The translations under genes were made by a program, and so were the position numbers. From NCBI GenBank assembly GCA_001304015.1, contig LJUY01000011.1, forward strand, positions 26,652-90,651: 64,000 nucleotides of DNA, in the 5' to 3' direction. This document shows positions 1 through 64,000 of this stretch, in pieces. The notes under the pieces were generated by a model. The model had not been told where the DNA came from and searched no databases. It saw only the letters and a list, made by a program, of their open reading frames with translations. The first letter of the stretch is position 1. Every line of letters begins with the position of its first letter. Source of the stretch: a candidate division Zixibacteria bacterium SM23_81. GTDB lineage: Bacteria > SM23-81.

Positions 1-1101
1 CTGGATCTCTGAGGTGCCCTCGCCGATCTCGCAGAGTCGGACATCCCGATAGTACCGCTCCAAGGGAAAATTTTCCATGTAGCCCCGGCCACCGAAAATC
101 TGCATGGCCTGGTGGGTCACCAGGAAGCCCACTTCGGAAGCGTACAGCTTGGCCATGGCCGACTCTTTGGTGAACTTTTGTCCCCCATCCTTTAGCCTTG
201 CAGCCAGGTAGATAAGCTGCCGAGCCGCCTCCACCTGGGTGGCCATGTCGGCTAATTTCCACTGGATGGCCTGAAACTGGCCGATAGGCCGTCCAAATTG
301 CACCCGCTCCTTGGCCCGTTCGATGCTCTTATCCAGAGCCCCCTGAGCGATGCCCAGAGCCATGGCTCCGATGCTGATCCTGCCCCCGTCTAGAGTGATC
401 ATGAACTGCTTAAATCCCTCTCCCTCTCTGCCCAGGAGATTCTCTTTAGGCACGCGCAGATCCTGGAAAAAAAGCTCGGCAGTATCGGCGCCCCGCAACC
501 CCAACTTGTTCTCCTTCTTCCCCACCGAAAGTCCCGGCATCCCCTTTTCCAGAATAAATGAGCTGATGCCTTTCGTCCTCGGCTCTGATCCGGTCCTGGC
601 CGTGATGACGAAGGTCTCGGCGACGCTGGCATTGGTGATGAAACACTTGGAGCCTTCGATGACGTAAGAATCACCATCCAAGACGGCTGTGGTCTTGGTG
701 GCCCCAGCATCTGATCCCGCCTCCGGTTCCGTCAAACCGAAGGCACCAAGCGATGTGCCTCGAGCAAGGGGGGGGACATATTTTTTCTTCTGATCCTCCG
801 TTCCAAACAGAAGGATTGGCGCGATGGCCAAGGAGTTGTGGGCGGCCACGGTGATCCCAGTGGAGCCGCAGGCCCGGGAGATCTCTTCCACGGCGATGGC
901 ATAGCTGACAGTGTCCAACCCCAGGCCCCCATATTCCGGGGGATAGTTGACGCCCATGATGCCCATGGCAGCCAGCTTGCGAATAACATTCCAGGGGAAT
1001 TCTCCCTTTTGATCGATCTCAGCGGCTATGGGTTCGAGCTCCCGGAGGACAAAATCGCGCATTCTCTGACGGAAAGTGACCTGTTCCGATGTCAGATTCA
1101 C
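1..1101 (-). CDS. Acyl-CoA dehydrogenase (3' end beyond window)
   Basis: Flavin-dependent alpha,beta-dehydrogenation of an acyl-CoA, first step of a beta-oxidation-like cycle in the cytoplasm. The gene runs off the left edge; 367 codons are visible and probably only about a dozen are missing. The protein opens NLTSEQVTFRQRMRDFV, carries the FAD/substrate signature FGLTEPEAGSDAGAT, and reaches the C-terminal RYYRDVRLCEIGEGTSEIQ region, where the Glu of EGTSE is the catalytic base in short-chain members. I chose a GTG start because AGGGGAG lies just upstream and the only nearby ATG reads into a stop after five codons. It is followed by a second paralog about 50 bases upstream in the same orientation, so the two are probably co-transcribed. 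Substrate (isovaleryl-, butyryl- or another short acyl-CoA) cannot be read from the sequence. Confidence 0.93.
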   Translation of the reverse strand, partial: MNLTSEQVTFRQRMRDFVLRELEPIAAEIDQKGEFPWNVIRKLAAMGIMGVNYPPEYGGLGLDTVSYAIAVEEISRACGSTGITVAAHNSLAIAPILLFGTEDQKKKYVPPLARGTSLGAFGLTEPEAGSDAGATKTTAVLDGDSYVIEGSKCFITNASVAETFVITARTGSEPRTKGISSFILEKGMPGLSVGKKENKLGLRGADTAELFFQDLRVPKENLLGREGEGFKQFMITLDGGRISIGAMALGIAQGALDKSIERAKERVQFGRPIGQFQAIQWKLADMATQVEAARQLIYLAARLKDGGQKFTKESAMAKLYASEVGFLVTHQAMQIFGGRGYMENFPLERYYRDVRLCEIGEGTSEIQ

Positions 1102-1151
1102 CCTGAATCTCCCCTCATGTTAAAGGAACTAAGGCCCCAGAGCAGGCACCA

Positions 1152-2291
1152 TCACCGCAGCAATCCTCTGGCGATGACCATCCTCTGCGCCTCTGAAGTT
1201 CCCTCGTAGATCTCGGTCAGCCGCGCATCTCGGAAATACCGCTCCACGGCATAATCCTTCATATACCCATACCCACCGTGGATTTGAAGGGCTTTTGTGC
1301 ATACCCAGGTGGCCGTTTCCGAGGCGAAGAGCTTAGCCATGGAGGCCTCAGTGCTGAATCTAACCCCCTGCTCTTTAATGTGGGCGGCGCGATGGGTGAG
1401 CAGACGAGCAGCCTCGATCCGGGTGGCCATATCGGCCAACATGAACTGGATGGCCTGAAATTGGCAGATGGGACGGCCGAACTGCTGCCGTTGCTTGGAG
1501 TACTGGACCGCCTCGTCAAAAGCCGCCTGGGCGATGCCCACGGCCTGGGCGGCGATGCTGATCCGTCCTGAATCCAGGGCCGTAAAGGCAATCTTTAGAC
1601 CCTGCCCCTCCTCCCCGATGCGGTTTTCCTTGGGCACCCGGCAATTCTCGAAGACCAATTCGCTGACGTTCGCTGCCCGCATGCCCATCTTCTTCTCCCG
1701 GGAGCCCACGGAGAAACCGGGGTTACCCTTTTCCACTACAAGACAGCAAAGCCCCTTGGCCTTGAGCTCTTTGTTGGTAGATGCGAACAACAGGACCGTC
1801 CCGGCTAGACCGCCGTTGGTGATAAAGGTCTTAGTCCCGTTGACCACGTAATGGTCTCCGTCCAACACGGCAGTGGTTTGGACGTTGCCAGCATCCGTCC
1901 CAGCCTCCGGCTCGGTGAGGGCGTAGGATCCTATCTTCTCTCCTTTGGCCAGGGGGGGCAGAAATTTTTTCTTCTGCTCGTCGCTGGCGAACTCGGTGAA
2001 TATGCCACAAACCAAAGAGTTATTCACGGCCACGGTCACGGCGGTGGAGGCATCGGCCCTGGCGATCTCCTCGATGGCCACCGCATAACTCACCGCGTCC
2101 AGACCAGCGCCTCCCAGATCCTCAGGCACCATCATCCCCATGAACCCGAGAGAGCCCAGCTCTTGGAGGATCTCTGGCGGAATTTCCTCATCCTCCTCGA
2201 ATTTCGCCGCTTGTGGTTTCAACTGCTCCTGAGCGAATTTGGCAGCCAGCTCTTTGATCATCTGCTGGTCTTCGGTCAGGTCTACGTTCAT
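1152..2291 (-). CDS. Acyl-CoA dehydrogenase, short-chain/butyryl-type
   Basis: A 379-residue flavoprotein of normal family length. Visible signatures are YALTEPEAGTDAGNVQT (FAD/substrate binding), QIHGGYGYMKDYAVERYFRD and EIYEGTSEAQR, whose Glu is the catalytic base in short-chain and butyryl-CoA dehydrogenases. The start MNVDLTEDQQMI is preceded by GGGAGGAAAT; the open frame continues about 60 codons further upstream but that stretch overlaps the hbd gene and is not family-like. It lies between the partial dehydrogenase and 3-hydroxybutyryl-CoA dehydrogenase in the same orientation. With hbd and thiolase this gives dehydrogenation, hydroxyacyl oxidation and thiolysis for a C4-type acyl-CoA. 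The alternative is isovaleryl-CoA dehydrogenase, suggested by the leucine-pathway genes downstream in coordinate; the sequence does not settle this. Confidence 0.95.
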   Translation of the reverse strand: MNVDLTEDQQMIKELAAKFAQEQLKPQAAKFEEDEEIPPEILQELGSLGFMGMMVPEDLGGAGLDAVSYAVAIEEIARADASTAVTVAVNNSLVCGIFTEFASDEQKKKFLPPLAKGEKIGSYALTEPEAGTDAGNVQTTAVLDGDHYVVNGTKTFITNGGLAGTVLLFASTNKELKAKGLCCLVVEKGNPGFSVGSREKKMGMRAANVSELVFENCRVPKENRIGEEGQGLKIAFTALDSGRISIAAQAVGIAQAAFDEAVQYSKQRQQFGRPICQFQAIQFMLADMATRIEAARLLTHRAAHIKEQGVRFSTEASMAKLFASETATWVCTKALQIHGGYGYMKDYAVERYFRDARLTEIYEGTSEAQRMVIARGLLR

Positions 2292-2328
2292 ATTTCCTCC
2301 CTTGTGGGATGCCACCGAATGGATCCCA

Positions 2329-3180
2329 TCACTCGTAATCGTAGAATCCCTTTCCAGTCTTTCTTCCCAGATATCCGGCCTGAACCATCTTGCGCAACAG
2401 ATTACAGGGACGGTATTTAGAGTCGCAGAACCCTTCGTACAGCACCTCCATAATGGCCAGGCAGACATCAAGTCCGATGAGGTCAGCCAGAGCGAGCGGC
2501 CCCATGGGATGGTTCATCCCCAACTTCATCACCGTGTCGATGTCTTCCTTAGAGGCCACGCCCTCCATGAGGGTAAAGGCTGCCTCGTTGATCATGGGCA
2601 TCAGGATGCGGTTGGCCACAAAGCCCGGAAAATCACTGACCGCTACGGGCGTCTTGCCCAGTTTCTCCGTTAGCTCTTCGATGGTCTGGAAGGTCTCGTC
2701 GCTGGTGGCCAGCCCTCGTATCAGCTCCACCAATTTCATCACGGGAACGGGGTTCATGAAGTGCATGCCGATGACTTTTTCCGGCCGCTTGGTGACAGCA
2801 GCCAGCTCGGTGATGGACAGCGACGACGTATTGCTGGCCAGAATGGTCTCTGGAGGACAGAGTCCATCCAGCTGGGCAAACAGCTTTTTCTTCAGATCAA
2901 GATCTTCTGTGGCGGCCTCCACCACAACCTGCGAGCCCTTAACCGCCTCAATATCGGCACTGGTCTCTATGCGAGCGAGAGCCTTCTCCATATCATCGGC
3001 GCCGATGATCTCCTTTTTAACCTGCCGTTCCATGTTCTTCTTGACGACGGTCATGGCCCTATCTAAGACTTCCTGAGTCACGTCGGTCAGGATCACATCG
3101 TGCCCCGAGAGGGCACAGACGTGAGCGATGCCGTTTCCCATGGTTCCAGCGCCGACGATGCCGATCCGGGAGATGGTCAT
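2329..3180 (-). CDS. hbd: 3-hydroxybutyryl-CoA dehydrogenase
   Basis: NAD(P)-dependent oxidation of 3-hydroxyacyl-CoA to 3-oxoacyl-CoA. The 283-residue protein has an N-terminal Rossmann fold with GAGTMGNGIAH (residues 10-20), SNTSS (116-120) and the catalytic His140 in the diagnostic HFMNPVPVMKLVE block; the C-terminal helical domain contains NRILMPMINEA and ends GRKTGKGFYDYE. The start MTISRIGIVGAG is preceded by AAGGAGGAAGGACA. It sits about 40 bases from the acyl-CoA dehydrogenase and 150 bases from the thiolase, with all three on the same strand. The longer open frame begins inside the intergenic micro-repeat and is not used. No enoyl-CoA hydratase is adjacent, unless the LiuC-like gene at 11.8 kb serves. 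Confidence 0.96.
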   Translation of the reverse strand: MTISRIGIVGAGTMGNGIAHVCALSGHDVILTDVTQEVLDRAMTVVKKNMERQVKKEIIGADDMEKALARIETSADIEAVKGSQVVVEAATEDLDLKKKLFAQLDGLCPPETILASNTSSLSITELAAVTKRPEKVIGMHFMNPVPVMKLVELIRGLATSDETFQTIEELTEKLGKTPVAVSDFPGFVANRILMPMINEAAFTLMEGVASKEDIDTVMKLGMNHPMGPLALADLIGLDVCLAIMEVLYEGFCDSKYRPCNLLRKMVQAGYLGRKTGKGFYDYE

Positions 3181-3194
3181 TGTCCTTCCTCCTT

Positions 3195-3331
3195 GAAAAG
3201 CCGTTAATCGTGGATCGTTAATCGTGAATCGTGAAAACCATAATTGCAATTGGCAATGGCAGTAGCAATAAAAGAGTGTAAGCTACTACTGCCGACTATT
3301 TTCTTATTGCCATTGCCATTTTCATTTGTCT
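3195..3331. repeat. Intergenic micro-repeat element, hbd/thiolase gap
   Basis: This 137-base gap contains no gene. One half is built from short words of the form ATCGTGAATCGTG. The other half is made of GCAATGGC and GCAGTAGC words arranged as imperfect inverted repeats: GGCAGTAG near 3257 pairs with CTACTGCC near 3290, and GCAATGGCA with TGCCATTGC outside it. The same word types recur near 5.6, 27.2, 46.9 and 49.1 kb. Function is unknown; it could fold in RNA or DNA, but there is no U-tract to make a convincing intrinsic terminator. Confidence 0.6.
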
Positions 3332-4525
3332 CTAAAGTAGCTCCACACACATGGCCACGGCGTTTCCACCGCCAAGACACAGAGTGGCCAGGCCGACCTT
3401 CTTGCTCCGGTCGGCCAGGGCGTACAGCAGGGTCACCAACACACGGGTGCCGCTGGCCCCGATGGGATGACCCAAGGCGATGGCTCCACCATTGACGTTG
3501 ACGCGATCCCAATCCCATCCCAGCTCTTTTCCATCGGCCAGGGCCTGGGCACTGAAGGCCTCATTGGCCTCGATGAGGTCGAAATCGCCGATGGTCATCT
3601 TCAGCTTGGCCATTAACTTCTTTACCGCCACTACCGGTGAATAAAACAGCCACTTGGGCTCGGTGCCGCCGGTGGCGTAACCCCGGATGATGGCCATTGG
3701 CTTGACGCCCAGCTTTTCGGCCTTCTCCCTGGCCATGACCACCACCGCCGCCGCTCCGTCGCTGAGGCCCGGTGAGTTTCCGGCGGTTAACATGCCGTCT
3801 TTCTTGAAGGCCGGCCGCAGCTTGCCTAACCGCTCTAACTTCGTGTTGGCCCGGGGGGTCTCATCGGTGTCGAAAATGATCGGCTCCCCTTTCCTCTGGG
3901 GGATCTCCACGGAGAGGATCTCCTCCTTGAACTTGCCCCCCTCAATGGCTTTGACAGCCTTCATCTGGCTATCGTAGGCATATCGATCCAGCTCCTCCCG
4001 GGTAAGCTTACTCTTCTCGGCGGTCAGCTCCGCCGCCATCCCCATGTGAAAGTCGTTGAAGGAATCCCACAAGCCGTCCAATATCATGCCATCCTTCAAC
4101 TTCTGATCCCCGAACTTGAATCCCTTTCTGGCACCATGCAGTACATAGGGGGCGTTGCTCATGCTCTCCATCCCTCCAGCCACGATCACGTCCAGATCGC
4201 CCAGCCGAATGGCTTGCGCGGCAAGCTCCACGGCCTTCAGGCCAGACCCGCAGACTTTGTTGATGGTCATGGCGCCCGCCTCTGGGGGAATGCCGCCACC
4301 AATGGCCGCCTGCCGTCCAGGGGCTTGGCCGCAACCACCCTGCAACACCTGGCCCATGATTACCTCTTGTACCTCTTTAGGATCGATGCTGGCCCTGTTG
4401 ACAGCCTCATTGATGACCATGGCGCCCAGTTGCGGGGCGGTGAAAGATGAAAGGGAGCCCAGGAAATTTCCGGTGGGCGTCCTGACGGCGCTGATGATGA
4501 CAGCGTCTCGCGGCTTTGTGTCCAT
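3332..4525 (-). CDS. Acetyl-CoA acetyltransferase (thiolase)
   Basis: Thiolytic cleavage of 3-oxoacyl-CoA to acetyl-CoA, or the reverse condensation. The 397-residue length is typical. Catalytic residues are visible: nucleophilic Cys92 in NKVCGSGLKAVEL, the His of LGHPIGASGTR, and the second Cys in TLCLGGGNAVAM near the end. The start MDTKPRDAVIISAVRTP follows GGAGGTATGCA. Position directly upstream of hbd and the acyl-CoA dehydrogenases makes it the last catalytic step of that beta-oxidation group. The inverted repeat GTGAATC/TTTTCAC in the leader (about 4546-4559) might be an operator, but that is speculation. A second, different thiolase is encoded at 20.1 kb. Confidence 0.96.
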   Translation of the reverse strand: MDTKPRDAVIISAVRTPTGNFLGSLSSFTAPQLGAMVINEAVNRASIDPKEVQEVIMGQVLQGGCGQAPGRQAAIGGGIPPEAGAMTINKVCGSGLKAVELAAQAIRLGDLDVIVAGGMESMSNAPYVLHGARKGFKFGDQKLKDGMILDGLWDSFNDFHMGMAAELTAEKSKLTREELDRYAYDSQMKAVKAIEGGKFKEEILSVEIPQRKGEPIIFDTDETPRANTKLERLGKLRPAFKKDGMLTAGNSPGLSDGAAAVVVMAREKAEKLGVKPMAIIRGYATGGTEPKWLFYSPVVAVKKLMAKLKMTIGDFDLIEANEAFSAQALADGKELGWDWDRVNVNGGAIALGHPIGASGTRVLVTLLYALADRSKKVGLATLCLGGGNAVAMCVELL

Positions 4526-4718
4526 TGCATACCTCCTACCAGAAAGTGAATCTTTTCACAATCGACAATATACTAAAACAACAACTTCCTTCATAGAAGA
4601 AAATTTGCGTTGGCTATACCCGCCTTTGAATGATTCCCCTGAATCTCCTCAGTTCTTTCCTGGGTGTATCTCGTTCAAATTCATTCTTGAAATGGAGCCC
4701 GACCCTCTGGTTCTGTCC

Positions 4719-5567
4719 TCATTTTTCTGGAGATTGTTCAGCAGCCAATTGCTGGACCAAATGGGTGACCAACTTTGCGGAATTGCGAGCCGCTATTTTG
4801 TAGAATTCTCTGTAATCTTGCTCGGCATCTTCATCAGATGTATCGCTGAGAGAACGAACTATAAGACATGAAACACCCTGCTGCCAACATATTTGAGCGA
4901 TGGCTGCCCCCTCCATCTCTACTGCGTCAGCCTGAAAACTTTCGCGTAACTCGATTTTCTTGGGAGAGGAGGAAACAAACACATCCCCCGTCACAATGAT
5001 CCCCCTGATGACTTTGGGAAGCCTGCTAATTCCGCTGGTCTCTATCTTCTCAAATTGAACTTTTTTGTTCGCTGTCTCTGCCAGGGTTAAAAGCCGAGCG
5101 TCTGCGGCGAAGAAAACTGGATTTCTCTCTCCAGTTATCGGATTGCGCACTCCCCAATTCTGGAGCCCATCCGTAGTAATGCTGCCCAGATCATGCTGCG
5201 CCGTCTTCGCAGCGATGACGATATCTCCAGGGAGCAAATCGGGATTTATCCCGCCGGCTATTCCTGTAAATATCACTTCGCTCGGTTTAAAGTGCTCGAT
5301 AAGGAGAGTCGTAACCATGGCGGCATTCACCTTGCCCGCTCCGGTTCGGGCCAGAACGATTTGCCGACCTTTTATCTCGCCGGATATGAACTGTATTCCC
5401 TCAATGTACTGTTCCCTGGCATTGGTGACCTGGCCCTCAAGCAACATGATCTCCTCAGTTAACGCCCCCAGTATTCCAGTGACAGGCCCCTCTTCCGCGA
5501 AACACAGGTCACCGACCAATAGGAAAAAAGAGAGGCATATCGTTACTATGAACTTTATGCACTGCAT
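4719..5567 (-). CDS. Exported MTA/SAH nucleosidase-family protein
   Basis: Purine nucleosidase (PNP/UDP family) resembling 5'-methylthioadenosine/S-adenosylhomocysteine nucleosidase. Conserved blocks are GILGALTEEI after the leader, TGIAGGINPDLLPGDIVIA, VTGDVFVSS, the substrate-binding VEMEGAAIAQ and RSLSDTSDEDA, which carries the catalytic Asp. The 282-residue protein is longer than the usual ~230 because it begins with a clear signal peptide (MQCIKFIVTICLSFFLLVG..CFAEE). Usual MTAN is cytoplasmic; here the enzyme would act in the periplasm or outside, perhaps salvaging extracellular nucleosides or processing a secreted substrate. It lies between thiolase and BCCP in the acyl-CoA block but has 190-270 base gaps on both sides, so it may be a separate unit. 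Confidence 0.9.
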   Translation of the reverse strand: MQCIKFIVTICLSFFLLVGDLCFAEEGPVTGILGALTEEIMLLEGQVTNAREQYIEGIQFISGEIKGRQIVLARTGAGKVNAAMVTTLLIEHFKPSEVIFTGIAGGINPDLLPGDIVIAAKTAQHDLGSITTDGLQNWGVRNPITGERNPVFFAADARLLTLAETANKKVQFEKIETSGISRLPKVIRGIIVTGDVFVSSSPKKIELRESFQADAVEMEGAAIAQICWQQGVSCLIVRSLSDTSDEDAEQDYREFYKIAARNSAKLVTHLVQQLAAEQSPEK

Positions 5568-5611
5568 GATCCTTCAGCATCCCTCTCGAAGACCGTGGAT
5601 GGTTTATCGGC

Positions 5612-5832
5612 TTCGAAGCTCGTTACGTGAATCGTGATTCGTGAATCGTAAGTCGTTTTAAGAAAGGATCTTAAGATTTAGGACCCCACCTCCGCTTCAA
5701 AAATAGCACATCTAGATTTCTCACGGTATTTCCCAAATCCTGACTGGGCTGAGTAGGAAAAGGCAAATCTCCAATCGCCAATTTTCAATTTTCAAGCTTT
5801 TTGCATCGAGTCTCGGATTTCCACGAATCGCA
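5612..5832. repeat. Intergenic micro-repeat region with partial copy of the 47-bp element
   Basis: The gap between the nucleosidase and BCCP genes. Its first part (5612-5655) reads GGCTTCGAAGCTCGTTACG followed by alternating GTGAATCG/GTGATTCG words, a diverged copy of the 47-bp block at 27.1 and 49.1 kb. Further on (about 5768-5832) are CCAATTTTCAATTTTCAAG and CGAGTCTCGG..CACGAATCG words of the same type. No ORF or convincing terminator is seen. Confidence 0.6.
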
Positions 5833-5837
5833 AGTAT

Positions 5838-6362
5838 CTACTCCTCCAATTCCAGCTCCACGATGGGCTGTCCCGCGTCCACCAAATCTCCCGGGCTGGC
5901 GCAAATCTTCCTCACACGGGCCCGCCGTGGCGACTTGAGCTCGTTCTCCATCTTCATGGCCTCAACGATGGCCAGGGTCTGGCTTCGTTCCACGATCTCT
6001 CCCTGGAGAACATGAATCTTGACCACCTGGCCGGGCATGGGAGATACGACCGCAGAGGCAGCAGGAGCGGATTGCATTTGAAGGAAGGCCTGATCCTTTG
6101 GCAATTCCCGGACTTCCTCTACACGAAACTGCTTTCCATCGATGGAGATGTATCTGAATTCTCTATCCCTGGCCAGATAGACTGTCAAGGAGCGATTTCC
6201 TAATTTTAGAGAGAGGCAGTTATCCGATATAGGCCACGCGTCAGCCTCCAACTGCCGCCCACCCATCTGCACGCGCCAGCGACCTGACTCACAGGCTAAT
6301 GATACCCGGTGAACCTTTCCCTCGATGCTGAACTGAAACGATCTGCCCGCAGTTTTTGCCAT
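5838..6362 (-). CDS. Biotin carboxyl carrier protein of an acyl-CoA carboxylase
   Basis: Carries the biotin that shuttles carboxyl groups between the biotin carboxylase and the carboxyltransferase. The 174-residue protein has a beta-rich N-terminal part (about residues 8-85) resembling the linker/BT region normally fused in MCC or PCC alpha subunits, a short Ala/Pro linker, then a biotinyl domain (about 105-174) with SPMPGQVVKI and the biotinylation site EAMKMEN, Lys137. The start at MAKTAGRSF has AAAGG ten bases upstream; a TTG six codons earlier is the alternative. The biotin carboxylase gene lies 66 bases upstream, so the usual single alpha subunit is split in two here. The carboxyltransferase gene at 16.8 kb is the likely partner. 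Confidence 0.93.
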   Translation of the reverse strand: MAKTAGRSFQFSIEGKVHRVSLACESGRWRVQMGGRQLEADAWPISDNCLSLKLGNRSLTVYLARDREFRYISIDGKQFRVEEVRELPKDQAFLQMQSAPAASAVVSPMPGQVVKIHVLQGEIVERSQTLAIVEAMKMENELKSPRRARVRKICASPGDLVDAGQPIVELELEE

Positions 6363-6428
6363 GGTGTGTTCGCCTTTCAAAGTTCAGGGCTCTAAGGGTA
6401 TAAAGCCTCTCCTACAGGGCCTCTACCC

Positions 6429-7934
6429 CTAAAGCCCCCCAATCCTCCACCCACCTCCCATCTGCCAAGGGCTAATTTTTCTCTCCCTGACGGGTAAGCC
6501 TTCCTTCTGAGCCCGGCTTTTCCCCTGAGCATCCACAGCCGCGCCAAGAAGAATGGCCTCTAAGAGGTCTTGGTCCAGCTCCTGTTTCCATGGCAGCATG
6601 TATTTTTCTAAAAAATCGGTGCGGGTGTTGCCGGCCACGAATTCCGGTTGGGAGACGATGTCCTGCAGGAAACCGACACTGGTTTGAATTCCCAGGATGA
6701 CCATCTCCTGGAGAGCGGAGAGCATTCTGCGGCGCGCTTCCTCTCGATCTATACCCCAGGCAATCACTTTCGACAGAATGGGATCGTAGTGAACGGGCAC
6801 CTGGCATCCCGAGTATATGCCGCAATCATGCCTTACTCCAGGGCCTCCAGGTTCGCGCAAGAAGAGCACCCGGCCGGAGGAAGGCATGAAACCATTGGTC
6901 GGGTCCTCTGCGTAAATACGGCATTCGATAGCATGACCAAACCGGTTCACATCCCTTTGCTGAAAGTTCAGTTTTCGGCCCGAGGCGATGAAAATTTGCT
7001 GTTTGACCAGGTCTACCCCTGTGGTCAGCTCGGTCACTGGGTGCTCCACCTGAAGTCTGGCGTTTACTTCTAAGAAGTAAAAATGGCCTTCGTCGTCCAT
7101 AAGAAATTCCACTGTCCCAGCGTTGGTGTACCTGGCAGTTTTTATGACAGCTATGGCGGCCTCTCCCATCTCGGCCCGGAGAGCATCGTCCAATGCCACC
7201 GAGGGTGCTTCCTCGACGATCTTCTGATGCCTGCGCTGAATGGAGCACTCGCGCTCGAAGAGGTGGACCACGTTGCCCTCTTTGTCAGCTAACATCTGAA
7301 ACTCAATATGCCGCGGCGCTGGAAGGTATTTCTCCAAATAGACGGATTCATCTCCAAAAGCCCCCTTGGCCTCGCGCTTGCCGGCCTCCACGGCCTGGGC
7401 CAGCTCCTCAGGGCAGGCGATCACTCTCATTCCTTTACCACCGCCTCCCGCTGACGCTTTGAGCAGAACGGGATAACCGATCTGTTCCGCCTCGGCCAAA
7501 AAATGACCTATGTCCGACCCTTTTTCTTTCATCCCGGGGATGATCGGGATGCCCGCCCGGCTCATGGTCACCCGAGAGGCCACCTTATCTCCGACCAACG
7601 CCAGGGCGCGGGAGTCCGGTCCGATGAAGATCACGTTCTCCTTCTCACACCGTCTGGCGAAATCGGCGTTCTCGGCCAAAAAACCATAGCCGGGATGGAT
7701 GGCCTGGGCTTTGGATTTCCTGGCGACGGCCAAGATGGCATCCATGTTCAGGTAGCTCTCCAAAGGAGCTGGGGGACCAACACACAGGGCTTCATCGGCC
7801 ATCTGGACGTGCAAGGACTCCCTGTCCACCTCAGAATAGATGGCCACGGTGGAGATGCCCAGCTCTCGACAGGCTCTAATTACCCTCACGGCGATCTCGC
7901 CCCGATTTGCGACTAGCACTTTTTTCAGTTTCAT
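6429..7934 (-). CDS. Biotin carboxylase subunit of acyl-CoA carboxylase
   Basis: ATP-dependent carboxylation of biotin on the BCCP. The 501-residue protein begins KKVLVANRGEIAVRVIRAC and contains HPGYGFLAEN, the ATP-grasp glycine loop SAGGGGKGMRV (about 161-171), the ERECSIQRRHQK segment and FLEVNARLQVEHPVTE, all hallmarks of functional biotin carboxylases. About 50 residues beyond the catalytic core are less conserved and end GGGWRIGGL. The start MKLKKVLVANRG is preceded by GCGAGAGCC. HEAT-repeat gene upstream by 19 bases and BCCP downstream by 66 bases indicate one transcript. By itself it could serve acetyl-, propionyl- or methylcrotonyl-CoA carboxylase; the MCC-type carboxyltransferase and LiuC-like hydratase in this cluster favour methylcrotonyl-CoA. 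Confidence 0.94.
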   Translation of the reverse strand: MKLKKVLVANRGEIAVRVIRACRELGISTVAIYSEVDRESLHVQMADEALCVGPPAPLESYLNMDAILAVARKSKAQAIHPGYGFLAENADFARRCEKENVIFIGPDSRALALVGDKVASRVTMSRAGIPIIPGMKEKGSDIGHFLAEAEQIGYPVLLKASAGGGGKGMRVIACPEELAQAVEAGKREAKGAFGDESVYLEKYLPAPRHIEFQMLADKEGNVVHLFERECSIQRRHQKIVEEAPSVALDDALRAEMGEAAIAVIKTARYTNAGTVEFLMDDEGHFYFLEVNARLQVEHPVTELTTGVDLVKQQIFIASGRKLNFQQRDVNRFGHAIECRIYAEDPTNGFMPSSGRVLFLREPGGPGVRHDCGIYSGCQVPVHYDPILSKVIAWGIDREEARRRMLSALQEMVILGIQTSVGFLQDIVSQPEFVAGNTRTDFLEKYMLPWKQELDQDLLEAILLGAAVDAQGKSRAQKEGLPVRERKISPWQMGGGWRIGGL

Positions 7935-7953
7935 GGCTCTCGCCCGGAAAGGA

Positions 7954-9798
7954 TTAGCGTTTCCCCCCGCCAGGTTTGGTTTTTTCCATTTCCTGCATTA
8001 GTTTCAGGCTCTGTTGCGCGATCTTGAGTACTTCCTCTGCCTCCCGTGGGTCTTCAAGCACGATCTCCAAAGCTCTTATGGCCGCTGAGCCACCGATATT
8101 TCCCAAAATTCTAGATGAACGTACCCGGACAAAATCATGCTCGCTGCCCAGGGCTTCAACGAGAGCCTTCACCGCCTTCTGACCGAAGTTATTCAGGGCA
8201 TTCTCAGCATGTTCCCGCACCGTCCAGTAAGGATCGTTCAAGGCCTCGATGAGAATGGGGATGGAGGAGACATTTAAAAGGCGCCCTAAGGCCCTGGCCG
8301 CCTCGGCCCTGACCTCCAAGGATCTATCAGAGACCAGCAACTCGTTGATGGCTTTGGCCACGCGAGGACTCCTGCCGCCTATAATTCCTAAAACCCGTGT
8401 GCTGCCTCGACGAAGTTCCTCGTACTGCGAACCGAGAACGCCCAGGAGCGGGTTAATGGCCCGACTGTCGCGAAGTTTTCCCAGCACCAAGATGGCGGCC
8501 TTTCGGACATCCTGGTTGGGATCCTTCAGGGCTTCGATGGCCATCTTCACAGCTCGGTTGCCCCCAATCTCGCCCAGGACAGTCAGGGCGTCCACTCGAG
8601 CCCAAGCAGCACAGGCGATCTTCTCCAGGGCGTCCTGCACCGTCTCCACAACAGGGCTTTCCGGCAAATCCAGGAGTGACTTGAGAGCTGGAACGGCCCG
8701 GGAGTCCTTGAGCTCTCCCAATGCACGAATAAGGCGCAATCGAACCCTTAGGTTGCCGGTGGCCAACAGCTCCTCAACGAGAGGCTGGACGGGAAACCGG
8801 GGCGGGCTGAGGATCTCGGCCAGTTGATCGGTGACGTCCTGACCGATTTCCACCAGGGCCTCCGCTGCGGCCCGGCGAACCACAAAATAGCTATTTCCTA
8901 GATTGTTCATGGCCGGGACGATGGCCCGGGGATCCTTGAGCTTGCCCAGGGAAACCAGGATATTTTTGCGGAGAATTCTGCTTTTATTATGCTCCAGAGC
9001 GTCGATGAGCGAGGGAACTGCCTCGCAGCCGATCTTGATCAGCGCTTCGACCGCCCGCTGGCAAACGCCCTTGTCGCTATCTCCCAAACGGGCCACCAGG
9101 AGCTCAATAGCTCTGAGATCACCAATTTCGCCCAGGGATTGTGTCACCGCAGAGCGCACCTCCCTTTCGGGATCATCGATGGCTCTGAGAAGTGCGGGAA
9201 CGAATTCGGCCTCGTTCAGCTCCCCCATGACCTTGGCCACGGCCCTGCGCACCCGAGGGCTGGCAGAGAAAAGGTGCTCTTCCAAAAGATCGCGAGAAAC
9301 CTCACCCATTCTGCTCAAGGCTTTGGCGACAGCCTCGTATACCTGTTCGTCCTCGGTACTCAGCAAGCGTATGAGCCGCTTTACGACCTCCTCACCACCT
9401 TCCTCCATCAGTACCCGAACAGCCTCCACCAGAGCCACGGCGGCGGCGTTGCGCACGGCCCAGTCCTGGTCCTCCAGCATGTTTACCAGGGGATCGATGG
9501 CCCTCGTTCCACCCAACTTCCCCAGAGCTAACACCGTTGCCCATCGCACATCGGCGTTCCGAGAGGAAAGCAATTTGGGCTTCAGCAGATCCTCAATGAC
9601 GGATGCATCTCGAATCTTAGCCAGGGAAATCACCACCGCCTGAAGCACATCATCGTCTGGATCTTTAAGGCCCTGTTTCAGCGCGACGACGGCCTCTTTG
9701 CCCGAGAGCCTCCCCAGGGCTAAGGCTGCTCTGCGTCTCTCTGCCCAATCCACATCCTGGCATAGTTGACGAATCAAATTTGCGATCTTATCGCGCAT
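7954..9798 (-). CDS. HEAT-repeat (PBS-lyase type) protein
   Basis: A 614-residue protein made almost wholly of tandem helical HEAT/PBS-lyase-like repeats of about 31-38 residues, each with a core like DPDxDVRxAAxxALGxLxDxRAxxPL. No signal peptide, membrane segment or catalytic motif is apparent, so it is probably a cytoplasmic scaffold. Its start lies 3 bases after the stop of the preceding Cys-rich protein gene, with GGTATAGGGG as ribosome-binding sequence, and the biotin carboxylase gene follows after 19 bases, so translation is likely coupled. Position inside a carboxylase operon suggests it organises or regulates that complex or its lyase-like maturation, but this is inference only. Confidence 0.88.
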   Translation of the reverse strand: MRDKIANLIRQLCQDVDWAERRRAALALGRLSGKEAVVALKQGLKDPDDDVLQAVVISLAKIRDASVIEDLLKPKLLSSRNADVRWATVLALGKLGGTRAIDPLVNMLEDQDWAVRNAAAVALVEAVRVLMEEGGEEVVKRLIRLLSTEDEQVYEAVAKALSRMGEVSRDLLEEHLFSASPRVRRAVAKVMGELNEAEFVPALLRAIDDPEREVRSAVTQSLGEIGDLRAIELLVARLGDSDKGVCQRAVEALIKIGCEAVPSLIDALEHNKSRILRKNILVSLGKLKDPRAIVPAMNNLGNSYFVVRRAAAEALVEIGQDVTDQLAEILSPPRFPVQPLVEELLATGNLRVRLRLIRALGELKDSRAVPALKSLLDLPESPVVETVQDALEKIACAAWARVDALTVLGEIGGNRAVKMAIEALKDPNQDVRKAAILVLGKLRDSRAINPLLGVLGSQYEELRRGSTRVLGIIGGRSPRVAKAINELLVSDRSLEVRAEAARALGRLLNVSSIPILIEALNDPYWTVREHAENALNNFGQKAVKALVEALGSEHDFVRVRSSRILGNIGGSAAIRALEIVLEDPREAEEVLKIAQQSLKLMQEMEKTKPGGGKR

Positions 9799-9801
9799 CC
9801 C

Positions 9802-10299
9802 CTATACCCTCTCGATGACGCCCTCACACCCCTCCCCCAGCCGTAGCCCCGTCACGATGCTGTGACAGTCTATGTTGGCCAAGAGCTTGACTGCGGCCCG
9901 AAAACAACCGATACGGGGACAGGTTAGGTCCCTCAAGGTGAATCCTTTTTCCAACAAATCTTTGCAACTCTCCACATAGGGACATAAGGCTACTTTCACC
10001 TCCAACTTGCTAGGCCTGACCTCCTTCAACTCAAACTGGCTGGCGTCTTTGAATAGTCCCGCCTTCACGCCTAGCTCGATGTAGCTCTCCACGGCCTCCT
10101 TGATGCTGTTGCCCTTACGGGCTCGCAGACCATATTCGTCCTCCAGGACCCGCAAGAATTCTTCGGTGGCGTATTCATAGGCTCGGTTGCAGAACTTCCA
10201 TGGTCGAGTTCCGTGAAAATCTCTTGCTGCTTGTTCCATGGCCGTCAGCCACACACGGGCCAGCATCCAACCCGCTTCTTCTAGGGGAACTTCCCTCAT
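9802..10299 (-). CDS. Conserved Cys-rich protein of unknown function
   Basis: I do not recognise this 165-residue protein with certainty. The N-terminal two thirds are acidic and helical. The C-terminal ~65 residues hold six Cys: CPYVESC, then TCPRIGC, then DC and GEGCEG. The spacing suggests a metal or Fe-S site, and the layout with a terminal GEGCE resembles small V4R/hydrocarbon-binding-type sensor domains, but that is weak. The start MREVPLEEAGW has AGGAGG directly upstream; the open frame runs 20 codons further into the acetate kinase gap. It precedes the HEAT gene by 3 bases and follows acetate kinase by 40, so it is part of that operon. Confidence 0.8.
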   Translation of the reverse strand: MREVPLEEAGWMLARVWLTAMEQAARDFHGTRPWKFCNRAYEYATEEFLRVLEDEYGLRARKGNSIKEAVESYIELGVKAGLFKDASQFELKEVRPSKLEVKVALCPYVESCKDLLEKGFTLRDLTCPRIGCFRAAVKLLANIDCHSIVTGLRLGEGCEGVIERV

Positions 10300-10339
10300 G
10301 TCCTCCTGTCTCCTTTCCCCGGCAATATGTGCATCGCCT

Positions 10340-11746
10340 TCACTTTTCGGATTCCTCAATGAGGCCCAATCGGAGGAGCTCTTGGTGTAAGGCCTCGGAA
10401 CTTATCAGCCTGCCGATCTTCTCGCTGAGGTTAGCCGAAAGGGTTTTCATGTCCATCTCGGTGTTAACCGCCCAGATGCGCAGCAGCTCAAGCCGATCGT
10501 CCCGGGTCAAACTGGCCAGTTCTGCGGACACCGTCTCCTCCAGGGTCTCCAGCTTCCGCTGCTCGGCCAGCAAAATTCTCTTGGTATCCCGAGCGATGGC
10601 CAACTCTTCGTCGGTGGGAATGACCAACACTTTCACTCGGCCGGAGCTGATGATGCGCTGGTTGGCAGCGTTTTTCTTTGGATCAAGGGAGATGCCTAAA
10701 AATTCCAGCCCTTGACACGAATTCTCTCTCACCACAGAAGAGTTCTCTCCAATCCCACCGGTGAAGACCACCGCATCCAGACCGCCCATCTCGGCAGCGT
10801 AAGCCCCGATGTACTTCTTCACCCGCTGACAGAACAGATCGATGGCCAGCCTGTGTTGAGCACTTCCGGCCTCGGCTTCCTCCAAAATCTCCCGAAAATC
10901 GCTGGAGGTCTCGGTGATCCCCAAAAGGCCGCTTCGTTTATTGAGCAAAGCATTCACCTCATCAGGTGAAAGCCCTTCCCTTTCCATCACATACAGCACC
11001 AGGGCGGGGTCCAGGTCACCACATCGAGTGCCCATGAGCAGCCCCTCAAGAGGGGTGAAACCCATAGAGGAATCGATGGACAGACCCTGTTTGACGGCCG
11101 CTGCGCTGGCTCCATTTCCCAGATGGCAGGTCACTATTAACAGCTCCTTGAGGGATTTCTTTAAAACCTCGGCAGCCCGACGGGCCACATATCTATGCGA
11201 GGTTCCGTGGAAGCCATATCGCCTGATGTGCAGCTTTCTGTAGAGAGCGTATGGCAGCCCGTAGATGTAGGAGATGGGAGACATGGTCTGGTGAAATGCG
11301 GTATCAAAGACGGCCACATGCTTGACATGGGGCAATAGCCGCTGACAGACCTCGATTCCCTTTAAGTTATGTGGATTGTGCAATGGCGCAAATTCGATGC
11401 ATTCCCGAATGCTCTTGAGAACTTGTTCGTCGATGAGCACGGACCCGGCGAATTTCTCCCCGCCATGGACCGTTCGATGGCCCACCCCGGCGATCTCGGA
11501 TTTGTCCTTGATAACGCCGTAGCGGGAATGCATCATGGTGGCGATGGCCAGGTTGATGGCTGCGTTGTGATCCAGAACCTCTTGCACTTCCTTGATTTCT
11601 GGTTTCTTCGCTGGGCGATAGCGCAAAAGGGCATTGGCAGAGCCGATCTTCTCCACAACGCCCCGGCACAAAAGACGTTCCGGATCCATCTCCACCAGCT
11701 GAAACTTCACCGAAGAGCTGCCACAATTCAGAACCAGTATTTTCAT
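10340..11746 (-). CDS. ackA: Acetate kinase with C-terminal extension
   Basis: Interconverts acetyl phosphate plus ADP with acetate plus ATP. Family motifs are in place: MKILVLNCGSSSVKFQL at the start, GHRTVHGGEKF, FDTAFH, YGFHGTSHRYV, HLGNGASAAAV, MGTRCGDLDPA and FTGGIGENSS. Normal acetate kinases have about 400 residues and end shortly after the PTDEELAIARD segment. Here a further ~70 residues follow, rich in Leu, Glu and Arg and probably helical. The start has GAGGAGTCTTTT upstream; an in-frame extension of 15 codons lacks a ribosome site. The location among acyl-CoA catabolism genes fits energy recovery from acetyl-CoA, though no phosphotransacetylase is seen in the window. Confidence 0.95.
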   Translation of the reverse strand: MKILVLNCGSSSVKFQLVEMDPERLLCRGVVEKIGSANALLRYRPAKKPEIKEVQEVLDHNAAINLAIATMMHSRYGVIKDKSEIAGVGHRTVHGGEKFAGSVLIDEQVLKSIRECIEFAPLHNPHNLKGIEVCQRLLPHVKHVAVFDTAFHQTMSPISYIYGLPYALYRKLHIRRYGFHGTSHRYVARRAAEVLKKSLKELLIVTCHLGNGASAAAVKQGLSIDSSMGFTPLEGLLMGTRCGDLDPALVLYVMEREGLSPDEVNALLNKRSGLLGITETSSDFREILEEAEAGSAQHRLAIDLFCQRVKKYIGAYAAEMGGLDAVVFTGGIGENSSVVRENSCQGLEFLGISLDPKKNAANQRIISSGRVKVLVIPTDEELAIARDTKRILLAEQRKLETLEETVSAELASLTRDDRLELLRIWAVNTEMDMKTLSANLSEKIGRLISSEALHQELLRLGLIEESEK

Positions 11747-11832
11747 AAAAGACTCCTCAAAAGCAAAAGATTCTGTAGTGAGCTCGCCCAAAGATCCAGG
11801 AAATCAGCGCTGAATTTATCTTCCGTAATCCC

Positions 11833-12630
11833 TCATTCTCTGGCCCATCTGGGTTTTCTCTTCTCTAGGAAGGCCGACATTCCCTCCTGGCCTTCCGGGC
11901 TCACCCTCAAGGAGGCGATGACCTCGGCAGTATAAGCTTTGGCTTCCTCAAAGCTCATGCCCGGGATTTTTCGCAGGATCTCTTTGCATGTATTCAGGGC
12001 CTTAGGTCCACTGGTCAAGAGTTGGGACACACGCTCCTGTACGGCTCTGTCCAGATCCTCCAAGGGCACCACCTCGTTGACCAATCCAAACCGTAAGGCT
12101 CTTTCGGCCGTTAACCTCTCCCCCGTTATGAAGAACTCACGGCAGGTGCTCTCACCCACTCGCCGGATCACATAGGGGGAGATAACTGCTGGAACCAGAC
12201 CCAGCTTAACCTCACTGAGGCTGAACTTGGCCGTCTGGGCGGCTATGGCCAGGTCACAGGCGGCCATGAGACCGGTGCCTCCTCCAATGGCGGCGCCGTT
12301 CACCCGGGCGATGGTGGGCAAAGGCAAGGCATAGATGGCATACATCAGCTCAGCCAGCGATTTTGATTCTTGCACATTATCCTCAAAAGAGTAGTCCTTC
12401 ACCTTTCTCATCCAATTCAGATCGGCCCCGGCGCAGAAGGATTTTCCCTGACCGGTGAGGATCACGACCCGTATCTTGGCATCTTGGCACACGGCAGCGA
12501 AGGCATGGCCAAGCTCCTGAACCATGACCTCGTTGAAGGCATTATGCACCTGGGGCCGGTTTAGGACCAGGCGAACGATTGAGCCCTCCCGGGAGAAGAG
12601 GATGGTTTCGTAGCTCTGTCGATCAGTCAT
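11833..12630 (-). CDS. liuC: Enoyl-CoA hydratase, methylglutaconyl-CoA hydratase (LiuC) type
   Basis: A crotonase-fold protein of 265 residues. The segment SFCAGADLNWMRKVKDYSFEDN, read in two overlapping parts around residues 63-85, together with SLSEVKLGLVPAVISPYV is characteristic of 3-methylglutaconyl-CoA hydratases of leucine degradation. NGAAIGGGTGLMAACDLA forms the oxyanion-hole loop. The start MTDRQSYET follows GGGGAAAATATCT. An MCC-type carboxyltransferase lies 4 kb upstream and the split biotin subunits 4 kb downstream, giving carboxylation of 3-methylcrotonyl-CoA followed by hydration to HMG-CoA. HMG-CoA lyase is not present in the window and may lie beyond the left edge. A broader enoyl-CoA hydratase role, serving the hbd/thiolase set, is possible. 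Confidence 0.92.
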   Translation of the reverse strand: MTDRQSYETILFSREGSIVRLVLNRPQVHNAFNEVMVQELGHAFAAVCQDAKIRVVILTGQGKSFCAGADLNWMRKVKDYSFEDNVQESKSLAELMYAIYALPLPTIARVNGAAIGGGTGLMAACDLAIAAQTAKFSLSEVKLGLVPAVISPYVIRRVGESTCREFFITGERLTAERALRFGLVNEVVPLEDLDRAVQERVSQLLTSGPKALNTCKEILRKIPGMSFEEAKAYTAEVIASLRVSPEGQEGMSAFLEKRKPRWARE

Positions 12631-12777
12631 AGATATTTTCCCCGCAAAAGTTTTCAGAAAATTGGAGGTTTGTGAGCGGGAGTCTCGGATCGACGACCCC
12701 TACCTCCTTGAATCCCTTCTTTGCGAAATCCCCCAATTCTCTTATATGATCGTCTTCCCCCAATAGGTTCGACGAAG

Positions 12778-14043
12778 TTAATCTCTGTGCACCTCCAGCA
12801 ACCCATCCACGAAGGCTGCGGGAAGACGCAACATTCTGTAATAACCCTGGCGGTGCCTACCTATGACAACTGGATTCAACCACTCCCACACCAATTCTCC
12901 CTCGTGGGTCACTTCGAATACTCGCCCTTGATCACTTTCAGAGATGAAGGTGTTCCCGTTGGGAAGTCGCTGGGCTGCGCCTTTTCTGCAGGAGTAAAAA
13001 TCATCTGGCGGATCCGCCATGTACTCCCACACAATGTACTCAGCAAGGGGATCTAGCTCCACCACCCTGGAGTACCTGCGCTGGGTGCCATTGTCGAATA
13101 CGAGAATGTGACCATTTGGTAACATCGTCGGATGGTGTGGCTCCTCCAGATTACCCTCGCCCCAGGCCCACAGGACGCGGTAGGTGTCTTTCTCCAACAC
13201 GGCGATTTGGTTCACATTTCGGAAACAGACCAGCAAATTGCCCCGCTGAAAGCGCCCATCTTTCTCTCCCAAGTCGTTATCCGGAATTATGTTGACTGTA
13301 TTCATGTGAAAATATTCTAAGTCTCGATGCACACGCAGCCTCCCGGGCGAAGCCGAGATTTTGCTCTCGGGAGGTGAGCTGCCACGGGTGCTGTCGAGGA
13401 CAGTGTCCAGAAACGACCTGGTGTCGAGAACGCCTTTGAGTTGGGCCAAATTTTTATATGAAGACCACCTATCCAGCTCCTCTCCCTTGGCACTTATATG
13501 CACCAGAGCATCGAACCACACTTGCTTGTCTCTGTGTGCCCAGCGCTCCTTCACGATGGCGTAGAACGAACCATCTGGCGCCTGAGCCACGTCATGGTGG
13601 GCCGACATCTTCTTTCTCCATATTAGGTCTGAATCCCAGTTAAGCCGGAGCAAATCTCCAACTTTTATGACCATCAGATCTCCGTTCTCCAACAAGACGG
13701 CGTGGTCGGCGATGACACCGCCCCTAGAGGAGTATTCCCAGCGATGCACTTCTTGCCCCATCATGTCCAACAAGAACGCCTTCCCAGAGTGGTTGGTACA
13801 GTAAAAGTTGTAGCCAGCATAGCTCTTCTCCGGATCATAGAGAACAACCCCAGCCTCGTTCGCATCGACGAGGTCTTCGGAGTGGGAAATATAGGGTACG
13901 GAGCGTAGCATCTCTAACCGCTGATACCAGTCCGGCTTTTTCGAGGTAGCCTCATCGGCTAAGGTCCCAAATGGAATGGACAGGAGGAACAAGCCCGGCA
14001 TAACCATCCTCATCAGTGTTCGCGTGTGACCGTAAAAGTTCAT
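12778..14043 (-). CDS. Exported arylsulfotransferase-like beta-propeller protein (copy 3)
   Basis: One of three tandem paralogs. The 421-residue protein starts MNFYGHTRTLMRMVM with a signal peptide ending near GTLADE. The body has propeller-type repeats with the family blocks AHHDVAQAPDGSFYA, EYFHMNTVNIIP, EEPHHPTMLPNGHILVFDNG and RLPNGNTFISESDQG, which match the arylsulfotransferase (ASST) superfamily. True bacterial ASST transfers sulfate between phenols using a His; the paired His in these blocks are kept, but substrate is unknown. The start overlaps the stop of copy 2 by an ATGA and has GGAGGTGGTGGG upstream, so translation is coupled. The three copies sit between the carboxyltransferase and the LiuC-like gene of the leucine block. 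Confidence 0.87.
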   Translation of the reverse strand: MNFYGHTRTLMRMVMPGLFLLSIPFGTLADEATSKKPDWYQRLEMLRSVPYISHSEDLVDANEAGVVLYDPEKSYAGYNFYCTNHSGKAFLLDMMGQEVHRWEYSSRGGVIADHAVLLENGDLMVIKVGDLLRLNWDSDLIWRKKMSAHHDVAQAPDGSFYAIVKERWAHRDKQVWFDALVHISAKGEELDRWSSYKNLAQLKGVLDTRSFLDTVLDSTRGSSPPESKISASPGRLRVHRDLEYFHMNTVNIIPDNDLGEKDGRFQRGNLLVCFRNVNQIAVLEKDTYRVLWAWGEGNLEEPHHPTMLPNGHILVFDNGTQRRYSRVVELDPLAEYIVWEYMADPPDDFYSCRKGAAQRLPNGNTFISESDQGRVFEVTHEGELVWEWLNPVVIGRHRQGYYRMLRLPAAFVDGLLEVHRD

Positions 14044-15422
14044 TCCCACCACCTCCACCTCTGCTGCAGCTTGTCCACCTGGGCTTTGGGCAGGCGCGTC
14101 AACCTGTAGAGGGTCTCGCGGCGCCCATCTCTGATGGACGGATTTAACCAGGTCCACACCACTTCTCCCTGCTGGGTCACCTCGAAAACATGCCCTTTAT
14201 CGCTTTCACAGATGAGCGTATTCCCATTGGGAAGCCGCTGGGCTGAACCTCTGCCAAAGGAAAAAAAATCCTCCGGTGGCTCCGCCATGTACTCCCAGAC
14301 AATGGCCCCGGCTACGGGATCCAGCTCCACCACCCGGGAGTATTCGCGCTCGACTCCATTGTCGAATATCAGGATATGGCCGTCTTCCAGCATCGTCGGA
14401 TGATGGGGCCACTGCAACTGGCCCTCGCCCCAGGCCCACAGGACGCGGTAGGTGCCCTTTTCCAACACAGCGATCTGGTTGACATTCCGGAAACAGACCA
14501 ACAAATTTCCCATCTGAAATCGCGAATCTCTTTCTCCTAATCCAGTAGCCGGGAGCACGCCGATGGTATTGGTGTGAAAGTAGTCCAGGCCACCACGACG
14601 CAGGGCCAACTCCTTCTTAACTTCAGCCGACCTCCTGTCCTCCTGCGATGGGTCACTTTGGAGGTGTACGTGAAAGCGGCCGATTTCCTTGCCACTATGC
14701 GTTTTTGTTTTCTTAACCACGTCCGGCTTCCTATCCTCTGGCGACCAGACACAGAGGGCGCTGTCCAGAATGGAGTCCAGAAACGACCTCGTGTCCAGAA
14801 CGCTCTTGATCTCGGCCAAATGATCGTAAGTGTTCCACCTATCGATTTCCTCTCCGTCCGGCGTCAAATGCACTATAGCGTCGACCCTCACCCTCATCCC
14901 CCTGTGAGTTATGTACTCTCGGACGGCGACATAAAAGGATCCATCAGGTGCTGGAGCCACGTCATGATGCACCGCCAGTTCCTTTTTCCAGATCAGCTTC
15001 GAGTCCCAGTCGAGGCGGAACAGTTCCTGAAACATTTTGATGACTACTAAATCTCCGTTCTCCAACATAACGGCGTGCTCGGAGCCGCTGATCTCTTTCT
15101 GGGGGATATATGTCCATCTGTGCACCACCTGGCCGTCAATGTCCAACAACAAAGCCTCGCCGGATGAGCTGGTGCAGTAAAGATTATAGCCTTCACAGGC
15201 TTTCTCTGGATCATAGAACAAAACGCCAGCTTCGCTCTCATTGGCCATGGATTCGGTCAAACTAACATAGGGCATAGAACGGAGCATTTCCAGCTGCTTT
15301 TTCCAACCTTCTGGCTTCTTCGAGGTCCGTTCGTCGCCCCGGATGCTCGTTGAAACCGAGATCAGAACCAGGCTCAGCACAACTATCCTCACCAGTCTCC
15401 GCTTGTAACTGCAAAAGCTCAT
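14040..15422 (-). CDS. Exported arylsulfotransferase-like beta-propeller protein (copy 2)
   Basis: The 460-residue middle paralog. It has the same signal-peptide layout (MSFCSYKRRLVRIVVLSLVL..) and the same blocks: VHHDVAPAPDGSFYV, LDYFHTNTIGVLP, QWPHHPTMLEDGHILIFDNG and RLPNGNTLICESDKG. Relative to the others it carries a ~40-residue hydrophilic insert (about residues 225-270, with many Lys, Glu and Asp) just before the DYFHTN block. I chose MSFCSYK because it aligns with the MNFYGH start of copy 3; an ATG four codons upstream overlaps the stop of copy 1 and is also possible. Both neighbours overlap or nearly overlap, so the trio is one transcription unit. Confidence 0.86.
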   Translation of the reverse strand: MSFCSYKRRLVRIVVLSLVLISVSTSIRGDERTSKKPEGWKKQLEMLRSMPYVSLTESMANESEAGVLFYDPEKACEGYNLYCTSSSGEALLLDIDGQVVHRWTYIPQKEISGSEHAVMLENGDLVVIKMFQELFRLDWDSKLIWKKELAVHHDVAPAPDGSFYVAVREYITHRGMRVRVDAIVHLTPDGEEIDRWNTYDHLAEIKSVLDTRSFLDSILDSALCVWSPEDRKPDVVKKTKTHSGKEIGRFHVHLQSDPSQEDRRSAEVKKELALRRGGLDYFHTNTIGVLPATGLGERDSRFQMGNLLVCFRNVNQIAVLEKGTYRVLWAWGEGQLQWPHHPTMLEDGHILIFDNGVEREYSRVVELDPVAGAIVWEYMAEPPEDFFSFGRGSAQRLPNGNTLICESDKGHVFEVTQQGEVVWTWLNPSIRDGRRETLYRLTRLPKAQVDKLQQRWRWWE

Positions 15423-15433
15423 TCCCGCCGCCA

Positions 15434-16693
15434 TTACCTTTTCATAAACCTGTCCACCTGTTCTTCAGGAACGCGCGTCATCCTATAGACAGTAGCGCGG
15501 CTCTGCTTACCGACCATCGGACTTAACCACTTCCACACCATTTCCCCATCCATGGTCACCTCGAAAGCCCGCCCCTTATTACTCTCACAGATGAGCGTAT
15601 TCCCGTTGGGAAGCCGCTGAGTCGAACCTCTGTCGTATGAGTAAAAATCCTCAGGCACCTCTGCCATGTACTCCCAGACAATAGCCTCTGTCACGGGGTC
15701 CAGCTCCACTACTCGGGAGTATTTGCGCTTGATGCCATTGTCGAAGATGAGTATATGACCATTGGGCAGCATCGTCGGTTGGTGTGGCCATTCCAATTGA
15801 CCCTCGCCCCAAGCCCAGAGCACACGATAGGTATCCTTTTCCAACACAGCTATCTGGTTTACGTTCCGGAAACAGACCAGCAAATTACCCATCTGAAATC
15901 GTGAATCTTTTCTTCCCAAAGGTGTGGCCGGGAGTAGATTCACAGTATTCATGTGAAAGTAATCGCGTTGGTAGCGGGACAGTATCCTGTACTCAGCTTC
16001 ATCAAAGTTTTCACCCCTTTCCGACCAGTCAGCAAGAAGACCATCCAGAGCTGTGTCCAGAAACGACCTGGTGTCGAGAACGTTCCTGATGTCAGCCAAA
16101 TGATCATAGGTGGACCACATATCGATTTCTTCGCCGTCCGCCGTCATATGCACAAGGGTGTCGAACAACACTGACAATCCCCTGTGGGTTTTAGTCTCTT
16201 GAACGATGACGTAAAACGAGCCATCAGGTGCTGGAGCCACATCATGATGCACCGCCAGTGTCCTTCTCCAGATTAGCTCCGAGTCCCAATTGATCCGAAG
16301 CAGCCCCATCAATTTCACTATGATCAGCTCTCCGCTTTCCAGCATGACGGCATGACGGGAGAAGTTGCCCTGTAATCGCGGATAAGTCCATCGGTGTACC
16401 ACTCGGCCCTCCATGTCCAGCAAAAAAACCTCTCCAGACGACCAGGCGCAGTATAAGTTATATCCGCTATAGGCCTTCTCTGGATTATAGAGCACCACGC
16501 CGGTGTCGGTCTCATCAACGGCGGTTTCGGAGTAACCAACATAAGGCACAGAGCGGAGCATCTCCAGCCGCCTTATCCACTCTTCGGATTTCCTCGAGGT
16601 TTCTTCGTCAGCCCGGCTGCTCGTTGAGATTAAGACCAGACTCAAAACCAGCAAGAGTATCGTCGCAAACTCGACGGTTCGTATACTCTCCAG
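15434..16693 (-). CDS. Exported arylsulfotransferase-like beta-propeller protein (copy 1), probable CTG start
   Basis: First-transcribed paralog, about 419 residues, with blocks VHHDVAPAPDGSFYV, DYFHMNTVNLLP, EWPHQPTMLPNGHILIFDNG and RLPNGNTLICESNKG. Note HQP in place of HHP in the third block. No ATG or GTG exists at the expected N-terminus. A CTG at 16693 lies 7 bases after GAGGAG and directly after an in-frame TAG; it would give MESIRTVEFATILLLVLSLVL, a signal peptide aligning with copy 2. The first conventional alternative, TTG at 16654, has no ribosome-binding sequence and would delete the signal peptide's charged end. The methylcrotonyl-CoA carboxyltransferase gene ends 65 bases upstream. 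Confidence 0.85.
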   Translation of the reverse strand: MESIRTVEFATILLLVLSLVLISTSSRADEETSRKSEEWIRRLEMLRSVPYVGYSETAVDETDTGVVLYNPEKAYSGYNLYCAWSSGEVFLLDMEGRVVHRWTYPRLQGNFSRHAVMLESGELIIVKLMGLLRINWDSELIWRRTLAVHHDVAPAPDGSFYVIVQETKTHRGLSVLFDTLVHMTADGEEIDMWSTYDHLADIRNVLDTRSFLDTALDGLLADWSERGENFDEAEYRILSRYQRDYFHMNTVNLLPATPLGRKDSRFQMGNLLVCFRNVNQIAVLEKDTYRVLWAWGEGQLEWPHQPTMLPNGHILIFDNGIKRKYSRVVELDPVTEAIVWEYMAEVPEDFYSYDRGSTQRLPNGNTLICESNKGRAFEVTMDGEMVWKWLSPMVGKQSRATVYRMTRVPEEQVDRFMKR

Positions 16694-16758
16694 CTATTTG
16701 CTCCTCAGGTTGTGAGTTGTGGCTTTCTGATTAACGGGCACAAATGTCCATCGCATCG

Positions 16759-18366
16759 CTACATTCGAAAGACTCCGAATCGATGTTCGGGGATGGGAGC
16801 GTTGAGGGACATGCTAATCCCCAATCCTAAGGCCATCCGGGTATCGAGAGGATCCAGGATGCCATCGTCCCACAGACGGGCGGTGCTGATATAGGCGCTG
16901 CTCTCTTCCTCGTACTTCTTGAGAATAGGAGCCTTGAACTTCTCCTGTTCCTTCGAGCTCATGGTCTGGCCCTTCTTTCTTAACTTTTCAAGCTTGACAG
17001 TCAACAGAACGTTGGCCGCTTGCTCACCCCCCATCACGCAGATCTTGGCGTTGGGCCACATCCACAGCAACCGGGGATCATAAGCTCTTCCGCACATCCC
17101 ATAATTGCCAGCTCCGTATGATCCACCCACGATGACCGTGAACTTGGGTACGTCGGCGTTGGCCACAGCATGAACCAGTTTGGCCCCGTCCTTGGCGATG
17201 CCTCCATGCTCGTATTGTTTGCCCACGATGAAGCCTGTGATGTTCTGGAGAAAAAGCAGTGGAATTTTGCGCACAGCGCACATGCTGACGAAATGAGCCC
17301 CTTTCAAGGAGCTCTCCGAGAAGAGAACGCCGTTATTACCCAGAATACCCACCGGGTAGCCCATGATGCGGGCAAAGCCGGTGACCAAGGTGGGCCCATA
17401 CAGCTCCTTGAATTCGTGAAACTCGCTGCCATCCACCAAGCGAGCGATGATTTCCTTAATATTGAAAGGCTTACGCAGATCTCTGGGGATAATCCCATAC
17501 ATCTCCTCTGGATCGTAGAAGGGGTCCCTGGATTCAGTGGTCTCTAGTTGATGCTTGAGGGGAGTATTTAGATTTTGGACGATGTTACGGCAGATCTGAA
17601 TGGCGTGCTCGTCGTTGAGGGCATAATGGTCCGAGACTCCCGAGATGCGGCAGTGGACGTCCGCTCCACCCAACTCCTCCTCCGTCACTTGCTCTTTGGT
17701 GGCCGCCTTGACCAGGGGTGGGCCTCCGATGAAAATGGTCCCCTGCTCTTTAACTATGATCGTCTCGTCGCTCATAGCCGGAACGTATGCACCTCCCGCC
17801 GTGCAGGAACCCATCACTACAGAGATCTGAGGGATGTTTAGCGCAGACAACCGAGCCTGGTTGTAAAAAATGCGGCCAAAGTGCTCCTTGTCGGGAAAGG
17901 TGCCCGCCTGCAAGGGGAGAAATATGCCCCCGGAGTCAACCAAGTAGATGCAGGGCAGGCGATTCTCCAAAGCCACTTCCTGAGCACGAACGTGCTTCTT
18001 GATGGTCATCGGCACGTAGGTGCCGCCCTTGACCGTGGCGTCGTTGGCCACCACCAATACCTCTCGGCCGCGAATCACTCCCACCCCGGTGATTATTCCG
18101 GCACTGGGGAAACCATCATCGTACATCCCGTAAGCAGCCAGAGGGCTAAATTCTAAAAAAGGCGTATCCGGATCGAAGAGCTTGTTCAGTCGCTCCCGGG
18201 CTGTGAGCTTGCCCCGCTCCTCGTGCTTTTTGTGGGCAGCTGGAGGGCCTCCTTTCTGGATTTTCTCCAGCCGCTCCTTGTACTCCGCCACCAGCTTGAG
18301 CGTGTGGTCGCGATTTTCCTTGAACTCACGACTTTTGACATCCACTTTGCTCTCGACGCGAAACAT
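16759..18366 (-). CDS. Methylcrotonyl-CoA carboxylase-type carboxyltransferase (beta) subunit
   Basis: Transfers CO2 from carboxybiotin to an acyl-CoA. The 535-residue length and the segments [73 protein letters not shown] and [11 protein letters not shown], with a C-terminus ending FGVFRM, are those of methylcrotonyl-CoA carboxylase beta rather than propionyl-CoA carboxylase. The start [12 protein letters not shown] follows GGGGAGAGATGGG. The matching biotin carboxylase and BCCP lie about 9-12 kb downstream in the same direction, an unusual separation for subunits of one enzyme. The DUF35 Zn-ribbon gene ends 27 bases upstream. Confidence 0.95.
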
Positions 18367-18393
18367 CCCATCTCTCCCCTTGCTGGTTTGCCG

Positions 18394-18792
18394 TTAGGAA
18401 ACGATTGGGACGCACTTGTACCCATAACAGATGATTCCCGCCTGGCCCTCGTCCCGAATCCGACGAAATTCTACCTTGACGTTCTGCCCGATCTTTATAG
18501 AATCCAAAGGACAGTCGGCGATCTGGGCTGTGAGCCTGGTGCCTCCTTTCAGCTCCACGACCGCCACCGCGTAAGGAGCCTCGTCAGAAAACGGAGTCGG
18601 CGCCACGCGGATCACCGTGTAGGTCAGAACCGTTCCCGTATCGGGCAATCTCACCGTCTCGAACTCTCGCGAACTGCAGCTGGGGCAGACAAGTCTCGGC
18701 GGAAAGGCTATCCGGCTACATTTTTTGCATTTTCCGGCCTCCAGCCGATATCGCTGAGGGATCTCCCGCCAATATCTCGCTGACGTTGACAA
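18394..18792 (-). CDS. DUF35 Zn-ribbon/OB-fold acyl-CoA-associated protein
   Basis: A 132-residue protein with an N-terminal rubredoxin-like zinc ribbon, CKKC (residues 22-25) and CPSC (36-39), and a C-terminal OB fold (TGTVLTYTVIRVAP ... APYAVAVVELKGG). Such proteins bind SCP2-type thiolases or HMG-CoA synthases and shape or bridge their active sites. The only good start is TTG, with AAGGAGG six bases upstream. The cognate thiolase is almost certainly the gene at 20.1 kb, now separated by the arsenite transporter. It is probably co-transcribed with the carboxyltransferase that follows 27 bases later. Confidence 0.9.
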   Translation of the reverse strand: MSTSARYWREIPQRYRLEAGKCKKCSRIAFPPRLVCPSCSSREFETVRLPDTGTVLTYTVIRVAPTPFSDEAPYAVAVVELKGGTRLTAQIADCPLDSIKIGQNVKVEFRRIRDEGQAGIICYGYKCVPIVS

Positions 18793-18886
18793 TGCTGCCT
18801 CCTTCCAATGGCTTATTGTTCAATAGATTTTCGCTAAGTTCAGATCATTTAAATTTCTCACTCACAACTGGAAACGCCTTCTTAGC

Positions 18887-20020
18887 TCACTCTCCTTTTG
18901 CTTCGCACAGCAGATCTGCGCTTCTACACCAGGGCAGATCCAGCTGACACCCCTGGAACAAAAAGCAAGTTCTTTTGCAGATCGAAACGAGCATGAGCAT
19001 CACTGGTACTTCTATTAAGACGCCGACCACCGTCGCCAATGCTGCCCCTGAAGAGAGTCCGAAAAGCATCGCTGCCGTCGCGATGGCCACTTCAAAATGG
19101 TTGGAAGCCCCAATCATAGCAGCGGGGGCGGCGTCGTGATAGGAAAACCTCAGCAAGCGAGCCAAACCATATCCCAAACCGAAAATGAAGATGGTCTGGA
19201 TGAAAAGCGGGATGGCAATCCACAATATGGTAAAAGGATTCGCTACGATAATTTCCCCTTTTAAGGAGAACAGAACCACCAGGGTGGCCAGCAGAGCAAC
19301 GATGCTCACCGGTGTAAGCCAATGCAAAAACTTCTCATTAAACCATTCTAGACCTTTTAATGTGATGATCCACTTCCGTGAAAGGTATCCTGTCACCAAT
19401 GGTAAGGCCACATAGATGGCCACTGAAAGCAAAATCGTTTGCCACGGTATGGGCATCGCGTTGACACCAAGCAGAAAGCCTCCCAATGGTGCATATAGGA
19501 AGAGCATGGCCAATGAGTTGATGGCAGACATCACCAAAGCATGAGCCACATTGCCCCTGGCCAAATAACTCCACATCAGAACCATGGCCGTGCAGGGAGC
19601 CACTCCTAACAAAATGGTGCCGGAAATATAACTTCGCCACAACTCCACTTCTTGCCCCGTTTTAATTATTTCTGTCCCGGGCAGAAAGCCCTTGAGAAGG
19701 TGCCCCAAGAACAATGTGGCGATGAGAAACATGGTAAAAGGCTTAATCGTCCAGTTGATAAAAAGGGTCAGAGCAACTGGCTTCGGTGTTTTAACGGCCT
19801 TTACTATTTGCCCAAAATCTATCTTGACCATGATGGGATACATCATGAAGAACAGGCAAATCGCGATGGGAATGGACACTTGATATACCGAAAGAGAGTC
19901 CAGTTTAATGGCGATCTCTGGAGCGAGTTTTCCCAAAACGATGCCGGCTCCAATACAAAGCAAAACCCAGAGGGTCAAATTCTTCTCAAAAATCGACAGA
20001 TTTCTTTTCTCTACCGCCAT
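18887..20020 (-). CDS. acr3: ACR3-family arsenite efflux transporter
   Basis: An inner-membrane exporter with about ten transmembrane segments across 377 residues. Diagnostic sequences are [19 protein letters not shown], whose Cys is needed for transport in ACR3 proteins, and the second half-repeat [19 protein letters not shown]. The C-terminal ~30 residues add several Cys ([11 protein letters not shown]) beyond the usual end. I chose MAVEKRNLS; an ATG six codons upstream has no ribosome-binding sequence. It is located between the DUF35 gene and its thiolase, with no arsR or arsC nearby. This placement inside a catabolic cluster is odd and could reflect insertion. A bile-acid:sodium-symporter-like substrate is an alternative for the wider superfamily. 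Confidence 0.9.
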
Positions 20021-20101
20021 GTTATTCTCTGCTTCCATCTAAGCAAATTGGACGTGGGTGATAATGTGACAAGATTAAACCGAGATGCCTTATTTATAGC
20101 C

Positions 20102-21259
20102 CTAACCCCTTCGAAAGATATGCACCGCGGTGCTGCCGCCAGTGCCACCCATGTTCTGGCTTAGACCCAGCCTGGCTCCCTCCACCTGCCGCTCTCCGGC
20201 ATCGCCGCGAAGCTGCTTCACGATCTCAATGGCCTGAGCCACGCCGGTGGCTCCCACCGGATGCCCCTTGGCTTTCAGCCCGCCGCTGGTGTTCACGGGA
20301 ATCTTGCCCCCCAATGCGGTTAGGCCGCTCTCGGCCGCCTTCCCACCTTGGCCTTTCTCCACCAAGCCCAGGGCCTCTATAACGCAGATCTCGGCGATGG
20401 TGAAACAGTCGTGTACCTCGGCCAACTGCAGATCGCTGGGGCCCACGCCGGCCATCTGGAAAGCTCTCTCCGAAGCCATGGCGGTGGCGCTCAACCAGGT
20501 CAGGTCCTTCCGCGAATGCAGGGCGATGGTATCGGTAGCCTGTCCCGAGCCGATGATCTGGACCATGGGCTTTGTGCTCATCTTCCTGGCCATCTCCACC
20601 GGGCAGAGGATAACCGCCGCCGCCCCATCGGTGATGGGGGAGCAGTCCAGAATCCTCAAAGGGTCAGCCACCAGCACGGAGTTGAGCACGGCTTCCACAG
20701 TGACCTTGAAGGGATACTGCGCCAGGGGATTCATGGAACCGTGTTGGTGATTTTTCACAGCCACCTGGGCCAGCTGCTCCCGGGTGGTTCCATAGTCGTA
20801 CATGTGCCGGTGGGCCATCATGGCATAGAGACCCGGAAAGGTGATGCCCTGGTAATCTTCATATTCCTGATCGGCGGCCGTGGACAGGGCATAGGTGGCC
20901 TCACCACCGCTCACGTCTGTCATCTTCTCCACCCCGCCTACCAATACGATGTCGCTCATTCCCGACGCCACCTCGAGAAAGCCTAGACGCAAGGCCACTC
21001 CTCCAGAGGCGCAGGCCGACTCGACCCGAGTGGCTGGGATGGAAGCTACACCTAAATAGTCGGCCATAAGAGAGCCCAGGTGCTCCTGACCCACGAAAAG
21101 CCCGCTGGTCATGCATCCTACGTACATGGATTCGATGTGATCGACACCGGCATCATCGATGGCTGCAAGGGCTGCTTCCACGAAGATATCCCGCATGGAC
21201 TTCTCCCAGAGCTCGCCCCATCTGTTCATGCCCACGCCGATGACGGCTACGTCTCTCAT
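20102..21259 (-). CDS. SCP2/SCPx-type thiolase, DUF35-dependent
   Basis: A 385-residue thiolase-fold protein of the SCPx-type group, which works with a DUF35 partner. Catalytic Cys lies in [15 protein letters not shown]; other conserved blocks are [26 protein letters not shown] (His) and [17 protein letters not shown]. It begins [16 protein letters not shown] with CGGGAGGAATCT upstream; the open frame extends 44 codons before this but that stretch is unlike the family. It differs clearly from the classical thiolase at 3.3 kb. It may cleave branched or larger 3-oxoacyl-CoAs or make acetoacetyl-CoA. Confidence 0.93.
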
Positions 21260-21402
21260 AGATTCCTCCCGGCTGAGTATTGCCTCATAGTTCTTCTCAA
21301 AAGCTTCTATGCACCTTTTTCTTTTTAGTCTTCCTCTTTGATGTCTCCTGTGGCTATCTCCTTTATCGCTCTCCTGTAACTCACTTCTCATTAGCTGTTT
21401 CC

Positions 21403-22341
21403 TTAAAGTGCCTCCTCTATGGCATTCTCTTCAATTTCTCTGGTAAGCAACTTCTCTACAACTTCTCTGATAAACAGAGCATGAACAACTTCGGCCACCT
21501 TCAAAGGCTGTTTTTCCTCCTTGTCGGCAAACCACTGCTTGCTCAACAGCCCGGCGATAAATTGGATCTGTTCCTCGGGATGACTGGCACCGCCATACAA
21601 TCTTCCCAGCTGGCTAAAAAAAACGGGGCCACCGCTGTAGCCTTTGAAGATCTCCATATCGAAGCGAAAGGTCTTGTGCTTCTCCACGGGGAAGAGAGGA
21701 TAGGAGGCGATCACGCCACCTCGTAAGATAGGAAATCCACCTTTGCCATGAACGCCGTTCTGCGATGAGTAGCCCAAACACATCAGCGCATCCCCTGGAT
21801 GAATCTCATATTTCTGAAATGTCCCTTCGTCGGCCAACAAATCCAGAGAGCTTAGTGGTATGTCAACATATCGGGGCAGCGAGACACACAGGGCGGCCAC
21901 ATCGGCATCTTTGTGTCGAATCCACAAGGGCTTGCCGTGGCGACGAATATCAATCCACCAGGGACGCTCCTCCCACGATCCATCCCATCTCTTATCTCTC
22001 AAACCGAGTAGCGCCCGGTCATTCTGCAAGCTATCCAATAGATGATGTGAGGTGACCAGCACCGCTTTCCTGGGATCTTCTTTACATGGAAGATCAAAGA
22101 CGAAGGCAGTGCCAAATAACAGCGAATCACCTGAGGTTATACCTTGCAGCTTAAAAGTGGACTCCATCAGGACTATATTCAGATCGACATACTCCTCTGC
22201 TGGGACCGTGGCATCAGCCACCGGAAACTGAGAGGGTCGCGGGCCCGTCCTCGCTGGACCTCGGGCGCAACATAGAAGGGTGAAGATAAGAAAGAGCAGA
22301 ACCAAAAATATCCAGGCGAATTTATATCGTAACTGTTCCAT
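21403..22341 (-). CDS. Membrane-anchored trypsin-like serine protease
   Basis: A 312-residue protein with an N-terminal hydrophobic segment (about residues 8-26) ending LLCCARG, either a membrane anchor or a lipobox. The body fits an S1/trypsin-like fold: FGTAFVFDL strand, catalytic His in LVTSHHLLD, Asp in [12 protein letters not shown], and Ser in [12 protein letters not shown]. It would act in the periplasm or at the outer face of the inner membrane. I chose [10 protein letters not shown] because it precedes the hydrophobic segment; ribosome-binding sequence is weak. It has no PDZ domain, so it is not a classical DegP. It lies next to the SIR2/HEPN genes, but a 377-base gap and normal base composition argue against a shared operon. 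Confidence 0.78.
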
Positions 22342-22718
22342 GTTTTCAAGACCGTTCAAAAAAGAGCTCCCGGAACCGAGGAAGCGGTAAAACTCTGCGA
22401 CTCGCTGGGAGCTGAGAGATTTAGAGCACAAGTTTGAGCGAGGGTTAAATGAATATGAAAAGAGAATGCTAATACAAGCAGAAACAAAATGGTGGGGAAA
22501 AAACAGGGCGGTTTCTTCTCAAGTGGTAATCGTATTAAAAAGTTGTTTCTGGCCATAAACATCACCTAGAGCTAAGGAATGAGGGCTGGGCACGAATCAG
22601 AATATGCACAACAACTTGTGGGAAGAGCTTATTATAATAACAAATTTTTGGGCTTTTGTCAATTGCGAAAGGGTGAAAAGAAGCGAATATTAGCAGGACA
22701 ATGGGTGAGTACTCTTTA
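22342..22718. other. Intergenic gap without a supported gene
   Basis: This 377-base gap separates the serine protease gene from the SIR2-like gene. The part nearest SIR2 is AT-rich. On the minus strand a 69-codon frame (22356-22565) begins with a signal-peptide-like stretch, but I found no family for it and do not call it. No repeats of the 47-bp type occur here. Confidence 0.5.
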
Positions 22719-23960
22719 TTATCTACCTAGCCTTTCATCTATTTCTTGCCAATGAGTCTCTTCTATCGGTTTTCGAAGAAAATGCAGGATTCTTTTTTCC
22801 TTCAGCCCGTCCCATTTCATAGCAATTGCTCTCCTAGCGGCTTGCTTAATTTCCTTCTCTGATTTTACGTCAATCACTACAATCTGGGGACCTTTAGTTC
22901 TTGGATCACAAAGCCAATCTATGATTCTTGCGTTAATACCTTTATCTCCAAAACTATATCCACTTATGACCACGCTATCGCTTTTATTCAATGATGTATG
23001 TAGTTGACAATACATATGAGTATATACGCCACTTGTATATTCTAGCATCTTATTGAACGTGCCAAGCAATATTAAATGACGGCTAGGTAAAAGCTCACGC
23101 CCTTCAGAATCCTTTATGCGGGCAATATCCGCCTTCCAAGGAATAACTATCCTGTCGTATCTCCAATCTCCATTAGGAATCCCAATTCTTCGCCAGTTTA
23201 CGGATCCATGTAGCTTAAATACACGAACTTTAATCGATTCCATAGAATACTCATTTGGATTCCAATATCTGAGTTGACTCCCTGGTTCACCTTTAGGTTT
23301 GCTGAAGCCATCTGTAAATCCCACATCTTCATTATGTAGACAGCTCTCTAATACTAAATCATGATTTAAAGTAAAGATATCAACATAGGAAATACGGTCA
23401 TTCCTGCAAGCAGCCATTATGCTGTTCAAGTGATCCAGACGACAGGGTTCCTTATTAAGCGAGTTCAAGGCTATGTCATGAATGTAATTAGTGACCTCTT
23501 CTGTATAATTCAGTAACTCTCCCTCAAAATCTCGAGGATTCCAAACACCCCGCCCAATTGTCTCCATAATCCGATTCTTGATTTCAGGCTTATTGAAGAT
23601 TTTATCAATAAGGGGTCGAACCGCAGGATTATCATAATTACCTGATAAATTGTCACGAATTTGACTAGCCATATAGAAAAGATCTTCATAATTAGGAAAT
23701 CTGCCTTTGATATAATCTTTAATTTCACCAAATAAAACATATAAATAATTTAAGTTGTGGCGAATATGGTACTCTGAATTTCGCGAATAGGCAGCTGCTT
23801 GATCTTTATCTATGAAGCGATATTCTCCATCTGAATCTCGGCATATTCCCTCACCTGAGAGTACTGTTTCAGTAATACTACCAGTTGAAGGCATCTGAGC
23901 AGGTATTGAAACTCCAGCACCAAGCAAAAAGACTATTCGCGACTTATATGTAAACTCCAT
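22719..23960 (-). CDS. SIR2-like domain protein (candidate defence effector)
   Basis: A 413-residue SIR2-superfamily protein. The NAD-binding signature FLLGAGVSIPAQMPSTG lies at residues 11-27, FTLNHD at 196-201, the probable catalytic His251 in KLHGSVNW, and ISGYSFGDKGIN at 333-344. No zinc-binding Cys quartet of deacetylating sirtuins is visible, so it matches the SIR2-like group used as NAD-consuming effectors in anti-phage systems. The start follows AAAGGATTATA. The HEPN-type gene ends 44 bases upstream in the same direction, so the two are probably one operon. Base composition is much lower in GC than the catabolic cluster, suggesting transfer. It could instead be a DNA- or RNA-linked NAD-binding enzyme of other function. 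Confidence 0.85.
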   Translation of the reverse strand: MEFTYKSRIVFLLGAGVSIPAQMPSTGSITETVLSGEGICRDSDGEYRFIDKDQAAAYSRNSEYHIRHNLNYLYVLFGEIKDYIKGRFPNYEDLFYMASQIRDNLSGNYDNPAVRPLIDKIFNKPEIKNRIMETIGRGVWNPRDFEGELLNYTEEVTNYIHDIALNSLNKEPCRLDHLNSIMAACRNDRISYVDIFTLNHDLVLESCLHNEDVGFTDGFSKPKGEPGSQLRYWNPNEYSMESIKVRVFKLHGSVNWRRIGIPNGDWRYDRIVIPWKADIARIKDSEGRELLPSRHLILLGTFNKMLEYTSGVYTHMYCQLHTSLNKSDSVVISGYSFGDKGINARIIDWLCDPRTKGPQIVVIDVKSEKEIKQAARRAIAMKWDGLKEKRILHFLRKPIEETHWQEIDERLGR

Positions 23961-24004
23961 TATAATCCTTTGGACTATATTTAAAGACCCAGAAGTTATT
24001 GCAC

Positions 24005-25099
24005 TTAAGTTTCCAAAAAACTTATACCTTTTTTATACAGTTTAACACGTTTTTTTAACAATGAAATGTCATCTGGGAGATCCAGAAATTGCTCCATTTC
24101 CTCTACACTTGAGTATTTGGGTCCCTCAAAAATGTGATAAGTTAACAATTTCTCTACATATCTTTTTAGTTGATAAACTAATGACTCAATTATTTCAACA
24201 GATTGTTCTGATTCATGTACATATTTATTTCTATAATCTTTTAAAATCCTCAGAGTCTGATTGTGATAATCACGGTTTTGAAAAAAGAAAATAGCTCGTT
24301 TTATTGCATCTTTGGAGGTTTGTGGGTTAAAAGTTAGAGATTCTAATAGACTCCAAAGTTCTAAAAATGATTTATTTAGATCAGATTCATCAAGCGCTTG
24401 AGAGTATTTCAAAATCATTCTCTGCAATTCTTGCCGATATTTGCTCTTTGAGATATTTTTCCTAATAAGCTGCTCATATTTCCGCAAGTCATCCCAATCC
24501 TTGCTAATATCTTTACACGTTGAGATTTTTTCATAATTAGGCCTATACCAGAATGTTTCAGTTGCAAGTTCACCGGTCAGATTATGCAAAGTATGAAAGG
24601 GCCCTAAAATTATCTGATTTATTCTTCCTGGCTTGCCAAAAGTCATTCTAGACAAATTCACTTGGTTATAATAGAAATTCCATATTGCTCGAAGTAGATC
24701 AATTGTATCTATTGCCTTAGAACTGGCTTCATAGACTGAGCGAGCTCTAACCTTCACTATAGCAACTGTATAATCTTTCGGAAAATCGCTATGAATAAAA
24801 CGACGTGCCTTTTTTGGGATTTCTCCTCTATTATATTTTTGAGGAATATATCGTTTAAATATAATGCTGCAATCTGAAATGCGAATCCACTTAAGCATCT
24901 CAAAGTATTTTATAGAAATATTTGTTATCAATAAATATGATTGTCTAACTTGCTTTTTAAACGCATTTTCTTTTTTGTTTATTTCTCTTAAAACAGTTTG
25001 CGCTGTAAATTTCTTCATTCTTCCCGCATGTTGAATAGCCTCTCTCACTATTCTTTCCTTTTCTATCTCTGGTAATACTTCTGAAAAGTTGACACACAA
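24005..25099 (-). CDS. HEPN (ApeA-like) domain protein (candidate RNase)
   Basis: A 364-residue protein with no signal peptide. The C-terminal part (about residues 240-325) has the pattern FLELWSLLESLT followed by LKDYRNKYVHES, where R290 and H295 form the R-x4-H motif of HEPN ribonucleases, in an arrangement like ApeA-type HEPN domains. The N-terminal 230 residues are not recognised. The listed start is TTG without a clear ribosome-binding sequence. The frame stays open and coding-like to 25180 (ADGLTERVKQLLFSGLG and onward), beginning at an ATA nine bases after AGGA, so the true N-terminus may lie about 27 codons upstream. The region is very AT-rich; one 60-base line at 24001 has only 15 G or C. 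SIR2-like gene 44 bases downstream. Confidence 0.75.
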   Translation of the reverse strand: MCVNFSEVLPEIEKERIVREAIQHAGRMKKFTAQTVLREINKKENAFKKQVRQSYLLITNISIKYFEMLKWIRISDCSIIFKRYIPQKYNRGEIPKKARRFIHSDFPKDYTVAIVKVRARSVYEASSKAIDTIDLLRAIWNFYYNQVNLSRMTFGKPGRINQIILGPFHTLHNLTGELATETFWYRPNYEKISTCKDISKDWDDLRKYEQLIRKNISKSKYRQELQRMILKYSQALDESDLNKSFLELWSLLESLTFNPQTSKDAIKRAIFFFQNRDYHNQTLRILKDYRNKYVHESEQSVEIIESLVYQLKRYVEKLLTYHIFEGPKYSSVEEMEQFLDLPDDISLLKKRVKLYKKGISFLET

Positions 25100-25303
25100 T
25101 ATTATTTGAGTAATATAATCTTCAACCCCTAATCCACTAAAAGTAGCTGCTTTACCCTTTCTGTAAGTCCGTCTGCTATTCAGTTTTTTCCTACAACTTG
25201 CGGATCATAATCTTTTTTCCATCGAGCGCACATAGTTTTTTTCCATCGAAATTAAATTTTGATATCATAGATTCTACTTTTCATTATTCCAAATCCCTTC
25301 CTC

Positions 25304-25386
25304 TCACCCCACCAAAACCCACCCGATCAGGAGCAAGATCAGCACAATTTCCGCCACCACGTTAAACCTCGCTCGCTGATGATCGG
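25304..25386 (-). pseudogene. Remnant of a TauE/SafE permease 3' end
   Basis: Positions 25304-25386 align with the last ~85 bases of the intact TauE/SafE gene (26339-26425), stop codon included. By hand about three quarters of positions match, with one codon missing and a single-base deletion near 25372. The remnant reads RFNVVAEIVLILLLIG, then WVLVG and stop, against KFNLVVGIVLVLIALRIG, then WGLVG. Similarity stops abruptly near 25386. It lies downstream of the HNH gene, which thus sits between two copies of the same gene end. Confidence 0.75.
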
Positions 25387-25429
25387 GTTATTTTTAAATC
25401 GAATCAGCAATCTTATTGTGATCTGGTAT

Positions 25430-26293
25430 CTACAGATCTTTTTCTTTTGGAATTTTCAAATTATGATCAAGTTTCCTAACTTCCCACGGGGATTGTTTCT
25501 GATAATTTCCAGCTTTTAGCTCTTCCCAAAACTTCTTATGTGCAATACGAAGAACTTTCTGCACATAAAATTGTGCCCTCTTTGATTTTCGTGACCAGTC
25601 TATTTTATTCCATTCTTCCTCGCTTAACATACAACGGTCAAAAAGTCTATGATGAGTGGGACAAAGTAGAAGAACATTACCCATACCTTTCCCTCCCCTT
25701 AAACGAGAAGGAATAATATGACAAACATCTATAGCGCGGTTTTCGCCACAAATCTCACAAGGAATATTTTGCTTCAGCACAGCCTCATTTGTAAGCTTAT
25801 GAAATGTTGCTCTTACGTAAGTTCCTTTTTGGAAAGGACGATTTTCAGACGGTTTAAGAAAGGTCTCCCTAAAAATTCTAAATACCTCCTCCTCTAATAA
25901 ATGTATCAAAAGCAGGCTGGAACCGCCGCGATGTTCTATGGCTTTTTTCTCAAAACTACGAAATATTTTTCCCAACTCATCAAGCATAACTTGAAACTCT
26001 TCATTTGTAAGGCCAGGAGGCCTAATCTCATTTTCCTCGCTGGGCATCGGTATCCATGAGCTTATAGGATTATATTCCTCTTTTTCATCATAGCGAACCA
26101 TGCTTGTTCCATCGAGAGGAACACCATACTTCTTCAAAATCCCTGGCTCGGTTAAAAAAGTTTGAACCGCTTGAACTACTTCGTTTCTTAATCGAATGAA
26201 TGCATTCGGCTCAGCTCTGTACGTTTGATATTCATTGAAAATACGGTGAATATGATCTGTGACTCTAATACGAGGTTTTCGAATTTCATCCAT
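25430..26293 (-). CDS. HNH endonuclease-domain protein
   Basis: A 287-residue protein with a C-terminal HNH nuclease domain: zinc pair CEIC (residues 179-182), the DVCHIIPSR segment with the first His192, GMGNVLLLCPTHHRLFD with Asn206 and the second zinc/His set (211-215). The N-terminal 170 residues are helical and not recognised; they probably give target specificity. The start MDEIRKPRI follows AGGAGGTTTTC. It is lower in GC than the neighbouring permease gene. The intact permease ends 45 bases upstream and a diverged copy of that permease's end lies 45 bases downstream, suggesting acquisition at this site. Role may be restriction of invading DNA or mobility of the segment itself. Confidence 0.88.
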   Translation of the reverse strand: MDEIRKPRIRVTDHIHRIFNEYQTYRAEPNAFIRLRNEVVQAVQTFLTEPGILKKYGVPLDGTSMVRYDEKEEYNPISSWIPMPSEENEIRPPGLTNEEFQVMLDELGKIFRSFEKKAIEHRGGSSLLLIHLLEEEVFRIFRETFLKPSENRPFQKGTYVRATFHKLTNEAVLKQNIPCEICGENRAIDVCHIIPSRLRGGKGMGNVLLLCPTHHRLFDRCMLSEEEWNKIDWSRKSKRAQFYVQKVLRIAHKKFWEELKAGNYQKQSPWEVRKLDHNLKIPKEKDL

Positions 26294-26338
26294 GAAAACC
26301 TCCTATGAAAAAAAAGAAACTCGCATGTTTTCCCCCCC

Positions 26339-27097
26339 TCACCCCACCAACCCCCACCCGATCCTCAGCGCAATGAGGACTAGGACGATTCCCACCACCA
26401 AATTAAACTTACGCTCGCCGATGGTCATGTGCGTCCTGAAGCCAACGAGCAAGCCGATGATCACCCCAGGGCTGGCCAGAACGATTAACCTGACCACCTC
26501 TACATTCCACATCCCTACGGCGCCGTAGACGAACAGCCTCATGGCCCCGCCGATGAACAAAACGGCCACCATCACTTGGCGAAAGCGCGTCTTGTCCATC
26601 AAGGGGCGGGTGACGGCTACCACGAAGGGGCCACTGATGCCCACCAGGCCTCCGGTGAATCCCCCTATCACGCCACCGGCCCAGGGCTTGAAGAATCTAC
26701 TCTTAAAAAATCTGGGCGGCAGAGGAAGATCATAGAGAATGAAATTTGCCCCGAAAAATAGAACGAACAGACCAATCAATCCCAGAACGAGCTGCGCGGG
26801 CGCGTAGCCAGCCAAGGAAGAACCCACCATGGTTCCCAGAAGCATAAAGCCAGACATGGTCAGGATGAAGCGCCAATCCTCTTTCTCATACCTGATGGCC
26901 AGGAGCATCCCCAACCCCACCAGCAGATCGATGAAGGCTGAGGCGACCAGTGAAATCCTGGGACCCAGTAGTAGCCCCACGGCAGGCACGAACACCATAG
27001 CTGGACCGAAACCCGTCAAGCCTTTCAGAAAGAAGGCTGTCATACAGATGGCCCATATCAGCAGAAGCGTCTCAATCGGGTATCCCAGGATTTCCAG
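26339..27097 (-). CDS. TauE/SafE-family membrane permease, probable CTG start
   Basis: A sulfite-exporter/anion-permease-like integral membrane protein of about 252 residues with seven to eight transmembrane segments. Family features are FFLKGLTGFGPAMV in the first half and FTGGLVGISGPFVV in the second. No ATG or GTG lies at the expected N-terminus; an internal ATG at 27043 would remove most of the first membrane segment. A CTG at 27097 lies five bases after AGGAGG and four codons after an in-frame TAG, giving a normal-length N-terminus MEILGYPIETLLLIWAIC. Its 3' end is duplicated in diverged form beyond the HNH gene. Substrate unknown. Confidence 0.87.
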   Translation of the reverse strand: MEILGYPIETLLLIWAICMTAFFLKGLTGFGPAMVFVPAVGLLLGPRISLVASAFIDLLVGLGMLLAIRYEKEDWRFILTMSGFMLLGTMVGSSLAGYAPAQLVLGLIGLFVLFFGANFILYDLPLPPRFFKSRFFKPWAGGVIGGFTGGLVGISGPFVVAVTRPLMDKTRFRQVMVAVLFIGGAMRLFVYGAVGMWNVEVVRLIVLASPGVIIGLLVGFRTHMTIGERKFNLVVGIVLVLIALRIGWGLVG

Positions 27098-27138
27098 ATA
27101 AACCTCCTAGGGTTTAAAACGGTTGATCTCGAAAATCA

Positions 27139-27185
27139 TTTGGCGGTTTCGAAGCTCGTAACGAGACTCGAGATTCGTGATTCGA
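27139..27185 (+). repeat. 47-bp dispersed repeat, copy A
   Basis: This 47-base block, beginning TTTGGCGGTTTCGAAGCTCG, is identical to the reverse complement of 49111-49157. It is followed by GCTACTGCTATTTCCATTGC-type words and, at about 27247-27300, by inverted ATTCACGATCCACGATTCACG-type words, so the whole gap 27130-27305 is one composite element. It lies between the TauE-like and HAD genes. No ORF or transposase accompanies it. Confidence 0.9.
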
Positions 27186-27365
27186 AAAAACCTGCCAACT
27201 GCTACTGCTATTTCCATTGCTATTGCCGATTTCCTCTGTATTTCTCACGAGTCTCGAATCTCGATTCACGATCCACGATTCACGATCAAAGGTTTTTCAA
27301 GGATCAATCGAGCTTCTTGAATAATCCGGGCTAAAAACGGTTGATAACGAGAAAAGCACAAGCTA

Positions 27366-27971
27366 CTATAGCAGTCCTCTGGCTTGCAAAATCCCCTTCA
27401 GTTCAGGGGCACCGGTATAGGGAATCCCAAATATGCCCAGTTTGCAGGCGGCTTTTACATATTCCGGGATGTCGTCGACATAGATAATCTGAGTTGGATC
27501 TGTAGAAAGGGATATGGCCCGCTGGTAAATCCTCCTATCCGGCTTACAGTGACCCACTTCACAGGATAATATCAGGCTGTCGAAAAGGGGAAGCACATCA
27601 TAGCGCTTTTTTACGTGTTCCACATGCCAGACATTTGTATTGGATAAAAGCAATAACCGCGATCTGCCCCTTTTCCTTAGCGCCTTTATGAGGTCGACGA
27701 CCGGCCTGTTCTGGGTAAATATATCCGACCACATTTTCTTAAACTGATCCACGTCCAGCTTCACTTTTAGCGCTGCTGAACATCGTGCCGCGAAGGTCTC
27801 CGGCGAGATCTCTCCTTTATCAAACTCGTACTCCAGGCCCTCTAAAAATATTTTCCGATAGGCCAACTCCACACCAATATGATGCCTTCTCCCCACCTTC
27901 CGACAAAAAATGCGGTGATCGCAGAAAAGGACGACGTTTCCCAGATCAAAAATAACCGTCGTGTCTTTCAT
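27366..27971 (-). CDS. HAD-superfamily hydrolase
   Basis: A 201-residue cytoplasmic phosphatase-like protein. HAD motifs are visible in order: nucleophile Asp in VIFDLGNVV near residue 8, motif II LLLLSNTN, motif III Lys in HCKPDRRIYQRAI and motif IV IIYVDDIPEYV. The FDLGNV form is typical of YihX and related subfamily I members, which act on sugar or nucleotide monophosphates. The start MKDTTVIFDLGN was chosen because it begins just before motif I, although its ribosome-binding sequence is weak; longer in-frame ATGs exist to 28046. It is flanked by the SPFH gene upstream and the composite repeat downstream. Substrate cannot be told. Confidence 0.87.
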   Translation of the reverse strand: MKDTTVIFDLGNVVLFCDHRIFCRKVGRRHHIGVELAYRKIFLEGLEYEFDKGEISPETFAARCSAALKVKLDVDQFKKMWSDIFTQNRPVVDLIKALRKRGRSRLLLLSNTNVWHVEHVKKRYDVLPLFDSLILSCEVGHCKPDRRIYQRAISLSTDPTQIIYVDDIPEYVKAACKLGIFGIPYTGAPELKGILQARGLL

Positions 27972-28084
27972 AGGATTTTGACGTATTTGACCCACATCCG
28001 CAAGTAACCCCCTCATGGGCTCAACTCGGATTTGCGCAAAGGACAATGATGAGCTTGAGGACGATGAGTCAGATTACCCATCCC

Positions 28085-29023
28085 TTATGCAGGCGGATTC
28101 ATTTTCCCAGGCGACCCTTCGACCCCCTTGGCCGGTTTTTCTATCTGTGTCGGTGAGATCTTCTCCTTCAGGAGCTCGCCGATCCCAGCGATGCTTCCCA
28201 GAATCCCCGAGGCTTCATAAGGCAGAAACACCTTCGTCGATTGGCCGTCGGCGATCTTCTGGAGGGCCTCCAGATACTTTATGGCGATCAAGTCGTTGGT
28301 CGGCCTGCCCGTGTGGATGGCCCCGAAGACGGTCTGGATGGCTTCGGCCTCCCCTTTCGCCACGGTCAGCTTCTGATACTTGTTAGCATCGGCCACCTTC
28401 TTGATGGCCTCGGCCTCGCCCTCGGCCTTGAGAATGGCCGACTGCTTGTGGCCCTCCGCCTCCAGGATCATGGCTCTTCTATCACGCTCGGCCTTCATCT
28501 GGCGGTGCATGGCATCGGTCACGTCCGCGGGCGGCTCGATCCTCTGCAGCTCCACCCGGGTCACCTTGGTGCCCCATTTGTCCGTCGCGTCGTCCAGAAT
28601 CTCACGCAACTTTGTGTTGATGATCTCCCGGGAGGTCAACGACTCGTCCAGGGCCAGATCGCCGATGAGGTTCCTCAAGTTGGTCTGGGCCAACTTGGTG
28701 GCCGCTGTGTAGAAGCTGGCCACGTTGTAGGTCACCTTCACCGGGTCGGTGACCTCGTAGTAAACCACAGCGTCCACCTCCACGACCACGTTATCTTTAG
28801 TGATGACCCCCTGGGGCGGGACATCGACGACCTGCTCTCTCATATCCACCTTGATCATCCGCTCCAGAAAGGGGATAATCAGGCTGAGTCCGCTGTCGGC
28901 GGTGCGCTGATACTTACCCAGTCGTTCAATCAAGCCCTTCTCCCAGGGTCGGACGATCTTGATGCCTTTGGCGGCGATAATCAGCAGGACAAAGGCCACG
29001 ATGATAAAAGGCAATACGGTCAT
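28085..29023 (-). CDS. qmcA: SPFH-domain (stomatin/slipin, QmcA-type) membrane protein
   Basis: A 312-residue protein with an N-terminal hydrophobic anchor (residues 3-19), an SPFH/band-7 domain ([19 protein letters not shown] ... [20 protein letters not shown]) and a long Glu/Ala/Lys coiled coil ([19 protein letters not shown]). These proteins form membrane microdomain scaffolds and modulate membrane proteases. The start overlaps the stop of the NfeD gene by ATGA and follows GAAGAGGAGAGC; SPFH-NfeD pairing is a well-known operon and supports the call. Confidence 0.95.
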
Positions 29024-29472
29024 TTTTCGCTCTCCTCTTCAACGGTTTTCACCACCATATGGGTTCCATCCAATCGAGTCACCTCCACCCTGCTCCCGAC
29101 GGCTATCACCATATCAGTATCACTGTCCGCCCGCCACTCTTCTTTGTCTATTCGGATTCGTCCGGTGTTCTTGGCGTTGTCGATCTCTTCCAGCACAAGA
29201 CCTCTCTTTCCGATAAAGCGATCGGCTCCAATTCCCGGAGGTTGCTTCTTGGTGAATCGTTCGGCAAACTTCCGGGAGACGGCGAAAAGCACCCCTGAGA
29301 CCACCACAAAAGTCGCCCACTGCCAGCCAGCCCCAAGGCCCAGAATGGCCAGAAGGCCCGCCACCAACGCGCCGATGCCAAACCACAGAAGAAAGAAGCC
29401 TGCCGTGAAGACCTCGCCGATGATGCATATGGCGGCAAGGATCATCCAGATCCACCAGATGCTACTAGGCAT
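29020..29472 (-). CDS. NfeD-like membrane protein
   Basis: A 150-residue short-form NfeD protein with two to three transmembrane segments in the first 65 residues and a C-terminal OB-fold domain ([10 protein letters not shown] ... [15 protein letters not shown]), the typical NfeD signature. It lacks the ClpP-like protease domain of long forms. It is translationally coupled to the SPFH gene by a 4-base overlap, which is how such partners usually occur. The start has AAAAGGAGGTAGCATT upstream. The OB domain is thought to contact the SPFH partner at the inner membrane. Confidence 0.94.
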
Positions 29473-29494
29473 AATGCTACCTCCTTTTCGGGAT

Positions 29495-31364
29495 TTACTC
29501 GTTTACCTTGCCACATCTTTGTTTGATATGTCCTTGTTTGTCTTTTCCCAATGTCCTCGACGGTAGTCTTTTTTGACTATCCATCACCATGGACGCAAAA
29601 TAATAAACACAACTGGCTGTCCCATCAATAGTCGGTTCATTTGTTGAATAATCGCCGACATCATCGTGATAAACCGCCAAAGAGCATTGAAAAACAGAAT
29701 ATTCATCATCTCCTTCCAAATGTATATGTTTTAAATTCTCATAGATGCTGCTATAGACCGGCCCATCTAGCAAACCGCCATCGAGTCTGTAGCCATACAA
29801 ATGGGTGAACGCCGAATGTAGGGTCTCGGGCATAATTACCATCTGGGGGTAGTCCAATAACCATACTTATGCCCCAGGGATTACACCCCAACAGCCAATC
29901 ACGCATGGCAGTTTCCAGTTTCAAATAGCTGCTATCTCCCGAAAGCTTTCGATAAAGGTAACACTGCGTGATAAATGCTGCTACTAAATTATTGGAACAC
30001 CAAATGAAAGGGATCCCCATCAAAAACGCATTGTCTTTAGCTCGCTGCCAAACTTTCTCAATACCTTGCTGATAATAATCTGCAAGTTCTTGTTTTAATT
30101 CATCAGGGACATTTTGAGCCAGTTCATAGTGGCCGATATTTATGAATGGATACCACTGGTAATGGCGAGCAGTTTCTTCCCCTAACCAGGGTGTAATTTT
30201 CTCCTGTTGGCTATATTTGTAAGCATCATCTAAGAAATCTTTGTCGCCAGTCAGCGAATACATTTCTGCGGCCGCGAGTTCCATGTCATCAACCCAGTTG
30301 TCTTCTTCATAAAAATAGGGTGCCCTACAAGGTGCTGTCTGACAGACACCTGGTTTCTCTCTTCCAAATTCATAAGCACTTAGCGCTTTTTCTTGAAGCA
30401 CTCCGGCAAAAGTTGTATCTATATAGTAAAAGATCTCGGCTCCTAATGCAAAGGCAGATGCAAATTTCCCAGCTGTTGAGGCGACTCCGGTGGTTCTATT
30501 CTTATTTTCAAATATCCCTTGCGCTTTGCCGGAACAAAAATAGACCGGACGCTCAAGTCCCCTGCTGTAGCTAACAGAATCCATCGTCGGCAAGCGAAAG
30601 CCAGCGTGGTCGCGATCATCTGCAACTTGGTTAAACATATAATTCTCGCTAGGATGCATCTTCATCAACCAGTTCAGACCCCATCGTGCTTCATCTAATA
30701 TATCAGGGATACCATTTGGAGCCGGCATGCCACTTGCATCGTATTGATCGGCAAAGACAGAAGGATGATCACGATAGGCTAAGAGCAGCTGAAAGGTGGC
30801 GTTTGCAGAAGTTGCTGCATATTTCAAGTAATCTGAAGCATCATGCCAGCCCCCAGTAACATCGATATGAGTACCATCTGGCATAGGACCGTAAATGGTA
30901 TAGCCATCACTCTTATGACAGGAATCGCTTAAAAAGGGATTGAAGCCACAGCGTTGCTGCCGCAGGTATTTTAAAAGAAAATCAGCACTACCATCATATA
31001 CTTTGTCATTTATTTTAAATATCGGTGATCGTATACCATCCATAAGCAAATAATAATTTCCTTTCTTTTGAAACGAACTAAAATTCAATCGAAAAGTGCT
31101 GACAAAAGGCCCATATGCCCCCGTATCATTTATTTGTCCTGAAGACCAAATTTGCTCGTTTGTAGCGGCATCATGTATATGAAATTGATCGCATTCCATA
31201 CTGCTTTTACTGCATAGGACTGCGATCTTCACAGATTCTGAGAGATAGCCTAACTGGTTAATCCTAATCCAACTATTATCAGTCGATTGACTGCTCGTTG
31301 AACAGCCAATTACCAGCAGAAAAAGTGCTGATAGCGTTTTGCTTACTTGAGAAATACCTTGCAC
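29495..31364 (-). pseudogene. Glycoside hydrolase family 9 (cellulase-like) lipoprotein, frameshifted
   Basis: Two overlapping frames together give one GH9 protein of about 620 residues. The first frame has a lipoprotein leader (LFLLVIGCSTSS), an N-terminal Ig-like domain (WIRINQLGYLSESVKI) and the catalytic domain with GGWHDASDYLKY, whose Asp residues form the catalytic base pair. Near 29819 a single extra base shifts the frame; beyond it the second frame continues HSAFTHLYGYRLDGGLLDGP and VYHDDVGDYSTNEPTIDGTA, which includes the catalytic Glu. Removing the base at 29819 restores DPHSAF. The start could be GTG at 31364 or TTG at 31376. This is either a recent pseudogene or a sequencing/assembly error. 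Intact, it would cleave beta-glucans at the cell surface. Confidence 0.85.
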
Positions 31365-31414
31365 GGAGCACCCCAATTAACTCATCTTACATCGTGTTCC
31401 TTTACACCAACGTC

Positions 31415-32053
31415 TCACCTCTTCATGCTGATGGTCAGCCCATCACCGATGGGCAAAATGGTGCTCACCAGACGCGGGTCGGCGAAGACCTGTTCATTAT
31501 ATTCGTCCATGTGCTTGCTGAGCTCCTCGCGAAAGCCCATAGGCCGAAACAGTGCATCGTCGGCGGCGATGACACCACCGGGTCGAATCAGCTGGATGCA
31601 TTTCTCCAACATGACGGGATAGAGGGATTTAGTGGCATCCTGGAGGATCAGGTCGAAGGGTCCCACAAGATGGTGAACAAACTGGCTGGCATCGCCTTGA
31701 ATCAACTCAACAACATCGGACAGGCCAGCCCGCTCCACGTTCCGTTTTGCCTCTTGATAAAACTCCTCCCTGGACTCAATGGCCATCAGATGACCGCCGG
31801 TTTTCTGCAAACCCTGGCCGAGAAAGATGGTGGAGTATCCGATGCACGTGCCGAACTCCAGGGCTCGCTTTGCCCTCATGACCTGGATCAGCCAATTCAG
31901 AAAGATGCCAACGTGGATCCCGATGTGCGGTGCCACATCCTCCCGGGTTTGATATTCCTTTTCCAGCTCCTTTAGAACCGAATTGGGATAGGAGAGAAAA
32001 CCCTCAATATAGGAAAGTAATTGTTTCATTAGCGTCCCATCAAGAACGTTCAT
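31415..32053 (-). CDS. O-methyltransferase (caffeoyl-CoA/catechol type)
   Basis: A 212-residue class I SAM-dependent methyltransferase. The SAM-binding motif is RALEFGTCIGYSTIFLGQGL, followed by the acidic MAIESREEF, LIQGDASQF and the metal-site-like FDLILQDATKS; GGVIAADDALF matches the divalent-metal Asp/Asn region of family-3 O-methyltransferases. Its start lies one base after the stop of the transglutaminase-like gene, and GAGATAGC precedes it. A second ATG eight codons downstream is possible. Substrate unknown. A paralogous enzyme is encoded at 42.2 kb. Confidence 0.92.
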   Translation of the reverse strand: MNVLDGTLMKQLLSYIEGFLSYPNSVLKELEKEYQTREDVAPHIGIHVGIFLNWLIQVMRAKRALEFGTCIGYSTIFLGQGLQKTGGHLMAIESREEFYQEAKRNVERAGLSDVVELIQGDASQFVHHLVGPFDLILQDATKSLYPVMLEKCIQLIRPGGVIAADDALFRPMGFREELSKHMDEYNEQVFADPRLVSTILPIGDGLTISMKR

Positions 32054-32054
32054 G

Positions 32055-34139
32055 CTATCTCAACAACAATAATTTTCTCGCCTCAACCTCGTTTCCGGCC
32101 TTAATTTTGTAAAAATAAACGCCTGAAGCAACCGGAGATCCACCAGCATCTTGACCGTGCCATACGCTGTGATGTCCTCCCGCCTTTATATGATCGTCGA
32201 CAAGCGTTCTCACCTTCTGTCCCTTGATATTGTAAATCGCCAGAGATACTTTTAAGTCCTCTTTCAAGTGATAGCTGATGGTTGTCTCTGAATTGAAGGG
32301 ATTGGGATAGTTCTGATACAACTCCAACGTCTGGGGCGGAGTCGCGATCTGTACCACTTCAATACCAGTTTCGCTGACAGCCCTTCCATACATATGCACA
32401 TCGTCTATATAGGAGCCGGGCTGCACATCACCTGCGTCGGATTTAAACCGAAACCGAATCTGAACCGTTTCGCCCACATATTTAGTGAGATCCAAGGCCA
32501 ACATGGTCCACCCGCCAACATCGGGGATTACCGGATCGTCGTTGACGCCACCCATGTGGCTGCAAAGAGGATAATACGTCTCTCCATTCGTGGTGATATC
32601 CAACCAGAGGGGGTCGTAGACATACCCCTGATTTTGATCCTCAACCCAGTTCCAAACCCAAAAGCTCAGATATGCACAGGAAAGACTGGTAAGATCGATG
32701 GGAGGTGATATAAGCCAACAATCTGCGTAATTTTCATATGTGTCGTCCAGATCCGTCCCCCAGCAGTTATCGCCAGAGTGAACGTCGGCAGGTCCATAAG
32801 CCGGGCTGCCCAACTCCCACTCGTCATAAGTTCCGCCATGAGTCCATCCATTTTGTTTGCTTTCGAAATCGTCGAAGAAGACCGTGGTGAGAGCTTCAGG
32901 ATTGACCTCTCTATAGAGCTGCAAAGCCTGCTGCATATCCTCTATGTATCCATCAAGGTCTTTCAGCGCTAGTTTTGACTGGGCACTTTTCTGATAGTCA
33001 TAGGCGCTTTGCACATTCGTCTGCTGAGCGGGAGTCAACTTTATACCCCAATACCGGGAATAGTAATAGAACACGGAATCTGTCAAAGAAAATGCCTCCT
33101 CTATCTTCTCGCTGGAATCGCTGAAAGCGATCCAACTAGCGGCCGAATGCGCACCCCCCCAATCAGGGCTATACATGCCCAAGGCAGGATCTGATGTGTG
33201 CCAGTATCCCTCAATGCCGCTGGGAAAAAACAGGGGAAATTCGTCTTCAGGATGACAGGCCAAAGTGACGATTTCATCTTGCGCAAAACAGGGATGTTGC
33301 CCCGTAGAAGTCTCCATCCTTATCCATCCATAATCTGGGACATAATAATCTATAATCCAATGATGATCATAGTTGCCACCCCAGGTAGGCATATTGAGCA
33401 AGGTTCTGGCCGGAACTCCATTTGCTCGGAAAAGAGCTGCGCCTGCATGGGCATGTCCGGTACAGGAGCTGCCCCAGGTCAAGGCATACACAGCATCCAG
33501 GGCAAAGGGTTGGTGGGGCCACTCCCAGGGAATTGTCACACACCAATCACGGATGTCATCGGCCAGTTCCATCAGATTCGTGGTAGTGTCCCGAACGATA
33601 GCCGCAATCGTCTGAACGATCTCGGCCTCAACCTGGACGCAATCTGTGGGCCGCAGCCACTTTTTGACAGAATCGGGCAGCTCTTCCAGCGTCGGTATGG
33701 GTACGGAATCTGGAAGATCTGCATAGGTATTCTCTTTTACAAACACCCATGCTGTCCAATCTAAAGGGGCAGTGGGCGCTTGCTGCATTTGAGCCGCTAT
33801 GATGACATTGGGCGGATTCAGGTGTACGAATCTGTAATCGATCAGCTGGGGGCTTTCCACTTCGATGAAGATGGGCGCCTGCTCTCCGAAACAGATGGGC
33901 ATATGAAAATAGGCCTCATAGGTCTCGGTGCTCGAGCTGGCATTGATCTGGAGGTTTCCCACTGCCTTGCGCAGGTATACTTTCGTTGGCTGGCTCTTTC
34001 CACGCTCTGACACCTGTGCAAAAGAGGAGTACATCTCGTTCACCTCTTTCCATAAACCGTGTATTTCCTGGCTTGCTCCATCGGATGGGATAACAAAATT
34101 GAGAAAAACAATTGCGTAGAAAGCCATGCTGGCTTTCAT
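32055..34139 (-). CDS. Secreted transglutaminase-like protein with type IX sorting domain
   Basis: A 694-residue exported protein. Order: signal peptide (MKASMAFYAIVFLNFVIPSDG), N-terminal beta region, a transglutaminase-like core with Cys in WGSSCTGHAHAGAALFRANG and His/Asp in YDHHWIIDYYVPDYGW, a helical linker, a jelly-roll/MAM-like adhesion domain (FDDFESKQNGWTHGG ... DCWLISPPIDLTS), and a C-terminal sorting domain (LYQNYPNPFNSETTISYHL ... GVYFYKIKAG) of the type IX secretion kind. The start has GAGGAGGACATC upstream. It probably acts outside the cell as a peptidase or crosslinking-like enzyme attached to the surface. It is followed directly by the O-methyltransferase gene. Confidence 0.9.
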   Translation of the reverse strand: MKASMAFYAIVFLNFVIPSDGASQEIHGLWKEVNEMYSSFAQVSERGKSQPTKVYLRKAVGNLQINASSSTETYEAYFHMPICFGEQAPIFIEVESPQLIDYRFVHLNPPNVIIAAQMQQAPTAPLDWTAWVFVKENTYADLPDSVPIPTLEELPDSVKKWLRPTDCVQVEAEIVQTIAAIVRDTTTNLMELADDIRDWCVTIPWEWPHQPFALDAVYALTWGSSCTGHAHAGAALFRANGVPARTLLNMPTWGGNYDHHWIIDYYVPDYGWIRMETSTGQHPCFAQDEIVTLACHPEDEFPLFFPSGIEGYWHTSDPALGMYSPDWGGAHSAASWIAFSDSSEKIEEAFSLTDSVFYYYSRYWGIKLTPAQQTNVQSAYDYQKSAQSKLALKDLDGYIEDMQQALQLYREVNPEALTTVFFDDFESKQNGWTHGGTYDEWELGSPAYGPADVHSGDNCWGTDLDDTYENYADCWLISPPIDLTSLSCAYLSFWVWNWVEDQNQGYVYDPLWLDITTNGETYYPLCSHMGGVNDDPVIPDVGGWTMLALDLTKYVGETVQIRFRFKSDAGDVQPGSYIDDVHMYGRAVSETGIEVVQIATPPQTLELYQNYPNPFNSETTISYHLKEDLKVSLAIYNIKGQKVRTLVDDHIKAGGHHSVWHGQDAGGSPVASGVYFYKIKAGNEVEARKLLLLR

Positions 34140-34206
34140 GATGTCCTCCTCAGTGAAAAACCACTTGTCCAATGAGTTCGGCTACCCTTCCATCCGCATA
34201 GGCAAA

Positions 34207-34644
34207 CTAAGGCAGGTGCTCTGCGCTCTCCAACCTCTTGCTCATGCTGATCCGCTCCTCGACCTCATAGCCGAGACGTTTGTAGAAGGAGACGGCCTGA
34301 GCGTTTGAAGCCCGAACCTGAAGGTTGAGCTTGGGACAGCCCAGCTCGGCCAGACTCTTCTCCACCCTTCTCATCAGAGCCTTGCCGATACCCTGGCGGC
34401 GATGCTCGGGGCTGACGACCACATAGTAAACCCATCCACGGTGGCCATCGTAGCCGCCCATGGCCGTGCCCAGCAGCTCTGATCCTCGCATGGCCACCAG
34501 GAACAACTCCCTCTGAACGGAAAGTTTCCGTCGGATGTCCTCCTCGGGCACGTTCCATGGTGGGGAGTCCGGAAATGCCCGGCGCCACAGGACCGCCACG
34601 GCTTTTTCATCTGATTCGATGTAAGATCGGATCTCTAGCGACAT
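34207..34644 (-). CDS. ypeA: GNAT acetyltransferase, YpeA family
   Basis: A 145-residue N-acetyltransferase closely matching E. coli YpeA in order and wording: EIRSYIESDEKAVAVLWRRA, PPWNVPEEDIRRKL, LFLVA, GTAMGGYDGHRGWVYYVVV and the acetyl-CoA loop RRQGIGKALMRRVE, then CPKLNLQVRASN and SFYKRLGYE. The physiological substrate of YpeA is not established. The EamA transporter gene ends 6 bases upstream, so the two probably share a transcript. The start has GAGAAAT directly before ATG. Confidence 0.93.
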   Translation of the reverse strand: MSLEIRSYIESDEKAVAVLWRRAFPDSPPWNVPEEDIRRKLSVQRELFLVAMRGSELLGTAMGGYDGHRGWVYYVVVSPEHRRQGIGKALMRRVEKSLAELGCPKLNLQVRASNAQAVSFYKRLGYEVEERISMSKRLESAEHLP

Positions 34645-34650
34645 ATTTCT

Positions 34651-35583
34651 CTACCTGACCGCTGGCGCCAGAGCTATCGCCTTAATGTCTATCTGCGACA
34701 GCAACATTCCCCCCAGCATCAAGACGCATCCAAACAGCTCCCGAACCGTGAGGACCTCCCCCAACATCAACCACCCGCCTATAACGGCGAAGACTGCCTC
34801 CAAGCTGAGTATTATGGCCGCGTGAGCGGGGTGAACCCTGCGCTGGGCGACCACCTGAAGGGTATAGGCTACGCCCGTGGATATCAGGCCAGCATAGAGG
34901 ATAGGGATGGCTGCTCCCAGAAGCCCCTGTCTAGTGATGGTCTCCACCAGACCCGCGACGATGAGGCTCATCGCCGAACAAGCTATAAACTGCATGAAGG
35001 CCAGCTTAACAGAATTGATCCTCGGTGAGAGCCAGCCAATGATATGCACGTGACCAGCCCAGGCGAAAGCCCCCAGGAGAACTAAAAGATCGCCCCTGGA
35101 GATTGTGATCTTTCCAGCCACACTCAGAAGGTAGAGCCCTGTCACGGCCAACCCAGCGCCCAACCAGGCTTCTAGGCCAGCTCGCTGTCTCCAGCATAGA
35201 CCCATAATGGGAACGATGATGACATACAAACCGGTGATGAAACCGGCCTTGCCAGCCGTCGTGTAGACGATCCCCATCTGCTGAAGAGATGCGCCCACAA
35301 AGAGGGCTGCGCCAGCCAGGCTGCCGCTCAGGAGGACTGCTTTCCCTCGTGCTCTTGGCAGCGCATCTTCGGATCCTGTTGGATGCCCCCGGCCGCGCAA
35401 TAAAAACGGGATCAGCGCTATTCCGCCCATGGCAAAACGCACCGCATTGAAGGCAAAGGGGCCCACATGCTCCATGCCCGCGCGTTGAGCCACAAAAGCA
35501 AATCCCCAGATGGCCGCGGCCAGAAGGAGCAAGGCGTTGGATCTCCACCTGGGTTCTTTTTCCCTTTGGATACCCTCGATCAT
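34651..35583 (-). CDS. EamA/DMT-family transporter
   Basis: An inner-membrane protein of 310 residues with ten predicted transmembrane segments in two EamA halves: ALLLLAAAIWGFAFVAQR in the first and GDLLVLLGAFAWAGHVHI in the second, typical of drug/metabolite exporters of the RhaT/YdcZ group. I chose MIEGIQREKE, directly after TTAGGAGAT; a start six codons upstream is less well supported. Substrate unknown; the adjacent acetyltransferase could modify the exported compound. Confidence 0.92.
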   Translation of the reverse strand: MIEGIQREKEPRWRSNALLLLAAAIWGFAFVAQRAGMEHVGPFAFNAVRFAMGGIALIPFLLRGRGHPTGSEDALPRARGKAVLLSGSLAGAALFVGASLQQMGIVYTTAGKAGFITGLYVIIVPIMGLCWRQRAGLEAWLGAGLAVTGLYLLSVAGKITISRGDLLVLLGAFAWAGHVHIIGWLSPRINSVKLAFMQFIACSAMSLIVAGLVETITRQGLLGAAIPILYAGLISTGVAYTLQVVAQRRVHPAHAAIILSLEAVFAVIGGWLMLGEVLTVRELFGCVLMLGGMLLSQIDIKAIALAPAVR

Positions 35584-35670
35584 ATCTCCTAACTGAACCA
35601 TGTGAAAGTTTCTTAGTGGGTCCTCGATTGAAAAAGATCCAAATTAAGAGAGCAGCGTCGAATAGGGGCT

Positions 35671-36570
35671 TTATTCGGAAACATCGCGTATAAATTTCTC
35701 CACAACCTCATCCAGAAGTCGATTGAAGGTCTCCGGATCCTCCATGTGGATGAAATGACCCCTGCCTGGCATAAGAGACACATCGAAAGTTGGGAAATAC
35801 CGCTTGTTAACTTCTACATTTGTGGGCCAGAGATCGGAGCTGATGCAATGAAGGGGAGCACTGATCTCCGCGACCGCCTGATCGAAATCCTCTTCGTACC
35901 AGCTAAACATGGCCTCCATGGCTCCCATACCCACCTCGGGAAGTGCCGATGACATATCGGCAGCCACTCGTCCCACCAGCGCCGAATCGGCCGTCGGAAG
36001 AAACATGGTGAGCACGAAGTTACGGGTAGCAGCCTCAAAATCTTCCCGCATGGCATCGAGCAGCTTATCGAGTTCCTCCCGGAGCCATCTCTGGCCCATG
36101 TCTTGAAAATTGTCCACTCCAACCAGGCCAATGACCTGCTCCGGCATGTGTCGAGCCGCTTCTAAAATCACCGGACCGCCCATGGAATGTCCTACCAGGA
36201 TGACCTGCTCCAGATCCAGCCTTTCCACCACCGACGCCACATCCCTACCAAAGGACGGGATAGTCCATCTCTCCCGATCGGTTCCCGACTTGCCATGGCC
36301 GGCCAAATCGAGGGTCACCACTCTATGTTTTTGGGAGAAGTAAGGGACCTGCGCGTCCCAGAAGCTCTGTTGACAGCACCAGCAGTGCACAAAAACCAGC
36401 GCGGGTCTGCCCGTCCCAACCACCTGGTACTGAATGGTAACCCCATCATCTGAGGCGGTCATCCCAGTGGTAGGTGACTCAGGCCCTTCCTGGCAAGAAA
36501 CAAAGATAAGGGCCACGAGTATCAAGGCCAGAGTGATTTGGAACCAGTATGAAACCTGTATTGTTTTCAT
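35671..36570 (-). CDS. Alpha/beta hydrolase lipoprotein
   Basis: A 299-residue hydrolase with a lipoprotein-type leader (LILVALIFVSCQEG). The fold is shown by FVHCWCCQQSFWDAQ, VVTLDLAGHGKSG, the nucleophile elbow VGHSMGGP and the catalytic His in PGRGHFIHMEDP. This places it in the envelope rather than the cytoplasm, probably as an esterase-like enzyme. The start overlaps the stop of the VOC-family gene by ATGA, indicating coupled translation. The open frame extends upstream into that gene and is not used. Substrate unknown. Confidence 0.9.
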   Translation of the reverse strand: MKTIQVSYWFQITLALILVALIFVSCQEGPESPTTGMTASDDGVTIQYQVVGTGRPALVFVHCWCCQQSFWDAQVPYFSQKHRVVTLDLAGHGKSGTDRERWTIPSFGRDVASVVERLDLEQVILVGHSMGGPVILEAARHMPEQVIGLVGVDNFQDMGQRWLREELDKLLDAMREDFEAATRNFVLTMFLPTADSALVGRVAADMSSALPEVGMGAMEAMFSWYEEDFDQAVAEISAPLHCISSDLWPTNVEVNKRYFPTFDVSLMPGRGHFIHMEDPETFNRLLDEVVEKFIRDVSE

Positions 36571-36935
36571 TTTGCCGACTCGTCCTCCTCCATAAGGCCG
36601 AAAGCGTTGCCCTCTGTGTCTTGGCAGGTGGTATACCAACCCACGCCAGGGATGGCCATCTTGGGCTGAAGGACCTTGCCGCCTGCGGCGGTGATTTTCT
36701 CGATGAATTCATCCACCGAGGGAATACCGATGGTATTCAGCGTGAACTCCGAGGGATCCTGGCGCTTGGCGAGCCCTCCGTTGATGCCGGGCTCACTCTG
36801 CTTTCCAGTGGTGATAAGCCAATAATCCATGGGGCCTTCCCATTTGTGGATGTGCCACCCTAACAACTCAGTGTACAACTTGATAGCCCGTTCCGGGTCT
36901 TCCACGCCGATGTCAAAATGAACCACTCGCGGCAT
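36567..36935 (-). CDS. VOC-family (glyoxalase/bleomycin-resistance-like) protein
   Basis: A 122-residue single-module VOC protein: VHFDIGVEDPERAIKLYTEL at the N-terminus with a metal-ligand His, LGWHIHKWEGPMDYWLI, and the closing TCQDTEGNAFGLMEED with the acidic metal ligand. It matches the common 'lyase' annotation of this family, whose members are small metalloenzymes or binding proteins of many functions. AGGAAGAGATGAC precedes the start. It overlaps the alpha/beta hydrolase gene by four bases. No specific reaction can be named. Confidence 0.9.
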   Translation of the reverse strand: MPRVVHFDIGVEDPERAIKLYTELLGWHIHKWEGPMDYWLITTGKQSEPGINGGLAKRQDPSEFTLNTIGIPSVDEFIEKITAAGGKVLQPKMAIPGVGWYTTCQDTEGNAFGLMEEDESAK

Positions 36936-37169
36936 GTCATCTCTTCCTTTGGGATCGAGGTTATCGTCTTCATTCTCTCGTTAAACATGCCTATGGGTGA
37001 AAAACTCCTCACTTCAGCAAGAACTTGTCACCATCTGGTCATTTCACATTGAGAATCCCACTATCATCTCAGTCCGCTCTGGAAAATGACGGAACGCTAT
37101 GCCTTCACTAACCCAGGCCATTTTCTCAGACAGCAGTCATCCAATAGCTGATACAAGAAGCCCTCTGAC

Positions 37170-37550
37170 CTAATTCAGATGCTCCTCAATCTGTCGCATC
37201 CGTTTGGAGATATCGTTGAGACGGAACTCGATAGAGTTCAGGATCCAGAACTGGAAGTGTTCCACCTTCATCTCCCGATGGATCATCCAGATAATCTTGA
37301 CGGACACCAAAAGAAGGCCCAGCTCGATGGAGAACAGCGGCGCCAAAGGGATGTCAAGGCCGAAGAGATGACGTGAGAAGTCGAGGGAGAAGAGGGTGAC
37401 GATGGCAATGACGAAAACCACATTAATCGCCCGATCGCGTTTTGCCGTGGCCTTCCCCCCGATCTGGCCCACTAGTTTGCGGACCTTCTCTTTCTCTTGC
37501 CGGAAATGCTCCAGCTCTTCCGTGAGAGCTTTGGTATCAGGTTGGCTCAT
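37170..37550 (-). CDS. Small membrane protein with coiled-coil ends, unknown
   Basis: A 126-residue protein: a charged coiled-coil-like N-terminus (KALTEELEHFRQEKEKVRKL), two hydrophobic segments around residues 44-62 and 70-90, and a C-terminal amphipathic helix (FRLNDISKRMRQIEEHLN). I do not recognise a family. The start MSQPDTKAL has GGGGGAATGGCAC upstream; an ATG six codons earlier lies within that ribosome-binding stretch. No operon partner is obvious: gaps of 234 and 85 bases flank it. Confidence 0.75.
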   Translation of the reverse strand: MSQPDTKALTEELEHFRQEKEKVRKLVGQIGGKATAKRDRAINVVFVIAIVTLFSLDFSRHLFGLDIPLAPLFSIELGLLLVSVKIIWMIHREMKVEHFQFWILNSIEFRLNDISKRMRQIEEHLN

Positions 37551-37635
37551 GTGCCATTCCCCCATCAAAAAATCTGTAAGTCTCTATCGATTCTCACTTA
37601 AAAACTAAAGATAACTCATATTTGGACAAAGGATA

Positions 37636-38223
37636 CTACTCCTTCCCCAGCTTGAATTGATATCCGATATAGAGGCCGTTGCCGTCAAAAGGCGGATTTC
37701 TTTCATTCCCTTCAATCAAATCGCTATTGGACAAGTGGTAGTGACGGATGCCGATCAATAAGTTCACATCCTCAGTGATCCTATGCGTCAAACCGGCCCC
37801 ACCCACCTCTGTGAAATTGAATTGAGTGCCGCCAGGCGGAAAGTCATCCTCCGTCACTGCAATGTCGAAGCCCGATTAAAGACACGTCGAAAACCGCCTT
37901 CTGTTAAGAAAATGCCATCTGGCAAAAGATCCGAGACCTAAAGCCTCTATTCCTAAATGCTGGCCCTTAAATCTGGTCAGATGAGATTCCAGGCCCACGG
38001 TGAGCTAATTTCGAACATCCTTGGTGATGCCCAGGTAGCCTTCAAAGACCGAGATTTCGTTTGTTGGATAGCTTTGATAATAGCTCACCCGAGAATGAAA
38101 GTATCTTGAGCCTTGCTGTACAAAAGCAGTGAGAATTCTCTTTTCATCAGCCGCTGACAGGGGCGAATTGGATGTGACCATCATCACGAGGACTAGAAAA
38201 GTATGTGTGAATATTCTTCTCAT
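37636..38223 (-). pseudogene. PagL-like lipid A deacylase, broken by two in-frame stops
   Basis: One continuous frame of 196 codons encodes a signal peptide (MRRIFTHTFLVLVMMVTSNS) and then acyloxyacyl-hydrolase (PagL) family sequence: EGYLGITKDVRN, a middle part GIEALGLGSFARWHFL and the family signature GGTQFNFTEVGGAGLTHRI with the catalytic His-Ser pair in RHYHLSNSD. It is interrupted by TAG at 38005-38007 and TAA at 37876-37878 without any frameshift. Sequence beyond the stops is well conserved, so inactivation looks recent, or the stops are errors or read through. PagL acts in the outer membrane to remove a 3-O acyl chain from lipid A. Confidence 0.82.
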
Positions 38224-38311
38224 TGAAGTGCCACATGAGGACGCAGCCCATCAACTGACTAAGGATTGATACCAAACATCAAATGCGTCTGTAAACGGCT
38301 TTGCCTTAAAA

Positions 38312-39238
38312 TTAACCGACAGCGAACTCTTTTATGTTGAGCTTTTTCAAGTCGATCTCGCCCACTCCCAGCTCATAAGCATATTGAATGTGACTTATGT
38401 TCTCCGGAGCTCTATTGAAAAGTGTCGTGGCATAGGCATCCACAGCCACCGGGTCTGTTCCGGCGATGACCATTTTGTCATCTCTGGTTTGCCCGGGGCC
38501 GTTAGGACCATTGGTCAGCAGTATCCTATTCGCATCCATAACGATGAGGTCGGGCTTTGCCACAGTGCTCAAATCCGCAATGGCCTGATGAAGCCCATTT
38601 TGATGAAAATAGACTCGATTCCAGTTGATGCCCATCAGGTTTTTCATGCTAAGAGTTACGTCTGTAGCACTGTGGTGTTTGGCGATGGGAATATTAATGA
38701 ACACATCCGCATCCAACAGATCGCCAATGATCTCCACATTCTCTAATAATCTTCCTCGAAACACATCCACAGGCCGATAAAGGTCTCGCGAGATGGCAGC
38801 CAACACCCGGGCTCCGGCCCTGGACGCGGCATCTCCGATGCCGTCACGCTGGAAATTTCTTTCCGCATCGTGACTCAGAACTACCACATCGCTGGCGCCA
38901 GCTCTAAAGCACATCTTGACCACTGTCTCCACCACATCGGGATTCGTGGTGGATGCCACCTCGGAGCGATTCGCAGTAGCAGGATTTGGCTTGATAGCCA
39001 CCTTATCACCTTTCTTAACGAATTTCTCAATGCCTCCCAGAGCCTGAATGGCCCTCATGGTGTTGCTGGCCGGATCCCCTCCTTTGGCAATGGCTAAATA
39101 AAGAGGACCGGTGATCACCGACCCTACCGCCGCCATCAAGACTTTCGGGGTTGATATGATGCCCAGACCCGCAGCGGCAATGCCCGCACCGGCTCCTCGA
39201 ATTAGGAAATCTCTCCGTGATAGTTTCTCCCTATTCAT
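38312..39238 (-). CDS. Tat-exported DUF362 protein
   Basis: A 308-residue protein with a twin-arginine leader (LSRRDFLIRGAGAGIAAAGLG) and a DUF362 domain: KVAIKPNPATANRSEVASTTNPDVV, VINIPIAKHHS-like INIPIAKHHSATDVTLSMKN and GTDPVAVDAYAT. DUF362 proteins are often partnered with Fe-S proteins, but no ferredoxin domain or Cys cluster is fused here. The start MNREKLSRRDF follows AGGAGAGTGGTT; a GTG two codons earlier is inside that sequence. The TPR gene lies 35 bases upstream and could be co-transcribed. Biochemical role is not known. Confidence 0.9.
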   Translation of the reverse strand: MNREKLSRRDFLIRGAGAGIAAAGLGIISTPKVLMAAVGSVITGPLYLAIAKGGDPASNTMRAIQALGGIEKFVKKGDKVAIKPNPATANRSEVASTTNPDVVETVVKMCFRAGASDVVVLSHDAERNFQRDGIGDAASRAGARVLAAISRDLYRPVDVFRGRLLENVEIIGDLLDADVFINIPIAKHHSATDVTLSMKNLMGINWNRVYFHQNGLHQAIADLSTVAKPDLIVMDANRILLTNGPNGPGQTRDDKMVIAGTDPVAVDAYATTLFNRAPENISHIQYAYELGVGEIDLKKLNIKEFAVG

Positions 39239-39273
39239 AACCACTCTCCTGTGCTTTTTAGATGATCCTCATA

Positions 39274-40788
39274 TCAGGGTGCGCTTTCGTTGGAAGAAGG
39301 GGACCTCAATTGTTCCAACTGATCATGGGCATTCTGGGATTGATAGCCATTCGGGTCGAGCTGGAGATATTTCTCTAAATGCTCCACAGCCTTATCATTC
39401 TGGCCCAGCTCTCGATAAATGGTCCCCAACATGTAATGGGGATTCGTGAAGGTAGAGTCAATGGCCAAAGATTTCTGATAGAGCTGAATGGCCGCTGTAG
39501 TATCCCCAACCAGATAGTAACCCTCGGCCAGGCTGTCATAGGAATTGGGATCGTCAGGAGCCACCACGACCAGCTGTTGAAATGCGGACACGGCCTGTTC
39601 GTATTTCTGAGCGCCAATACAGCAATAACCCAACATGTTATAGGCATCTGGTGCTTCAGGAACAATAGCTATGGCCTGCTTGTAGGCATCAATTCCGCAT
39701 TGGTAAGCTTGAGTTCGATAATAGCCTAGTCCCATCTGCTGGCATGCCCCAGCATCTTGAGGATTAACAGCCAGAGTTGCTTGAGCCTGGCAGATCCCCT
39801 GCAGGATATCCCTCAATTGACCAACGGCCACGCCGCCTAATCCATAGGGATACTCATCGCGGCTAGAGTCCAATTCTTCCCTGAGGGCGGTAGCATCACC
39901 GCTTTGGCGGTACTGAACGATATATTTTTGAAATGCAGCCGCATAGGCCATGGGCGCATCAGGTCGAGCCTCTATGACCCTATCGAATCGGGACAGAGCC
40001 TCATCATACTGTTCTGTCCGGCTGAGGCCTTGGGCTGCTTGAAAGGTGTCAAATGACGTCCAATCATACTCTAATTGATGGGTTAATAGATCAGCCTGCT
40101 GGCCCTGAACTCGTAGAGCATACGGAGAAGCCGGGTATCGCTCCACCACCAAGGCGAAATTCTCGGCGGCCGCCTTCTGGTTGCCCATGTCGAAACAGGC
40201 CTGCGCCAGTTGAAACTGATCCTCCGGGGCTGAGGGAGTGGCGGGATTCTCCGCCAGCATCTCCTGATACAGATCGATGATGCTCTGGTGATCTTGCATA
40301 TTCTGGTAGCTGGACAGGAGCCGCCTTTTAAGTTCGCCGATCCTGGCTGGGGTCACGGCGACTCCAGTATAGGCAGAGAGTTTCTTGATGGCAGGCCGAT
40401 AGACTTGGACGGCCTGAGCCCATTTTTCCTGTGCCTCATAGCATCTTCCCAGCCGGTCATAGGCGAAAATTTCCCACTCCGTTTCTGAATGGTCGGCGAG
40501 GACTCTCTGAAAGAGCTCCGCGGCCGTCTCAAAATCCTCATGGATCCTCATGTGGATATTCCCCATGGTCCACCTGACGGCCCCAGTGAGGCGATGATTT
40601 GGATTCTGTTCCACAAAGGCCTCATAGACGACCAATGCCTGGTCGAACTTTTCCTGCTGCAAGAGCTCATTACCCAGCTCGAACCTTTTAGTACCATCGG
40701 CCTGAATAAGTTGAACGGTCAGTAGGCATAGCAACAATGATAACGCTATGAGGATCCCCGCAGGTTTCCACATCACTTTTTTCACCAC
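39274..40788 (-). CDS. Exported TPR-repeat protein
   Basis: A 504-residue protein with a signal peptide (MVKKVMWKPAGILIALSLLLCL) and TPR repeats throughout, most regular in the C-terminal part: APDAYNMLGYCCIGAQKYEQA, DPNSYDSLAEGYYLVGDTT and NPHYMLGTIYRELGQNDKA. The first part contains TPR-like units resembling outer-membrane YbgF/BamD-type lipoprotein helices. The start is GTG, five bases after AGGAGG; an adjacent GTG is equivalent. Probably a periplasmic protein-interaction scaffold; no enzymatic motif. It precedes the DUF362 gene. Confidence 0.9.
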   Translation of the reverse strand: MVKKVMWKPAGILIALSLLLCLLTVQLIQADGTKRFELGNELLQQEKFDQALVVYEAFVEQNPNHRLTGAVRWTMGNIHMRIHEDFETAAELFQRVLADHSETEWEIFAYDRLGRCYEAQEKWAQAVQVYRPAIKKLSAYTGVAVTPARIGELKRRLLSSYQNMQDHQSIIDLYQEMLAENPATPSAPEDQFQLAQACFDMGNQKAAAENFALVVERYPASPYALRVQGQQADLLTHQLEYDWTSFDTFQAAQGLSRTEQYDEALSRFDRVIEARPDAPMAYAAAFQKYIVQYRQSGDATALREELDSSRDEYPYGLGGVAVGQLRDILQGICQAQATLAVNPQDAGACQQMGLGYYRTQAYQCGIDAYKQAIAIVPEAPDAYNMLGYCCIGAQKYEQAVSAFQQLVVVAPDDPNSYDSLAEGYYLVGDTTAAIQLYQKSLAIDSTFTNPHYMLGTIYRELGQNDKAVEHLEKYLQLDPNGYQSQNAHDQLEQLRSPSSNESAP

Positions 40789-40824
40789 GGTTTCCTCCTT
40801 TGCATCAGTATTCTAGTCAGATAT

Positions 40825-41235
40825 TCAAGCTTTAGGCTTCCCGCCAAGCCAGCCTGCTACGAGAATCAACCCAATCCAAAGAATATTGATCGGCTGAAAC
40901 GCATCTCCAAAAACGTGTTGTACCAGAATCCCCAAAAGGACAACGAGAATGCCGACAAAGAGACCGCTGGAGAGCTTGATCGTTTGAGATTCTCTTCTCA
41001 CCCACCTGGCGCCAAAGAATGTCAAAAGAATTTCTAAAATAGGCGTCAGGATCGAGCTTATCCATTGAGCAAATTGCCCGATACGCGCCTGATTGGGGGC
41101 ACCCCTGACTTGAAATGCCAGGTAAAAGGCGTATCCGGTCACCACCAGAGTGACCGCCAATGTGCTCACGAGAACGATGACCACAGCTGCGATAAGAATT
41201 CTGCCCAGCGGTAACTTCGAGAATTCACCCTTCAT
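40825..41235 (-). CDS. Four-helix membrane protein, unknown
   Basis: A 136-residue protein with about four hydrophobic segments (LILIAAVVIVLVSTLAVTLV-like at residues 12-36, then near 58-75, 88-104 and 115-131). No family recognised. The start MKGEFSKLPL is preceded by CAGGAGATACTCAC, a good ribosome-binding site, and the ORF is compact between the TPR and GNAT genes, which supports it as a real gene. The TPR gene begins 36 bases downstream of its stop and may share a transcript. Confidence 0.78.
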   Translation of the reverse strand: MKGEFSKLPLGRILIAAVVIVLVSTLAVTLVVTGYAFYLAFQVRGAPNQARIGQFAQWISSILTPILEILLTFFGARWVRRESQTIKLSSGLFVGILVVLLGILVQHVFGDAFQPINILWIGLILVAGWLGGKPKA

Positions 41236-41265
41236 GTGAGTATCTCCTGCAGAGCTGATCCCTCG

Positions 41266-41760
41266 TTAAATGCCGGTCACCTTGCTGCGGCGCTCCATGA
41301 GAATGACATCCCGCCAAACGCCTCCCATTTGACCTATGCGCTCCTTATATCCTACTTCTCGAAACCCAAAAGATTTGTGAAGTGCAATGCTGGCTACATT
41401 CTCGGGAAAGATGCTCGCATCTAATGTCCAGATGCCCCTGTGCTCCGATTCTTCAATGAGCGCGCTCAGCAGAGCTTTTCCTATACTCTTACCTCTCTCT
41501 GAGGCCTTCACGTATAAGCTCACTTCGGCAACGCCTGCGTAAACACATCTAGTCGAAACCAGGCTGAGGGCAGCCCAACCAACTATTTGATTATCGGATC
41601 TGGCCACGAGCCTGCAATTGGGAAGGTGAATCTTGTCCCATTGCTCCCAGTCGGGCAGCTCTATCTCAAATGTGGCGTTACCTGAAGCAATACCCTCGCG
41701 GTATATAAATTGAACCGCTGGCCAGTCCTGCTGTGTCATCCGATCCACGACGAATTGCAT
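41266..41760 (-). CDS. GNAT acetyltransferase, phosphinothricin-acetyltransferase-like
   Basis: A 164-residue N-acetyltransferase with the layout of the Pat/MddA group: IYREGIASGNATFE near the N-terminus, WAALSLVSTRCVYAGVAEVSLYV, the acetyl-CoA loop SERGKSIGKALLSALIEES and IALHKSFGFREVGYKERIG. Family members acetylate small amines such as methionine sulfone or phosphinothricin. Ribosome-binding sequence is weak for MQFVVDRM; a TTG seven codons upstream is the alternative. The SnoaL-like gene ends 25 bases upstream. Confidence 0.9.
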   Translation of the reverse strand: MQFVVDRMTQQDWPAVQFIYREGIASGNATFEIELPDWEQWDKIHLPNCRLVARSDNQIVGWAALSLVSTRCVYAGVAEVSLYVKASERGKSIGKALLSALIEESEHRGIWTLDASIFPENVASIALHKSFGFREVGYKERIGQMGGVWRDVILMERRSKVTGI

Positions 41761-41785
41761 ATCGGATCCATCCGCCCTCAATCAT

Positions 41786-42163
41786 TCACGGCAATGCTGG
41801 CCGAGGATCGAAATAAAGGGTCTCCCGACTGATTTTACCATCTCTGAGTTTTATAAGGGAGGCTCCCCTGACAGAATACTCAACGCCTGAGCTGGGTTTC
41901 GTCCCAGACCAAACCCACTCCCCAGCCCCCTTATCTTCACAGGCGAAGAAAAGGACGTTTGAAAACTGCACATTGGGGAGAGAAAAGAGGCGCTGAAAAT
42001 AGGGCCTCAGCTCCTCTTTGTTGGTGACGGTCTCGTTGGATGGAATGCCCTCGAATACAAACTCATCAGCATAGCAGGACACCAAAGTTTCTGTATCGAG
42101 AGATTCAAGAGCGGTTTTAATCATTTGAAGGACATCTGCTTTTGCAGTTTTATTGTCCACCAC
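41786..42163 (-). CDS. SnoaL/NTF2-like protein
   Basis: A 125-residue NTF2-like fold protein: VLQMIKTALESLDTETLVSCYADEFVFEG, KEELRPYFQRLFSLPNVQF, FACEDKGAGEWVWSGT and KISRETLYFDP. These are typical of ester-cyclase/SnoaL-type polyketide-cyclase-like proteins of unknown specific function. The start is GTG at 42163, six bases after GAGGAG. A longer open frame upstream overlaps the neighbouring O-methyltransferase and is rejected. Confidence 0.88.
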   Translation of the reverse strand: MVDNKTAKADVLQMIKTALESLDTETLVSCYADEFVFEGIPSNETVTNKEELRPYFQRLFSLPNVQFSNVLFFACEDKGAGEWVWSGTKPSSGVEYSVRGASLIKLRDGKISRETLYFDPRPALP

Positions 42164-42236
42164 AGGATTCTCCTCTCTGCGTGATGTCCCCACACGACGT
42201 TCAACCAGGGGTCTCATGAGAGCGCTCGATGGTGAG

Positions 42237-42827
42237 TCAAATCTTCCTGCAGACCAACTCACCCTTCCCAATAGGCACGATCAGGGAATCAACTCTTTTA
42301 TCGCCCAAAGCCCTGTCGAGAAAAGGTTTCAAGGGGTCCTGGTGACTGATGGCATTGTCAGCGACCAACAGTCCTCCACTGACCATATTGGGAATGAGCG
42401 CTTCATAGCACTCAAGATATTGGTTCTTTTCGGCATCCAGGAAGCAGAAGGATACATCGGTGTAGTTCTGCAAATACTCCCGAGCATCTCCTAACACAAG
42501 GTCTACTACATCTTCGACCCGCGCGCTTCTGAAAGTCTCCCTGGCTAAGCGCACCTTCTCCTCGAGCACCTCGAACGTCGTCAACCGCCTCCCAAGTTCC
42601 CGACAGGCCAGAGCCAGCCAGAGAGTGGAATAACCTGCACTGGTGCCAATCTCCAGGTATGTTCCTGGTGGAGCACTTGCAGCCACAAGGACCAGGAACT
42701 TGCCAGTCTCCGGAGGTATTTGACGAAGCCTCTGGAGAAGAGAAGAGCCGTCTTGCCGATCCTGCGCATCAAGTTGTTCTAAATAGCGCATCCGCTCCAG
42801 GATTTCACGAGGCACTGTGTGAAGCAA
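42237..42827 (-). CDS. O-methyltransferase
   Basis: A 196-residue class I SAM-dependent methyltransferase of the family-3 type: [20 protein letters not shown] for SAM binding, [37 protein letters not shown] and [12 protein letters not shown]. It is related to, but clearly different from, the enzyme at 31.4 kb. The start appears to be TTG (MLHTVPREI) with AAAGGG thirteen bases upstream, which is not strong. It is grouped with the SnoaL-like and GNAT genes in the same direction. Substrate unknown. Confidence 0.9.
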
Positions 42828-42934
42828 TTCGCCATTACCCTTTCTTTATAAGCTCAACGATTGCCCTCGCCAGTGATGTTTCGTCTCCAATTCAAGTGAA
42901 GCTGGCGCCAATCTCACGAATCCGTTTTTTGCCA

Positions 42935-45508
42935 TCACCTGACGATCACGCATTTTTTGGTGGATGTATAAGTACCGGCTGTTAGTCTATAAAAATAGAC
43001 GCCAGAGGCAACGCCCCGAGCATTCCATTCGACCATATGTAAACCGGTACCTTTCTGCTCATCAACCAATATTTCCACCAACTGACCGGCAGCATTATAG
43101 ACGGCTAGATTCACCATTCCGGCCTCAGAGATCCGAAATGTGATGGTCGTGGTCGCGTTAAAGGGATTGGGATAGTTTTGGTACAACTCATACGACGAGG
43201 GGATCGCGTGCTCATCTTTATCCACACCTGTCAGCCCCAAAAGAGGTCTTTCGTATACGCCGTTTCCGTGAGTGGCAGCCCGGAGCGTAAGACTTATGGT
43301 TGAGATGCTCAAATCCATGACGATGACCGCCTGGGGCAATCCCTCGTGAAACGACGTCCACGAATTCCCACCATCGGTTGTGACAAAAACGCCGATATCA
43401 TTGCCAACGTAGATGTGGTCCGAATAGAGCGGGTGAACGATGACGGCGGAGGTGGGCACATCGGGCAGCATGCCACCGATATCCTGCCAATGATCGCCAC
43501 CATCGGTGGATTTGAAGACATGGGAGCTGCCAAAACCCGAGAAAACAACATACACGACGGCGTCATCGGCAGGATCTACGGCTATATCGACGGGATAACG
43601 ATCTGGAAGATCTGCGGTGATGTTTTGCCACGAAGTCCCTCCATCGACCGTACGGAAAATGCCGGCGCGGGAGAAGATTGGTGCTGTCCCGGCGTACACC
43701 ACGTTGCAGCTATAGGTTGAGGCAGCTAAGGAAAGCACAGGATTGCCATCCAGTTCCTGGCCATTATTCGTTTTGAACCAGTTCCTACCGCCATCAATTG
43801 ATTTATATACATAGCTGAGCCCAGCATAACAGACTTGCGGATCATAAGAACACAGTATGAATGGCGAAACAAAATTGGCTTCACCTCCATAGGGAGGAGG
43901 CAGCTCAATCCAAGTTTCACCTCCATCGAATGATGCGTAAAGATGCCCGAGCCATTGATAGCTGCCGTACATAGTGCGAGGATTTCCGGGATGAATTGCC
44001 GTCCAGGCGCCATCCCCATAAAGAACGCGTCGCCAGGCGACTGTGCCCTCGTAAATGGCCGTGTAGTTATCCTGCAATCCTCCCATGGCCACCAGGGAAT
44101 CCGTCTGTGCTGAGGAAAATCCATTGTAGAATTGTGTTGTCTGATAACCTCCGTTGCACCCTCCGAAAGTTTCACCACCATCGATTGATCGAAAAACACC
44201 TCCGTCGGTGCCGAAATAGATCATATCAGGATTTGTGGGATGATAAGCGATAGCATGAAGATCAACGTGGATATAGTCAGGGGGACCCTCGGGGCCACCC
44301 ACGGGAGGTGTGCCATGTATGTAGGTCCAGTGCGATTTCTGCTCCAAATTGGTCCCGCCGTTGGTCGATTTCCAAAGCTCAATTCCGCCACAAATCACCT
44401 GGCTTGAGTCAACCGGGTTCACTCCCACGAAATGTGAGTACCATCCCTGATAACTGGCATAATCTATATTCGAGACGATGGTCCACGTCTCTCCGTTATC
44501 CACAGACTTGCAGAGCCAAGTGCCAGCTCCACTGGCGTATCCATTTCCAATGCTGGCGAAAAGAACATTGGGAGAAGATTCATACATCGCCAGCATGGCT
44601 TTACCACCAAAAGATACCGGCAATCCTTGATGCAGGCGAGTCCAACTATTGCCTCCGTCGGTTGTACGATAGATGCCATGGCCGGGGCTTCTCAAGTTTC
44701 CGCAGGCAATAAACACTGTGTTGGTATCTATCGGGTTGAGGACCAGATCCGTCACCATAATCGTGCTATTCACTTGTGTCCATGTGGATCCCGCATCTGT
44801 TGATTTATAAGTGCCTTCGGTGGTCCCCGCCCAAACTGTGCTTGAATTCAGGGGATTGATCTCAAGTACCTGTACGCCCCGTCTTTGGCTATAGGACCAA
44901 TCCAGGCTTTTGACCCACGTTTCTCCACCGTCGGCGGATTTGAGAATGCCGATGCCGTAGCTCCCCCGAGCGGTTCGTATGCCCAAACCGATGTCGGCAT
45001 TTTGATAACCATACACTTCTCCCGTGCCAATATAGATGGTGTTGGAATCATCCGGCGCAACGGCGATGGCGCTGACGCCGAGCACGGGAAAACCGGTGTT
45101 AACGTACTCCCATGCATTCGCACCAAGTCCAGCTGTGCGGCTTTTCCACAGCCCCCCGCTGGCAGAGCCAGCGTAAATCGTATTGGGATTTAGGGAATTA
45201 AAAGCTATGGCAACTGTACGACCGCCGATGTTGTGAGGCCCAATGGGTCGCCACGGCTGCGGGCAGGGGATTTGAGCTTGGGCGCGCTTAAAAAGCTCTC
45301 GGGAACGTTCACAGGCCTTATAATGACCGACATCTGGAATCACCGTCTGGGGATAAGCCCGCTGCGCCGTCCACAGCTCCAGGGCTTCAAGGGCGCCAGA
45401 TGTTTTGACTTCAGCTTTTTTTCGCCTCTGGAATTCGAAATACACCTCGAAAGAGATCGCAATGACCAGGAGCAAAAAGAAGATTGTAACGGGAGGTTTG
45501 ATCTTCAT
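42935..45508 (-). CDS. Secreted BNR/sortilin-type beta-propeller protein with type IX sorting domain
   Basis: An 857-residue exported protein. After an N-terminal hydrophobic segment (residues 7-25) it carries many BNR/Asp-box repeats (KSTDGGETW-like: KSADGGETWVKSL, RTTDGGNSWTRL, RSIDGGETFGG, KSTDGGDHWQDI, TTDGGNSWTSF), as in sortilin/VPS10, plant photosystem assembly factors and glycan-binding propellers. The C-terminus is a type IX sorting domain (ELYQNYPNPFNATTTITF ... ASGVYFYRLTAG). The start follows AGAGGTTGCC. It is likely cell-surface or secreted; a glycosidase role is possible but catalytic sialidase residues are not evident. Confidence 0.92.
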   Translation of the reverse strand: MKIKPPVTIFFLLLVIAISFEVYFEFQRRKKAEVKTSGALEALELWTAQRAYPQTVIPDVGHYKACERSRELFKRAQAQIPCPQPWRPIGPHNIGGRTVAIAFNSLNPNTIYAGSASGGLWKSRTAGLGANAWEYVNTGFPVLGVSAIAVAPDDSNTIYIGTGEVYGYQNADIGLGIRTARGSYGIGILKSADGGETWVKSLDWSYSQRRGVQVLEINPLNSSTVWAGTTEGTYKSTDAGSTWTQVNSTIMVTDLVLNPIDTNTVFIACGNLRSPGHGIYRTTDGGNSWTRLHQGLPVSFGGKAMLAMYESSPNVLFASIGNGYASGAGTWLCKSVDNGETWTIVSNIDYASYQGWYSHFVGVNPVDSSQVICGGIELWKSTNGGTNLEQKSHWTYIHGTPPVGGPEGPPDYIHVDLHAIAYHPTNPDMIYFGTDGGVFRSIDGGETFGGCNGGYQTTQFYNGFSSAQTDSLVAMGGLQDNYTAIYEGTVAWRRVLYGDGAWTAIHPGNPRTMYGSYQWLGHLYASFDGGETWIELPPPYGGEANFVSPFILCSYDPQVCYAGLSYVYKSIDGGRNWFKTNNGQELDGNPVLSLAASTYSCNVVYAGTAPIFSRAGIFRTVDGGTSWQNITADLPDRYPVDIAVDPADDAVVYVVFSGFGSSHVFKSTDGGDHWQDIGGMLPDVPTSAVIVHPLYSDHIYVGNDIGVFVTTDGGNSWTSFHEGLPQAVIVMDLSISTISLTLRAATHGNGVYERPLLGLTGVDKDEHAIPSSYELYQNYPNPFNATTTITFRISEAGMVNLAVYNAAGQLVEILVDEQKGTGLHMVEWNARGVASGVYFYRLTAGTYTSTKKCVIVR

Positions 45509-45590
45509 GGCAACCTCTTCTGTATCAAATGCATCTCATAACAAACCAGATCCGTGTTCTGGGGCAGATCTACCAGAAGGTATTCTTCGA

Positions 45591-46772
45591 TCACTGGCAA
45601 GCGGTGTGTTCCGATGTGACCTGGATATTTCGTTTTCCAAGTTCCTGCGCAAAGGCTTTATAGGGGATGTCGTTGACGGGAGAAAGCACCCCACGCTTGG
45701 CGATTTTACCGTTTCCAATCATCAGGGCGCCTATGCTGGCCGTATAGCCCACCGTTCTACTCATACTCGTGAAACCAGTTTTGAGATCGCGCCTGTCAAT
45801 CACCTGATAGACCGCTCGTGTATGTTTCCCGTCTTTCCTGCCCCTCACCTCTACCCGAACGACCACGACATCCCGCTCAAGGGGCCCATACTGAATGTGA
45901 GGCTCTATGGCGGCCGCGAGAAATCGCCTTCGATCCACTGCCACACCATTCACAATCACCGGCTCGTCGTCAAGAAGATGAAGGCCCACAATCGTCTTCC
46001 AAAAGGCACAGTGGCCGGGCCATCGTAAGGAGTACCGTCCCATGTGACGCAGTCCGGATTGTTCGATTCCCAGCAAATTGGCATACTTCAAAGCGTCGCC
46101 GTTTGGAATAGCCTCCAGCTTCCCCAAACCCTCGATTTCAATCTCGTGGATGTTTTCGGGAGAGAACATCTGGGACTCTTTGACATCGACGGTTTTCCCA
46201 TTCCGAATCACTCGTCCGGCGCGCCGGTAGGATTTTAATACTCCTTCAAATGTCCAGGTCACCTTGTACTTGATGGGGTTGTCGGCTGCATCGGGCTCGG
46301 GAAAACCTGCACCATAGCTAAATATCTCCTCAACGATGTCCAGCGAGCGGACTGCCTCGCCCAACAGCACCAGATCGATCCCCGGATCCATGCCAAATTC
46401 GGGAAGAATGGTGACGTTTCTTGTCTCAGCCATTTCCGCCAGGTTCTTCACCTGCGGCCCGGCGTAAAATGCGTTTACCAGGTGAATTTGGCGCTCCACA
46501 GCGACCGCAGCCACAGTGCCGCAAAAAACCGAAGGCAACAAATCGATGACCACATCCGGCCCCTGCTCCATCAGGCGGCTTATGCTTTTCGGGCTCTGGG
46601 CATCGACAGATTCACACCGCACCTTGCGCCCATATCCTCTTTCTTCAACATGGGCTATGAGTGCCTTAAGATCCCTATCCGCCGCGATGACTTCTGATAC
46701 CTGTTCACTTTGCAGGAGGTCGTGCAGGGCCGCTTTCCCCTGCATGCCCACGCCCAAAAGGAGCACTTTCAT
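45591..46772 (-). CDS. Saccharopine dehydrogenase-family protein
   Basis: A 393-residue NAD(P)-binding oxidoreductase. It has a Rossmann start MKVLLLGVGMQGKAALHDLL, DVVIDLLPSVFCG, GMDPGIDLVLLGEAV, and GYTASIGALMIGNGKI near the end, as in the Lys9/saccharopine reductase family that interconverts saccharopine with glutamate and aminoadipate semialdehyde. The start follows GGGAAAGTAGCTT. It stands alone, followed by the type IX-secreted protein and preceded by a repeat-rich gap. Family members also make carboxyspermidine and other opines, so the exact substrate is open. Confidence 0.9.
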   Translation of the reverse strand: MKVLLLGVGMQGKAALHDLLQSEQVSEVIAADRDLKALIAHVEERGYGRKVRCESVDAQSPKSISRLMEQGPDVVIDLLPSVFCGTVAAVAVERQIHLVNAFYAGPQVKNLAEMAETRNVTILPEFGMDPGIDLVLLGEAVRSLDIVEEIFSYGAGFPEPDAADNPIKYKVTWTFEGVLKSYRRAGRVIRNGKTVDVKESQMFSPENIHEIEIEGLGKLEAIPNGDALKYANLLGIEQSGLRHMGRYSLRWPGHCAFWKTIVGLHLLDDEPVIVNGVAVDRRRFLAAAIEPHIQYGPLERDVVVVRVEVRGRKDGKHTRAVYQVIDRRDLKTGFTSMSRTVGYTASIGALMIGNGKIAKRGVLSPVNDIPYKAFAQELGKRNIQVTSEHTACQ

Positions 46773-46814
46773 AAGCTACTTTCCCAAAGGAATCGGGACC
46801 TGGGATCCGGGGTC

Positions 46815-47141
46815 CGGGAATAGTGAAAAACCGAGACTAGAGATTCAAGATTCGAGAATCGTGATTCGAGATTCGTAAAAAATCGAGACTAGAGACTGGA
46901 AACTAGCGACTTGTGAAAAGAAAGACCGGTCCTGGATACTGGATGCAAGATACTAGATACTGGATAAAGGCTACACGAACAGAATTTCTTTTCCAGCTTC
47001 CAGTGTCCAGCCTTTAGTTTCTATACCAGCTTCCACAACCATAAACCAGCTTCCAGCTTCTACTTGCTGCCACCTACATCCTGCCTACTGCTTACTGCCT
47101 ACTGCTTACCACCAACTACTGCACAACACCACCCCTCACCC
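46815..47141. repeat. Intergenic micro-repeat tract
   Basis: This gap has no gene but consists of successive blocks of short repeated words: GATTCGAGATTCG and CGAGACTAGAGA (46830-46915), GGATACTGGATGC and GATACTAGATACTGG (46935-46970), CCAGCTTCCAG (46998-47065), and CTACTGCTTACTGCC (47090-47112). Each block drifts gradually in sequence. The first block matches the word type at 3.2, 5.6, 27.1 and 49.1 kb. Not CRISPR: no constant repeat and spacer lengths. Confidence 0.65.
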
Positions 47142-47160
47142 GGGCGAGGAAACCTCGCCC
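47142..47160. repeat. Perfect GGGCGAGG hairpin adjoining a stop codon
   Basis: GGGCGAGG, three A, CCTCGCCC: an 8-bp perfect stem with a 3-base loop. On the minus strand it starts directly at the TAG stop of the 94-residue protein gene (TAGGGGCGAGG). No T-run follows, so it is not a standard intrinsic terminator; it resembles a dispersed palindromic repeat. Confidence 0.7.
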
Positions 47161-47445
47161 CTACAATTTCATTATATTGCCATTGCTATTGCTATTGTCA
47201 TTTGCGTCACCAGAATCCTGCTCTTTTTGCTTTTTACCCGAACGTTCTTCCACGATGACCTGGGCAGCTTTTTGGCGATCTTTATTGTAAAATTCGAAGG
47301 TAGATCCAAAGAGGACAGATGTCAGGCTGCCGCCACGTTTTCTTAAGCGGGACGATATTCTTACAAACAAAATCAGGACGAGTAGAATAAGAAATCCGGG
47401 CAAGAACAAGTTGATAATTTCATCGGAGATCAGCATCGTGGACAT
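47161..47445 (-). CDS. Single-pass membrane protein with repeat-derived tail, unknown
   Basis: A 94-residue protein with one transmembrane segment (IINLFLPGFLILLVLILFV) followed by a basic stretch (RISSRLRKRGG) that orients the C-terminus to the cytoplasm. I do not recognise a family. The last ~13 residues (DANDNSNSNGNIMKL) are encoded by AATAGC/AATGGC words identical in kind to the intergenic micro-repeat, and the stop codon is part of the hairpin that follows. The start MSTMLISDEI follows GAAGTGACC; an open frame 30 codons longer exists upstream. Confidence 0.6.
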   Translation of the reverse strand: MSTMLISDEIINLFLPGFLILLVLILFVRISSRLRKRGGSLTSVLFGSTFEFYNKDRQKAAQVIVEERSGKKQKEQDSGDANDNSNSNGNIMKL

Positions 47446-47607
47446 GGTCACTTCGTTTTTAATGTGAAATGAATCTTTTCCCAATTTTCTTGTTGGCTCT
47501 TGTATTGGTTCAGACTTTCGAAGGCAGATTTTCAATTTTCTTGAGACAGCAGTACAATTTCAAAGTTGCGACGCCATTGACCGCTTCGAAGACCTGTATC
47601 AGGCAGC

Positions 47608-49032
47608 TCACCTGGTCATAATTTCGAAGGCTTTCTCCTGAATCAGTTCCCAGGCTTGATAAACATGTTTCTCCGTCACATTCGTCTGGCCGGTGACGAA
47701 TCTGATGGTATACATCCCCCTCACCTTAGTGTGGGTGAGGTACAGTTTGCCGGTCAGGTTGAGTCTATGCAAAAGTTTTTCATTCAACAAGTCGATCTCA
47801 GCATCGTCTAAACCCTCGGGTCTAAATCGAAAACAGACCACGTTCAATGAAAGGGGAGCGGTCAATTCGAAATGATCATGATCGGATATGCTCCGGGCGA
47901 AATCCTTGGCCAATTGGATATGGTATCTGATTTTCTCCCTGATGCCCTCGACCCCGAAATTCCTGATCACAAACCACAACTTCAGCGCTCTGAAACGCCT
48001 TCCCAAAGGGATACCCCAATCACGATAGTTGTTCACCTGGCCCTGGGATCTGGTCTTAAGGTACTCAGGCAGGATCTCAAAGGTTCGAATTAAGGCACCC
48101 TTGTCCTTGACAAAGTAGGCGGAGCAATCGAAATTCGTGAACATCCATTTGTGGGGATTGAACACAAAGCTATCGACCCGATCTATGCCCTCTATCATCC
48201 ACCGATATTCCGGCAGGACCAGGGCCGTTCCGGCATAGGCGGCGTCGACGTGCAGCCAGATGCCGTATTGGCTGCAAATCTTGGAAATCTCATCCAGAGG
48301 GTCAATTGCCGCGGTGCCCGTGGTGCCTATTGTGGCGATGACACAGACTGGCTTTTTCCCGTTGGAGATATCGTTGGCGATGGCCTCTTTTAACCTGTCC
48401 GGCCTGAGACGTAGTTTTTCATCCACCTCAATTTTGACCAGATTCCGTCTGCCGAATCCTGCTATTTTCACGGCCTTCTCAATGGAAGAATGGGTCTCGG
48501 TCGAGCAATACACTCTCAAATTCTGAAAGCCTTCAAACCCAGTCTCGTTAATACGAAAATCCGAGAATTTCTCCCTGGCCGTTAGTATGGCGCACAGAGT
48601 GGCAGAAGAGGCGCTATCTTGAATAACACCCTCAAAATGCTCGGGAAGTCCGATCATTCTCTTGGCCCAGTTCAGAGCCTTTTCCTCTAGCTCGGCCGCC
48701 GCCGGGGAGGTCTCCCAGATCATGCATTGAAGGCCCAAAGCAGCGGTGAGCATCTCGGCTAAGATAGAAGGATAACTTGAATTGGCGGGGAAAAAGGCGA
48801 AAAAATTGGGGCTCTGCCAATGGGTAATGCCGGGAAGGATGATCTTCTGAAAATCCTCCATAATCTCGTCTATGGATTCACCATCAGATGGAGCGTCTGC
48901 CGGCAACTGGTCATAGATCTCTCTGGGCCCTACGGTCGATTTGACGGGGTATTTTTCCACCTCTGCACAGTAGTCGGCCATCCAATCGACCATCTGATGA
49001 GCGTATTTTCTAAATTCATATAAATTTATCAT
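47608..49032 (-). CDS. PLP-dependent aromatic-L-amino-acid decarboxylase
   Basis: A 474-residue group II decarboxylase. Conserved blocks: PGITHWQSPNFFAFFPANSS, QDSASSATLCAILTARE, STETHSSIEKA, HVDAAYAGTALVLPE (261-275, PLP-contacting Asp) and NPHKWMFTNFDCSAYFVKD with the PLP Lys295. This matches tryptophan/tyrosine/DOPA decarboxylases producing arylamines. The start MINLYEFRKYAHQM follows AAGG at a long distance; twelve in-frame codons precede it. A gene for a tryptophan synthase beta-like enzyme is nearby (50.1 kb), but no direct link is shown. Confidence 0.94.
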   Translation of the reverse strand: MINLYEFRKYAHQMVDWMADYCAEVEKYPVKSTVGPREIYDQLPADAPSDGESIDEIMEDFQKIILPGITHWQSPNFFAFFPANSSYPSILAEMLTAALGLQCMIWETSPAAAELEEKALNWAKRMIGLPEHFEGVIQDSASSATLCAILTAREKFSDFRINETGFEGFQNLRVYCSTETHSSIEKAVKIAGFGRRNLVKIEVDEKLRLRPDRLKEAIANDISNGKKPVCVIATIGTTGTAAIDPLDEISKICSQYGIWLHVDAAYAGTALVLPEYRWMIEGIDRVDSFVFNPHKWMFTNFDCSAYFVKDKGALIRTFEILPEYLKTRSQGQVNNYRDWGIPLGRRFRALKLWFVIRNFGVEGIREKIRYHIQLAKDFARSISDHDHFELTAPLSLNVVCFRFRPEGLDDAEIDLLNEKLLHRLNLTGKLYLTHTKVRGMYTIRFVTGQTNVTEKHVYQAWELIQEKAFEIMTR

Positions 49033-49110
49033 GTTGAAACAGCCTTCTACTAGGTGAGAAAGTGACATTGGACATCATATGAATCCAAATAGTCATTGGA
49101 TTATCTTGAC

Positions 49111-49157
49111 TCGAATCACGAATCTCGAGTCTCGTTACGAGCTTCGAAACCGCCAAA
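49111..49157 (-). repeat. 47-bp dispersed repeat, copy B
   Basis: Exact reverse complement of 27139-27185 over 47 bases, containing CGAATCTCGAGTCTCGTTACG-type words. It lies in the 136-base gap between the DUF6498-like gene and the decarboxylase gene. Outside the 47 bases the flanks differ, apart from a short ATTCACGACTC tail of the same word type. No target-site duplication or ORF is visible. Confidence 0.9.
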
Positions 49158-49168
49158 CGATTCACGAC

Positions 49169-49948
49169 TCATCTGTCCAAAGGGGGGTCCTGCTCCTCCG
49201 GTCCTGTCCGCAGAGGCAGGAATCTCTTCGGGGTGGAACTGGTGCCTTTCCGACCCCCTTTTCTGGATTCATAAAATCGTTGCATCCGCTTTCTCATACT
49301 CGAGATGCGCTGTTGATGCTCACGTTTATGAGAGAACAGATCGACGACGATCTTGATGAGCACCAGTAAGAGAATTCCCACCGGAGGCGCGTTGATATGC
49401 AGGAGTAAAAACCCGCCGAAGATGATGAAGATGTGAAGAACAACGACTCTCTTATAGGGGCCGAACATCAACTCGCCCATGAGCAACCTGTCGCGCTCAC
49501 CACCACGGAGATAGTTCCAGACGAAGGAGAAGCCATGGCTGGCGCCGAGAAACACAGCGGCATAGGCCAGATGGTATTGAGAGATGATGCCCAGCACCGT
49601 GGGGATATCGATGCCCAGCCCACCATATCTGCCGATCATGTGAATCACAAAGATGCCGTGAACGGTCACAAATCCGCCGTAGTGAACGCAGAAGAAGGGA
49701 ATCATGAAGATTTTCTGAAACAGCTTTATCGGTTCCTTGGAGCGGCTGAAAATCATCTTGAGCACATTAAAGCCGCCGATGATCACGTTCTCCAGCCAGA
49801 ACAGGAAGACCAGCGGAAAGACCTGCCAGTCAAAGAACAGTACCCCAAATATCGGCACCAGGTTGGCCAGCACTAAGGCGCGACCACTCGGCGTGAGCCA
49901 GGGTATGGATGGCTCGCGTTTTCTTCGCTCGTTACCCAATAACCTCAT
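49169..49948 (-). CDS. DUF6498-like multipass membrane protein
   Basis: A 259-residue protein with six or so transmembrane segments, including LVLANLVPIFGVLFFDW, VFLFWLENVIIGGFNVLKM, a His-containing IPFFCVHYGGFVTVHGIFVIHM and HGFSFVWNYL, followed by a charged Arg-rich C-terminal tail. The wording matches the DUF6498 family, whose function is not known; the repeated membrane His residues suggest metal or haem binding. The start MRLLGNERRK follows CAGGAGAGA. The C-terminal tail approaches the repeat copy at 49.1 kb, which may limit its conservation. Confidence 0.85.
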   Translation of the reverse strand: MRLLGNERRKREPSIPWLTPSGRALVLANLVPIFGVLFFDWQVFPLVFLFWLENVIIGGFNVLKMIFSRSKEPIKLFQKIFMIPFFCVHYGGFVTVHGIFVIHMIGRYGGLGIDIPTVLGIISQYHLAYAAVFLGASHGFSFVWNYLRGGERDRLLMGELMFGPYKRVVVLHIFIIFGGFLLLHINAPPVGILLLVLIKIVVDLFSHKREHQQRISSMRKRMQRFYESRKGGRKGTSSTPKRFLPLRTGPEEQDPPLDR

Positions 49949-50096
49949 TCTCTCCTGTTCTTAGGACCACATTCCCGGCCACCCCAGCCCCCTCACCACC
50001 CTTCAATCACGCCCCACCACACAGTCACATCGTGATTTACCCTCTTTCGCTATTCCATCACTCGCTCTCTGTTGGAATGGTTCCTCCTATTTTGAC

Positions 50097-51389
50097 TCAT
50101 TTCAAACCCAACACCGCTCGATACCCGGGTATATCCAAGAAACCATGGCCACTGACGTTAAAGGCGATGACCTTCTTTTCGCCAGCCTCCTTACATTTTA
50201 TGGCCTCTTCGATGGCGCAACATATCGAATAAGCCGATTCTGGGGCTGGTAACCATCCTTCCGTTTCCATAAAGATCTTCGCATTTTCAAACACGTGCTT
50301 TTCATCCCTGGGATAGGCGATGGTATCGATGTAACCTTTATTCCTCAGCAAGCTGATGATCGGCGAACAGCCATGGTAGCGCAACCCATCGCCCTTGATG
50401 GGAGCCATGTCAACCTTATGTCCCAGCGTATACATCATTAACATGGGCGTCATCTCTGCGTAGTCGGCGAAGTCGTATTCATAGCTACCTTGCAGGTTAG
50501 GTGCCACTTGGCTCTGAGCGGTGATGAATTGAATTTTCTTTCCCTTCTTCAACACATCGCCGACAAAGGGCAGTGCAAATCCGCCAAAATTCGAACCACC
50601 CCCAAGGCATGATATCACTATATCTGGGTAGTCGTCGAAGATTTCAAACTGCCCCTGGCTCTCCAGGCCTATTATTGTTTGATGCATGAGGACATGGTTT
50701 AGAACCGAGCCCAAACAATAGGTTGCCTTTGGGTCTTTTTGAGAATCCTCCAAACCCTCAGAGATGGCAATACCGAGAGAACCGACATGTTCCGGATCTT
50801 TTTCATACAGCACTTTGCCGAATTCGGTCATTGGACTTGGTGAGGCATAGACATCTGCGCCCATCATCTTCATAAAAGACAATCGATCATTCTTCCAGTT
50901 ATAGACACTGCGCACCCAGAATACCGTGCATTTCAGTCCGGTCACAGCGGCCGCATAGGAAAGCGCCGTTCCCCACTGCCCCGCCCCAGTTTCTGTGGTC
51001 ACCCTTTCAAAGCCCTGCTTTTTGGCATACCAGCATTGCGCCAGAGCAGTATTGACCTTGTGGCTACCCGTGGGGCTGAAGAATTCGCTTTTGTAATACA
51101 GCCTCGCCGGCGTATCAAGCCTTTTCTCAAGATTTGTTGCTCTAAATAGCGGTCTCGGCCTACCCGCCTTGGAATAAAGATCCATGATGCCGCCGGGAAT
51201 GTCTATCCAATTTTCCTGAGAGAATTCCTGCTTAAGGCATTCACCGACCATGAGATTTGGCAAATTCTGGATGCGCGAAGGACCGTCCTCCGGGTCCTTT
51301 GGCGGTGGCAACGGCTCTGGCAAATCGGGCAAGATGTTATACCACTGGGTTGGCACTTCATCGAATTTCAAATTCACCATGTTTTTCAT
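50097..51389 (-). CDS. trpB: TrpB2-type tryptophan synthase beta-like protein
   Basis: A 430-residue PLP enzyme of the TrpB2 group: long N-terminus (WYNILPDLPEPLPPPKDP), FFSPTGSHKVNTALAQ with PLP Lys111, TETGAGQWGTALSYAAA, the phosphate loop CLGGGSNFGG and NVSGHGFLDIPGY near the end. Members condense indole with serine to tryptophan without strict need of TrpA, and often act in indole salvage. No trpA or other trp gene is next to it, which fits TrpB2. The start MKNMVNLKF has GAGGGGGGCAG upstream. Its position near the M48 peptidase group looks incidental. Confidence 0.94.
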   Translation of the reverse strand: MKNMVNLKFDEVPTQWYNILPDLPEPLPPPKDPEDGPSRIQNLPNLMVGECLKQEFSQENWIDIPGGIMDLYSKAGRPRPLFRATNLEKRLDTPARLYYKSEFFSPTGSHKVNTALAQCWYAKKQGFERVTTETGAGQWGTALSYAAAVTGLKCTVFWVRSVYNWKNDRLSFMKMMGADVYASPSPMTEFGKVLYEKDPEHVGSLGIAISEGLEDSQKDPKATYCLGSVLNHVLMHQTIIGLESQGQFEIFDDYPDIVISCLGGGSNFGGFALPFVGDVLKKGKKIQFITAQSQVAPNLQGSYEYDFADYAEMTPMLMMYTLGHKVDMAPIKGDGLRYHGCSPIISLLRNKGYIDTIAYPRDEKHVFENAKIFMETEGWLPAPESAYSICCAIEEAIKCKEAGEKKVIAFNVSGHGFLDIPGYRAVLGLK

Positions 51390-51461
51390 CTGCCCCCCTC
51401 TTTCTTTAAATAAGTGAAAATTCTTCACGCGGCCTAAGACTTTAAGAACGACATGGTGGGC

Positions 51462-52916
51462 CTACTTTTTGATTTCCGTTATTCCTCCACAGGTGCTACA
51501 GATGATATGGGAGCCACCGAAGGCCGGGGAAATCTGCAGCAATCTCCCGCAAGAGCAAGAAAAGCTCTCCCAGCCCTTCCCTTTTCTCACATATGTTTGT
51601 CGAGCCGGTGCGCCAGGTGGACCTTCTTTTTTCTTGCCTTCTTCTACTGTCACAGCCCCAACTGCTGCGGTCACCGCCGCCAATTCAGCAAGCGGCACCT
51701 CATTCTCTCTTCCACAGCGGGGACAGAATATTTTCGGTTTCTTATAATCGGGAGGAACTTTCATTTTAAGCCCACAGGCACATATCAAAAAGGCGTATTT
51801 ATTGACCGCCCGCATGATATCCCCAAGATCCCTGATCCCTTTTTTCTTCCCCGGCTCCCGCTCTCGCTTTTCCACAGAAGGCTTTCTTATCAAAATACGC
51901 TTCGCTTCCAGCAGACCCGATGTGGGGATAACGGCAGGCGCTTTGCCTCTGACCTTGGAAAAGGATTTTTGATAATCCCGATAATTCACGCCGTGCATCA
52001 TACCTCGTAAGATTTTTATTCTCTCGGAAATAGGCGGATGCGTGCTGGTCAGATTGGATAGCTGCATGCCCTTTTTTTTAAGAGGATTGACGATATACAT
52101 CGGAGCTGTCACCTTATTCGCCGAGGGGAGGTCCAAACTCACTGAAGAAATCTGCTCCAGAGCAGAGGCCAAACCCTCTGGATATCTCGTTAATCTCGCT
52201 GCGGTGGCATCGGCCAAATATTCTCTCTTTCTCGATAGAGAGAAGTAAAGCAGGCGAGTCAATATGGGTGCTAAGATGGCCAAAGCAATAGCGACGGCGG
52301 TAATAATTAACTGAGCCTGTCCTCCCCCTGCCACCTTTTTGCTGGTGCGATATCTTCGTGAGGATCTCGAGGAGAACCACATGCTTCTCAGAAATACTTG
52401 CGAGATAAGCACGATGCTTCCCAGCAATATACCCGCAAATGTCACAAAGAGCACATCTCTGTTGACGATATGGGACATCTCATGGGCAATGACCCCCTGA
52501 AGCTCATCACGATTCAATCTGGACAGCAGTCCCGCGGTCACCGCAATGGCACATTTCTCCGATTTGATTCCCGTGGCAAAGGCATTGGGTGCCTCCTCAG
52601 CTACGATGTATACCTTCGGCATAACGGGTAAATTCGCTGCAATTTTCATCTCCTCAACGATATTGAATAACTGAGGATGGACATCATGTGAGACCTCCTG
52701 CGCTTTGCTCACCGCCAGAAGGATCGAGTCGCCCGAAAAATAGCTGATCAGAGACATAAAAAACCAGACGCCCAAAGCGATCACAATGCCTGCTGTCCCA
52801 CCATCGGGAGGGAAAAAGACGGCCCCGACGAAATAGCCCAACAGAACAAGGCAAATCCCCATGGATATGAAAAGAATCAGTGATTTTCTCTTATTTGCCC
52901 TTATTAATTCCCACAT
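51462..52916 (-). CDS. htpX: HtpX-like M48 metalloprotease with C-terminal zinc ribbons
   Basis: A 484-residue inner-membrane zinc protease. Two N-terminal transmembrane segments, zinc motif HEMSH (145-149), further hydrophobic segments and a third ligand Glu in SRKREYLADATA, with STHPPISERI characteristic of HtpX. Unlike standard HtpX (~290 residues), about 150 residues follow, holding two zinc-ribbon pairs: CACGLKM ... CPRCGRE and CSCGRLL ... CSTCGG, separated by a Glu/Lys/Gly linker. Probable role is degradation of damaged membrane proteins. It is followed upstream by LemA, a frequent HtpX partner. The ribosome-binding sequence is weak. Confidence 0.94.
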   Translation of the reverse strand: MWELIRANKRKSLILFISMGICLVLLGYFVGAVFFPPDGGTAGIVIALGVWFFMSLISYFSGDSILLAVSKAQEVSHDVHPQLFNIVEEMKIAANLPVMPKVYIVAEEAPNAFATGIKSEKCAIAVTAGLLSRLNRDELQGVIAHEMSHIVNRDVLFVTFAGILLGSIVLISQVFLRSMWFSSRSSRRYRTSKKVAGGGQAQLIITAVAIALAILAPILTRLLYFSLSRKREYLADATAARLTRYPEGLASALEQISSVSLDLPSANKVTAPMYIVNPLKKKGMQLSNLTSTHPPISERIKILRGMMHGVNYRDYQKSFSKVRGKAPAVIPTSGLLEAKRILIRKPSVEKREREPGKKKGIRDLGDIMRAVNKYAFLICACGLKMKVPPDYKKPKIFCPRCGRENEVPLAELAAVTAAVGAVTVEEGKKKEGPPGAPARQTYVRKGKGWESFSCSCGRLLQISPAFGGSHIICSTCGGITEIKK

Positions 52917-52976
52917 AGCCCGTCACTCATACTCTGGCCAGATACTATGGATCCTAAGCTGCTGCGAGATCACAAA

Positions 52977-53534
52977 TCATGAAAAATCAACCTTTGGCAC
53001 CGCTCTTTCCCCCCTATCTTCCAGCTCAAAAAACTCCTCAACCGTGAAGCTGAACATGCCGGCGACGACGTTTGATGGGAACATCTGGATTTTGTTATTA
53101 TAGAAAAGCACCTGATCATTGTAACTCTGCCGCGCAAATCCTATTTTGTTCTCCGTGGAGGTCAGTTCCTCCTGCAACGCCAGGAAGTTCTGATTCGCCT
53201 TGAGATCGGGATAGTTCTCGACAACGACCAAAAATCGGCTTATGGCACCGCTCAATGCGCTTTCAGCAGGCCCCTTTTCGCCGACGCTGCCCGCATTTAT
53301 CGCCCTGCTTCTCGCTTCGGTGATGTTCTCCAAGGTCTCCCTTTCGTGCTTCATGTATCCCTTGGCAGTCTCCACCAAATTCGGGATGAGATCGTGCCGT
53401 CTTTTCAATTGAACGTCAATCTGTGACCAGGCATTTTTTACTTGATTTCGCAGACGTATCAGGGAATTGTAAAATCCGATCAGCACCACCACCACGATGA
53501 CCACTACGGCTAATAGAAGTATCAAGATTGCCAT
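52977..53534 (-). CDS. lemA: LemA family protein
   Basis: A 185-residue membrane-anchored helical protein: N-terminal transmembrane segment, then FYNSLIRLRNQVKNAWSQIDVQLKRRHDLIPNL (the family signature, read in parts at about residues 22-54), VENYPDLKANQNFLALQEEL and ARQSYNDQVLFYNNKI. The N-terminus lies outside and the coiled-coil body in the cytoplasm in the usual model. The start MAILILLLA follows AGGAGGTTGCAG. The HtpX gene follows in the same direction; LemA-HtpX pairing is common and suggests a shared membrane-protein quality-control role. Confidence 0.95.
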   Translation of the reverse strand: MAILILLLAVVVIVVVVLIGFYNSLIRLRNQVKNAWSQIDVQLKRRHDLIPNLVETAKGYMKHERETLENITEARSRAINAGSVGEKGPAESALSGAISRFLVVVENYPDLKANQNFLALQEELTSTENKIGFARQSYNDQVLFYNNKIQMFPSNVVAGMFSFTVEEFFELEDRGERAVPKVDFS

Positions 53535-53552
53535 CTGCAACCTCCTTTCGTC

Positions 53553-53945
53553 CTATTGCCTTTTCTTGGCAAACATCTCTTTAAGCAGACGCAGAACTCT
53601 GTCATCTTTGCCTAAACTACCCATCTGAAGGATCTCTTCAAGTTCACCTTCGTCCAGCCAGATACCATCATTGTTTCGACATCTATCGATGCGCACCTTC
53701 CCATTGGCTCCAGCTGAAACCTTCTCCATCCTTTTCCGACATATGGGGCATCTCCTCGATCTCTCCTCAGTCACTTCGTCTGTCTCGAAGGAAGAAAGAA
53801 AACGATCCCTAGAATCAGGATCTCCCAGCAGAAGCTCAAGCTCTCCGGCATCAAGCCATATGCCGCCGCAGGAGGTGCAATGATCTATCTCCACCTCATC
53901 GAGCTCCAGAACGATCATCGGCTCTTTGCACACCGGACAGTCCAA
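53553..53945 (-). CDS. Double zf-TFIIB zinc-ribbon protein
   Basis: A 130-residue protein made of two zf-TFIIB modules: CPVCKEPM ... DHCTSCGGIWLDAGELE, and CPICRKRM ... DRCRNNDGIWLDEGELE. In the second module the usual second Cys pair is changed (CRNND instead of CxxC), so it may not bind zinc normally. The start is TTG, seven bases after GGGAGG. It lies 18 bases before LemA and belongs to the HtpX/LemA group. Function of such small zinc-ribbon proteins is unknown, but they are often adjacent to membrane proteases. Confidence 0.9.
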   Translation of the reverse strand: MDCPVCKEPMIVLELDEVEIDHCTSCGGIWLDAGELELLLGDPDSRDRFLSSFETDEVTEERSRRCPICRKRMEKVSAGANGKVRIDRCRNNDGIWLDEGELEEILQMGSLGKDDRVLRLLKEMFAKKRQ

Positions 53946-53985
53946 ATAAGCCTCCCTCTGTTATCGATAAATAATGGCCGGCTGT

Positions 53986-54630
53986 CTACGTTTGCTGCCT
54001 ATAAAAGGACACAAAGAAATAGAGAACGGCCAGGAAACTAAAAAGATATATTGGGCTCAAGATAATCGCTGTCTTGGCGGACAAATGTGTGAACCATCCC
54101 ATTGGCTTTGAGTATAAGAGATAGTTCACCACTACAAAGGTCCTCTCCAATGATGCCAGCGAGGACCCAATCACAGCGAATAGGGTCGGTTTTCTTAACC
54201 TGATTTCCTCTTCATGACGCGTTTCTTGATGAAAGACGATAAAGAAAATCAATATGAATATTGAACTCACCCAAGGTATGAGCGGATCGATAAATTGGGA
54301 TCTCAGAAAATACATGACCAGATATGGCGACAGATACATTCTAAAGATCAGCACCAAGCTTTTGACATTTAAGCAAAGCAAGGCGCACGAACCGATGATG
54401 GCCAAAATGGATGCCTTTTTTAATCTCAGTTGCCCTTTACGGACATATCCTTTAAAGAATAAAACGAAGAACAGCACGATGGCGAGCCCGGCCAGCAAAG
54501 AGAGAAATGCGACGGCCAGCGCTACTGGCAAACTTCTGAAAATACCAGGCAAAAAAGTCCCCATGTATCTCAGCAGAAAAGTATAAGAGATGCTCATTGC
54601 CGCCAGCAAGGTTGCTTTTTTTAAATTCAT
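53986..54630 (-). CDS. Multipass membrane protein of unknown function
   Basis: A 214-residue protein with six likely transmembrane segments arranged in two similar halves: each half opens with a charged RLKKASILAIIGS or RLRKPTLFAVIGS segment, suggesting an internal duplication. No family recognised. I chose MNLKKATLL because AGGAG precedes it by a suitable distance; ATG two codons earlier overlaps that sequence. It is co-directional with the zinc-ribbon, LemA and HtpX genes, with a 40-base gap, so it may be the first gene of that operon. Confidence 0.82.
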   Translation of the reverse strand: MNLKKATLLAAMSISYTFLLRYMGTFLPGIFRSLPVALAVAFLSLLAGLAIVLFFVLFFKGYVRKGQLRLKKASILAIIGSCALLCLNVKSLVLIFRMYLSPYLVMYFLRSQFIDPLIPWVSSIFILIFFIVFHQETRHEEEIRLRKPTLFAVIGSSLASLERTFVVVNYLLYSKPMGWFTHLSAKTAIILSPIYLFSFLAVLYFFVSFYRQQT

Positions 54631-54882
54631 TTTCATCTCCTTTCACGCGAAAGCCTGCGGATTATAGAAACGACTCACGCAGACGGTACATATAGTTCAC
54701 CTCTAGCTCTTTCTGCGCTGACCATATGACACCATCCACGCAGCGGCCGTATCGATCTCTGCGCCCAAAAACTCTCCAAAGCCCACCACAATCACCTACA
54801 GAGGGCCAAACTGGCGGGCTCCAGCGACAGCCACATGCTATTAGCTATCGCGAGGACGCCCGAAACAAGCGCAGCGTACTGT

Positions 54883-55059
54883 CTACTTTTTATGCGTGGC
54901 CATCATCAGGGCTATGGCCAGCACCGCCAGATTGGTGCAGGTCCGGGACATACCCTCGGGGGCAACACCGAGGATGGGTCGACCCACGAAAACCCCGACC
55001 ACCGCCAGGATGAAGCCCAGCGCCGACAGGGCAATGAGCACCCATACGAGATTCCGCAC
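54883..55059 (-). CDS. Small two-helix membrane protein
   Basis: A 58-residue protein with two hydrophobic segments (LVWVLIALSALGFILAVVGVF and TNLAVLAIALMMA) joined by a short loop PILGVAPEGMSR, probably both ends inside. The GTG start is supported by GAAGGGAGG six bases upstream, which is the main reason to call it. It stands alone in a gap between the YjbQ gene and the membrane protein gene. No family recognised; could be a regulatory or toxin-like small membrane protein, but nothing supports either. Confidence 0.55.
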   Translation of the reverse strand: MRNLVWVLIALSALGFILAVVGVFVGRPILGVAPEGMSRTCTNLAVLAIALMMATHKK

Positions 55060-55281
55060 AGTTAACCTCCCTTCGCTGATGGAGAGCATGGCCTATTTAG
55101 GCCACGCGGTTGGAAAAAACAGCCCTTTTGACGCGCCATTTTTTCTCTGAAGAAACAGCTGCCTTATCATGATGACGCTGCCGGATCGACGCGGGAAAAA
55201 GCTGCCCAGAACAAAGCTGTCATAGATAATTGCTCCGTCATCCCGCGGAAGGTGAATCCACCCCAGCACAAACGGCCCTTC

Positions 55282-55701
55282 TCACTCTCCTATGATCTTG
55301 ATCAAGACTCGCTTCTTGCGCCTGCCATCGAACTCACCGTAAAAGATCTGTTCCCAGGGCCCGAAGTCCAAGCGCCCATCCGTGATGGCCACCACCACCT
55401 CACGCCCCATGACCTGCCGCTTGAGATGGGCATCGCCGTTGTCCTCTCCCGTGCGGTTGTGGCGATACCGGCTGATGGGTTCATGCGGCGCCAACTCCTC
55501 CAACCATTCTTCATAGTCCTGGTGGAGACCCGATTCGTCGTCGTTGATGAAGACAGAGGCGGTGATGTGCATGGCGTTGACCAACACCAATCCCTCCCTG
55601 ACGCTGCTTTCCCGGAGACAGTCCTCCACTTGAGGGGTGATATTTATGAACGCTCTGCGTGTGGGAACGTTGAACCAGAGTTCTTTCCGATAGCTCTTCA
55701 T
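55282..55701 (-). CDS. YjbQ (UPF0047) family protein
   Basis: A 139-residue protein with the family signature: [58 protein letters not shown] and [20 protein letters not shown]. The conserved His and Asp residues form a thiamin-phosphate-synthase-like site in other members, and E. coli YjbQ has weak such activity. The start [10 protein letters not shown] is clean. The SUMF1-like gene ends 26 bases upstream. Real substrate remains uncertain. Confidence 0.93.
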
Positions 55702-55727
55702 ACATCATCCTTTTCTTACTCGCTTGC

Positions 55728-56615
55728 TTAGGGATATTCCCGAACAAGACGAAAGCCCAAAGAGTAATGGAAATCGAAGGACTGTTCCCGGCCACGATGG
55801 GCCGAGCGACAATGCTCAGCGCTTTCGCGAAAGCTTCCGCCACGCCCGACGTGAGTCCTCCACAACGAGAAAAGAGACCACCCAAATTTAGGACCTCGGG
55901 GATCGAGCTGGGGCTCCTTTTGGTAAGGTTTTTCCCACCGATCCCAACACCATTCCCATACGTTGCCGTGCATATCATACAGTCCCCAAGGATTTGGCGA
56001 TTTCAGTCCCACCTCCTTGGTTCCGTCTGAACCGCTATTGCCGGCCCACCACATGTAGCGATCGGCGACCTCAAAGAAATTATCACTCTCTTCGGCATTT
56101 TCCACTTCGTCGCTAAAGAAGAAAGGCGTTTGGGTATCGGCGCGGCAGGCATACTCCCATTGCGCCTCGGTGGGCAGGTGAAAGGTTCCCCGACCAAGAT
56201 TGTTGAGTCGCTTGATGAACTTCTGACAGGCGCGCCAGCTGACCTTCTCCACGGGATGGTTCGGCCTGTCCCGGAATTTGGAGGGATTCTTGTTCATCAA
56301 AGCCTCCCACTGGGCTTGGGTGACCTCATACTTGCTCATATAAAATGGCCTGGTGATGGTCACATGGTGCACAGTCCAATCGTGTTGGGAGCGACCCGGC
56401 TCCTCCAGAGGCGATCCCATGAAGAACGAGCCCGGCAGGATCAGCACCATCTCCAACTTCTTGGCGTCTGGAGGCAGCTCAGGCAGGTCAATAGTGAGCT
56501 CCTTGGTCACCTCAACCTCTGCGAAACTGGCGCTCAAAAGGGGGGAACAGAGGAGAAACACCATCGCCAGTGCGATTCCCCCGATCTGCTCTTTAAGATG
56601 CCGTCCTCTCAGCAT
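55728..56615 (-). CDS. Exported SUMF1/FGE-like protein, catalytic Cys pair incomplete
   Basis: A 295-residue protein with a signal peptide (GIALAMVFLLCSPLLSASFA) and a formylglycine-generating-enzyme fold: MVLILPGSFFMGSP, FYMSKYEVTQAQWEALM, PVEKVSWRACQKFI, LPTEAQWEYACRA, NPWGLYDMHGNVWEWCWD and VGRGGSFRESAEHCRSAHRG. In authentic FGE the segment after GGSF holds two copper-binding Cys; here the first is replaced (RESAEHC), so it is unlikely to make formylglycine. Such lectin-like paralogs act in ergothioneine synthesis, pyoverdine maturation, nitrous oxide reductase-type roles or as binding proteins. No sulfatase gene is seen nearby. Confidence 0.9.
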   Translation of the reverse strand: MLRGRHLKEQIGGIALAMVFLLCSPLLSASFAEVEVTKELTIDLPELPPDAKKLEMVLILPGSFFMGSPLEEPGRSQHDWTVHHVTITRPFYMSKYEVTQAQWEALMNKNPSKFRDRPNHPVEKVSWRACQKFIKRLNNLGRGTFHLPTEAQWEYACRADTQTPFFFSDEVENAEESDNFFEVADRYMWWAGNSGSDGTKEVGLKSPNPWGLYDMHGNVWEWCWDRWEKPYQKEPQLDPRGPKFGWSLFSLWRTHVGRGGSFRESAEHCRSAHRGREQSFDFHYSLGFRLVREYP

Positions 56616-56657
56616 ATCTTTTCACCTCCGTAAACGCCTCCCTGGTTACTGTTCGTC

Positions 56658-57017
56658 TCATTCAGGGCCATCCCAGCCAAACCTCTTCAGATCCACTTGG
56701 CCAGTCCGGCCGAAGACGATGCCCTCATTCTCCAAGAGATCCCGCTGCTGGATGGCGCCGCGACTGTTCTCCGGTAAGCTGATCCTTCCCTGGCTGTTGA
56801 TCACCCGCTGCCAGGGCACATCAGCATCAGTCAGCGCCGCCATGGCGTATCCCACCTGTCGGGGAGAACAATGCCCCACATAGGCGGCAATCTGCCCATA
56901 GGTGGCCACACGTCCTCGGGGAATCATGCGAACCACCTCGTAGATGTGCGCATAGAGGCCAGAGCTGGCCGAAGCATCCGCCGAGCCCGTTTTTTTTCGA
57001 CTGAAATCAGTCTCCAT
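56658..57017 (-). CDS. Alkyltransferase-like protein (ATL)
   Basis: A 119-residue member of the O6-alkylguanine-DNA alkyltransferase family: YEVVRMIPRGRVATYGQIA, GHCSPRQVGYAMAAL and VPWQRVINSQGRIS. The acceptor Cys of the PCHRV motif is replaced by Trp69 (PWQRV), which defines ATL proteins: they bind O6-alkylguanine lesions and hand them to nucleotide excision repair instead of transferring the alkyl group. The first ~18 residues are poorly conserved. The stop overlaps nothing; the SpoIIE-type phosphatase gene upstream overlaps its start by about 11 bases, so translation is coupled. Confidence 0.93.
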   Translation of the reverse strand: METDFSRKKTGSADASASSGLYAHIYEVVRMIPRGRVATYGQIAAYVGHCSPRQVGYAMAALTDADVPWQRVINSQGRISLPENSRGAIQQRDLLENEGIVFGRTGQVDLKRFGWDGPE

Positions 57018-57993
57018 GATCCAACCTGCGGATCGCCATGATGGTCAGATCGTCAGTCCTAGGAGTGCCGGATAGAAAGGCATTCACGTCTTTCAGACAA
57101 GCGGAGATGACTTCCTTTGGTGCCAGCAGGCAGTTCTGTCTAACGATTTCGCACAGACGCTTGGTGCCATACTCCCGACCTGATCCGTTCACCGCTTCGG
57201 AGAGGCCATCTGTGTAAAGAAGAATTGTATCCCCTGGATTCATCCGCACCTGGCTCACCGAAAAGCGCTCCTCGCAAAACATCCCTAGGGGAAGCCCGGT
57301 AGCTTCGATATTTACCATCTTTGAGCCCTGAACCAGAAGAGGAGGATTGTGTCCGGCATTGCATACGTCCACCCCTCCGGTATCGCCAGCCTTGCCGCAG
57401 ACCAGAGTGGCGAAATGAGTGGGCAGGGTGCTCTCGCAGAAGGTCCGGCTGGCCCGTTCCACAATTTGATCCAGGGGCAAGTCGAGAGACACCAGAGCCC
57501 GGAAGGTGGCGTGTAGGTGCGCCATGAGCATCGATGCGGCCACGCCTTTACCGCTCACATCCCCCACGATGAAATAGAGATCTCCGTCGGCGATCAAAAG
57601 ATCACAATAGTCTCCGCTGACGGGACCGGCCCCCTCGTAATGATAGGCAGCCTCCCATCCGTCGGCCTGCAGGCTTTTCTCCGGGAGCAAGGCGGTTTGG
57701 ATCTGGTTAGCCAGATCCAAATCTTCCTGCAGGGCTCGTTGCTGCTCGGGGGTCAGGCAATCGAGACAGAAGCGAACCAGGGGATCCGCGATCAGACGGT
57801 CCGAGTCGATCCCTCCCCTACATGACTCGCAAACACCATAGGTCCCATTCGCCACCCGTTCAAGGGCGGCATCAACCTCCTCGATAAGGTGCTGGACCTG
57901 CGTATCGTCCGAGACCTCTTCGAGGGCCTGCTCCAGTCTGGATCGCCGGTCGAGGAGCTGCTTGCGAACCGCGAAATCTTTCGCCTTTGCCAT
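57007..57993 (-). CDS. SpoIIE/PP2C-type phosphatase with DksA-like zinc finger
   Basis: A 328-residue cytoplasmic protein. Residues 1-80 form a helical hairpin with a C4 zinc finger (Cys55, Cys58, Cys76, Cys79: CESC ... CLDC) as in DksA/TraR proteins. Residues ~100-325 are a SpoIIE/RsbU phosphatase: ALLPEKSLQADGWE, GPVSGDYCDLL, FIVGDVSGKGVAASMLMA, CNAGHNPPLL, LLYTDGLSEA and RTDDLTIMAIR, with the metal-binding Asp residues in place. Such phosphatases usually dephosphorylate anti-sigma-factor antagonists. The ATG at 57993 has AGGAGGGGT before it; the preceding ATG is too close. It overlaps the ATL gene. Confidence 0.92.
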   Translation of the reverse strand: MAKAKDFAVRKQLLDRRSRLEQALEEVSDDTQVQHLIEEVDAALERVANGTYGVCESCRGGIDSDRLIADPLVRFCLDCLTPEQQRALQEDLDLANQIQTALLPEKSLQADGWEAAYHYEGAGPVSGDYCDLLIADGDLYFIVGDVSGKGVAASMLMAHLHATFRALVSLDLPLDQIVERASRTFCESTLPTHFATLVCGKAGDTGGVDVCNAGHNPPLLVQGSKMVNIEATGLPLGMFCEERFSVSQVRMNPGDTILLYTDGLSEAVNGSGREYGTKRLCEIVRQNCLLAPKEVISACLKDVNAFLSGTPRTDDLTIMAIRRLDHGD

Positions 57994-58109
57994 CATACCC
58001 CTCCTGCTCTTGGGACATGGTATGCAACCATGTCTCTTCCCTATCGACCTGACGACGATGAAACTGTCGAATGAAAAAAGTGACGCTGAGCGAAACAAAA
58101 TGTAAACTT

Positions 58110-59123
58110 CTACTCAGAGCCCTTTTTCATTCTACGCACCAGATCATCGATGAGTTTCTGATCTTTGGGAAGCAGACCGGAGTTGGGAAGCCGAGTCACC
58201 AGCTCAGCCCAGCGCGTGTCTTGCTGATAGGCGCGCGCTAGGTAGGGTATGGCCTCATCAACCTGACCCGAGGCCGCCAGAGTCACTCCCACCCAGAAGG
58301 GCGCCTCGCCGTTGGTGGCTTGGTCGGGCACGATATTCGTTGCCTGGCGATACGCCTCCATGGCCTCCTCCACATTGCCCTTGGTCCACAGCTCATCCCC
58401 CTCGTTGAGCTTGATGTAGGCACGCTGGAGCTGAACCAGCCGTCGAAGCTCGGCAACGGGATCCGGGTGATCCTCTACCCGAAGGTCAAAGAGGCGATCC
58501 ACCCATGGTTTTCCGCTGTTCTCGCCGGAGACGATCAGGATGGCAGCGGACTGTCGACCTCTCAGGTCTCCACCCTCGCCCTCGGCGGCCTCCAAAGCCA
58601 CCAGCAGCCGCTCGGCCAGATCACCCTGGGCCGATTCATAGGCTTGGGCCATGGCCTCCCAAACGGTGGAGCTCTCCATCAGGTTGGCCTGGACGGAGTA
58701 GTGATTCCCCACATGGTGACCCGCCGCCTGGATGCATCGGCCGCCCGTGTGAGCGGCCACCCGTCCCTGGGTATCGACCATGGCCACCTGCCGGACTGCC
58801 TCATCGGCGTCGGTGGATACCAGGGCTTTCAGCGCTTCCGGCGCCGATCGCCCCACGCGCATCAGTTCTAGGCCAAGAGGTCCGTATGCCGGCTCGGCAA
58901 AAGATTGGGTGGCCACAGCCCCCACTCCCGCCTCTGCCCATGGCACGATGGGGCCCACGGAGAACCAGTGGGACTGAACGGCCACTCCCAACTGCCCGGT
59001 GACGGAATCACGGGCCACGATGGAATAAGTGGTGATTGGCCGGAGGGGTGAGTCTGGCTGAGCAAATGAGGTTGTAGCCAGGAGAGGCGAAAGAACCATG
59101 GTGGAGATGAGGGAAGCGCGCAT
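58110..59123 (-). CDS. Exported DUF1028 protein with C-terminal TPR-like region
   Basis: A 337-residue protein with a signal peptide (MRASLISTMVLSPLLATTSFAQ), a DUF1028 domain (TYSIVARDSVTGQLGVAVQS, WFSVGPIVPWAEAGVGAVATQ, GRVAAHTGGRC, GDLRGRQSAAILIVS) and a C-terminal helical part with two TPR-like units (LWTKGNVEEAMEAYRQATNI, QVDEAIPYLARAYQQD). DUF1028 has an Ntn-hydrolase-like fold and unknown activity. The start MRASLIST follows CCAGGAGGCTAGCC; an ATG eight codons earlier is less well placed. The TonB-dependent receptor gene ends about 55 bases upstream. Confidence 0.92.
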   Translation of the reverse strand: MRASLISTMVLSPLLATTSFAQPDSPLRPITTYSIVARDSVTGQLGVAVQSHWFSVGPIVPWAEAGVGAVATQSFAEPAYGPLGLELMRVGRSAPEALKALVSTDADEAVRQVAMVDTQGRVAAHTGGRCIQAAGHHVGNHYSVQANLMESSTVWEAMAQAYESAQGDLAERLLVALEAAEGEGGDLRGRQSAAILIVSGENSGKPWVDRLFDLRVEDHPDPVAELRRLVQLQRAYIKLNEGDELWTKGNVEEAMEAYRQATNIVPDQATNGEAPFWVGVTLAASGQVDEAIPYLARAYQQDTRWAELVTRLPNSGLLPKDQKLIDDLVRRMKKGSE

Positions 59124-59179
59124 GGCTAGCCTCCTGGGAAGGATCATGAATGGTTCTGGGGCGCATTTGTCATGGACAT

Positions 59180-61498
59180 CTAGAATTCATATTCCAAACC
59201 GAAAATAGGGAGTAAACTCCACTGAAAAATGGTATCTTGCCTATTCTCATTTTCATTCCAAAAATAAGAAGCGACATTTTTACGATTATACGCATTCCAG
59301 ACGCTAAAATAGAAGACGAGATTCGAGCCGCTGAAATGAAAACGCCTGTCGAAACGAACGTTCAACGAATGATAATCGGGATAGCGAGCCTGGTTGATCT
59401 TGTTCTCATCGAGAACGGCTCGATTGATCTGCTTCGATTTTTCAATGTTAAAAGGGGTATAGGGAGGTCCACCGGCGTAGATCCAGCGCAGGCTGAATTC
59501 CCATTTGTTATTCGGCTTGTATCCCCCCTCAATGCTGAAGATGAAGCGGTTATCGAACACTCTGTCTCTCCATATTTCATCGCCGTCCTGATATCGAGTT
59601 CGAAAATAAGATGCGCTGGCCAGCCCATAAAAATCCCTGGCTAATTTTTTTTGCAGCATGATTTCGATTCCTCGCGAAGAGGCCTTCCCCATATCGATGA
59701 GCTGCTCATGATTGAAGAAAAAACCATAACGATAGAACAGCTCATCTATCACAAATAACGCTGGCTGAGAGGAATCCAGAGGAAGGTTTTGGTAGTCTTT
59801 TTGATAGGCTTCCAGGGTGAATTTGGTGTTTTCGGAGAGCAGGTGCTCTATACCCAGAATATAATGCACGGCCACCGGGTCTTTTAAACTCCGATTCTCC
59901 TCGTTTGGGGAGAGCAACAGCAAAGGCAGGTTTTGATGGAACATGCCCGTTGACCCGTTTACGGACCACCCTTCCGTCAACCAATAGGAGAAGGCAAATC
60001 TTGGCGAAAAGGTGCTCTTTTCGTTATAGGAGAAATAATCTGACCTGAGACCTAGAGTGGTTATCAGGCGAAGGAAGGGTTTGGCGATGTAATTCACAAA
60101 TATGCCCAACTTGCCGGCAGTCACTTTCTCATCCAGGGAGAAAGCGGGAACGGTATCGCCGAGGGCATCGGTATATTCGGCATAGAAGTTATCATAGTCT
60201 GCGATGAGACGTTTGGCCTCTAAGCCGAATTCTATCGAATGTTGCTTGCTCAACCGGAAGTGATTGAAGTTTCTGAACTTAAATTCTTGCTCATGAGAAC
60301 GATTTCGAAGCAGATGAATTTGCGTATTGGTCTCGTAGAAATCCTCTTTGAATTTCGCCGAGGTATAAGAGCAGGCGGTGTTCGAGTATCCGCGTTTGCT
60401 CCACAACGCTCGCCAGTTGATGCCTGTGGTGTTCTCATAAAGATCCTGATTCCCATAGACGATCATGTCATTCTCAATTGCCACCTCTCGGTGGGGACTG
60501 TTGTGGTCATCCCCCAAAATGCCCAACAGGATCAGCTTATGATCCGGGCTTATGTCATAGACCACTTTTCCTTGATAGTCACCATATCTGGGCGCCACGG
60601 TCGAGCCCACATCAGCCACATCGACGATGAAATCCAGATAGCTTCTCCGGCCCGATAACAGCCAAGAACCCTTTTTTAGGAACAGGGGACCTTCCACCAC
60701 GCCCCCGAAACCAGCGAAATTCAGATCCAACTGGCCATCAAACTCCTCGCGATTCCCCTCTCGGAAAGTCAAAGCCATAATGGAGGAGAGCTTATCCCCA
60801 TATACGGATGAAAACCCGCCGGTGTAGAAATTTACATCTTGGATGAGATCCACATTGAGCATCCCGATGGGACCCCCAGATGCGCCCTGTGTGGGAAAGT
60901 GGTTGATATTCGGTATCTCGACATTGTCGATGAAAAAGGCATTCTCAACCGGACTTCCGCCTCTGACAATTAAGCTGTTGCTTTGATCATCGACTTTGGC
61001 CAGGCTGGGCAGCCCGCTGATGATACGGCTCACATCTCCTGCCGAACCCGGTGCCCGGCGAATCTCTTCAAAGGAAAAATTTATGGCGCTTGTGGGCTGA
61101 TCCTCTACCTCCGTGAAATAGCCCCCGGTCACTGTGATGGCTTCCATCTCTAAAGGAAACAGCTTCAACTCTGCCCGAACGAACGTGATCCGTTCAGAGC
61201 GAACGATGACGTCCGTCTTCCTCAACTGGGCATAACCGATATAGTCGAATTGAAGCGTGTAATATCCAACGGCGATATTGGGAATGTCAAAATGTCCCTC
61301 TAAATCCGTCGCGGCGCCCCTTTTGGTGCCCACGACTACCACGTTGGTGCCCGCTAGGGGAGCTTGGGTATCTGCGTCGATTACCTGGCCCCTAATGCTT
61401 CCCGTTCTCTTCTCCTCTGCCTGCAGTTCAGTGCTATGACTATAACTGTGAAGAACAATGGCAGTTATGGCGGATAAAAGGAGACATATGGTCCTCAT
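59180..61498 (-). CDS. TonB-dependent outer-membrane receptor
   Basis: A 772-residue outer-membrane receptor. Signal peptide, then a carboxypeptidase-regulatory-like domain (GSIRGQVIDADTQAPLAGTN ... IPNIAVGYYTLQFDYIGYA), a plug (RISGLPSLAKV-like GLPSLAKVDDQSNSLIVRGG, PVENAFFIDNVEIPN), and a beta-barrel ending LLPIFGLEYEF with a terminal Phe. This layout is typical of Bacteroidetes/FCB receptors. No SusD is adjacent, so glycan import is not implied. The start MRTICLLLSA follows AGGGTGAAT. The EEP-hydrolase gene ends 7 bases upstream, suggesting co-transcription and possibly uptake of products that enzyme releases. Confidence 0.94.
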   Translation of the reverse strand: MRTICLLLSAITAIVLHSYSHSTELQAEEKRTGSIRGQVIDADTQAPLAGTNVVVVGTKRGAATDLEGHFDIPNIAVGYYTLQFDYIGYAQLRKTDVIVRSERITFVRAELKLFPLEMEAITVTGGYFTEVEDQPTSAINFSFEEIRRAPGSAGDVSRIISGLPSLAKVDDQSNSLIVRGGSPVENAFFIDNVEIPNINHFPTQGASGGPIGMLNVDLIQDVNFYTGGFSSVYGDKLSSIMALTFREGNREEFDGQLDLNFAGFGGVVEGPLFLKKGSWLLSGRRSYLDFIVDVADVGSTVAPRYGDYQGKVVYDISPDHKLILLGILGDDHNSPHREVAIENDMIVYGNQDLYENTTGINWRALWSKRGYSNTACSYTSAKFKEDFYETNTQIHLLRNRSHEQEFKFRNFNHFRLSKQHSIEFGLEAKRLIADYDNFYAEYTDALGDTVPAFSLDEKVTAGKLGIFVNYIAKPFLRLITTLGLRSDYFSYNEKSTFSPRFAFSYWLTEGWSVNGSTGMFHQNLPLLLLSPNEENRSLKDPVAVHYILGIEHLLSENTKFTLEAYQKDYQNLPLDSSQPALFVIDELFYRYGFFFNHEQLIDMGKASSRGIEIMLQKKLARDFYGLASASYFRTRYQDGDEIWRDRVFDNRFIFSIEGGYKPNNKWEFSLRWIYAGGPPYTPFNIEKSKQINRAVLDENKINQARYPDYHSLNVRFDRRFHFSGSNLVFYFSVWNAYNRKNVASYFWNENENRQDTIFQWSLLPIFGLEYEF

Positions 61499-61505
61499 AT
61501 TCACC

Positions 61506-63023
61506 CTACTCTTGGTCTTCCATCTCAGCTGTCTCATCGCTCATGGCGGGGACGGGAAAGATGAAGTCCGCCACCACGGGAAGATGATCCGATGCCACGG
61601 CGGTATCGTAGACCACAAGGCCAGCGGCAGTCAGCTCCTCCTGTGACATCTCTGAGGTGCACAGGACGAAGTGGTTGCCCAGCTCCAGCACGCTGTCTGA
61701 GTACAAGATGTAGTCGAGGCGCCCCGGAGAGAACGATCTATCATAACTGTTGATGCTACGCCAGGTATACGCCTCGCGGCCGGTGGTGTGGTATGGCATC
61801 ACATCGGCGAGCGCGGTGCCATCCCAGTCTGGAAGATGGGACGGCCCATAACGCTCCTGGTTGATAATTCTGCCAGCCAAAAGGATCTCGAGCTGCCTGG
61901 CGTACCCCACGAGGTTCATGTCGCCGGCAATCACCATCGGCGTACCCGGGATCAGCTCGCGTCCGCCGGGTGACTGAAGCTCCCGGATCCAGGCTGCTAT
62001 AGCATCAAGCTCGAGCTCTCGGCCAGCGTTATCCTCGCAGCACGGCGGGTGGGCATTGATCAGGGACAGGTCCACGGCGAATTGCTCGTCGGGGAGATCG
62101 ATCAGCGCCCAGAGGTTGCCCTGTTCCACATCGGTGGGGTGGGAATCTAGGATCGGGTAACGGCTGACGATAACGCCTTCGTGACTTTTCTCGGCATACC
62201 AGGGTGCATCGGGAAGCATCAAGGCGACCAGGTCCGCTGTCTCCTTGGCCGAGTGATTCCAGATTTCCTGAAAACAGATGATGTCGGGATCCAGGGCCTG
62301 GAGAATGCTCATAAAGGGCCCAGGCCTCTCGAACAAACCTTCGAAGAGCACATTGTAGCTGACCACGCGGAGATGCCTGGGATCTTGACGGCCAAGGGGA
62401 ATGGGAGTATACTGGACTGGCCTTTGGTTACTAAGGACGATCTCCAGTTTCCGCGGCGCGTCGGGCAACACATCCTGAACCCCATCTTGCTCATTGCGAA
62501 AGAGGATCGCTATGGAATCTTTGGGAAACAGCGGCACCCACTTGATCATCGAGTTACGATTGAGGGAAATCTCAAACTTCGTTGAGGTGACGGTCGGTCC
62601 CTGGCGTAGACCGATATTTTCCTGGTGCAGCCTCACTGTGTCGCCGGAGATGTGAGCCGTTCCCACTCGTCTGCCGAAGGCCCACTGGATGTCAGCTCCG
62701 ATTCCCGCCACAGTGCGCCCGGTCTGGCTGGAGTTGTCAGTATCGAGGTAGAGCACGATCTCATTGTCGTTTTGGAGGTTGCGCTCCACCCCAATCTCGA
62801 AGCTCAGGTAGAGGCGCATCGAATCGCTGGCCACCTTAAGGTCCCCGAAGTCGATGTCTGACTCCAGTTGGTCATCGCGCGTATCTCTATAAATGGGAGC
62901 CACGTCGGCCCAGTCCTCGAACCGCCCATCGATAATGATGCCCTGGGCGGGCATTTGCTCGGCAGCACCGGCGGCCCAAACAAGAAATATTGCTATCACC
63001 GCAATAGCGAAGGATAGTTTCAG
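61506..63023 (-). CDS. Exported endonuclease/exonuclease/phosphatase-family hydrolase, probable CTG start
   Basis: About 505 residues. An N-terminal signal peptide, a beta-sandwich resembling CBM9/DOMON-type modules (IIDGRFEDWADVAPIYRD ... LYLSFEIGVE), then an EEP domain: LRVVSYNVLFEG, DPDIICFQEIW, MVIAGDMNLVG, RLDYILYSDS and VASDHLPVVADF, with catalytic Asn, Glu, Asp and His present. It would hydrolyse phosphodiesters or phosphomonoesters outside the cytoplasm. The listed GTG at 62999 lies inside the signal peptide. A CTG at 63023, eight bases after GAGGAGGG and seven codons after an in-frame TAA, gives MKLSFAIAVIAIFLVWAAG, a complete leader. It lies directly upstream of the TonB receptor. 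Confidence 0.88.
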   Translation of the reverse strand: MKLSFAIAVIAIFLVWAAGAAEQMPAQGIIIDGRFEDWADVAPIYRDTRDDQLESDIDFGDLKVASDSMRLYLSFEIGVERNLQNDNEIVLYLDTDNSSQTGRTVAGIGADIQWAFGRRVGTAHISGDTVRLHQENIGLRQGPTVTSTKFEISLNRNSMIKWVPLFPKDSIAILFRNEQDGVQDVLPDAPRKLEIVLSNQRPVQYTPIPLGRQDPRHLRVVSYNVLFEGLFERPGPFMSILQALDPDIICFQEIWNHSAKETADLVALMLPDAPWYAEKSHEGVIVSRYPILDSHPTDVEQGNLWALIDLPDEQFAVDLSLINAHPPCCEDNAGRELELDAIAAWIRELQSPGGRELIPGTPMVIAGDMNLVGYARQLEILLAGRIINQERYGPSHLPDWDGTALADVMPYHTTGREAYTWRSINSYDRSFSPGRLDYILYSDSVLELGNHFVLCTSEMSQEELTAAGLVVYDTAVASDHLPVVADFIFPVPAMSDETAEMEDQE

Positions 63024-63144
63024 CCTGCAATCCCTCCTCGGATCTTATAAGTGGATCCAGCGGGAATCACTCAGCTTTCGCCGGCCTTCCCTGCGCTGAA
63101 CCAAAGCGTATTCCACAAAGCGATCGATGCGTGAAATGATTACA

Positions 63145-63480
63145 TTACTTGGGCTTGTACCGATCTGCCTGGTCGAAGAAGGTGACATCCACGTAGCCCG
63201 CAAAGATTCTGGCCGAGTGCTTGACGCCCCTGGGAATGAAGTAGTGGTCGCCTTTGGAGTAGATTTTTTTGGTGCCCTCGATTTCCAGTTCGATCTTGCC
63301 CTCAATCACCACACCCCACTGGCTTTGGTGTGAATGCACCGGCACCTCGACATCCGCATCGAAGGCCATGAAGATAATCTGATGCCCTTCCGACTGAGAC
63401 AGATATGCCTTCACGCCCTCGATGGGTACATCTGCTTCGGGCAGACTCAAGATGGGTTCGGGAAATACCTCTGAATCCAT
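63145..63480 (-). CDS. Cupin-domain protein
   Basis: A 111-residue single-domain cupin: FMAFDADVEVPVHSHQSQWG carries the motif 1 metal-ligand histidines (VHSHQ) and the Glu of GVVIEGKIELEIEG, and motif 2 is GDHYFIPRGVKHSAR with its His. Metal binding is likely intact. The reaction is unknown: these small cupins include sugar isomerases, dioxygenases and sensors. The start follows GGAGATTGAGCC. It stands 90 bases from the acetyltransferase gene and 120 from the EEP gene. Confidence 0.91.
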   Translation of the reverse strand: MDSEVFPEPILSLPEADVPIEGVKAYLSQSEGHQIIFMAFDADVEVPVHSHQSQWGVVIEGKIELEIEGTKKIYSKGDHYFIPRGVKHSARIFAGYVDVTFFDQADRYKPK

Positions 63481-63568
63481 GGCTCAATCTCCGTTGACGA
63501 TGTCTTCATGTGCCTAACTGAGCGCGGTTCAGCGACGACGCGCTAGCGGTATCCGCTGCAATCGTTTG

Positions 63569-64000
63569 CTAGTAGGCGATGTCATGCACAGGGCCTAGGC
63601 GATAGACGATTTCCCCATCTGGTTCGATTTCGTGCTTAACGAAGCCAAGGCTTTCGTATAACCTCCTGGCGGCATTGTTCTCAGGTCGAAAACTAAGGTA
63701 GATTGTGATGCCACCAAGTTGCCGAATCCGTTCGATGGTCAGTTCCATGGCCCGACGCCCGAATCCTTGTCGCTGATTCTTGGCATCAATCATGCATCGA
63801 TGGATCGAGAAGATCCCATTGCCCCGAGGTTCGTACATGACGAACCCAACCATCACGTCGTCAGCGTAGACGGCTAACGGAACGCAATTCGGATTGGTCT
63901 TGGCCCACTCCAACGATTTGGCATTCGGTGCAATCAAGCCCGCTTGTTCTTCGGTGACGCGAAGAGTAGCACACACCTCTTCATTGGTTTCGTCAATCGG
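63569..64000 (-). CDS. GNAT acetyltransferase, spermidine/diamine type (5' end beyond window)
   Basis: The visible 143 codons run off the right edge; the frame is open to base 64000 (PIDETNEEVCATLRVTEEQ). Missing sequence is probably short. Matching blocks to Bacillus BltD/PaiA-like spermidine acetyltransferases: EEVCATLRVTEEQAGLIAPN, MVGFVMYEPRGNGIFSIHRCMIDA, the acetyl-CoA loop RQGFGRRAMELTIERIRQ and YLSFRPENNAARRLYESLGF. It would acetylate a polyamine or similar amine. The GTG at 63976 is an internal codon, not the start, because conserved residues lie upstream of it. Confidence 0.9.
   Translation of the reverse strand, partial: PIDETNEEVCATLRVTEEQAGLIAPNAKSLEWAKTNPNCVPLAVYADDVMVGFVMYEPRGNGIFSIHRCMIDAKNQRQGFGRRAMELTIERIRQLGGITIYLSFRPENNAARRLYESLGFVKHEIEPDGEIVYRLGPVHDIAY

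Follow-up and report, generated by a model that had tools for sequence, protein, structure and literature searches.

Does an AT-rich stretch beside a tauE gene encode a single undescribed anti-phage system, or does it hold separate genes that lie side by side? The first-pass annotation of the window (the whole 64,000-nucleotide stretch of DNA that was analyzed) proposed that its genes for a SIR2-like protein, a HEPN protein, and an HNH nuclease form an undescribed defense cassette. Its physical description of the locus stands: the three open reading frames all run along the minus strand (Table 1), 44 nt separate the SIR2 and HEPN genes, and GC content (0.382 for SIR2, 0.325 for HEPN, and 0.384 for HNH, where the window as a whole averages 0.515, SD 0.051) shows the stretch to be more AT-rich than its surroundings. 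The cassette itself is not borne out, as the three genes travel separately in other genomes. We consider it likely that the stretch is a small accretion beside tauE of separately acquired single-gene defense-type effectors of known kinds, rather than one system, and a defense role is plausible for each of the three. The AT-rich stretch begins at the 3' end of tauE.

Table 1. Features of the AT-rich stretch and its flanks, in window positions.
Feature	Position	Strand	Remarks
Trypsin-like protein, downstream flank	21403..22431	-	PF13365, E 2.5e-5; GC 0.50
SIR2-like gene, stand-alone sirtuin of predicted NADase type, 413 aa	22719..23960	-	GAG-V-S, Asn199, His251
HEPN-family gene (probable), open frame of 399 codons	24005..25204	-	C-terminal HEPN, R325-N-K-Y-V-H330, E288
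First 17 HEPN codons and stop, other frame	25180..25233	-	MCARWKKDYDPQVVGKN, then stop; matches family N-terminus
A AAA AAC run directly before TGA	25183..25189 (A-run 25184-25189)	-	Site of one-base frame break
Degenerate second copy of tauE 3' end (repeat D1)	25300..25410	-	Between HNH and HEPN
HNH nuclease gene, 287 aa	25430..26293	-	HNH in residues 179-223; N-terminus unassigned
TauE/SafE transporter gene	26339..27043	-	Upstream flank; PF01925, 82.3 bits

Conserved adjacency of SIR2 and HEPN, which had been set beforehand as the test of the pairing, was not found. The comparison covered 21 SIR2 orthologous loci (L014-L034; 27-44% identity to the window SIR2) and as much as 6 kb of flanking sequence; in 19 of these loci at least 1.5 kb of sequence was available upstream, the side on which the HEPN gene sits in the window. 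A HEPN relative occurs beside SIR2 in none of the 21 loci, nor anywhere in the 21 genomes that carry a SIR2 ortholog, with the window, which rings for both profiles, serving as positive control. Conversely, SIR2 is absent from the vicinity of all ten HEPN relatives. The genes around the SIR2 orthologs are unrelated, encoding AlkZ, trypsin-TPR, glycosyltransferase, integrase, Fic, and beta-lactamase proteins and a proteasome subunit. The first five of these, together with AcrB, also account in Pfam for the genes of ~370-420 aa beside many orthologs, which we tried and rejected as a conserved partner. The SIR2 clade is stand-alone, with no partner conserved around its members. Defense settings among SIR2 relatives are limited to one ortholog that directly precedes BREX brxA and a brxC-like gene, and to plasmid homologs that adjoin R-M, HerA, or Piwi genes.

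The assignment of the SIR2 gene to SIR2-type sirtuin-fold proteins holds firmly. Both the GAG-V-S signature and the His251 reported previously are present, and the protein matches SIR2_2 in Pfam (PF13289; 36.2 bits, cut-off 24.5) as well as PADLOC SIR2 models (to E 5.7e-21). Its AF2 model (pLDDT 86.8) has its best PDB matches by Foldseek in the SIR2 of SIR2-HerA (Nezha), at E values to 1.5e-11. His251 is invariant across 20 aligned members, and Asn199 is found in the window protein and in most members, with Cys in its place in L024, L026, L029, and L033. Sequence and model together point to a stand-alone protein of NADase type, which on a phage cue would hydrolyze NAD+ and stop growth, like the SIR2 of SIR2-HerA or DSR2.

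The HNH nuclease assignment is likewise firm (HNH_2, PF13391; 37.6 bits, cut-off 21), and the gene would encode a nuclease separate from SIR2 and HEPN. It lies 330 nt from the HEPN gene as counted from a TTG at 25099, or ~200 nt from the corrected HEPN start described below. Because a degenerate copy of the tauE end lies between HNH and HEPN (69% across 118 aligned columns; score 31, with none of 60 shuffles exceeding 12), the HNH gene is bracketed by tauE ends, which suggests a separate insertion. HNH relatives were absent from viral contigs, and plasmids yielded one domain-level match, annotated Shedu.

For the middle gene, a HEPN assignment is probable. The R-x4-H motif previously placed at R290/H295 is confirmed as R-N-K-Y-V-H in that 364-aa numbering from TTG 25099, equivalent to R325/H330 in the 399-codon frame. 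R-N-x-x-V-H and a helix-2 Glu (E288 in the window) are invariant in all 11 members of the family alignment, the window included. The HEPN superfamily is defined by Rx4-6H, a polar residue after the Arg, and an acidic residue in helix 2 (PMC3710099), and the window family fits this definition with Asn after Arg, Rx4H, and the acidic E288. In a low-confidence structural model (pLDDT 59.3, below 50 around the motif), E288 is placed in helix 276-291, and R-x4-H closes helix 312-329, with helix 339-359 following. The motif would thus end the penultimate helix, matching its place in a four-helix HEPN fold, where it closes helix 3, and we did not find it to lie outside a HEPN fold, the best structural matches of this model being HEPN domains. 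In the VIA structure comparison, four of the five top rows are HEPN proteins, matched on residues 249-365 of the same low-confidence model (Z 7.8 for 4nqf, 6.7 for 2hsb, 6.5 for 7bxo, and 5.4 for 8pe3), and a Z of 7.8 is within the chance range of helical bundles. We take 7bxo (toxin-antitoxin) and 8pe3 (Csm6') to be HEPN proteins. Foldseek with the HEPN model gave no match at E<=0.001, and a sequence search against solved structures gave none. While the HEPN part of the earlier "ApeA-like HEPN" label is probable, the ApeA part failed: similarity of the HEPN part to HEPN_Apea (PF18739) is weak, at 18.3-18.6 bits below the Pfam cut-off of 24.4, and only 1 of the 11 family members matches it.

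The family to which this protein belongs is rare, ~410 residues long, and unassigned in its N-terminal half, and none of Pfam, NCBIfam, PHROGs, and PADLOC has a named model for it. Ten relatives were found beyond the window: seven in viral or prophage contigs, where the gene stands alone, two at R-M loci, directly behind the type I genes hsdR and hsdMS, and one on a Shewanella plasmid. The two at R-M loci come from a Bacteroidota phylum sample; apart from these, no relative occurred in sets of 348, 369, and 345 genomes from other groups, in 98 related genomes, or in a profile search of genome contigs with a two-sequence HEPN alignment. We give an even chance to the idea that these are undescribed stand-alone abortive-infection RNases, linked to prophages and R-M loci and equipped with their own N-terminal sensor, analogous to Tha with no detectable sequence relation. 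The N-terminal half would probably be the sensor, and the C-terminal HEPN domain would dimerize and cleave RNA, leading to abortive infection.

The window copy is interrupted. The start assigned previously, a TTG at 25099 that gives a product of 364 aa (24005-25099), proved wrong, as relatives have ~410-415 aa and their N-terminus matches DNA upstream of it. The true start lies near 25233, where an ATG opens 17 codons before a stop. This fragment matches the family N-terminal pattern MKVKWKKN..LKPQ / MxxWxKEYxPEL, and when the six-frame translation of the window, 2530 fragments in all, was scanned blind with an N-terminal profile, exactly this fragment ranked first (E 0.23, whole window). Family sequence resumes in the next frame as LNSRRTYRKGKAATFSGL. 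The upstream match and the continuation in the next frame therefore indicate a one-base frame break at the A-run, caused by mutation, assembly error, or a leaky -1 slip. A break after codon 17 implies that the window HEPN either lacks activity or is expressed weakly, unless the break is an artifact of sequencing.

One reading of this break is that the HEPN gene is a pseudogene, a decaying passenger of an old mobile element, and that only SIR2 and perhaps HNH are functional. The ten relatives have unbroken frames, and the neighboring tauE-end remnant shows decay, which would be consistent with such a history. However, no stop interrupts the other 399 codons, which retain all catalytic and family-invariant residues, and the break falls within a homopolymer, where a draft assembly of 99 contigs could be in error; we therefore regard decay as a real but rather unlikely explanation. 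Far less probable is that ribosomes slip by -1 at A AAA AAC to make the protein, with full-length RNase produced only at a low or regulated level. Although the heptamer is correctly phased and immediately precedes TGA, and a shift into the -1 frame leads exactly into the family sequence, the arrangement is absent from the relatives found, and chance frame breaks occur at A-runs.

Other alternatives concern the stretch as a whole. SIR2 and HEPN could form a two-gene defense operon in which one senses and the other acts, or in which both act by NAD depletion and RNA cleavage. Both are known abortive-infection effectors, and they are co-directional and closely spaced. The short gap and the common AT-richness allow their co-transcription in the source genome, a point against separate effectors. 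Yet the counts across the SIR2 and HEPN loci, for adjacency and co-occurrence alike, led us to reject the two as one system, the HEPN frame is broken, and phrases for such a pair were not found in the literature searched. This operon is thus very improbable and close to refuted. We give as little credence to an assembly chimera or contaminant foreign to the source genome as to slippage. The draft has 4.05% contamination, the GC change is sharp, and a close relative for comparison is lacking (tauE was not found in the three relatives searched in an empty-site comparison within the phylum), but ordinary flanks stand on both sides of the same contig, and the tauE-end remnant within the stretch links it to the locus. 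The downstream trypsin-like protein resembles the PADLOC candidate PDC-S45 (E 4.8e-15).

Reading the stretch as separately acquired effectors means that a two-gene system which looked attractive but is wrong can be dropped as a candidate. It also delineates a compact HEPN family, nameless in the four collections above, that recurs where single-gene anti-phage proteins reside, in viral and prophage contigs, R-M operons, and a plasmid. Its unbroken viral and prophage members are candidates for phage-defense testing.

Our findings place each gene beside systems that are already known. The window SIR2 shares the SIR2 fold, catalytic Asn and His, and GAG motif with the SIR2 of SIR2-HerA (Nezha), DSR2, ThsA, and short-pAgo SIR2, with 15-19% identity in the best structural matches. 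Unlike SIR2-HerA, short pAgo-SIR2, and Thoeris, it has no HerA, Piwi, or TIR partner, as judged from a Pfam scan of seven window genes (20102-28046) and from the scanned neighbors of its orthologs. The HNH protein has its motif in common with HNH_2 nucleases, whereas it falls far below the cut-off for phosphorothioate-DNA restriction enzymes (NF045808; weak, 24.5 bits, cut-off 180), and its N-terminus is not recognized. At least 16 clades of HEPN RNases, PrrC/RloC among them, are linked to R-M operons (PMC3710099), and the HEPN gene recalls these in the two genomes where it directly follows type I R-M genes. In contrast, PrrC/RloC are ABC-ATPases fused to HEPN, whereas an ABC-ATPase family is absent from all 11 members of the window family, and the window HEPN itself has no adjacent R-M genes. 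The family had no match in a phage collection that may or may not contain Tha-bearing phages. The tail-activated HEPN protein Tha from Staphylococcus prophages (PMC11087260) is shorter (301 aa against ~410 aa), but like the viral and prophage members of the window family it is a prophage-encoded single protein with an unassigned N-terminus and a C-terminal HEPN, whose motif reads R-N-x3-H.

The first-pass annotation had read three neighboring genes as a candidate undescribed defence cassette. Its underlying observation was good: the stretch holding them, at 0.325-0.384 GC where the window averages 0.515 (SD 0.051), is far more AT-rich than its flanks, whose genes are ordinary. Its domain calls were also mostly right, with SIR2_2 and HNH_2 both above their own cut-offs in Pfam. 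Its unification of the genes into a single system did not survive comparison with other genomes.

Location of features in the window and at loci with homologs
Feature	Position	Strand	Remark
TauE transporter and HAD hydrolase genes			Upstream flank; Pfam
HNH gene	26293-25430	-	First of three in transcription order
HEPN-like gene	3' end at 24005	-	Second; 44 nt from SIR2-like gene
SIR2-like gene	23960-22719	-	Third
Trypsin-like protein and thiolase genes	21403-22431 (trypsin-like)		Downstream flank; Pfam
tauE-end segments	25300-25410; 26335-26450		Flank HNH gene
HEPN ATG	25233
A AAA AAC heptamer	25183-25189		Directly 5' of in-frame TGA
hsdR and fused hsdMS, then HEPN gene	L096 6253-12027; L097 404-6129		Type I R-M, Bacteroidota phylum
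SIR2 orthologue and BREX genes	L015 2965-9288
Gene directly upstream of HEPN gene	L098 3742-4746		Viral/prophage contig

A two-sequence alignment of SIR2, run against 84,980 species genomes, found 80 loci. A near group of 21 among them (27-44% identity, mostly over ~400 residues) comes entirely from metagenome-assembled genomes of Planctomycetota, Nitrospirae, Chloroflexi, Latescibacterota, Ignavibacteria, and others. The genes around these orthologues are unrelated; one orthologue lies immediately 5' of BREX brxA and a brxC-like gene, and plasmid homologs either have R-M, HerA, or Piwi genes next to them or stand alone. The SIR2-HEPN co-occurrence expected of the proposed cassette did not appear. 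With SIR2 loci chosen by two exact peptide patterns, none of the 21 had a HEPN relative nearby (for 19 of them, the relevant side extends over 1.5 kb or more), and none of the 21 genomes encodes one at any other position, most of the genomes compared being drafts. No SIR2 gene was found at the ten HEPN loci; as a positive control, both profiles detected their genes in the window. A phrase search of the papers available found no description of a SIR2-HEPN system. We reject the cassette as one system; the SIR2 is stand-alone.

The HNH gene is a third, separate piece. The interval between it and the HEPN gene holds ~118 bases that repeat the tauE 3' end in degenerate form (69%; score 31 versus at most 12 in 60 shuffles), and tauE proper stops immediately upstream of HNH. 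These copies on either side suggest that DNA was inserted more than once, in succession, at this gene end; no integrase was seen in the AT-rich stretch.

The HEPN call stands as probable, its HEPN part scoring 18.6 bits against HEPN_Apea, under the cut-off of 24.4. None of the 11 family members exceeds any Pfam cut-off, PHROGs and PADLOC gave single weak matches only, and NCBIfam matched neither of two members checked. Although the structure model is weak (pLDDT 59.3), the window protein is probably a HEPN protein, because all 11 members share R325, N326, V329, H330, and E288 without exception, HEPN proteins fill four of the top five VIA-align rows among 803 chains (every one on residues 249-365), and the modeled R-x4-H motif ends the penultimate helix, as in HEPN domains (PMC3710099).

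Relatives are few. One occurs among 72,556 plasmids, in Shewanella (26.5% identity over 99%), with no adjoining SIR2; two Bacteroidota-phylum genomes carry the gene directly 3' of, and co-directional with, R-M genes. Between these two, the fused specificity parts seem different and the HEPN proteins are nearly identical. With an alignment of four sequences, seven viral contigs were found. The HEPN gene stands by itself on each, and its surroundings on several include integrases, repressors, DNA methyltransferases, or phage structural genes. On one, the preceding gene product has RHGIAHG near its end, a possible further R-x4-H motif. As judged from these searches, HEPN is a separate, rare family, with 11 known members only.

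Relatives are full-length, at about 410-415 residues, and begin MKVKWKKNxxLKPQ or MxxWxKEYxPEL, which the frame upstream of the TTG-initiated ORF called earlier matches. There an ATG opens MCARWKKDYDPQVVGKN, then TGA, and family sequence resumes one frame away. In a search with a profile of the ten other members' N-termini, this fragment ranked first of 2530 six-frame window fragments (E 0.23 for the whole window). The gene begins earlier than first called and is broken. The relatives found lack the break, which sits at the A AAA AAC heptamer, in a homopolymer of a 99-contig draft, and may be a real mutation or an assembly error. Slippage at the heptamer is less likely, even with a TGA right after it and the -1 frame carrying on family sequence. 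The window copy may be non-functional; what keeps its interest is the HEPN family as it occurs elsewhere, beyond the window.

The families, SIR2 fold, conserved catalytic residues, and genomic contexts rest on data. Judged by their families, the HNH enzyme would cut DNA, and the SIR2 protein would respond to a phage cue by depleting NAD+; the HEPN protein would dimerize and cleave RNA when its N-terminal half senses a cue, guarding prophage hosts or R-M systems.

Beside SIR2, the trypsin-like protein has a hydrophobic N-terminus and matches PADLOC candidate PDC-S45 (E 4.8e-15). A trypsin-TPR gene also directly precedes one SIR2 orthologue (L017), probably by coincidence. Four orthologues (L024, L026, L029, L033) carry Cys for the catalytic Asn (STLCHD versus FTLNHD) and may have altered activity. 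The window SIR2 retains Asn199 and the invariant His251, and its AlphaFold2 model, built from 20 sequences (pLDDT 86.8), finds its best solved-structure matches in the SIR2 chains of SIR2-HerA/Nezha.

Follow-up and report, generated by a model that had tools for sequence, protein, structure and literature searches.

The 3' end of a TauE/SafE permease gene recurs in degenerate form, on the same strand, on the far side of a neighboring HNH endonuclease gene in the window (the whole 64,000-nucleotide stretch of DNA analyzed here). The account we tentatively favor is that a small set of defense-type genes came to lie at the permease 3' end and that the degenerate copy is a relic of a second permease. 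The genes and repeat copies of the locus are as follows:

22719..23960, minus strand: SIR2-like, defense-associated protein (Pfam SIR2_2, E 7.7e-9; PADLOC SIR2, E 5.7e-21; GC3 0.31)
24005..25099, minus strand: HEPN_Apea-like protein (weak match, Pfam E 0.0027, under the curated cut-off; GC3 0.27)
25300-25384, minus strand: tail copy A, the permease 3' end in degenerate form
25430..26293, minus strand: HNH endonuclease gene, 287 aa (Pfam HNH_2, E 2e-9; C-terminal HNH)
26335-26426, minus strand: tail copy B, functional permease 3' end and a few bases past the stop
26339..27103, minus strand: TauE/SafE permease, 254 aa (Pfam TauE, E 3e-23; its last ~87 bases are copy B)

The duplicated permease 3' end

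The repeat of the permease tail is confirmed. Copies A and B align on the same strand with 72.8% identity across 92 columns (E 1.8e-9 by blastn within the window; E 1.8e-7 in a genome-wide search), and a search of the whole genome with copy A returned no significant third copy of the tail. The pair has a local alignment score of 88, whereas none of 1000 dinucleotide shuffles scored above 36, and only three of ~5000 random pairs drawn from the window exceeded 88. The recurrence at about three quarters identity, with aligned stop codons, that had been reported in the preliminary description is thus borne out. The end of copy A translates in frame (RFNVVAEIVLI--LLLIGWVLVG before the stop, vs. KFNLVVGIVLVLIALRIGWGLVG in the permease), there is no stop within its 21 codons, and the ~33 bases that lead up to the stop rank with the most strongly conserved portions of the repeat, the similarity perhaps extending weakly to about 25412. 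Two details of the earlier account required adjustment: the one-base deletion is present, as an upstream frameshift, but is not the sole indel, since closer to the stop copy A is also shorter by a net six bases (two codons); and the HNH gene, said to lie 45 bases from each copy, does so on the copy B side (26294-26338) but is about 43 bases from copy A (25387-25429).

Tail duplication of this kind is unusual for this genome. In 1.29 Mb, sampled in stretches, we counted 115 local direct repeat pairs of comparable size and score, a rough count as genes were taken to be the longest open frames only. In 101 of the 115, both copies lay inside predicted genes (58 within one single gene), and the permease-tail pair was the sole instance of a gene 3' end paired with an intergenic copy. 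Gene-size tandem repeats with 64-86% DNA identity are frequent elsewhere in the genome, e.g., in locus L069 and at 12872-16640 of the window, where a tandem paralog family comprises three genes that are ~69-77% identical at the DNA level. A relic of comparable kind was found once, at L069 2644-2786, and consists of a gene start adjoining its parent.

On the HNH-sense strand, the region of copy A (window 25296-25410) folds as a hairpin (z -2.65). Possibly by co-option, this hairpin could terminate HNH transcription, although terminator-like scans are noisy here. No Rfam match was obtained between positions 20 kb and 30 kb of the window.

Gene content and composition of the locus

The permease is a TauE/SafE protein over essentially its whole length, as evidenced by a Pfam TauE match of 83.2 bits (cut-off 32.6) spanning residues 18-247. 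Its start was set at GTG 27103, with ATG 27043 as an alternative. Among 386 genomes it has no close relative, the nearest ones having about 30% identity (best 32%), and no second TauE gene was found in this genome. The gap between the permease and a HAD hydrolase gene (window 27110-27353) contains a 26-base direct repeat (81%) and 34-base inverted repeats built from GATTCACGATTCACG-like units.

The HNH, HEPN-like, and SIR2-like genes look acquired because they are AT-rich, with GC3 values of 0.31, 0.27, and 0.31, respectively, vs. 0.69 for the permease body. This compositionally foreign block is broken by copy A, which is permease-like in composition (GC 0.55). By Pfam, the genes of the block are only the HNH, HEPN-like, and SIR2 genes, with no recombinase or integrase among them, and a second HNH remnant sought in the 25.1-25.3 kb spacer gave no match. 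Judged by eye, the frame of the HEPN-like gene (window 24005-25200) extends without a stop for ~90 bases ahead of its TTG start, with no ATG in this extension, making the start tentative.

The HNH protein and its relatives

The HNH protein scores above the cut-off for HNH_2 (37.6 vs. 21 bits) and has a conserved C-terminal motif, PCEIC...DxCHIIP...LCPTHHxLFD. Its N-terminal part has no fold assignment, and the predicted structure, built from a three-sequence alignment, has a mean pLDDT of 48. The HNH domain matches models of phosphorothioate-DNA (PT-DNA) restriction, SAVED-HNH, and IscB proteins, all weakly, and the SIR2-like neighbor matches anti-phage SIR2 models (E 5.7e-21). The HNH protein resembles homing nucleases no more than it does restriction/defense nucleases, and its neighborhood together with the weak domain matches points to a restriction or defense nuclease rather than a homing one.

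The closest relative of the HNH protein is encoded by Candidatus Scalindua rubra (locus L014), with 53-56% identity. The N-terminal part is conserved there too, but the gene (L014 5890-6753) is frameshifted in that part, which may reflect either a pseudogene or a sequencing error. A second relative, in genome G186 (locus L023), has 46% identity over the HNH part and adjoins a Schlafen/AlbA_2 gene, and the Scalindua phylum supplied seven weaker homologs. Searches of phages, plasmids, and viral contigs turned up no relatives.

The preliminary description had suggested that HNH homologs be searched for the same flanking arrangement, and their flanks proved to be unrelated. No permease lies beside the HNH gene of Scalindua or G186. 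Sequence upstream of each HNH gene was sought downstream and scored against shuffles, with L137 left out as having too little flank. The window scored far above its own shuffles and L014 was level with its shuffles; none of the eight testable loci (Scalindua, G186, and six weak homologs) had a duplicated neighbor end beyond shuffles, the shuffled scores themselves being high for L023, L138, and L140.

Origin of the second tail

In the account that we favor, a small set of horizontally acquired defense-type genes (SIR2-like, HEPN-like, and HNH) would have landed at the permease 3' end. Copy A would be the defunct end of a second, diverged permease, either a tandem paralog or a second allele, whose body was presumably lost as the HNH gene came in, and the HNH protein would most likely be a restriction- or defense-type nuclease, carried in as cargo instead of driving the insertion itself. 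We lean toward a paralog relic because the flanks of the homologs are unrelated, the company of the HNH gene is defense-type, and tandem paralogs are common in this genome. The defense-type match of the SIR2 protein, the weak PT-DNA and SAVED-HNH matches of the HNH domain, and the position of the G186 HNH gene by Schlafen/AlbA_2 are consistent with this. A degraded paralog had been offered in the preliminary description as the alternative to its own proposal, that the HNH gene had arrived with a replacement gene end, and we consider the former at least as likely. Against a relic, there is no trace of the supposed second permease beyond ~100-120 bases, and it takes a coincidence, one not required by replacement of the tail, for everything to be lost except a tail that neatly borders the HNH gene. 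The conservation tests described below are also weak.

Replacement of the tail is the next most probable account, though unlikely in our estimation. It would have the HNH gene inserted at the permease 3' end along with a permease tail that came from a divergent allele; the incoming tail (B) would now end the gene, the native tail (A) would have been displaced downstream and decayed, and the HNH protein would have made the break. On geometry this explanation is favored over a relic because the layout nearly reproduces the gene hybrids formed by mORFs in Glomus and Allomyces mitochondria (PMC3630166). The sizes here also fit mORFs, with a tail of ~87 bases, an ORF of 864 bases, and 73% identity. 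What argues against it is that a duplicated neighbor end was seen at none of the eight testable homolog loci, including that of the 55%-identical Scalindua protein, that no empty site was found among the 386 genomes, in which the closest permease is only 32% identical, that the segment has no recombinase and the genome no third tail copy, and that the neighbors are defense-like. In addition, no HNH_2 protein of this kind is known to have been shown to home. Both replacement and a paralog relic involve two independent tails and lead one to expect divergence of copy A at a time when it still coded, whereas decay after insertion would produce neutral change. When neutral decay of copy B was simulated, the changes seen in copy A came out somewhat more conservative than the simulated ones (identity, P 0.06; BLOSUM, P 0.03), and the test against the family profile was not significant (P 0.19). 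This pattern and the 21 open codons would mildly favor divergence before death, i.e., two independent tails.

A further explanation, which we consider improbable, is that part of the permease was duplicated upon insertion by a Campbell- or repair-type event, so that the tails were identical at first and copy A has since decayed neutrally. The frameshift and other indels of copy A are in keeping with such decay, as is the lack of a clear concentration of differences at third codon positions (12/36, vs. 8/37 and 7/35 at the others). For a bacterial genome whose deletion bias is ordinary, however, it would be unusual to find a neutral stretch of 90 bases that is ~25% diverged, and copy A has changed a little more conservatively than expected under neutrality. 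Lastly, the permease 3' end might be the attachment site of a recombinase-borne island, with the HEPN/SIR2 and HNH genes arriving in successive events. The AT-rich block does lie immediately downstream of the gene end, and the bases preceding the stop are well conserved, but the block genes include no recombinase or integrase and the far edge of the block has no third tail copy, and we regard such a hotspot as very improbable.

Comparison with known systems

Among curated families, NF045808 (NCBIfam, PT-DNA-dependent HNH restriction nucleases) is similar to the HNH protein in length (284 vs. 287 residues) and in its C-terminal HNH (E 1.3e-5). The HNH part alone aligns, however, and at 24.5 bits the match falls far under the 180-bit cut-off. 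The Scalindua rubra and G186 proteins belong to the same HNH family but differ in having neither a permease nor a duplicated neighbor end alongside. Integrative elements that reconstitute the 3' end of a gene share with this locus a duplicated gene end flanking inserted DNA, but carry a recombinase gene, which is absent here, and have identical rather than diverged repeats.

The nearest parallel is provided by the mORFs of fungal mitochondria, known from atp6 of Allomyces and from atp6, atp9, cox2, and nad3 of Glomus (Beaudet et al., PMC3630166). In these, an inserted C-terminal lies in phase with the gene and is followed by an endonuclease ORF of 0.4-1.0 kb, with the native C-terminal 0-250 bases downstream of that ORF; two atp6 tails are 63.5% identical, and inserted tails have 64-81% identity to the gene of a close relative (PMC3630166). 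As in mORFs, an endonuclease ORF that stands on its own, here the HNH gene, separates a functional gene end from a diverged and displaced copy of it on the same strand, and sizes and identities are similar. The Glomus mORFs differ in encoding LAGLIDADG or GIY-YIG endonucleases, in being mitochondrial, and in having relatives with the empty gene, whereas here the nuclease is HNH_2, the host is a prokaryote, the empty allele is not among known genes, and duplicated host-gene ends accompany none of the nuclease homologs at the testable loci. A bacterial counterpart of mORFs, in which a free-standing HNH gene travels with a replacement host 3' end and displaces the native one, seems doubtful. The likelier reading is of one more acquired nuclease gene next to a gene relic; were the counterpart true, a defense-like prokaryotic nuclease gene would have moved by rebuilding the end of its host gene, a route described from fungal mitochondria.
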